21,497 nt of DNA from a virus, in the IMG/VR virus record IMGVR_UViG_3300022929_000261, positions 1-21,497 of that record. The stretch is one strand, 5' to 3'. Both the position numbers and the translations under genes were made by a program. This document shows positions 1-21,497 of the stretch, piece by piece. Below the pieces are notes generated by a model. The model did no database searches and had not been told where the DNA came from. It saw only the letters and a program-made list of their open reading frames with translations. Every line of letters begins with the position of its first letter. The first letter of the stretch is position 1.

Positions 1-60
1 GACAATACTGTCAAAGATGTTTGGTGGAACTAAGTAGCTCTAAGTGAAGATCAACTTTTT
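1..60 (+). other. left edge, possible 3' end of an upstream gene
   Basis: The first 33 bases can be read in frame as the last ten codons of a gene ending in TAA at 31-33 (ending DVWWN). The other two forward frames also stay open for 11 to 14 codons, so the sequence cannot decide which one, if any, is the tail of an upstream gene. Nothing else is recognisable before the late promoter at 61. Confidence 0.25.
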
Positions 61-68
61 TATAAATA
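61..68 (+). promoter_or_regulatory. T4-type late promoter (TATAAATA)
   Basis: A perfect TATAAATA octamer, the -10 element that the T4 late sigma factor gp55 recognises. It lies 20 bases before the ATG at 89, so a transcript would start near 74, just before the AAGGAGA ribosome site at 77-83. It would drive the endonuclease VII-like gene and probably the tRNA island. Confidence 0.6.
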
Positions 69-88
69 AAATAAAAAAGGAGATTCTT

Positions 89-421
89 ATGAAGAGTAGA
101 AACTGTAAACACTGTGGGGAAGAACTCCCCCAGGAAAGAAGAGGCTTAGCTTGTGTTACCTGTAAAAATGGTGTAGACAGGTATAATCTGAATAAACTTC
201 AGATGATTGAACTATACGAATCGCAAGACGGAAAATGTTCTTTGTGCGATAAGAAGGTTGAATTGTTTAGTAGTAGAAGAAGCACTAGCGCATACATAGA
301 TCATAATCATGAAACAGGTGATGTTAGAGCAATTTTATGTCATCCATGCAATACAAGCATAGGCTACATAGAAAACGCAAAAATTGATCTTGAAAGGTTA
401 ACAAATTATCTGCGCTCTTAG
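89..421 (+). CDS. endonuclease VII-like HNH nuclease
   Basis: A 110-residue protein of the recombination endonuclease VII (T4 gp49-like) group. The core is a zinc-type Cys pair (GKCSLC), then the catalytic segment YIDHNHETGDVRAILCHPCN, where the D-H-x-H residues and the second Cys pair match the family. An extra N-terminal Cys pair cluster (CKHC and CVTC) may form a second zinc ribbon. T4 gp49 is longer (about 157 residues) and its C-terminal dimer and DNA-binding part is missing here, so this is more likely a stand-alone or homing-type relative than the main packaging resolvase. I chose the ATG at 89 because AAGGAGA lies 5 bases upstream; an earlier in-frame ATG at 44 lies before the late promoter. 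The stop TAG (419-421) lies inside the tRNA-Arg gene, so the last ten bases are shared. Confidence 0.8.
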   Translation: MKSRNCKHCGEELPQERRGLACVTCKNGVDRYNLNKLQMIELYESQDGKCSLCDKKVELFSSRRSTSAYIDHNHETGDVRAILCHPCNTSIGYIENAKIDLERLTNYLRS

Positions 422-489
422 CTCAATTTGGATAGAGCAACAGCCTTCTAAGCTGTAGGTTGCAGGTTCGAGTCCTGCAGGGCGTACCA
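412..489 (+). tRNA. tRNA-Arg (anticodon UCU)
   Basis: Full cloverleaf of 78 bases with encoded CCA. The acceptor stem GCGCTCT pairs with AGGGCGT (two G-U pairs), the D-stem is GCTC/GAGC, the anticodon stem is ACAGC/GCTGT with loop CTTCTAA, and the T-arm is GCAGG-TTCGAGT-CCTGC. The anticodon UCU reads AGA, a codon much used in this AT-rich genome. Its first ten bases overlap the end of the endonuclease gene. Confidence 0.95.
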
Positions 490-493
490 AATT

Positions 494-676
494 ATGGAAA
501 AGTATCATATTGTATATCGACATTGGAAAAAACCTGATGTTCTTTTAGAAGTCACGGGTGTTCAAGTTCCGATGAATCCTTTAAGTGATAAAATTGTTAT
601 TGTTACTGACGATGGTCATCATGAGGATATTATTGTTAGTACGATTGTGAGCAAAGCCCGAGTGGCTCAACGGTAG
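494..676 (+). CDS. small hypothetical protein between two tRNAs
   Basis: A 60-residue frame starting at ATG 494, five bases after tRNA-Arg. I do not recognise it. It is mixed in charge, with a strand-like run (KIVIVTDDG) and no membrane segment or cysteine. There is no clear Shine-Dalgarno site before it, and the stop TAG lies in the D-loop of tRNA-Thr, so its last 21 bases are tRNA sequence (peptide end KARVAQR). The frame fills the gap between the two tRNAs almost exactly and has ordinary amino acid composition, so it may be real. Cleavage of the tRNA from the transcript would remove its stop codon, which argues for caution. Confidence 0.4.
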   Translation: MEKYHIVYRHWKKPDVLLEVTGVQVPMNPLSDKIVIVTDDGHHEDIIVSTIVSKARVAQR

Positions 677-730
677 AGCAATCGCCTTGTAAGCGATAGG
701 TTGGGGGTTCGATTCCCTCCTTGGGCACCA
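656..730 (+). tRNA. tRNA-Thr (anticodon UGU)
   Basis: Cloverleaf of 75 bases with encoded CCA. Acceptor GCCCGAG/CTTGGGC, D-stem GCTC/GAGC, anticodon stem ATCGC/GCGAT with loop CTTGTAA, T-arm GGGGG-TTCGATT-CCCTC. The anticodon UGU reads ACA. The stop codon of the preceding small ORF lies in its D-loop. Confidence 0.95.
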
Positions 731-746
731 TTTACTAGGACCTTGT

Positions 747-833
747 ATGAAAAAGTTTGTGCTTTTAGCAGTAATAGTATATATTATTGCTTCTAATTTA
801 GCAGAAATAATATTAGTAGGTTGCAGTTTCTAG
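747..833 (+). CDS. tiny hydrophobic ORF (28 aa), doubtful
   Basis: ATG at 747 follows an AGGA (737-740) at good spacing. The peptide begins MKKFVLLAVIVYIIASN, like a signal or membrane peptide, and ends ...VGCSF. However, most of the frame overlaps the decayed tRNA-Arg copy at 759-850, so the hydrophobicity may simply reflect AT-rich tRNA remains. Either it is spurious or it is a young gene that arose over the tRNA relic. I cannot tell which from sequence alone. Confidence 0.25.
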   Translation: MKKFVLLAVIVYIIASNLAEIILVGCSF

Positions 834-850
834 TCCTGAAGGGCTATTTT
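759..850 (+). pseudogene. decayed tRNA-Arg(UCU) copy
   Basis: Bases 816-845 match bases 455-484 of the intact tRNA-Arg at 26 of 30 positions, covering the variable loop, T-arm and 3' acceptor strand. Upstream, GTGCTTTTAGC (759-769) matches the 5' acceptor and U8-A9 region GCGCTCTTAGC at 9 of 11 positions. The anticodon loop CTTCTAA recurs exactly at 790-796, in the right order. The D- and anticodon stems no longer pair, about 16 extra bases lie between anticodon loop and T-arm, the acceptor end pairs are lost and there is no CCA. This is best read as a duplicated tRNA-Arg that has decayed. Confidence 0.65.
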
Positions 851-858
851 AAGTAAGA

Positions 859-934
859 GGGACTGTAGCTCAGTGGTGAGAGCATCCGTCTTATAAGCGG
901 GAGGTCGATGGTTCAATCCCATCCAGTCCTACCA
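859..934 (+). tRNA. tRNA-Ile (anticodon UAU)
   Basis: Cloverleaf of 76 bases with encoded CCA. Acceptor GGGACTG/CAGTCCT, D-stem GCTC/GAGC, anticodon stem TCCGT/GCGGG with two G-U pairs, loop CTTATAA, T-arm GATGG-TTCAATC-CCATC. The anticodon reads UAU, which decodes AUA directly. Most bacteria, and T4 itself, read AUA with a CAU tRNA modified to lysidine, so this anticodon is unusual. Confidence 0.9.
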
Positions 935-958
935 TTATGGTGCATTATGGAGAAGAGC

Positions 959-1714
959 ATGAAAACAAATGTGGCAATTGTTGGGTACGGCTTTGTGGGT
1001 AAGGCTACAGAATATCTGTTGAAGGATTCCTTAGCTATAGACCTTTTTATACACGACCCTGCATTGGGCAAGTCAATTGACCCTGATTACTGGCAGGGTA
1101 TCGATTATGCATTCATATGTGTTCCTACTCCTGAATGTGAAGAGACTGGAAGATTGGATGTGAGCATTGCGGTGCAAGAAGCACAGCAACTTCCTTTGGG
1201 GTGTGTTCCTGTTATTCGCTCTACTGTAGGACCCGATCAAGTAGAAGATTTTCCTGAAGGTACGATTTTTATGCCTGAGTTTTTGCGTGAAAGGCATTGG
1301 AAAGAGGATGTAGACAACCCTAGAATTCCTCTTATTATAGGTGCTGATGAAGAGCCTATTAGTTTGATTCAAAATATGGAGCATCCAAAAACTACTACCT
1401 ATGTACTGACACCTGAACTGGCTTGCATGTACAAGGTTGCAAGAAACTCGGCGCTGGCTATGACAGTTGCATTTGCTAATGAACTCGCTGAGGCTTGTGC
1501 AGTGACTGGTGTAAACTATCCTGACTTGTCTGCTCTTCTGAAAAACGATAAAGATTTGGCTAACACTCACTGGGATGTCCCAGGTCCGGACGGAGAATTT
1601 GGCTTTGGTGGTAAATGTCTACCTAAGGATCTATCACACCTAGAAACTTTGGTATATGATGATGAAAATCTTCTAGCACAAGCGTTATATATAAATGAGC
1701 AAAGGAGAAATTAG
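959..1714 (+). CDS. short UDP-glucose/GDP-mannose dehydrogenase-like protein
   Basis: A 251-residue NAD-dependent sugar-nucleotide dehydrogenase of the UDP-glucose 6-dehydrogenase group, which oxidises the sugar C6 alcohol to a carboxylate. Visible motifs are the Rossmann loop GYGFVG (9-14), VPTP (55-58), STVGP (88-92), PEFLRE (106-111), the helix with catalytic Lys159 and Asn163 (KVARN), and the catalytic Cys220 in GFGGKCLPKD. Cellular enzymes are near 390-450 residues. This one ends about 30 residues after the catalytic Cys and lacks the C-terminal sugar-nucleotide-binding domain, without an obvious frameshift. I chose ATG 959 because GGAG at 949-952 is well spaced and the Rossmann strand then starts at residue 4. 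The glycosyltransferase and SGNH hydrolase downstream fit a role in making or altering a surface or DNA-linked sugar, as inference. The exact substrate cannot be read. Confidence 0.8.
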   Translation: MKTNVAIVGYGFVGKATEYLLKDSLAIDLFIHDPALGKSIDPDYWQGIDYAFICVPTPECEETGRLDVSIAVQEAQQLPLGCVPVIRSTVGPDQVEDFPEGTIFMPEFLRERHWKEDVDNPRIPLIIGADEEPISLIQNMEHPKTTTYVLTPELACMYKVARNSALAMTVAFANELAEACAVTGVNYPDLSALLKNDKDLANTHWDVPGPDGEFGFGGKCLPKDLSHLETLVYDDENLLAQALYINEQRRN

Positions 1715-2035
1715 TTGCCTATATATTCATTTAGAAACAAAGAAACAGGAGAAGAGTGGGATCAACTTATGTCTATCTCTTCTGCTGAAGAATATCTCAA
1801 AGAGAATCCTAGTATTGAGAGATTCATATCAAAGGCACCTGGGCTTGTGGGTGGTACAGGAGATCGTACCAAGACTGATGGTGGATTTAAAGAGGTGCTT
1901 TCTAAAATTGCACACGCAAATCCGAACAGCCAGTTAGCAAACGACCACGGTCCTAAAGATAGAAAGTCTGTGGCAATTCGTGATACGGTACAGCGAGTAG
2001 CCGAAAAAGTAGGTGGGATAACAACCAGTGAATAG
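1715..2035 (+). CDS. conserved phage protein, FmdB-like start without zinc cysteines
   Basis: A 106-residue protein starting at TTG 1715, immediately after the previous stop and 6 bases after AAAGGAGA (1701-1708). The beginning MPIYSFRNKETGEEW resembles the FmdB/zinc-ribbon family start (MPIYEY...), but there are no cysteines, so no zinc ribbon. The remainder (EEYLKENPSIERFISKAPG, then a Gly-rich and polar tail) resembles proteins I remember as common in marine T4-like phages. Function unknown. A longer-starting frame at 1695 overlaps it but gives an unlikely composition. The TTG start is inferred from the ribosome site and the family-like N-terminus. Confidence 0.65.
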   Translation: MPIYSFRNKETGEEWDQLMSISSAEEYLKENPSIERFISKAPGLVGGTGDRTKTDGGFKEVLSKIAHANPNSQLANDHGPKDRKSVAIRDTVQRVAEKVGGITTSE

Positions 2036-2240
2036 CCTACGATTAAAAGAAAAAATTAACAGTAGAATGGATCAACTACAGCAGATGATGGAATCTAACC
2101 AACATCTTGAGAATAAACTTCTAGTTGAAATGCATTTGGAAAGTGTTAGTAAATTTTGGGCAGTACTGAGTGAAGAGGACCGAGACTACATTCAGTGTGC
2201 TATGGATGCAATTGAAGATGGTATCAAGTGGGAACTCTGA
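2028..2240 (+). CDS. conserved small phage protein of unknown function
   Basis: A 70-residue, largely helical, acidic protein starting with GTG at 2028, which overlaps the previous stop by 8 bases. AGGTGGG at 2011-2017 is a possible ribosome site. The N-terminal half (KINSRMDQLQQMMESNQ) looks like a short coiled coil, and the block VSKFWAVLSEEDRDYIQ is a pattern I associate with small proteins of marine T4-like phages. No catalytic motif, cysteine or membrane segment is visible. Function unknown. Confidence 0.65.
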   Translation: MNSLRLKEKINSRMDQLQQMMESNQHLENKLLVEMHLESVSKFWAVLSEEDRDYIQCAMDAIEDGIKWEL

Positions 2241-2985
2241 AATAACATATGTCACAACTTACTATAATGAGCCAGACCTACTAGAATTTGTTTTAGAAAA
2301 TTTCCTGACAGATTTTTATTCGGCTCTTATCATTGTTGATGACGCATCACAAATACATCCTGCCGAACCTATCGTAAGAAAATACGAAGACAAACTACCT
2401 GTGACTCTACTCAGGGTCAAAGACGACCTCGGATTCAATTCACACGGCGCCCGCAACTTAGCAATGCAACATGTGCAAACTGAGTGGGCATATATGACCG
2501 ACATTGATATTCATACTGATGTCGGTGCTTCCTATGATTTATGGAAAGCCGTACAATCTTCACAACTAAAACAATACTTTACTTTTTGGAGAGGTCACAA
2601 ACAAGACTTCATAGGCAGATGTGAAGAAGGTTATAATGATCTCTGTCTCCGCGTATCAGATTTTTGGGAATCTTATGGCTATGATGAAGAATATACTGGT
2701 ATGCATTATGGCGACAAGATGTTTTTGCAGAGACTAAATAGTTACATGGTGCGAACACTTTTACCTAATATTATAATAGATAAAAGAATGAAAAGAAAAA
2801 CCATAAGCAACGCTAAAGTAAACATTACTACCTATGACAATGAAAACAACATCATGTACCACCCTATTATTAAGGCTTCGGAACTGAAAAAGTTGAATGA
2901 TTTTATAGGTAGCAGAAACGAAAACAAAGATACATGGGCAACCAAAAGTGTTGTCAATTTTGAATGGGAGAAGATAATTGGATAA
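2218..2985 (+). CDS. family 2 (GT-A) glycosyltransferase
   Basis: A 255-residue GT-A fold glycosyltransferase that would transfer a sugar from a nucleotide-sugar donor. The start shows the family pattern: a strand ITYVTTYYNEPD, then LIIVDDAS (about 37-44), then GARNLAMQ (77-84) and the metal-binding DxD motif as TDID (94-97). The length is short but complete for the catalytic domain and no membrane segment is present. The ATG at 2218 overlaps the previous gene by 23 bases and puts the first beta strand near residue 9; an in-frame ATG at 2170 would add 16 poor residues. The donor and acceptor cannot be told. Its neighbours, a UDP-glucose dehydrogenase-like gene upstream and an SGNH hydrolase downstream, point to glycan synthesis or editing. 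Confidence 0.75.
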   Translation: MVSSGNSEITYVTTYYNEPDLLEFVLENFLTDFYSALIIVDDASQIHPAEPIVRKYEDKLPVTLLRVKDDLGFNSHGARNLAMQHVQTEWAYMTDIDIHTDVGASYDLWKAVQSSQLKQYFTFWRGHKQDFIGRCEEGYNDLCLRVSDFWESYGYDEEYTGMHYGDKMFLQRLNSYMVRTLLPNIIIDKRMKRKTISNAKVNITTYDNENNIMYHPIIKASELKKLNDFIGSRNENKDTWATKSVVNFEWEKIIG

Positions 2986-3313
2986 CTATGAGAAAGACTT
3001 AATTCGATTGAGAAAGGCAAGGGAGTTTCTTTTAGCCGAGCATAATCAGTTGTATGCTGATTATGTAAAACTTGCGGCACAACTAGAAGTGAAGAATGCG
3101 GAACTAACAGAATCTATAAATTTGGTAGAACAAAAACAAAAAGAGTGGAATGAGAAAGAGCAAGAGTATATTGACCGAGCAAACTCAGTCGCCGCTGAAC
3201 AGATGGAAATGGCTATTCAAATAAAACATTTGAACCGAGAACTTGGTTTGTATGAAAAGGGAAAGAAAAAACCACCTAGACAAGCTAAGAAACTTACGGA
3301 AACGCCTGAATGA
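2978..3313 (+). CDS. coiled-coil protein of unknown function
   Basis: A 111-residue protein that is almost entirely heptad-like helix, rich in Glu, Lys, Gln and Leu (for example KAREFLLAEHNQLYADYVKL), with a basic, Pro-containing tail (GKKKPPRQAKK). It starts with TTG at 2978, overlapping the previous stop by 8 bases, with GGGAG at 2966-2970 as ribosome site. The stop overlaps the next start as ATGA. No enzyme motif or membrane segment is seen. It may be structural or an adaptor. Function unknown. Confidence 0.65.
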   Translation: MDNYEKDLIRLRKAREFLLAEHNQLYADYVKLAAQLEVKNAELTESINLVEQKQKEWNEKEQEYIDRANSVAAEQMEMAIQIKHLNRELGLYEKGKKKPPRQAKKLTETPE

Positions 3314-3942
3314 TATGGGTGTTCGGCGACAGTTGGGCGAACGGCTATGGGTTGAAAGAGGGTGAAAAAAGATTTTCGGATTATTTTTATCCTGTCACTA
3401 ATTTAGGAGAAGATGCTTCATCATTAGGTCACACGACTAGCACTATATTGCAGACCTCTAAAGATTTTCGTGAGGGTGATACGATGATTGTTATCACACC
3501 GCCGGATACTAGATGGTATCATATTGGTACGAATTATATAACGCATAGCATATTCAACGGGCACCCGCAACAGGAAAAGGTACTTGAGATTTTTGATTCT
3601 TCTGAGTGGTACATCTATCATCACTCACTGTTTATCTACACGCTAGTCAATCTAGCAAAAGATAAGGGCATGAAGATTTGCCTAGCACACAATTATGGTA
3701 AGCTAGAGATTGCTCCTTGTTTCAAGCAGTTGATTTCTGATGATGTGTTCCTCTCAAAAGACAAGAGTTTGGCACATCACCTATTAGGAAAGGAAGGTTG
3801 GACAAACAATCTAAAGCCTTTCACGACCAATAGTATGCCGAGTCTTGAGGGAGAATATTTCATACCCGGAGATAACCATCCCAATGAAGCCGGTCATAGA
3901 TATATTGCAGACCTTTTAATAGATAAACTGAAAACATTATAA
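3310..3942 (+). CDS. SGNH/GDSL-type hydrolase
   Basis: A 210-residue hydrolase of the SGNH group. Block I is at the very start, WVFGDSWANGYGL, with Ser8 as nucleophile. Block V is near the end, DNHPNEAGHRY, with His190 as the likely catalytic base; the usual acid lies three residues before the His, but here Asp188 is only two before, a variation. There is no signal peptide or membrane segment, so it acts in the cytoplasm or as a virion part. Family members remove acetyl or acyl groups from glycans and lipids. With a sugar dehydrogenase and a glycosyltransferase just upstream, glycan deacylation is a reasonable guess. The start overlaps the previous stop as ATGA. Confidence 0.75.
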   Translation: MIWVFGDSWANGYGLKEGEKRFSDYFYPVTNLGEDASSLGHTTSTILQTSKDFREGDTMIVITPPDTRWYHIGTNYITHSIFNGHPQQEKVLEIFDSSEWYIYHHSLFIYTLVNLAKDKGMKICLAHNYGKLEIAPCFKQLISDDVFLSKDKSLAHHLLGKEGWTNNLKPFTTNSMPSLEGEYFIPGDNHPNEAGHRYIADLLIDKLKTL

Positions 3943-3945
3943 ATA
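3938..3945 (+). promoter_or_regulatory. T4-type late promoter (TATAAATA)
   Basis: A perfect TATAAATA octamer overlapping the stop codon of the SGNH hydrolase gene. The ATG at 3951 is only 5 bases further on, at about the expected transcription start, so a transcript from here would be leaderless or nearly so. Confidence 0.65.
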
Positions 3946-3950
3946 TACTC

Positions 3951-5201
3951 ATGAAGTCACTACGCACATACATTGCAGAAGATGCCCAAGGTAAGAATCT
4001 ACACCTCGAACACATAGAGGATGACATTCTTAACTTTGGCGTAGATGGAGCAAGAGCCGCTATCAATTTCTTGCGCTCACTCCGAGACATGCTTGCTGGC
4101 TCAGCAAGATCCTCTGTCAACATGACTGTAAAATGGGATGGCGCACCCGCAATATTTGCAGGCACAGATCCTTCTGATGGCAAATTTTTTGTCGCTAAGA
4201 AATCTGTGTTTAACAAAACACCGCTGTTATATAAAACAGCAAAGGAAATTGATGCTGACACTAAACTTCCTGCATCGCTAAAGTCTAAGTTTAAAATAGC
4301 GTTGGATGAGTTTAGTAAGTTAGGCATTAAAAATGTGTTGCAGGGCGACTTGATGTACACATCAAGCGACTTGAAACCAGAAACGATAGATGGGCAACGA
4401 TACACTACTTTCCAACCTAATACAATCGTCTATGCAGTCCCAGTAGGCTCGCCCCTGGACGCCATTATTAAACGAAGCAAAATCGGTATCGTCTGGCATA
4501 CATCGTACTCTGGCTCTTCTCTTCCTGAAATGAAAGCATCTTTTGGTGCTAACATAAAAGGCTTGAGAAAGACACCTTCTGTTTGGATGGATGATGCTAC
4601 CTATAGAGATGAATCAGGTACAGCAACATTCACTAAAGCAGAAACAGATGCTATCACTTCACTGTTGAGTGTAGTTGGTAATAATCTGAGAAAAGTAAAT
4701 TCAGCACAATTGAATAACTTCAATGCATTACAAAAAAGCCTAGATGGAAAAATGGTAGGAGCGCAGTATAAAACATACAATAACTCCAAAGTCCGTGCTA
4801 GACAGGAAATAACAAATGTTTCGGCACATGTCGAGGGTTATATGACTTGGGTTGAAGAAAAATTTGACGCTGAGATATCAAAACTCAAAACAGAAAAAGC
4901 ACAGTCTGCACTTGAACAAAGAAAAGCAGAAATGCTAAAAGAGTTTGGTAGACTGAAATCTATGCTAGTTGCAGTAACAGAGTTTCAAGTTTCAGTAGTC
5001 AAAGCAAAAATGATGATAGTTAAAAAACTAGATCAAGTTAAAGGCATTGGCACATTTATTAAAACTGCAAACGGCTTTAAAGTTACTACCCCAGAAGGCT
5101 ATGTTGCAATTGATAGAATTTCTGGTAGTGCAGTCAAGTTAGTTGATCGAATGGAATTCAGTTACAATAACTTTACAGCTATTAAGGCATGGGACAAGTA
5201 A
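3951..5201 (+). CDS. putative nucleotidyltransferase/RNA-ligase-like protein with capsid-targeting-type N-terminus
   Basis: A 416-residue protein that I remember as a conserved hypothetical of marine T4-like phages (possibly the DUF6267 family). Motifs fit the covalent nucleotidyltransferase (ligase/capping) fold: KWDGAP with Lys61 as motif I (K-x-D-G), VLQGDLMY (129-136) as a motif III-like strand, PEGYVAI (Glu382) as motif IV, and AVKLV (Lys396) as motif V. T4 RNA ligase 1 has a similar EGYVAV followed by KIK, from memory. A helical, coiled-coil-rich insertion of about 200 residues separates motifs III and IV, so the assignment is tentative. The N-terminus MKSLRTYIAE-D resembles the T4 capsid-targeting sequence with an I-A-E cleavage site. 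No Shine-Dalgarno site precedes the ATG; a late promoter does. Confidence 0.6.
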   Translation: MKSLRTYIAEDAQGKNLHLEHIEDDILNFGVDGARAAINFLRSLRDMLAGSARSSVNMTVKWDGAPAIFAGTDPSDGKFFVAKKSVFNKTPLLYKTAKEIDADTKLPASLKSKFKIALDEFSKLGIKNVLQGDLMYTSSDLKPETIDGQRYTTFQPNTIVYAVPVGSPLDAIIKRSKIGIVWHTSYSGSSLPEMKASFGANIKGLRKTPSVWMDDATYRDESGTATFTKAETDAITSLLSVVGNNLRKVNSAQLNNFNALQKSLDGKMVGAQYKTYNNSKVRARQEITNVSAHVEGYMTWVEEKFDAEISKLKTEKAQSALEQRKAEMLKEFGRLKSMLVAVTEFQVSVVKAKMMIVKKLDQVKGIGTFIKTANGFKVTTPEGYVAIDRISGSAVKLVDRMEFSYNNFTAIKAWDK

Positions 5202-5203
5202 CC

Positions 5204-5437
5204 ATGAAGAAGTTTATTGAATGGTTTAAGTCTCTATTTAAAACACACATAGAAGTTACTTTGTGGTTTGCTAGTGTCTCTGCTGAAGGATTACCCAAAA
5301 CTGATAAAGTTGTTTATGTCTTAAAAAGACTTGATAAAATTACTGACAAAGAACTAAAAGGCATAGAAGAAAACGGAAACAAATTGCACATGAAATGTAT
5401 AACACCTTTTGATTACAGGGTGAGGAAGGCAAAGTGA
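5204..5437 (+). CDS. small hypothetical protein
   Basis: A 77-residue, Lys-rich protein (starts MKKFIEWFKSLFKTH, an amphipathic helix) with a strand-like middle (IEVTLWFASVSAEG) and basic end. I do not recognise it. The start could also be ATG 5189, which overlaps the previous gene by 13 bases; I prefer 5204, two bases after that gene's stop, with GGGA at 5191-5194. The stop overlaps the next start as TGATG. Its position in a tight late operon supports it being real. Confidence 0.55.
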   Translation: MKKFIEWFKSLFKTHIEVTLWFASVSAEGLPKTDKVVYVLKRLDKITDKELKGIEENGNKLHMKCITPFDYRVRKAK

Positions 5438-5646
5438 TGATATTTGATTTCAACCACTTAAAGAAAGTAAACAGCAATTACTGGCATCATTGGTATCATG
5501 CAATGGTCCTAAATGTTAGTTGGCTAGGGGTGTTTGTACTAGGCACAATACATGCCTTTATTCCATTTCTATTTCCAGAAACTCCTTACAGACTATCAAA
5601 AAGAATTATAAAAAGAGCAGAGGAGAACTTTGATTTAGATGAATAA
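5437..5646 (+). CDS. small membrane protein (DUF6356-like)
   Basis: A 69-residue protein with one membrane segment (about residues 26-46: VSWLGVFVLGTIHAFIPFLF) preceded by an aromatic and His-rich stretch (YWHHWYHAM) and followed by a basic and then acidic tail. The HAFIPFLFPETP block resembles a small membrane family I recall as DUF6356. The ATG at 5437 overlaps the previous stop (TGATG) and AGGAAGG at 5423-5429 is a strong ribosome site; a GTG at 5434 is an alternative. Role unknown; proximity to the lysozyme gene makes a lysis function possible but unproven. Confidence 0.6.
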   Translation: MIFDFNHLKKVNSNYWHHWYHAMVLNVSWLGVFVLGTIHAFIPFLFPETPYRLSKRIIKRAEENFDLDE

Positions 5647-6256
5647 GACAATAGTATTTGCTTTCGGGAGACTGAATCCTCCCACATCTGGTCACAGTAA
5701 ACTCGTGGATAAAGTATTCAGCGAGGCTCAGAAGCGCCGTGCTGACCATCGGGTTATTGTCAGTCATTCACAAGACAAACATAAAAATCCTCTGACAGCA
5801 CAGCAAAAAATTACCTATCTAAAAAGCATTCATCGAAATATAAAATTCGATGCATCTGATAAACAACATCCTCATTTCATGGCTCATTTGAAAAAAATGT
5901 ATGAGCAAGGATATGAAGAAGTGTTTATGGTTGCTGGTTCAGATAGGGTATTAGAATTTCAGCGGCTCGCTGATAGATACAATGGTAAAGATTACAAATT
6001 CAAAACCATCAAAGTTATTTCTGCTGGTGAACGAGATCCTGATGCCGACGGTGTTGCAGGAATCAGCGGAACAAAAATGAGAGCATTTGCCTCCAACAAC
6101 GATTTCAAATCTTTCAAAATGGGTCTGACACCAGGCGCAAGAGATGCCGATGCTAAGAAATTATTCAATGCGGTAAGAAAAGGTATGCAACTCAAGGAAG
6201 GGCAAGTGCGTTATTTAACATTTGCAAATTTTTTAAAGGAAGAACACAATGAATAA
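5639..6256 (+). CDS. HIGH-type nucleotidyltransferase (cytidylyl/NMN adenylyltransferase-like)
   Basis: A 205-residue nucleotidyltransferase of the alpha/beta-phosphodiesterase superfamily, which transfers AMP or CMP from a nucleoside triphosphate to a phosphate-bearing substrate. It has the first signature FGRLNPPTSGH (9-19, T-x-G-H type) and the second signature ISGTKMR (142-148). Substrate cannot be read; similar phage proteins are often annotated cytidylyltransferase or NMN adenylyltransferase. The last residues, YLTFANFLKEE (192-202), look like the capsid-targeting-type tag seen at the start of three neighbouring proteins, but here it is C-terminal. The start overlaps the previous gene by 8 bases; AGAGGAGA lies upstream at a rather long spacing. 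Confidence 0.75.
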   Translation: MNKTIVFAFGRLNPPTSGHSKLVDKVFSEAQKRRADHRVIVSHSQDKHKNPLTAQQKITYLKSIHRNIKFDASDKQHPHFMAHLKKMYEQGYEEVFMVAGSDRVLEFQRLADRYNGKDYKFKTIKVISAGERDPDADGVAGISGTKMRAFASNNDFKSFKMGLTPGARDADAKKLFNAVRKGMQLKEGQVRYLTFANFLKEEHNE

Positions 6257-6695
6257 AGAAGCAGTATACGAACAATTAAAAATAGATGAAGGTGTTGAGT
6301 ATGAAATCTACAACGATCACCTCGGATACCCAACCTTTGGAGTGGGTCACCTTATCATCGAAAGTGACCCGGAATTCGGAAAACCGGTTGGAACTCCAGT
6401 TGATGAAGAAAGAGTCCGGGAAGTATTTGATAGAGACCTTGAAACTTCCATCGGAGAGTGTCACGCTCTATACGGAGAAGGGTGTTTTGGAGACTTCCCT
6501 GATGAAGTCCAACAAATCCTGGTTAATATGATGTTTAACATGGGTAGAACGAGACTCAGCAAATTCAAGAAAATGAATGAAGCACTCGAGGCTGGCGATT
6601 GGAAGACTGCCGCAGTTGAAGGTCGTGATAGCCGTTGGTACAAGCAAGTTACTAACCGGGCTGAAAGGTTGATGTCCAGACTAGAAGCTGTATAA
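6249..6695 (+). CDS. T4-type lysozyme (endolysin)
   Basis: A 148-residue glycoside hydrolase 24 muramidase that cuts peptidoglycan at the end of infection. The catalytic triad of T4 gpE (E11, D20, T26) is present with identical spacing as Glu14 (IDEG), Asp23 (YNDHLG) and Thr29 (PTFGVGH). The C-terminal family block is also clear: VNMMFNMG, then SRWYKQVTNRAERL. T4 gpE is 164 residues, so this is slightly short but complete. There is no signal peptide, so it needs a holin; none is certain in the window. AAGGAAG sits 7 bases before the ATG, which overlaps the previous stop by 8 bases. Confidence 0.95.
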   Translation: MNKEAVYEQLKIDEGVEYEIYNDHLGYPTFGVGHLIIESDPEFGKPVGTPVDEERVREVFDRDLETSIGECHALYGEGCFGDFPDEVQQILVNMMFNMGRTRLSKFKKMNEALEAGDWKTAAVEGRDSRWYKQVTNRAERLMSRLEAV

Positions 6696-6698
6696 ATA
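6691..6698 (+). promoter_or_regulatory. T4-type late promoter (TATAAATA)
   Basis: A perfect TATAAATA octamer overlapping the last codons of the lysozyme gene, 25 bases before the ATG at 6724. The predicted transcript would start near 6704 and give a leader of about 20 bases. Confidence 0.65.
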
Positions 6699-6723
6699 AT
6701 AAAAAATCTGGGACTTATCTACA

Positions 6724-8715
6724 ATGCAAAAATCTTTTTTAGATTTCATACCCTTGGAAGAAGGTGTCAATGATCCTGGCATCTTCAAAGCTGTCTTTTT
6801 GGCTGGCGGTCCAGGTAGTGGTAAGTCCTTTATTGTTGGACAAACTGCACTCACTTCACTCGGTCTGAAGTTAGTAAACTCTGATGATGCTTTTGAGGCT
6901 TTGCTTCGTAAAGCAAACATAGAAGCAACTCCTGAGAATATTTTCTCAGATAAGGGACAAACGATTCGTGGTAGGGCTAAGAGTCTCACGCAGTCTAGAC
7001 AAAAAGGATTCATTGATGGTAGACTAGGTCTTGTCATTGATGGTACTGGCAAAGACTTTGCTAAGATTCAAAAGCAAGTTGTAGAACTGAGAAAACTCGG
7101 CTACGAATGTGCTATGGTATTTGTCAATACTGACTTAGAAACAGCGCAAAACAGAAATGCCGCAAGAGCAAGAACACTTCCTTCCCAAGCAGTCTCTAAA
7201 ATGTGGAACGATGTACAAAGGAACATCGGTAAGTTTCAGAACTTATTCGGTAGATATATGTTTATCGTTGATAATTCAGACGGCGCTAATTGGGAAGGAG
7301 CTACTATGTCCGTGTATAGACGAGTAAGTCGGTGGGTGAAAGAACCCACACAATCTCCTGCCGCTAAGAGATGGGTTCAGGGTCAAAAGAAGTCTAGGGG
7401 CATAAAAGAAGGAAAAGAACATTCTTGGAAGTCTGAAGGTCATTACACAAAAGACGGTAAAGAATGGAAAGGACCTCAACATGCACACGATGGTCAAGTG
7501 ATGACTGGTGAAAAACACACCGATGATAGTCAGAACTTGTATCACTTCAAAGAACTGCCTAAGCCTGTACAGCAAAAACTTCTTGCTAAGATGAAACTCA
7601 AAGAAGATTTAGGTTTACCCCCAATGCAAAAACTATCTAAACTCAAGCCTACAAAATCTCTTGAGCAAAGACGACAAGCAAAGAGAAGAGAGTCCAATAA
7701 ACCATTCGATGCTAAAATCAAAGACAATGCAATTGATGAGGTGTTTCGTTGGATGATGGATCCTCTTGCTAAAACTGTTCATAGAACTCAGTACAGGGCT
7801 GCCGCTAAGTTGTTGAAACAAATAATTGACCGAAAAAAGAAAGAGGGCGGAGGAAGACTCCGACATGGTATTGAATGGTATGCACTTAAAGCGGCAAAAC
7901 AAGTTTCAGATAAAGTTGATGCAAGAACCCTTGCTAACATGGTAAAAGAAGGCTACGATCCTGTTAAGCATGAATGGGGAACCGATGCTGGCAGAGATTA
8001 TTACTTGAGTCTTACACCTGGTCAGAAAAAGAAAAAGATTGAAGACATCAAGCCCGTTGATACTCCTATCAAAGAGGATTGTGGGTGCGAAGAAGATGAT
8101 GATTGGATGGAATATCTTCATAAAATTGAACTCAGTGGGTTTTCAGATAATGATATAGCAGAGATAGACAATGAAATAGATTCTCTGACCTTCGATGACA
8201 TGGTTGATATGGGACTCTATGATGATGACGAACTTGAAGAAGTCGAAGTTGATGTGCATGATGACATCAATATCACAGAAGAACAACTAGATGAAGTGCT
8301 TTCGATTCAAGGTAGAATGAAGCGCAGATTCCATGCGAGAAGAAACAGACAAAAACTTAAAGTTGCTAGAATGCGCAGAAGCAGAATGGCATCTGACCCT
8401 GGTCGAATTAAGATGAGAGCGGCTAGAGGTGCTAGAGTTTTGATGAAAAAGAGACTAGCCCGAGGCAGAGATATAGGTGCTATGCCACCCGCTGAGAAGG
8501 CTAGAATTGAAACACTGCTCAAAAGATTTCAACCTCTTGTTACCAAGATGGCACAAAGAATGATTCCCCAAGTCCGTAAAGCAGAAATGGGTCGTTTGAA
8601 AAAACGAGGCTCAATGAAACCTCAGGCTTCAAAGAAGTTTAAAATTAAAAAGGGCGGCAGTGCTTCTAAATATAAAGCTAAGAAGTTTAAGATTAAAAAG
8701 GCAGGCAAGAAATGA
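6724..8715 (+). CDS. modular protein: polynucleotide-kinase/zeta-like kinase domain plus basic packaging-type modules
   Basis: A 663-residue modular protein. Residues 1-14 (KSFLDFIPLEE-G) form a capsid-targeting-type tag with an L-E-E site. Residues about 20-200 are a P-loop kinase: Walker A AGGPGSGKS (Lys34), SDDAFE, VIDGTGKDF, and a lid-like block NRNAARARTLPSQAVSKMW, which resembles the RNSKR...P.DVLRSMY region of T4 polynucleotide kinase (from memory) and also zeta-toxin-type kinases. A middle part carries His/Gly-rich and helical modules, then a very acidic linker (about 455-520). The C-terminal 140 residues, after an L-D-E site (522-524), are extremely basic (RMKRRFHARRNRQ...) and end in a KKFKIKK repeat, suggesting nucleic-acid binding. 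A late promoter precedes it; only a weak GGGA serves as ribosome site. Confidence 0.7.
   Translation: MQKSFLDFIPLEEGVNDPGIFKAVFLAGGPGSGKSFIVGQTALTSLGLKLVNSDDAFEALLRKANIEATPENIFSDKGQTIRGRAKSLTQSRQKGFIDGRLGLVIDGTGKDFAKIQKQVVELRKLGYECAMVFVNTDLETAQNRNAARARTLPSQAVSKMWNDVQRNIGKFQNLFGRYMFIVDNSDGANWEGATMSVYRRVSRWVKEPTQSPAAKRWVQGQKKSRGIKEGKEHSWKSEGHYTKDGKEWKGPQHAHDGQVMTGEKHTDDSQNLYHFKELPKPVQQKLLAKMKLKEDLGLPPMQKLSKLKPTKSLEQRRQAKRRESNKPFDAKIKDNAIDEVFRWMMDPLAKTVHRTQYRAAAKLLKQIIDRKKKEGGGRLRHGIEWYALKAAKQVSDKVDARTLANMVKEGYDPVKHEWGTDAGRDYYLSLTPGQKKKKIEDIKPVDTPIKEDCGCEEDDDWMEYLHKIELSGFSDNDIAEIDNEIDSLTFDDMVDMGLYDDDELEEVEVDVHDDINITEEQLDEVLSIQGRMKRRFHARRNRQKLKVARMRRSRMASDPGRIKMRAARGARVLMKKRLARGRDIGAMPPAEKARIETLLKRFQPLVTKMAQRMIPQVRKAEMGRLKKRGSMKPQASKKFKIKKGGSASKYKAKKFKIKKAGKK
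8632..8701 (+). repeat. direct repeat encoding KKFKIKK
   Basis: Two 22-base copies, 8632-8653 and 8680-8701, are identical at 21 positions. They encode KKFKIKK twice at the C-terminus of the kinase-like protein, separated by GGSASKYKA. The repeat lengthens the Lys-rich tail and probably arose by tandem duplication. Confidence 0.8.
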
Positions 8716-8999
8716 TTTCATTTAAAGAATATTTGAATGAAGAAAAAGGTATGGAAGGCATGACCGTCAAGGGTGGTCATAAACTTCCTGTTAGCAAAGG
8801 TGCTGGCTTAACCAAAAAAGGTGTTGAAAAATACCGCAGACAGAACCCTGGTAGCAAACTGCAAACTGCTGTAACTACACCTCCCAGTAAACTTGACCCT
8901 GATAGCAAAGCGGCTAAGAGAAGAAAATCTTTCTGTGCCCGTTCTAGAAGTTGGACAGGCGAAAGAGGTAAAGCCGCCCGTCGTAGATGGAACTGCTAA
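8712..8999 (+). CDS. small basic protein with capsid-targeting-type N-terminus (DUF6321-like)
   Basis: A 95-residue, strongly basic protein. The start MISFKEYLNE-E resembles the T4 capsid-targeting sequence with an L-N-E cleavage site. The rest, including KKGVEKYRRQNPGSKLQTAV, KAAKRRKSFCARS and a C-terminal GKAARRRWNC, matches a conserved phage family that I recall as DUF6321. Its charge suggests DNA binding, like T4 internal proteins. The ATG overlaps the kinase-like gene's stop (ATGA) and the ribosome site is weak, so translation may be coupled. Two Cys residues are conserved in the family as I remember it; their role is unknown. Confidence 0.7.
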   Translation: MISFKEYLNEEKGMEGMTVKGGHKLPVSKGAGLTKKGVEKYRRQNPGSKLQTAVTTPPSKLDPDSKAAKRRKSFCARSRSWTGERGKAARRRWNC

Positions 9000-9000
9000 C

Positions 9001-9453
9001 ATGTATGAGTACAGAGTTATTGTATTAAGAGTGGTAGACGGTGATACGGTTGATGTAGATATTGATTTAGGATTTGGAGTATGGCTCAGGGACGAGAGAG
9101 TCCGTATCATGGGTATAGATACTCCTGAAAGCAGAACGAGAGACAAGGTAGAAAAAGTCTTCGGTCTAGCGGCAAAGTCTAGACTCAAATCTTTGCTAGG
9201 TAAAACTGCTATATTGAAAACGCAAGTCAACAAAGACGGCGAAGACATGAAAGGCAAATTCGGACGCATCTTAGGAGACTTTGTATCTGAAGATGGTCGA
9301 ATGGTAACTGATGTTATGATTGAAGAGGGGCATTGTGTTGCCTACTTCGGTGGATCTAAAGAAGAGATCCAAGAAAAGCACATGGTGAATAGAAAAAAAC
9401 TTATCAGAGAAGGTGTTGTTAAAATGACACTGGAGCAAGCTGGTGTACAGTGA
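9001..9453 (+). CDS. thermonuclease (staphylococcal nuclease-like)
   Basis: A 150-residue SNase-fold nuclease that cuts DNA or RNA to 3'-phosphates with Ca2+. All key residues of the staphylococcal enzyme are visible: VDGDTV (Asp13/Asp15), Arg35 (VRIMG), Asp40-Thr41-Pro-Glu43 (IDTPE) and a later Arg89 (KFGR). There is no signal peptide, so it acts in the infected cell or in the virion. I chose ATG 9001, one base after the previous stop, because the fold begins there; an upstream in-frame ATG at 8893 lies inside the previous gene. No good ribosome site is seen, so it may be translationally coupled. A role in degrading host nucleic acid or in end processing is inference. Confidence 0.85.
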   Translation: MYEYRVIVLRVVDGDTVDVDIDLGFGVWLRDERVRIMGIDTPESRTRDKVEKVFGLAAKSRLKSLLGKTAILKTQVNKDGEDMKGKFGRILGDFVSEDGRMVTDVMIEEGHCVAYFGGSKEEIQEKHMVNRKKLIREGVVKMTLEQAGVQ

Positions 9454-9473
9454 GAAATTTTTTTGCTAAATCA

Positions 9474-9503
9474 ATGACGATGTTTTTTCGTTAAAAGTAT
9501 AAT
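9474..9503 (+). promoter_or_regulatory. possible sigma70-type promoter, weak
   Basis: TATAAT at 9498-9503 with ATGACG at 9474-9479 (4 of 6 matches to TTGACA, spacer 18). The ATG at 9507 is only three bases beyond the -10, so a transcript from here would begin inside the gene. This is either chance in AT-rich spacer or a promoter for genes further on. Confidence 0.25.
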
Positions 9504-9506
9504 ATT

Positions 9507-10058
9507 ATGATTGAAATAATTGATGACATGTTTATCGAACATGGACAGATGCTTGAAGATTACTACTCTACAGTGCAAAAAGCATTTGGTAGTGCAGAGT
9601 GGGACAAGGATGTTATTGTAAGCGGAACCGGAATACAGCTCCGAGGCGCTGATTTGCTTGACACTACAAACTATAATCTAAATAATCCTTCCCGCTCTGA
9701 GTTGGCTGCCATTATCGAAAAGTATTCTTTTTGGAATGATGCATGTCCAGAGTACACGAAGATGTCTATAGAATCTTTGTCTGATTATGTAGGCTTTAAA
9801 GTACACAGAGCCAGATACTTGATGTTGCTTCCTGGACTAGGGCTTCCAATACATACAGACCCCACTGTCCGTTATCATTTTCCACTCATAACAAATTCTA
9901 AGTGTATCTTCGGTACAGTATCTAATATAGATACATTTGAAAATCCTCAGATAGAGCATATGCCTATTAACAACTATTTTTATCAAGTAGACACAACTAA
10001 GCCTCATTTTGTATTTAATGCAGGAAGAGAGCCAAGAATTCATCTTGTGATTTCCTAA
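9507..10058 (+). CDS. 2OG-Fe(II) hydroxylase-like protein (aspartyl beta-hydroxylase-like)
   Basis: A 183-residue protein with a double-stranded beta-helix pattern. The iron ligands are visible as His116-x-Asp118 (LPIHTD) and His167 (KPHFVFNAG), and Arg177 (REPRIHLV) is placed to bind 2-oxoglutarate. This arrangement resembles aspartyl/asparaginyl beta-hydroxylases, which hydroxylate protein side chains, though phage relatives may act on other substrates. The gene is not overlapped by its neighbours and follows a 53-base spacer without a clear ribosome site. The ATG at 9507 gives a natural start (MIEIIDDMF). The next gene has its own late promoter, so this one may be transcribed separately. 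Substrate unknown. Confidence 0.7.
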   Translation: MIEIIDDMFIEHGQMLEDYYSTVQKAFGSAEWDKDVIVSGTGIQLRGADLLDTTNYNLNNPSRSELAAIIEKYSFWNDACPEYTKMSIESLSDYVGFKVHRARYLMLLPGLGLPIHTDPTVRYHFPLITNSKCIFGTVSNIDTFENPQIEHMPINNYFYQVDTTKPHFVFNAGREPRIHLVIS

Positions 10059-10076
10059 TCTTTATAAATAAGATTA
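10056..10076 (+). repeat. 7-base inverted repeat around a late promoter
   Basis: TAATCTT (10056-10062) and AAGATTA (10070-10076) are perfect inverted copies with TATAAAT between them. It could be a hairpin at the end of the hydroxylase transcript, an operator, or chance. There is no T-run, so a terminator is not well supported. Confidence 0.5.
10063..10070 (+). promoter_or_regulatory. T4-type late promoter (TATAAATA)
   Basis: A perfect TATAAATA octamer five bases after the hydroxylase stop codon. The predicted start near 10076 leaves a leader of about 24 bases holding an AGGAG site (10088-10092) before ATG 10100. This is the best-formed late expression unit in the window. Confidence 0.7.
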
Positions 10077-10099
10077 AACAAACAATTAGGAGCAACCAA

Positions 10100-11842
10100 A
10101 TGTCAGATATTGACGCTATCAAGAGAGTGCTGTTAGGCGAAAAGACAGACAGAATGCGAAAGCTGGACCTTCTTGTTCGGCAAGGTATGATGTCTCCTGC
10201 TCAGTTGCCTATGCTACACAGAGGCTTAGAAAAACTGCAAGCGGGTAAAACCCTTAATCCAAACGAAAGAGCCTCTGTTGCTAGAGTCATGGATTCTCTG
10301 TTGTATATTGTCACTGGTGATGACACTGTATTTCAAAGAGCTAAACAGCATACACAGAAAAATCGCTATCAGACTGAAGAACAAGATGTTGAACTAACAG
10401 AAGAAGAAATCGAGTTTGATGAAGAAAAACAAAGACTCGATCCTAAATGTTGGGACGGTTATAAGAAGAAGGGCACCAAGATGAAAGGTGATACCCGTGT
10501 GAATAACTGTGTCAAAGAAGAAGCAAAAGAAGAAGTAGAGCAGGTGCAGGAAGAACTGCCGGATCATTTGAAAAAAATTCTTGATAAGAAAGGAAATATT
10601 GATCCTAAGAAAGTACCAGGAGCTAAAAAATCAGATGCAAAAGTAACTGATGTTACTCCCAAAGGATATGGTCCCAAAGAAGAAGTCGAAATTGACGAAA
10701 AAGTAAAAGACATGTCAATGGGTGAAGTTATCAAAGACTTCCAAAAGTCTGACGCCCCACAATTCAAAGGCAAGTCTAAAGAAAAGAAAAGAGAAATGGC
10801 AATCGCCGCTAAACTAAGTGCGGAGGAAGATATGAAAGAAGGCTACTACAAAGACATGGATACTAAAAAGAAAGAAGATAATAGGTTGGCTAAAAAACCT
10901 ATCAAACTCCGCGGCTTTGGTCCAGACGCTGGTAAGAGCAACATGAGCAATCCAGCAGCCAGAGCGGCTTTGATGAAGAAAGAAGAAGCAGAACAGGTCA
11001 ACGAATATATCACAGCTAAACAAGTAAAAATGGCTAAAGGTATTGCCAACGACCCAAGACATAAGGGTGGCGACATGACTGGCGCCGCCAAGAAAATGGA
11101 AAAGATTAAGAAAGGTCTTTCCAATCACCCAGGTGCGCAGAAAGCACTGAGACAAGCAAACGAAGAGTTTGCTGACTACACGGACGAAGAGTTTGATGCT
11201 TTGATTGAAATGTCCTACAAAGATAAGTTTCAAGCTATGTTGAAGAAGAAAGGCAAGGCACTTGCTGATATGTCAGACGATGAGAAAAAAGGCTTCTTCA
11301 ACTCTGTAGATGCGGCGCATAAAGCAAAGAATGAAAACTTTATGTCCGATATTAAAGGGCAGTTGAACTCTAAAAAGAATGCTAAGGCTTCTGACATTCT
11401 TGCCAAGAGAAAGGCAGACAATGAGAAAGCTGTCAAAGATATGAAGACGATGGCTCCTCATATGAAGAACCCTGCATTGGGCGAAGAAGTAGAGCAGATT
11501 GAGGAGATCACTGCCGCACAGCAAGCCGCAAGAGATGCAAAACAACCCGGCGCAACGAAAGGTATGGCTCCCACTAAAAAAGATAAGCCAGACCTAGTAC
11601 ACAAAGAGCCAAAGAAAGGTCAAAAGCAACCACATGGAGAACACATTGTGGTTCAGATGCGTAAGGCTATCACAGCAAATAAGCCAGTGCAATTTAAAGA
11701 CGGTTCATCGAAGGTCGTCAACAAAGCACACGCACACAAATTCCTGTCGAAGTATATGTCATCTAAACCCGCAAAGAAAGAAGAGATGCATGGTGCGCAC
11801 GACAGTCACGATTCTTTTATGAAACATGTAAACGATAAGTAA
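10100..11842 (+). CDS. modular head-associated-type protein (580 aa)
   Basis: A 580-residue hydrophilic protein of short modules joined by acidic linkers. Modules seen: an N-terminal helical block (1-85); a Cys-containing block CWDGYKKKGTKMKG..NNC (117-137); a basic block YITAKQVKMAKGIANDPR..HP (303-350); MSYKDKFQAMLKKKGK (371-386); and a C-terminal block GEHIVVQMRKAI..AHAHKFLSKYM (513-553). I recall the same blocks shuffled in other marine T4-like phage proteins. The linkers contain (L/I)-x-E sites, for example ELTE-E (101), EIDE-K (200), LIE-M (370) and QIEE-I (469), which fit prohead protease cleavage. It may therefore be a precursor of internal head peptides. Function is inferred, with no enzyme motif. 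It has a strong ribosome site and a late promoter. Confidence 0.65.
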   Translation: MSDIDAIKRVLLGEKTDRMRKLDLLVRQGMMSPAQLPMLHRGLEKLQAGKTLNPNERASVARVMDSLLYIVTGDDTVFQRAKQHTQKNRYQTEEQDVELTEEEIEFDEEKQRLDPKCWDGYKKKGTKMKGDTRVNNCVKEEAKEEVEQVQEELPDHLKKILDKKGNIDPKKVPGAKKSDAKVTDVTPKGYGPKEEVEIDEKVKDMSMGEVIKDFQKSDAPQFKGKSKEKKREMAIAAKLSAEEDMKEGYYKDMDTKKKEDNRLAKKPIKLRGFGPDAGKSNMSNPAARAALMKKEEAEQVNEYITAKQVKMAKGIANDPRHKGGDMTGAAKKMEKIKKGLSNHPGAQKALRQANEEFADYTDEEFDALIEMSYKDKFQAMLKKKGKALADMSDDEKKGFFNSVDAAHKAKNENFMSDIKGQLNSKKNAKASDILAKRKADNEKAVKDMKTMAPHMKNPALGEEVEQIEEITAAQQAARDAKQPGATKGMAPTKKDKPDLVHKEPKKGQKQPHGEHIVVQMRKAITANKPVQFKDGSSKVVNKAHAHKFLSKYMSSKPAKKEEMHGAHDSHDSFMKHVNDK

Positions 11843-11863
11843 ACCTTAAAGGAGAGATTAAAA

Positions 11864-12265
11864 ATGTCCGCATGGTCTAAATCAGAAAAGCCTGTAGTTA
11901 CAGGTATTCCCGCTTCTGAAATCTACATGGTAGATGAAGCAGAATGTGCCGCTACACCTGGAATTGCACAGCCCGGTTGGGTTCGCCGCAAAGTACAGGG
12001 TTCCAGAGTTGTTTATGAAACTCTTGTTGCAATGGCAGATGCCGCTACTGATGCTGAATATGAAGCCGCAGTTGGTGTTGTTGCTACAGCACTTGTTAAC
12101 GGTACAGAGTACAAAATTCTTACCACAGGTGACACCGACTTCACATTGGTTGGCGCTACAGACTCTAATCCAGGCACAGTCTTCACCGCTACTGGTGCTG
12201 GCGTAGGAACTGGTACTGCTGTTGCTACTGCCGATGATGACGATGACGAATTCCCTGACTCATAA
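11864..12265 (+). CDS. probable virion structural protein
   Basis: A 133-residue acidic protein. The N-terminal half contains GIAQPGWVRRKVQGSRVVYE, a block I remember from small marine phage virion proteins. The C-terminal half, VNGTEYKILTTGDTDFTLVG followed by a Gly/Thr-rich FTATGAGVGTGTAV, is a beta-rich module widespread in phage tail and decoration proteins. It ends in an Asp-rich tail. AAGGAGAG (11849-11856) is a strong ribosome site. It sits in a run of three genes each with a strong Shine-Dalgarno sequence, as expected for abundant virion proteins. Its exact place in the virion is unknown. Confidence 0.6.
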   Translation: MSAWSKSEKPVVTGIPASEIYMVDEAECAATPGIAQPGWVRRKVQGSRVVYETLVAMADAATDAEYEAAVGVVATALVNGTEYKILTTGDTDFTLVGATDSNPGTVFTATGAGVGTGTAVATADDDDDEFPDS

Positions 12266-12276
12266 GGAGTAAAATT

Positions 12277-12708
12277 ATGAATCGGCAAGTTACAGTAATT
12301 ATTGAATCTAAAATAGACATCGAAGTTCCGTTTTTTCAGGAAAAATATGAAGCAGACGGGAGAAAGGGGGAAGATTATTCCTCTGAGGTGGTAGAGATGT
12401 ATGGTTTAGACCTGGGTGACATGGATCAGGCAGATTGGCTCGCGGCTGAAGCAGACAACCCGCACAGAGATTGTAATGCAGAACTTTTCTGCACACAGGG
12501 TGCGATGTTTTCTACGGGTTGGGGGTCACTTGAACTCATGGTTGCACACAAAGCCTCTGAGGCGTATCCAGCAGTTGCTAATCAGCGCAATGATCTTTTT
12601 GATGAAAGAGTAAAGTATAACGCTGATAATGGCATCTCAGTCAGAACTGAAGTTTATCCTTGCGATGAACATTGGAACATTGACTGGGAAAATCCCATTA
12701 CTGCTTAA
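12277..12708 (+). CDS. hypothetical acidic protein
   Basis: A 143-residue acidic protein (many Asp and Glu; three Cys) with no signal peptide or membrane segment. I do not recognise it. It begins with a strand-like stretch (RQVTVIIESKIDIEVPFF), has an acidic middle (LDLGDMDQADWLAAEADN) and ends ...HWNIDWENPITA. AAGGAG at 12264-12269 is a good ribosome site and the gene lies 11 bases after its neighbour, between two probable virion genes, so a virion role is possible. Confidence 0.6.
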   Translation: MNRQVTVIIESKIDIEVPFFQEKYEADGRKGEDYSSEVVEMYGLDLGDMDQADWLAAEADNPHRDCNAELFCTQGAMFSTGWGSLELMVAHKASEAYPAVANQRNDLFDERVKYNADNGISVRTEVYPCDEHWNIDWENPITA

Positions 12709-12717
12709 GGAGGACTC

Positions 12718-13161
12718 ATGGCTGACCAGAAAATTAGTGAGCTAACGGCAGCCGCTTCGGTCGAATCAACGGACGAAGTGGTTATTGTCCGCAGTGGTGG
12801 AAACAACAGACTCACCATTGCAAACTTGTTTTCAGATGTGCCTACACCTGCTAGTTTTTCTGGCAAAGTTTCTGTTACAGGTTCTGATACAATGGTTGGT
12901 GCGGGTGCGGTATCTACTGCTACCAACATCACATATCTTTCTAATCCTAGCTCTAATGGAACACTTACCATTGGTAGCGGAGTAGATGGACAAGTGAAAA
13001 TGATTATAATGATTGCAAACTCTGGTGGTCAAACCTTAACATTGGACGATGCTGATCTAGCACACGACACTATTACATTCTCTGCATTGGGCGATACCGC
13101 AACGCTTATATATACTAATAGTAAATGGTATATGATAGGCGGTACTGCCACAGTAGCATAG
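12718..13161 (+). CDS. probable tail-fibre or virion surface protein
   Basis: A 147-residue beta-rich protein. The N-terminus MADQKISELTAA..STDEVVIVRSG..NRLTIANL is a pattern seen at the start of many phage tail-fibre and adhesin-type proteins. The rest is rich in Gly, Ser, Thr and short strands (SNGTLTIGSGVDGQVKMI, TLTLDDADLAHDTITFS), typical of beta-helix or jelly-roll virion proteins. The end, NSKWYMIGGTATV, looks like the usual terminal strand. TAAGGAGG at 12706-12713 is nearly a perfect Shine-Dalgarno, which suggests high expression. The attachment point is unknown. Confidence 0.65.
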   Translation: MADQKISELTAAASVESTDEVVIVRSGGNNRLTIANLFSDVPTPASFSGKVSVTGSDTMVGAGAVSTATNITYLSNPSSNGTLTIGSGVDGQVKMIIMIANSGGQTLTLDDADLAHDTITFSALGDTATLIYTNSKWYMIGGTATVA

Positions 13162-13169
13162 AATGAAAT

Positions 13170-13538
13170 ATGATTGAACTGAATAATGATAACTTTTTGA
13201 TATTTGCTATTAAGCATTATAATAATCCAGGCGCTGAAGGCATGGAGGACTTAGAAGAGGACTTAAAGCGATTCAAATACATTAAAAGACTCTTCCGCCG
13301 TTATGAGACATCGGGCAAATTGAGTGAAAGACTTATTTTAAATCACTTAATTGTGTTGTATAATGTCTTTAATCATGCGGCAACCCCTTTGCTTTTCTAC
13401 AAGATAGAAGAAAAGTATTGGGCTATACTAAAATCGTTTCTAGTGTTTATGAATAGAATACCACTAGAGCAAATAGGAGGAAGTGATCCTTATATACCAC
13501 TAGATGGTAAAGTTTTGGAAGCACTAAGGAAAATTTAA
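13170..13538 (+). CDS. conserved T4-like marine phage protein of unknown function
   Basis: A 122-residue, mostly helical protein. Two blocks, DLKRFKYIKRLFRRYETSGK and ERLILNHLIVLYNVFNHA, match a protein I remember as conserved in marine T4-like phages, with an ending like PLDGKVLEALRKI. No catalytic motif or membrane segment is seen. The stop overlaps the next start (TAATG), and in related phages the two genes are also neighbours as I recall. The ribosome site is weak. Function unknown. Confidence 0.75.
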   Translation: MIELNNDNFLIFAIKHYNNPGAEGMEDLEEDLKRFKYIKRLFRRYETSGKLSERLILNHLIVLYNVFNHAATPLLFYKIEEKYWAILKSFLVFMNRIPLEQIGGSDPYIPLDGKVLEALRKI

Positions 13539-14071
13539 TGTCAAGATTTGTAGATGCAGTCGTAGCATACAGAATACTTCGCATGTTGGCAACACCAATA
13601 GAGCGCAGTGATGCCTACCGATACGGCATTATAGACAAAGACGGAAACAAAATTAAAGAGCCCCAAACATCTGAAGAGCTGGACTCCTATTCACTCTTAC
13701 AGCGATTTGTCTTTAAGGTGCAGAAAGCACTTTTAAAGTCGCCAGAAAGAGGCGCTAAAAGATTATTGACATTCGCAGCCGCGATTGCTATCCTGAGAGA
13801 ACAAACTGAAGATATTTCCGAAGAAGAGTTAGACACTCTTTTGGAAATGTACATGGATGAAGAAGCAGTGCAGAAACAAGCAACCATGTTGGAAAGCAAT
13901 TTACTTTCTTTTAAAAATTTTCAGATGGATGAAATGATGGGAGTTGGCGGTGGTGCCGTAGCAGGCTTAGGAGTTGGTCCAGCGGATCAAAAAGAGCCTG
14001 GAAGAGACCCAGTTTTCATGCCTATGAATAGACGAAAGAAAAAGCGTAGGCAGGAAAATGGAAACGGCTAA
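13538..14071 (+). CDS. conserved T4-like marine phage protein, probably virion-associated
   Basis: A 177-residue protein, helical in the first two-thirds (VAYRILRMLATPIERSDAYR, then RLLTFAAAIAIL), with an acidic stretch (EDISEEELDTLLEMYMDEE). The end has a Gly-rich motif GGGAVAGLGVGP and a very basic tail (NRRKKKRRQ). A similar ending, Gly-rich motif then positively charged tail, occurs in marine T4-like phage proteins of this neighbourhood. Before the Gly-rich motif lies LLSFKNFQMDE, which loosely resembles the capsid-targeting-type tag but lacks the (L/I)-x-E site. AAGGA at 13526-13530 serves as ribosome site. Function unknown. Confidence 0.7.
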   Translation: MSRFVDAVVAYRILRMLATPIERSDAYRYGIIDKDGNKIKEPQTSEELDSYSLLQRFVFKVQKALLKSPERGAKRLLTFAAAIAILREQTEDISEEELDTLLEMYMDEEAVQKQATMLESNLLSFKNFQMDEMMGVGGGAVAGLGVGPADQKEPGRDPVFMPMNRRKKKRRQENGNG

Positions 14072-14552
14072 AACATTAGAATCTCGCATAACTATTGTGG
14101 AACATGACATCAAACAAATGAGCCACTTGTTTGATCGTATGGATGTTGCCATTGAAAAAATTACGGACATATCCAATTGTGTCAATAAAATGCTTGCGGT
14201 GCATGAAGAGAAACTTCGCACACAAGACGAGACCGCGGCGGAGTTATTCGACTTGATAGAAAAAAGAAGAAAAGAAAATGATGAAGCATCAAAGGAGCTT
14301 CATTCTAGAATCACAACGCTGAACCGTGAACTCACTGCTGAGATGAAAGCAGATCACAAACAGGTTTTGGGTGCAATTGACAGCCTAAAAGTTACCATAG
14401 AAAAAGGTATTAAAGATTCCGTTGCTGAGGTTGACAGGCTAGAGACAAGAGTGCTACAATTAGAGAAAAAGCAATGGTTGGTAATGGGAGCTGCCTTAGC
14501 TTTCGGTTTCCTAGCAGGAAACATTGATACCATAATGAGATTTTTTTCTTGA
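14058..14552 (+). CDS. coiled-coil protein with C-terminal membrane anchor (XhlA-like architecture)
   Basis: A 164-residue protein. Residues 1-145 are long heptad-rich helix with many Lys and Glu. Residues about 146-160 (LVMGAALAFGFLAGN) form a membrane segment just before the end, preceded by a basic RVLQLEKKQW. Coiled coil followed by a C-terminal membrane helix is the layout of XhlA-type lysis accessory proteins, which help holins. A role as a tail or membrane-tethering protein is equally possible. The start overlaps the previous gene by 14 bases. It is the last gene before the apparent early promoter at 14549, which lies in its final codons. Confidence 0.6.
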   Translation: METAKTLESRITIVEHDIKQMSHLFDRMDVAIEKITDISNCVNKMLAVHEEKLRTQDETAAELFDLIEKRRKENDEASKELHSRITTLNRELTAEMKADHKQVLGAIDSLKVTIEKGIKDSVAEVDRLETRVLQLEKKQWLVMGAALAFGFLAGNIDTIMRFFS

Positions 14553-14577
14553 CATAACACCCTAGTTTCTGTATAGT
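14549..14577 (+). promoter_or_regulatory. sigma70-type promoter (TTGACA-17-TATAGT)
   Basis: TTGACA at 14549-14554 is a perfect -35 box; TATAGT at 14572-14577 matches the -10 consensus at 5 of 6 positions; the spacer is exactly 17 bases. This is a host-RNA-polymerase (early) promoter heading the replication and nucleotide genes. The predicted start, 14583-14585, coincides with the primase ATG, so the primase message may be leaderless. Confidence 0.7.
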
Positions 14578-14584
14578 CTCACTT

Positions 14585-15622
14585 ATGAGCTTATACATCG
14601 ATACTAAATTTCTCACTCAGATTTCACATAGATTTGAACTCTTCAAAAAGAAGAATGATTTCTTGTGGAATGTCCGTTGCCCCATTTGTGGCGACTCTCA
14701 AAAAAACAAAAGCAAGATGCGAGGGTACTTCTTTCGTAAAGGAGAAGACCTTATGTACAAGTGCCACAACTGTCAGCACAGCGCACATTTCGGTAGCATG
14801 TTGAAACAATTAGATGGTCTGCTTTACAAAGAATATGTTTTAGAACGATACGCAGATGGAAGCAAATCTAAAAAGTTTGGCACAGAAGAAAGATTAAAGT
14901 CTGAGGTGTTCTACAAGGATAAGCCGCCGCCCATTCCTATTGTTCCTCTTTGGCAAAATCTTTTTGATTGCGTGTACAGTTTGCCCTATGACCATGAGGC
15001 AGTAGAGTATTGTGAGAGCAGACAAATACCTTCTGAGCAAACAAAAAAATTATACTATATAAACAACATCAAAGACATTGTTCAACTAAATAGTAAATAC
15101 AAAAATAGTATCATCACCGAAGAATCTAGGTTAGTTATTCCTTTTACCAATGAACATGGTAGATTGACAGGGTTGACTATGAGAGGAATGCGTGATGAGA
15201 CTCTTCGGTATATAACTGTCAAAATTGATGAGTCGGCTCCTACTGTATTCGGGCTTGAGTGGCTAGATAAAACACAACCTATAACAGTCGTAGAAGGTCC
15301 TCTAGACAGTTTATTTTTAGATAATGCAATCGCATGTGCAGGTGTAGCTTTTAATCAGATTGAAAAATTCAATCTTCCGCTATCTCACACGACCATTGTA
15401 TTTGATAATCAGCCGAAAAATAAAGAGCTTTGTAAATTGATGTATAAGTATATAAAGCAAGGCTTTTCAATTTGTATTTGGCCCGACGGTATTGCGGGTA
15501 AAGATATAAATGAAATGATACTAGATGGAATGACTTCCGTAGAAATTCAATCTATTATAAATCATAATACACACCGCGGTTTGTCTGCGGAACTTAAATT
15601 CACTAACTGGAAAAAATGCTAG
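14585..15622 (+). CDS. DNA primase (T4 gp61-like)
   Basis: A 345-residue primase that lays RNA primers on the lagging strand with the replicative helicase. T4 gp61 is 342 residues. An N-terminal zinc ribbon has Cys32, Cys35, Cys60 and Cys63 (CPICGDS...CHNC). The Toprim catalytic core follows, with VVEGPLDSLFL (Glu as general acid or metal ligand) and the acidic pair region FDNQPKNKEL; gp61 has a similar VLEGPIDSLFIE and LDNEPR, from memory. The C-terminus (GLSAELKFTNWKKC) also aligns with the gp61 end. ATG 14585 is the only sensible start since the next Met lies beyond the first zinc Cys pair. No Shine-Dalgarno site is present; the sigma70 promoter just upstream suggests a leaderless message. 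Confidence 0.9.
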   Translation: MSLYIDTKFLTQISHRFELFKKKNDFLWNVRCPICGDSQKNKSKMRGYFFRKGEDLMYKCHNCQHSAHFGSMLKQLDGLLYKEYVLERYADGSKSKKFGTEERLKSEVFYKDKPPPIPIVPLWQNLFDCVYSLPYDHEAVEYCESRQIPSEQTKKLYYINNIKDIVQLNSKYKNSIITEESRLVIPFTNEHGRLTGLTMRGMRDETLRYITVKIDESAPTVFGLEWLDKTQPITVVEGPLDSLFLDNAIACAGVAFNQIEKFNLPLSHTTIVFDNQPKNKELCKLMYKYIKQGFSICIWPDGIAGKDINEMILDGMTSVEIQSIINHNTHRGLSAELKFTNWKKC

Positions 15623-15631
15623 GAGCATGTA

Positions 15632-15940
15632 ATGAAACTCTGGACGAAGATTAAAGAATTCTTAGGTATCTTTGACTACAACGGTGACGGCAAGGTTGGC
15701 GTAGAAGACGCCAAAGCCGCTATTAAAGATGCACAGGACAAGGTCGCTGAAGTAAAGACCGAAGCCAAGCGCCGTGCAAGACGAGTCAAAGAAGAACTTG
15801 TTGATGTTGCTGATGCCGCTAAAGATGTTGCAGAACAAGCAGGTGATGTTGTAGCGGCGGCAAAGGGAAAGCCACGCCGTGGTCGTCCCCCAAAGAAAAC
15901 ACCCGCTAAAAAGAAAGCACCCGCTAAAAAAACTACTTAA
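15632..15940 (+). CDS. EF-hand protein with AT-hook/histone-like basic tail
   Basis: A 102-residue protein of unusual make-up. An amphipathic helix (MKLWTKIKEFLGIF) leads into a single EF-hand-type calcium loop, DYNGDGKVGVED (15-26, ligands at positions 1, 3, 5 and 12). A charged helix rich in Ala, Lys and Glu follows, and the last 25 residues (KPRRGRPPKK..KKAPAKK) form an AT-hook core (RGRP) with a histone H1-like Lys/Pro/Ala tail. It would bind AT-rich DNA, perhaps with calcium dependence. I recall similar small proteins in marine T4-like phages. AGGAG at 15621-15625 is the ribosome site. It is linked to primase and ThyX, so a role on replicating DNA is possible. Confidence 0.65.
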   Translation: MKLWTKIKEFLGIFDYNGDGKVGVEDAKAAIKDAQDKVAEVKTEAKRRARRVKEELVDVADAAKDVAEQAGDVVAAAKGKPRRGRPPKKTPAKKKAPAKKTT

Positions 15941-15955
15941 TAGGAACTTTTTATT

Positions 15956-16648
15956 ATGAGTGATGTGACCCTTGTTTCTATGACTACCCCTACCGCATAT
16001 TCAGATTGCAATTCTGCTGAGGAATTTATTGCATATGCGGCTAGGGTTAGCAATCCAAGAAATCAAAATAATGCTGAGACTGCACCCAAACTTTTAAAGT
16101 ATCTCATTCGTGAGGGTCACTGGTCTCCGTTTGAAATGGTGAGCATGACTATGGAAATTAAAACTACAAGAGACATTGCAAAACAAATTTTGCGCCATCG
16201 TAGTTTTAGTTTCCAAGAGTTTAGTCAACGATACGCTGAGGCTGATGAGTTTGTTAGCCGTGAAGCAAGACTTCAAGATCCTAAAAATAGACAGAACTCT
16301 GTTGAATTAGATGATGTAGAAGACTTCGGCAAAGGCGGTAACAAAACTCAACATGAACGGCTGTATGAAGAATGGAACATGAAGCAAAGAGAAGTGATTA
16401 ACAAAGCAAGTGATGTTTATCGATGGGCCCTGCAACAGGGAATTGCTAAAGAGCAAGCCCGAGCAGTACTACCAGAAGGCAACACGGCTACAGTACTTTA
16501 CATGGCAGGAACACTTCGCTCATGGATTCACTACTGTCAGTTGCGCATGGGTAACGGAACACAAAAAGAACACGCTATTATTGCTAAAACATGTTGGAAT
16601 ATTATAGAGGGGCATTTTCCATCTGTTGTTGAGGCTCTAAAGCCGTAG
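15956..16648 (+). CDS. thyX: flavin-dependent thymidylate synthase
   Basis: A 230-residue ThyX enzyme that makes dTMP from dUMP using FAD, NADPH and methylene-tetrahydrofolate. The signature RHR-x7-S is present as RHRSFSFQEFSQRY (80-93), with Ser90 and Arg92 in place. WSPFEM (56-61) and LRMGNGTQKEH also fit. It acts as a tetramer. It supplies thymidine for phage DNA alongside the ribonucleotide reductase encoded just downstream. TAGGAA at 15941-15946 is the ribosome site. Confidence 0.95.
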   Translation: MSDVTLVSMTTPTAYSDCNSAEEFIAYAARVSNPRNQNNAETAPKLLKYLIREGHWSPFEMVSMTMEIKTTRDIAKQILRHRSFSFQEFSQRYAEADEFVSREARLQDPKNRQNSVELDDVEDFGKGGNKTQHERLYEEWNMKQREVINKASDVYRWALQQGIAKEQARAVLPEGNTATVLYMAGTLRSWIHYCQLRMGNGTQKEHAIIAKTCWNIIEGHFPSVVEALKP

Positions 16649-16682
16649 ATGTAATTAACAAGATTTTTTTATAGGAATAAAA

Positions 16683-18482
16683 ATGGCAAAACAAGATTAT
16701 ATGGGTATTCAAATAGACTTGTCCAGAGATGAGTTGTTTGATAAACTAGGAATTCAGAGGCTCAAAGAAAGTTACATGCGAGAGGACGAAACTAGCCCTC
16801 AACATCGGTTTGCCTATGTAAGCAAACAATTTGGTTCTAATCCAGAACACGCACAACGGCTATATGACTATGCAAGTAAACACTGGTTATCGTATTCTAC
16901 TCCGATTCTTTCGTTCGGGCGCAGTAATCGCGGCATGCCGATATCGTGCTTTCTCAATTACATTGAAGACACGGCTGAGGGGCTTGTTCAGAACTATTCG
17001 GAAACATCGTGGCTCTCTATGTTGGGTGGCGGTGTTGGTATTGGGTTCGGCATCCGTGCTGCCGGCGACAAATCTACTGGTGTCTTACCTCATCTCAAAA
17101 CATACGATGCCTCTTCCCTCGCCTATCGTCAAGGAAAAACGAGAAGAGGAAGTTATGCAGCCTATCTTGATGTATCCCATCCTGACATACTATTGTTCCT
17201 CGAAATGCGAAAGCCTACAGGAGATCAGAATCTACGGTGCTTGAATCTTCATCACGGTATTAACATTACCGACAGATTCATGGAGATCATTGAGAGATGT
17301 ATGCAAGACCCTGAGGCAGATGATGGTTGGAATCTTTGTGACCCGCACTCAGGTGAAGTTAGAGAAACTGTATCAGCAAAGGCTCTTTGGCAAAAGATTC
17401 TAGAACTGAGAATGGAAACAGGCGAGCCCTACTTACATTTTATTGATACGAGCAATCGTGAAATGCCTGAATTTCAAAAGGCTAAAGGGTTGAAAATAAA
17501 TCAATCTAACCTCTGCTCTGAAATCATTTTACCTACAAACGAAAAGAGAACGGCAGTGTGCTGTCTCTCTTCAGTAAACCTAGAAAATTATGATGCATGG
17601 AGTAAAGACTCTATGTTTCTCAAAGATGTTGCAGAAATGCTAGACAATGTTTTACAATATTTTATTGATGAGGCTCCGGAGTATGTGGCTAGAGCAAAGT
17701 TTTCTGCTAAACAAGAAAGAAGTATTGGTATAGGTGCGTTAGGATTTCATGCGTACCTGCAAAAGAAAACTATCCCATGGGAAAGCGCAACTGCTAAAGG
17801 GACTAACCTTAGGATATTTAAATTAATTCGGAGTAAGTTAGATGAAGCAAATATTCAACTCGGCAGTGAAAGAGGTGAAGCACCTGATGCAAAGGGCACA
17901 GGAAGAAGATTTAGTCATATTATGGCTATTGCTCCCAACGCTAGTTCTAGTATTATTATGGGAAACACTTCGCCGTCCATTGAACCATATCGTGCAAACG
18001 CATATCGTCAAGACACACTTAGTGGAGCGTTTCTTAATAAGAATAGACATTTGGATGCTCTCATTAAAAGTAAAATTGAAGCTGGCAGTAAGATCGATTA
18101 TGACGAAACTTGGTCTTCGATAATTGCAAACGATGGATCAGTACAGCATCTAAATTTTTTAAGTGATTGGGAAAAGGATGTGTATAAAACATCTATGGAG
18201 ATTGACCAACGGTGGTTGATTGAGCATGCCGCTGACAGACAAAAATTCATCGATCAGGCTCAGTCGCTTAACCTGTTCTTTAGACCAGATGTAAATATTA
18301 TGTACCTACATGCGATTCATTATCTTGCATGGAAACAGGGACTAAAGACTCTATACTACTGTCGCTCAGAGAAACTTGGAAAGGCAGACAAGGTGTCTAG
18401 AAGAGTTGAGAGACAAATAATTAAAGAAATTGACATGCAGAGTTTAATTGATGAAGAATCCTGTCTTGCCTGTGAAGGCTAA
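16683..18482 (+). CDS. nrdA: class I ribonucleotide reductase, alpha subunit
   Basis: A 599-residue catalytic subunit that reduces ribonucleotides to deoxyribonucleotides. Active-site residues are visible: Cys89 (PISCF, E. coli C225), Asn276-x-Cys278-x-Glu280 (SNLCSE, the radical Cys and acid of E. coli C439/E441), a Cys in AVCCLSSVNL (C462), a radical-pathway Tyr pair in TLYYCRSEK, and the C-terminal shuttle Cys pair in ESCLACEG. It is much shorter than E. coli NrdA (761) and has no N-terminal ATP-cone, so it should lack the overall on/off control by dATP. AGGAA at 16672-16676 serves as ribosome site. It is followed by QueC-like, glutaredoxin, methyltransferase and beta-subunit genes. Confidence 0.95.
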   Translation: MAKQDYMGIQIDLSRDELFDKLGIQRLKESYMREDETSPQHRFAYVSKQFGSNPEHAQRLYDYASKHWLSYSTPILSFGRSNRGMPISCFLNYIEDTAEGLVQNYSETSWLSMLGGGVGIGFGIRAAGDKSTGVLPHLKTYDASSLAYRQGKTRRGSYAAYLDVSHPDILLFLEMRKPTGDQNLRCLNLHHGINITDRFMEIIERCMQDPEADDGWNLCDPHSGEVRETVSAKALWQKILELRMETGEPYLHFIDTSNREMPEFQKAKGLKINQSNLCSEIILPTNEKRTAVCCLSSVNLENYDAWSKDSMFLKDVAEMLDNVLQYFIDEAPEYVARAKFSAKQERSIGIGALGFHAYLQKKTIPWESATAKGTNLRIFKLIRSKLDEANIQLGSERGEAPDAKGTGRRFSHIMAIAPNASSSIIMGNTSPSIEPYRANAYRQDTLSGAFLNKNRHLDALIKSKIEAGSKIDYDETWSSIIANDGSVQHLNFLSDWEKDVYKTSMEIDQRWLIEHAADRQKFIDQAQSLNLFFRPDVNIMYLHAIHYLAWKQGLKTLYYCRSEKLGKADKVSRRVERQIIKEIDMQSLIDEESCLACEG

Positions 18483-19062
18483 GGAAATAGCAGAATCTAT
18501 TCCACACAACAAACGAATTGCAGTTGTAGTATCGGGCGGATGGGATAGTGCAGTACTGTGGTACATAGTGTATAATGAGTGTAAGAAAAGAGGACAGTCA
18601 TGTCGTCCTTACACTGTACCTAAACTTGACGGCGCACAGAGGTGGGCTAATGAAGTTTTGAAATGGTCTGGCTATGTAGGAGAAACAAACATTGTTGGTT
18701 CTGTTGATGCTGAAGACCCATCTAGCTATGTGACAAGTGGGATCATGGAAGTATTGAAGGGAGGTTATGCAGACATTTGCTATTGTGGCGTGACTTCATA
18801 CTATGAGGGTATGGAAGCAGATCACGAAAGGCAACACGCAAGTAAGTACAACGCAGAACATGTTTGCCCGCAACCTTTCTCAGATATGACTAAAGATGAA
18901 ACGGTTCAACTAGGGTTTGACTTAGGAATCGCACAAGATATTATGCATATAACACATTCATGCACAGAATTAGATGCGGGTCGATGTGGTTACTGTCCTT
19001 GGTGTAAAGAGAGGGCATGGGCTTTTAATAAAATAGGAAAGATAGATGAAGGTATTAATTAA
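18451..19062 (+). CDS. QueC-like PP-loop ATPase
   Basis: A 203-residue ATP pyrophosphatase. The PP-loop SGGWDS (28-33) and the C-terminal zinc cluster C171-C179-C182-C185 (HSCTELDAGRCGYCPWC) match 7-cyano-7-deazaguanine synthase (QueC), which converts carboxy-deazaguanine to preQ0 and is 231 residues in E. coli. Phages use preQ0 to replace guanine in DNA or for tRNA queuosine. No other step of that pathway (FolE, QueD, QueE or a transglycosylase) is in the window, so it may instead be another amidating or adenylating relative. The start ATG 18451 (or TTG 18448) overlaps nrdA by 32 bases. It sits inside the nrd cluster, a hint that it acts on nucleotides. Confidence 0.65.
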   Translation: MKNPVLPVKAKEIAESIPHNKRIAVVVSGGWDSAVLWYIVYNECKKRGQSCRPYTVPKLDGAQRWANEVLKWSGYVGETNIVGSVDAEDPSSYVTSGIMEVLKGGYADICYCGVTSYYEGMEADHERQHASKYNAEHVCPQPFSDMTKDETVQLGFDLGIAQDIMHITHSCTELDAGRCGYCPWCKERAWAFNKIGKIDEGIN

Positions 19063-19231
19063 ATCTAGAGAAGACTGTAGGTTTTGCACGGAAGCGAAAA
19101 TGTTTTTACAGGGAATGGATATCGAGTACAATGAGGAACATCAACCAGAAGGAAGAGTGCCTCAGATTTATATAGATGATGAGTTTATAGGTGGGTATCA
19201 AGAATTGATACAATGGGCTATGGATGTTTAA
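19046..19231 (+). CDS. glutaredoxin
   Basis: A 61-residue minimal glutaredoxin. The redox pair is CRFC (Cys11, Cys14), followed by the cis-proline and substrate-binding segment RVPQIYIDD and the Gly-Gly motif in FIGGYQEL. It would reduce the C-terminal Cys pair of the ribonucleotide reductase encoded just upstream. T4 has a similar phage glutaredoxin (NrdC, 87 residues); this one is shorter and ends soon after the GG motif. The start overlaps the QueC-like gene by 17 bases, with TAGGAAAG at 19034-19041. Confidence 0.9.
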   Translation: MKVLIKSREDCRFCTEAKMFLQGMDIEYNEEHQPEGRVPQIYIDDEFIGGYQELIQWAMDV

Positions 19232-19973
19232 AGACAAAGAATTAGGTGACATGTTTCTGTCCAAGCATACATATTGGATAGAATATCATTTGAATGTTAT
19301 GTCCGATAAAGGTAATATGACTTTATCGTGGGATTCCGAATATCTATTTGACCTGGCTTATTATTCTTGTTGTCAAATAGGTATTACTCCTTTTTTGTTT
19401 CAGGAGTTTTTTAAACAGAACGAAACTAAAAGACAGCATGAATGGACAAGAAATGAAAATCTAGGGATTTATAAATTACCGGATCACAGTAAAGTTTTGG
19501 ATATAGGTTGTGGTATGGGTGTCAACGCTTTGTTGATGCATAAGTACAACCCTACTCTACATATTTCTTTACTTGATGGCAATGATTGGCACGGGCAAAT
19601 AGGGAAATCTCCTGAATACCTAGATGGTTATAACGAAGAGTATGTTTATTATAACTCATGGGATTTAACTAAAAACTGCATGAAGAAAATTCACGCAGAT
19701 GAAACCAAATTTACATTTTTAGATGAAAACAGTGAATGGGAAATGTATGACCTTATTATGTCTACATGGTCATACGCATGGCATTACCCGCTAGATACTT
19801 ATTGGAATAAAGTAGCACAACACTTGAATCCAGGGGGCTCCCTTTTATTAGATGTATATAATTATGATGACATCGAAAGAGTATCAAACTCTTTAGGATG
19901 TACACCCACTATACATACACACCAAGGGTTGAATAGGTGTGTATGGAAAACAGAAAAAATTAATTACGGATAA
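19224..19973 (+). CDS. class I SAM-dependent methyltransferase
   Basis: A 249-residue protein with a Rossmann-type SAM fold. Motif I is KVLDIGCGMGVNALLM (around 90-105), then an acidic strand end ISLLDGND and later MSTWSYAWHYPLD and HLNPGGSLLLDVYN, typical of class I enzymes. The N-terminal 80 residues are aromatic and helical and may form the substrate lid. The substrate is unknown; nothing shows the NPPY motif of DNA N6-adenine methylases. The gene overlaps the glutaredoxin gene by 8 bases and precedes nrdB. A role with the QueC-like enzyme in base modification is possible, as inference only. Confidence 0.75.
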   Translation: MFKDKELGDMFLSKHTYWIEYHLNVMSDKGNMTLSWDSEYLFDLAYYSCCQIGITPFLFQEFFKQNETKRQHEWTRNENLGIYKLPDHSKVLDIGCGMGVNALLMHKYNPTLHISLLDGNDWHGQIGKSPEYLDGYNEEYVYYNSWDLTKNCMKKIHADETKFTFLDENSEWEMYDLIMSTWSYAWHYPLDTYWNKVAQHLNPGGSLLLDVYNYDDIERVSNSLGCTPTIHTHQGLNRCVWKTEKINYG

Positions 19974-19982
19974 GGATAGCAG

Positions 19983-20963
19983 ATGGCTAAAAAATTAAAC
20001 CTTCAAGATGAGAGGGACTACTTCAAGCCTTTCAACTACCCATGGGCATATGATGCCTGGTTGAAGCACGAACAGTCTCATTGGCTACACACCGAAGTAC
20101 CAATGGCAGAAGATGTGAAAGACTGGAAGAATCGTTTAACCGATTCAGAGAAAGCATTTCTAACAAATATTTTTAGATTTTTTACTCAAGGTGATATTGA
20201 TGTTGCAGGCGGCTATGTAACAAACTATCTCCCCTATTTTCCACAGCCTGAAGTGCGCATGATGCTTGCTGGATTTGCCGCAAGAGAAGCACTACATGTT
20301 GCGGCTTATTCGCACCTAATAGAGACTCTAGGAATGCCGGAATCGACCTACAACGAGTTCCTAGAGTATGAAGCGATGAAAGACAAGCACGAATATTTCA
20401 TGGATTTAGCAAACTCTAATGGCACCAAAGAGTCTGTTGCTACTAACATTGCCGCTTTTTCTGCATTCACTGAGGGTATGCAGTTGTTCTCCTCTTTCAT
20501 CATGTTGCTTAATATGCCGCGACACGGTAAGATGAAGGGTATGGGACAGATTGTTACTTGGTCTATTGTTGATGAGACAATGCATGCCGAGTCAATGATT
20601 AAACTGTTTAGAACCTATGTCGAAGAAAATCTTGAGTTGTGGAATGACAGTCTCAAAAGTAAAATCTATACCATTGCTGAAAAGATGGTAGAACTTGAAG
20701 ACAAGTTTATTGACCTAGCATTTGCTATGGGTCCGATGGAAGGGCTGACCAGTGAGGATGTTAAAAAATACATTCGATATATTTGTGACAGAAGATTGAT
20801 TAGTTTGGGACTCAAAGGGATTTTCAAAGTCAAAAAGAATCCTCTTCCCTGGGTAGAAGAAATGATTAACGCACCTACTCACACAAACTTTTTTGAGAAT
20901 AGGGCAACTGACTACGCAAGAGGCGCACTCTCTGGTGATTGGTCGGATGTGTGGGCGGCTTAA
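19983..20963 (+). CDS. nrdB: class I ribonucleotide reductase, beta subunit
   Basis: A 326-residue radical-generating subunit, the partner of the alpha subunit encoded upstream. All metal ligands are present with the class I spacing: Asp71, Glu102 and His105 (REALH), Glu164 (AFTEG), Glu198 and His201 (DETMH). The radical Tyr is Tyr109 (HVAAY), at the E. coli Tyr122 position, so it looks like a tyrosyl-radical enzyme and not a Tyr-less variant. The segment between the two ligand pairs is shorter than in E. coli NrdB. The C-terminus DWSDVWAA would dock on the alpha subunit. An AGGA lies five bases before the ATG. The stop overlaps the next start. Confidence 0.95.
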   Translation: MAKKLNLQDERDYFKPFNYPWAYDAWLKHEQSHWLHTEVPMAEDVKDWKNRLTDSEKAFLTNIFRFFTQGDIDVAGGYVTNYLPYFPQPEVRMMLAGFAAREALHVAAYSHLIETLGMPESTYNEFLEYEAMKDKHEYFMDLANSNGTKESVATNIAAFSAFTEGMQLFSSFIMLLNMPRHGKMKGMGQIVTWSIVDETMHAESMIKLFRTYVEENLELWNDSLKSKIYTIAEKMVELEDKFIDLAFAMGPMEGLTSEDVKKYIRYICDRRLISLGLKGIFKVKKNPLPWVEEMINAPTHTNFFENRATDYARGALSGDWSDVWAA

Positions 20964-21136
20964 TGAAGACTAGAGCATTGGATTGCATATCATGTGAGTC
21001 CGTTTTCTCTGTTGAACATAACATGGATGACCACTTCTACCCTGTAGAGTGGTGTCCTTTTTGCGGTAGTAAATTGGATTTAGAAGAAACGATAGATGAA
21101 GACTATTTAGAACCTGATGAGGAAATCGAACTATGA
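20963..21136 (+). CDS. small zinc-ribbon-type protein
   Basis: A 57-residue protein with two Cys pairs, Cys8-x2-Cys11 (DCISC) and Cys31-x2-Cys34 (WCPFC), a rubredoxin-like zinc ribbon. The last 20 residues are strongly acidic (EETIDEDYLEPDEE). The ATG at 20963 overlaps the nrdB stop (TAATG), so it is probably translationally coupled; an in-frame ATG 24 bases earlier would lie inside nrdB. Function unknown. The acidic tail may mimic nucleic acid or bind a basic partner. Confidence 0.65.
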   Translation: MKTRALDCISCESVFSVEHNMDDHFYPVEWCPFCGSKLDLEETIDEDYLEPDEEIEL

Positions 21137-21369
21137 GCCAATGGCACGGAGGAAAAGGATCTGCTCCTCGCCCACGGAATGTGGATAAGAAAACATGGGA
21201 AGAAAATTGGGAGAGGATATTCGGTAAGAAAGATGCAGATGCAGAATACGAATCCGACAATCCACTTGAGCGTCCGTATAACTATAAAGAAAAACAGCAG
21301 GACCTTACTGAATTAAATAGTGATGGAAATCGTGACAGAGGTAGATATGGGGAAGACCTGTCTGAGTGA
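21133..21369 (+). CDS. conserved small phage protein
   Basis: A 78-residue, highly charged protein. The start SQWHGGKGSAPRPRN followed by WERIFGKKD fits a small protein family I recall from marine T4-like phages (GGKGS then R and W-x-x-IFGKK). The second half is polar and disordered-looking. No cysteine, membrane segment or enzyme motif is visible. The start overlaps the previous stop as ATGA. Function unknown. Confidence 0.65.
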   Translation: MSQWHGGKGSAPRPRNVDKKTWEENWERIFGKKDADAEYESDNPLERPYNYKEKQQDLTELNSDGNRDRGRYGEDLSE

Positions 21370-21497
21370 AAAAAAATATTGTGCGATGCCTTTTAGGTTT
21401 GCTACTTTTATTCAAACAGGTGAGCAGATAGTTTGCAACCCTACTTGGTGCAATCACCCTCCTCTGTCAGGAGATACAGTAAAAGAAAAATTCAATA
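21347..21497 (+). CDS. partial gene cut by the window end, possible SPASM/radical-SAM-like start
   Basis: ATG at 21347, five bases after AGAGG, opens a frame that runs to the end of the window (50 codons). It overlaps the previous gene by 23 bases. The peptide contains KKYCAMPFRFATFIQTGEQ and then CNPTWCN. The pattern Cys-x-x-Pro-Phe, then a Gly-turn and Cys-rich segment, is reminiscent of the Cys motifs at the start of phage SPASM/radical-SAM-type proteins. The evidence is thin because only a fragment is visible. Confidence 0.4.
   Translation, partial: MGKTCLSEKKYCAMPFRFATFIQTGEQIVCNPTWCNHPPLSGDTVKEKFN

Follow-up and report, generated by a model that had tools for sequence, protein, structure and literature searches.

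A movable, probably capsid-targeting tag on neighbouring genes of a Kyanoviridae-like phage

Four neighbouring genes in a viral DNA fragment of 21,497 nucleotides (the window, by which we mean the whole stretch that was analysed) encode proteins that carry a short terminal tag resembling the capsid-targeting sequence (CTS) of phage T4. They are a ligase-like protein, a cytidylyltransferase, a kinase joined to a basic domain and a DUF6321 protein, and we consider it highly likely that all four are docked on the prohead, cut by a gp21-type protease, packaged and injected, although docking, cutting, injection and any role in the host are inferred. What our analysis shows is the pattern, its conservation and its movement from one protein end to the other; it also shows that relatives encode the protease and that published virions contain tagged homologues. 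Because the tag occurs on several enzymes and tagged enzymes are found inside related particles, phages of this kind probably deliver a set of enzymes together with their DNA, cleavage and injection again being inferences. We read the system as a variant of the T4 CTS/internal-protein system that occurs in Kyanoviridae-like phages, has enzymes as its cargo and uses tags that can move; we term it a variant because the tag of the gene at 5639 is C-terminal, unlike the N-terminal T4 CTS.

In the mechanism we propose, an amphipathic [FYL]xx[FY][LI] segment would dock the protein on the prohead core, and a gp21-type S77 protease would cut after a nearby (L/I)xE, freeing an enzyme that would stay beside the DNA in the head until it enters the cell at infection. 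In the new host it may serve nucleotide, NAD or RNA-end metabolism, or anti-defence. The tag would be a movable module with three possible places: ahead of its site at the N-terminus, behind its site at the C-terminus, or inside a fusion of two cargo domains. Additional (L/I)xE junctions would divide fused proteins. We lean, if only slightly, towards a more general form of this idea, in which Kyanoviridae-like phages load their heads in a modular way: a movable CTS on enzymes and polyproteins, protease cuts at (L/I)xE junctions in the head, and injection of the cleaved kit of nucleotidyltransferase, ligase-like, kinase and DNA-binding proteins.

Studies of cyanophage virions repeatedly find enzymes and cannot separate cargo from contamination. 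A readable tag would provide a sequence rule for cargo that applies to marine T4-like phages, of which hundreds are sequenced, and to their uncultured relatives. It would also widen the T4 internal-protein system, with its small anti-restriction proteins, to include a kit of enzymes in phages that abound in the ocean. The predicted C-terminal and internal tags may also help to bring foreign proteins into phage heads. In our literature search we found no report naming the tag outside T-even phages and giant phages, and on capsid targeting in cyanophages only a review that mentions both words.

The tag pattern and its conservation

A sequence-only reading of the window had proposed that three of its genes share a leader resembling the T4 CTS, which it gave as MKTYQEFIAE. 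This sequence is right, because IPII and IPIII in the T4 record both begin MKTYQEFIAEA; IPI begins MKTFKEFTST there. Mutations of the T4 CTS have shown that targeting needs residues 4 and 7 and processing residues 8 and 10 (PMC9026906). The window leaders agree with these mapped positions, with hydrophobic or aromatic residues at 4 and 7 (L4/Y7 in MKSLRTYIAE, F4/Y7 in MISFKEYLNE) and a processing-type (L/I)xE in the form of IAE at 3951, LNE at 8712 and a shifted LEE at 6724. This match, the protease in relatives and leader-bearing proteins in published virion proteomes support the capsid-targeting-type interpretation, and none of the refuting conditions that could be checked spoke against it. 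All three leaders do stand at the given protein starts and fit the 10-20 residues of an N-terminal CTS leader; the one at 6724 conforms only as a variant, in which extra residues precede the cleavage-type site (FIPLEE).

With altered residues, the leader is found across hundreds of relatives and is common to unrelated families: DUF6267, kinase, DUF6321, cytidylyltransferase, SAM hydrolase and APH-like kinase. In two cases (L264 and L281), one tag lies between two fused cargo domains, an arrangement that the sequence-only reading had not noted. Distinct DUF6267 leaders hold [LIMV]xE in 51/51 cases (shuffled mean 16.4, maximum 28) and the full core in 33/51 (shuffled 0.5, maximum 4), and the C-terminal tag core of the window clade is present in all 29 of 29 distinct C-termini (shuffled mean 0.28, maximum 3). 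These shuffle tests do not model relatedness among the sequences.

Counts in single genomes are only modestly above chance, and conservation is the strong evidence. When ORFs were scanned uniformly for [FYL]xx[FYWH][LIMV]xE close to the protein start, the window yielded two N-terminal tags (null mean 0.14) and one C-terminal tag (null 0.16), T4 yielded IPII, IPIII, gp61.1 and one likely chance match, and the podovirus P-SSP7 yielded none; enrichment per genome was weak (2-4 N-terminal tags against a null of ~0.5). A loose form of the pattern gave no signal, and we therefore relied on conservation across families. Tag-like C-termini outside the cytidylyltransferase family were set aside, being mostly chance-like in the genome scan.

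Tagged proteins of the window

All features described here lie on the plus strand. The first tagged protein (3951..5201) is a DUF6267 protein of 416 aa (Pfam PF19782, E 3e-105) that begins MKSLRTYIAEDAQG. Its N-terminal CTS-like tag, MKSLRTYIAE (3951..3980), is predicted to be cut after E10, and residues 1-17 have pLDDT <50 in the model. The earlier description of this protein as ligase-like is backed by a K61-W-D-G motif that is invariant in the alignment of homologues and by VIA, in which the ten best matches to the core are RNA/DNA ligases, all with Z <8. The top match, 1xdn (Z 7.0, rmsd 3.2, 109 aligned), is thus also below Z 8 and lacks support from Foldseek: searches with both DUF6267 models gave no significant match, leaving VIA as the only pointer to ligases. 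A DUF6267 profile search against PDB sequences gave no matches. A resemblance of the modelled fold core to ATP-dependent RNA/DNA ligases is suggested, with the match below Z 8 and the activity inferred.

The second tagged protein (5639..6256), a cytidylyltransferase/NMNAT-like protein of 205 aa (Pfam PF01467; PHROG cytidyltransferase), bears at its C-terminus a fourth tag that the sequence-only reading had overlooked. An (L/I)xE site, L-K-E (6191..6199), precedes the tag LTFANFLKE (6215..6241; LKEGQVRYLTFANFLKEEHNE) in the layout LKE-GQVRY-LTFANFLKEE, site first and tag after, and the site is kept in 29/29 distinct homologous C-termini. Among cyanophage homologues the tag is at the N-terminus in 42/42 distinct sequences. 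Judged by these alignments, the same enzyme carries the putative tag at opposite ends, the C-terminus in the window clade and the N-terminus in cyanophages.

The third (6724..8715; 663 aa), which begins MQKSFLDFIPLEEGVNDP, consists of the tag, a P-loop kinase (AAA_33/zeta-like; Pfam PF13671, E 3.5e-11; homologues L097-L176), an acidic linker and a very basic C-terminal domain. Its earlier identification as a kinase is upheld by Pfam matches to both AAA_33 and Zeta_toxin. The variant tag MQKSFLDFIPLEE (6724..6762) is assigned from homologous starts, which include MIKFKQFLDEG, MKTFNQFLQEG, MLKFSQFISEG and MDKTFKDFLPLEEG. Where the acidic linker meets the basic, probably DNA-binding domain (8296..8712), there is an (L/I)xE site, L-D-E (8287..8295); at this junction [LIMV]xE lies at most 2 residues from LSxQGRMKR in 33/33 distinct homologues. 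In phage Melnitz the basic domain is free-standing and has its own tag (MKKFSELTSELIE...).

The fourth (8712..8999), a small basic DUF6321 protein of 95 aa (Pfam PF19846), begins MISFKEYLNEEKGM with the N-terminal CTS-like tag MISFKEYLNE (8712..8741; homologues MKTFVDFINED, MKDFKTFLAED, MLKFKTFVSED and MKTFSEWLEEE). Its description as DNA-binding rests on basic composition alone and is only a guess. The DUF6321 domain also forms the C-terminus of a virion protein of S-CREM2, gp137.

Protease, virion evidence and rival explanations

The sequence-only reading had also looked to a gp21-type prohead protease in the genome. Our search of the 21 kb fragment for this protease (PF03420) found none, so that this expectation is borne out only in relatives: PF03420 occurs in the 165 kb close relative and in all cultured relatives and contigs >100 kb that were tested, with a mixed result in shorter relative contigs, as expected for fragments. 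Carriers include Melnitz, S-SZBM1, S-CREM2 and six uncultured relatives. Where T4 gp23 has the site SFLTE65/A, the major capsid proteins of PF03420-bearing relatives have FLSE52/A, ILTE52/A and LLTE56/A, and that of the 165 kb relative has VFSE52/A. The gp21 proteases, too, have C-termini that look like the tag.

The published virion proteomes of S-CREM2, S-SZBM1, S-SCSM1 and S-CRM01 include tagged enzymes, namely homologous cytidylyltransferase, kinases and SAM hydrolase, the cytidylyltransferase being in virions of the first three. In S-CREM2, 4/5 non-structural proteins with the leader were detected versus 9/107 without it (p=0.0005), the leader pattern having been set after the N-termini of this phage had been read. 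The same test in S-SZBM1 was not significant (1/5 leader proteins detected, p=0.57); the DUF6267 protein of that phage lacks the leader and is absent from its virion list as far as available. The S-SCSM1 NMNAT (start MKSFLQFLKEA) and gp93, with a C-terminal tag (end RTFKEFLEYIE), are both labelled virion proteins, and an S-CRM01 kinase reported in virions begins MISFDQFLSEKK. Island proteins without a clear tag have also been detected in virions (S-CREM2 gp156 and gp160, S-SCSM1 gp90), and the proteome authors caution that enzymes may be co-purified contaminants. All of this evidence comes from homologues or analogues in other phages, none of them a near relative, and packaging in the phage of the window is inferred.

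Alternatively, the tag may serve to dock proteins on another assembly, such as the replisome, a transcription complex or a non-virion scaffold, with (L/I)xE as part of the docking motif and not a cleavage site. Such a role would suit the setting of the island, which is flanked by replication genes, with a gp41-type helicase to one side and, to the other, a gp61-type primase and nrdA; the tag-like C-termini of the proteases also speak for it, and cleavage has not been shown for the tagged proteins. We nevertheless regard it as unlikely, given that tagged proteins appear in the published virion lists of relatives, that (L/I)xE is kept both at junctions without the docking core (33/33) and in short leaders such as MISLMENK, and that the tag pattern reproduces the mapped T4 CTS positions.

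Less probable still is the notion that the tag brings prohead-core or assembly factors to the core, where most of each protein is cut up and lost like T4 gp22 without acting in the next host. Core proteins of T4 are cleaved into peptides (PMC9026906), and many (L/I)xE sites lie in the charged linkers of the proteins at 6724 and 10100; however, conserved catalytic motifs make enzymes unlikely scaffolds, and cytidylyltransferase, kinase and SAM hydrolase were detected in CsCl-purified virions of relatives. That short N-termini are alike by chance, or share a functionless leader of common ancestry, is barely credible even for a short motif with few matches per single genome: the pattern is kept despite residue changes, in families without a shared domain and at opposite enzyme ends, and shuffles never reach the observed counts. 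The conservation tests largely rule this out, save for sequence relatedness that they do not model.

Known packaging systems and the surrounding island

Several known systems resemble the proposed packaging of tagged enzymes. Like the T4 CTS, the tag is a leader of ~10 residues in which positions 4 and 7 are hydrophobic, position 8 is I/L and position 10 is E; it is likewise associated with an S77 protease, gp21 (here in relatives), and with basic or early-acting cargo. Here, however, the cargo comprises enzymes and domain fusions of Kyanoviridae-like marine phages, the tag may be C-terminal or lie between domains, and position 4 may be Leu. T4 Alt, an ADP-ribosyltransferase that is packaged and injected, is similarly an enzyme with a short N-terminal propeptide, and its C-terminal processing by gp21 is known (PMC9026906), but it has its own short leader (MELITELFDE) and belongs to another enzyme class. 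Further counterparts are the virion NMNAT/cytidylyltransferase and APH/ChoK-like kinases of S-CREM2, S-SZBM1, S-SCSM1 and S-CRM01, with a homologous cytidylyltransferase and the same leader; in their available parts, the proteome papers report detection only, name no targeting tag and leave contamination open. In the giant phages SPN3US and phiKZ, a prohead protease strips propeptides from packaged ejection proteins (PMC5694885), but these are far longer, many >100 residues, and lack a short CTS-like core. Polyvalent effector proteins, which are head-packaged and thought to be injected, also fuse several effector domains (PMC9503650); the part of that source available names no CTS-like tag, whereas here (L/I)xE stands at the junctions.

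The window is best explained as holding part of a "cargo island" in a marine T4-like myovirus near phage Melnitz (Kyanoviridae). In a DNA search of the whole window against phages, only a tRNA-Arg region appeared among the matches listed. A charged island protein of 580 aa without a tag (10100..11842) has an LDPKCWxGYKKxGTK domain in common with the virion protein S-SZBM1_139 and is a possible further virion cargo. By eye, a similar CWxGYxKKGTK stretch can be made out in the virion protein gp160 of S-CREM2.

Leaders resembling the T4 capsid-targeting sequence

The sequence-only reading had placed capsid-targeting-type tags at the starts of the genes at 3951, 6724 and 8712, and these positions proved exact; the T4 leader it cited, MKTYQEFIAE, is found in IPII and IPIII of the T4 record (MKTYQEFIAEA), where IPI begins MKTFKEFTST. 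Mutations at residues 4 and 7 of the T4 sequence affect targeting and those at residues 8 and 10 affect processing (PMC9026906). The leaders at 3951 and 8712 match all four positions, and at 6724 (L/I)xE is displaced by a few residues (FIPLEE), as it also is in a relative's MDKTFKDFLPLEEG. Homologues of the 6724 kinase begin MIKFKQFLDEG, MKTFNQFLQEG or MLKFSQFISEG, and those of DUF6321 (8712) begin MKTFVDFINED, MKDFKTFLAED or MLKFKTFVSED.

Among 51 distinct leaders of homologues of the DUF6267 protein (3951), the pattern is conserved while the residues vary. [LIMV]xE is kept in all 51 (shuffled mean 16.4, maximum 28) and the full core in 33 (shuffled 0.5, maximum 4); MISLMENK and MINLLEGK, which are among the shortest leaders, still have the site. 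The shuffled sets take no account of kinship among sequences. A uniform ORF scan recovered T4 IPII and IPIII and gave no match in P-SSP7; within single genomes the tag excess over the null is small.

Giant phages are already known to have long propeptides (PMC5694885), and in T-even phages ip genes have been recognised by their leader (PMC12373910); our search for capsid targeting in cyanophages returned only a T4 review. What appears to be unreported in the literature searched, subscription papers being outside its scope, is the occurrence of such tags in Kyanoviridae-like phages, their enzyme cargo, and their C-terminal and inter-domain placement.

Two further N-termini were seen. Judged by sequence alone, a RimK-like ATP-grasp protein of phage Melnitz (L081 82-1131; LTQKFSQFITEEPKE) is a candidate packaged enzyme, and T4 gp61.1 (L347, AF158101, 18966-19130, minus strand, 54 aa), whose MKTFKEFIKEDMVA is a near-perfect capsid-targeting sequence, may be an unrecognised internal protein.

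A tag that changes position

The cytidylyltransferase at 5639 ends in LKEGQVRYLTFANFLKEEHNE. In its clade, the tag core with an upstream [LI]xE-type site occurs in 29/29 distinct C-termini (core in shuffled C-termini: mean 0.28, maximum 3), and in cyanophage homologues the tag is N-terminal in 42/42 distinct sequences (MRFRQFIIEA, MRFIEFIREA, MLTFHVFITEA). In two relatives (L264 and L281) a single ORF runs from cytidylyltransferase through the tag GMKDFKTFLAED to DUF6321. Whichever the arrangement, the candidate cut site lies between tag and cargo domain. The junction between acidic linker and basic domain of the 6724 protein carries [LIMV]xE in 33/33 distinct homologues, and in Melnitz the basic domain stands alone as a protein that bears a tag itself, MKKFSELTSELIE. 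Such features are those expected of a tagged polyprotein that is cleaved, cutting being inferred. In L131 (an 856 aa ORF), L103 and L109, other sequence is fused ahead of the kinase domain; (L)xE is kept at these junctions (FDLDEGVYDP, VTLDEGVNDP) and the tag core is absent.

Tagged proteins in virions

We set published virion proteomes against N-termini. In S-CREM2 (PMC10665884 Table 3), detected proteins include a SAM hydrolase (MKDFDSFLEE), an APH-like kinase (MKRFDAFLTEE), a cytidylyltransferase (MKNFSSFLTEA), gp13 (MKDLHSFLTE) and gp136 (MQTFSMFFSED). Of the non-structural proteins, 4/5 with a strict leader were detected versus 9/107 without (p=0.0005), a test that was not blind because the pattern was set after these N-termini had been seen. 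With the pattern already fixed, the NMNAT of S-SCSM1 (MKSFLQFLKEA), labelled a virion protein, is the only strict-leader ORF in the 49 kb covered, its 69 aa virion protein gp93 has a C-terminal tag (RTFKEFLEYIE), and the kinase of S-CRM01, which has been cited among virion proteins, begins MISFDQFLSEKK; these checks agree with an association between tag and virion. In S-SZBM1, the detected cytidylyltransferase begins MRFRQFIIEA, and leader and detection are not significantly associated over the whole set. DUF6267 lacks a leader in S-SZBM1 and S-CRM01, and the S-SZBM1 protein is absent from the virion list, which fits the tag rule and proves little.

The proteome authors do not exclude that the virion enzymes are contaminants. 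The virion lists include proteins homologous to the cytidylyltransferase of the window and to its DUF6321 domain, as well as the CWxGYKKxGTK domain of the protein at 10100. An LDPKCWxGYKKxGTKxKxGxxVNNCV domain recurs in island and virion proteins (L275, L265, window 10100-11842), sometimes between tag and DUF6321, with no function assigned. The Cas9-like virion protein gp12 of S-CREM2 (L088 7704-10313) has two tag-like stretches, LRFASFMAEAA near its start and KTFRDFLN at its very end.

Protease, cargo and genomic setting

A gp21-type protease (PF03420), whose absence from the genome would have told against the sequence-only reading, is not in the window fragment; it is present in Melnitz, S-SZBM1 and S-CREM2, in two uncultured DUF6267-bearing contigs and in four more long contigs, the 165 kb relative among them. 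It was not found in seven shorter DUF6267-bearing contigs, fragments that may miss the gene. At the position of the T4 gp23 cut (after SFLTE65), major capsid proteins of these phages have a site, FLSE52, ILTE52 or LLTE56, and that of the 165 kb relative has VFSE52. The gp21 proteases of L092-L096, L335 and L336 have tag-like C-termini (KISAFHEFLQSL, ALAFAKFLSKL, VFSSFLNKLSKI), perhaps the protease's own route into the core.

In DUF6267, KWDG is invariant across the homologue alignment, and the best ten VIA-align matches to the core are all RNA and DNA ligases, including RNA editing ligase 1 (Z 7.0, rmsd 3.2, 109 aligned) and T4 RNA ligase 2 (Z 6.5), with Z < 8 throughout; Foldseek alone gave no significant match. 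The leader lies outside the confident model (pLDDT < 50 for residues 1-17). The 5639 product is cytidylyltransferase-like, and the earlier kinase call for 6724 is borne out by a domain of the P-loop kinase type (AAA_33/Zeta_toxin). In T4, Ip1-3 serve as anti-restriction proteins (PMC12373910). We infer a role for the cargo in the host in RNA-end repair, NAD or nucleotide metabolism, or anti-defence.

The window, a 21.5 kb virus fragment from IMG/VR, has Methylophilales phage Melnitz (Kyanoviridae) as its nearest cultured relative (65% identity in the DUF6267 protein) and a 165,637-base contig (G010, locus L255) as its closest long relative, with which it shares the order DUF6267, cytidylyltransferase, lysozyme, kinase, DUF6321. 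The corresponding island follows a gp41-type helicase in Melnitz, S-SZBM1, Syn9, S-SCSM1 and HTVC008M, and its far end, where read, extends to a gp61-type primase and nrdA. Among the matches listed, DNA-level similarity of the window to cultured phages is confined to a tRNA-Arg region (411-489), which is ~90% identical to a Proteus phage tRNA-Arg.
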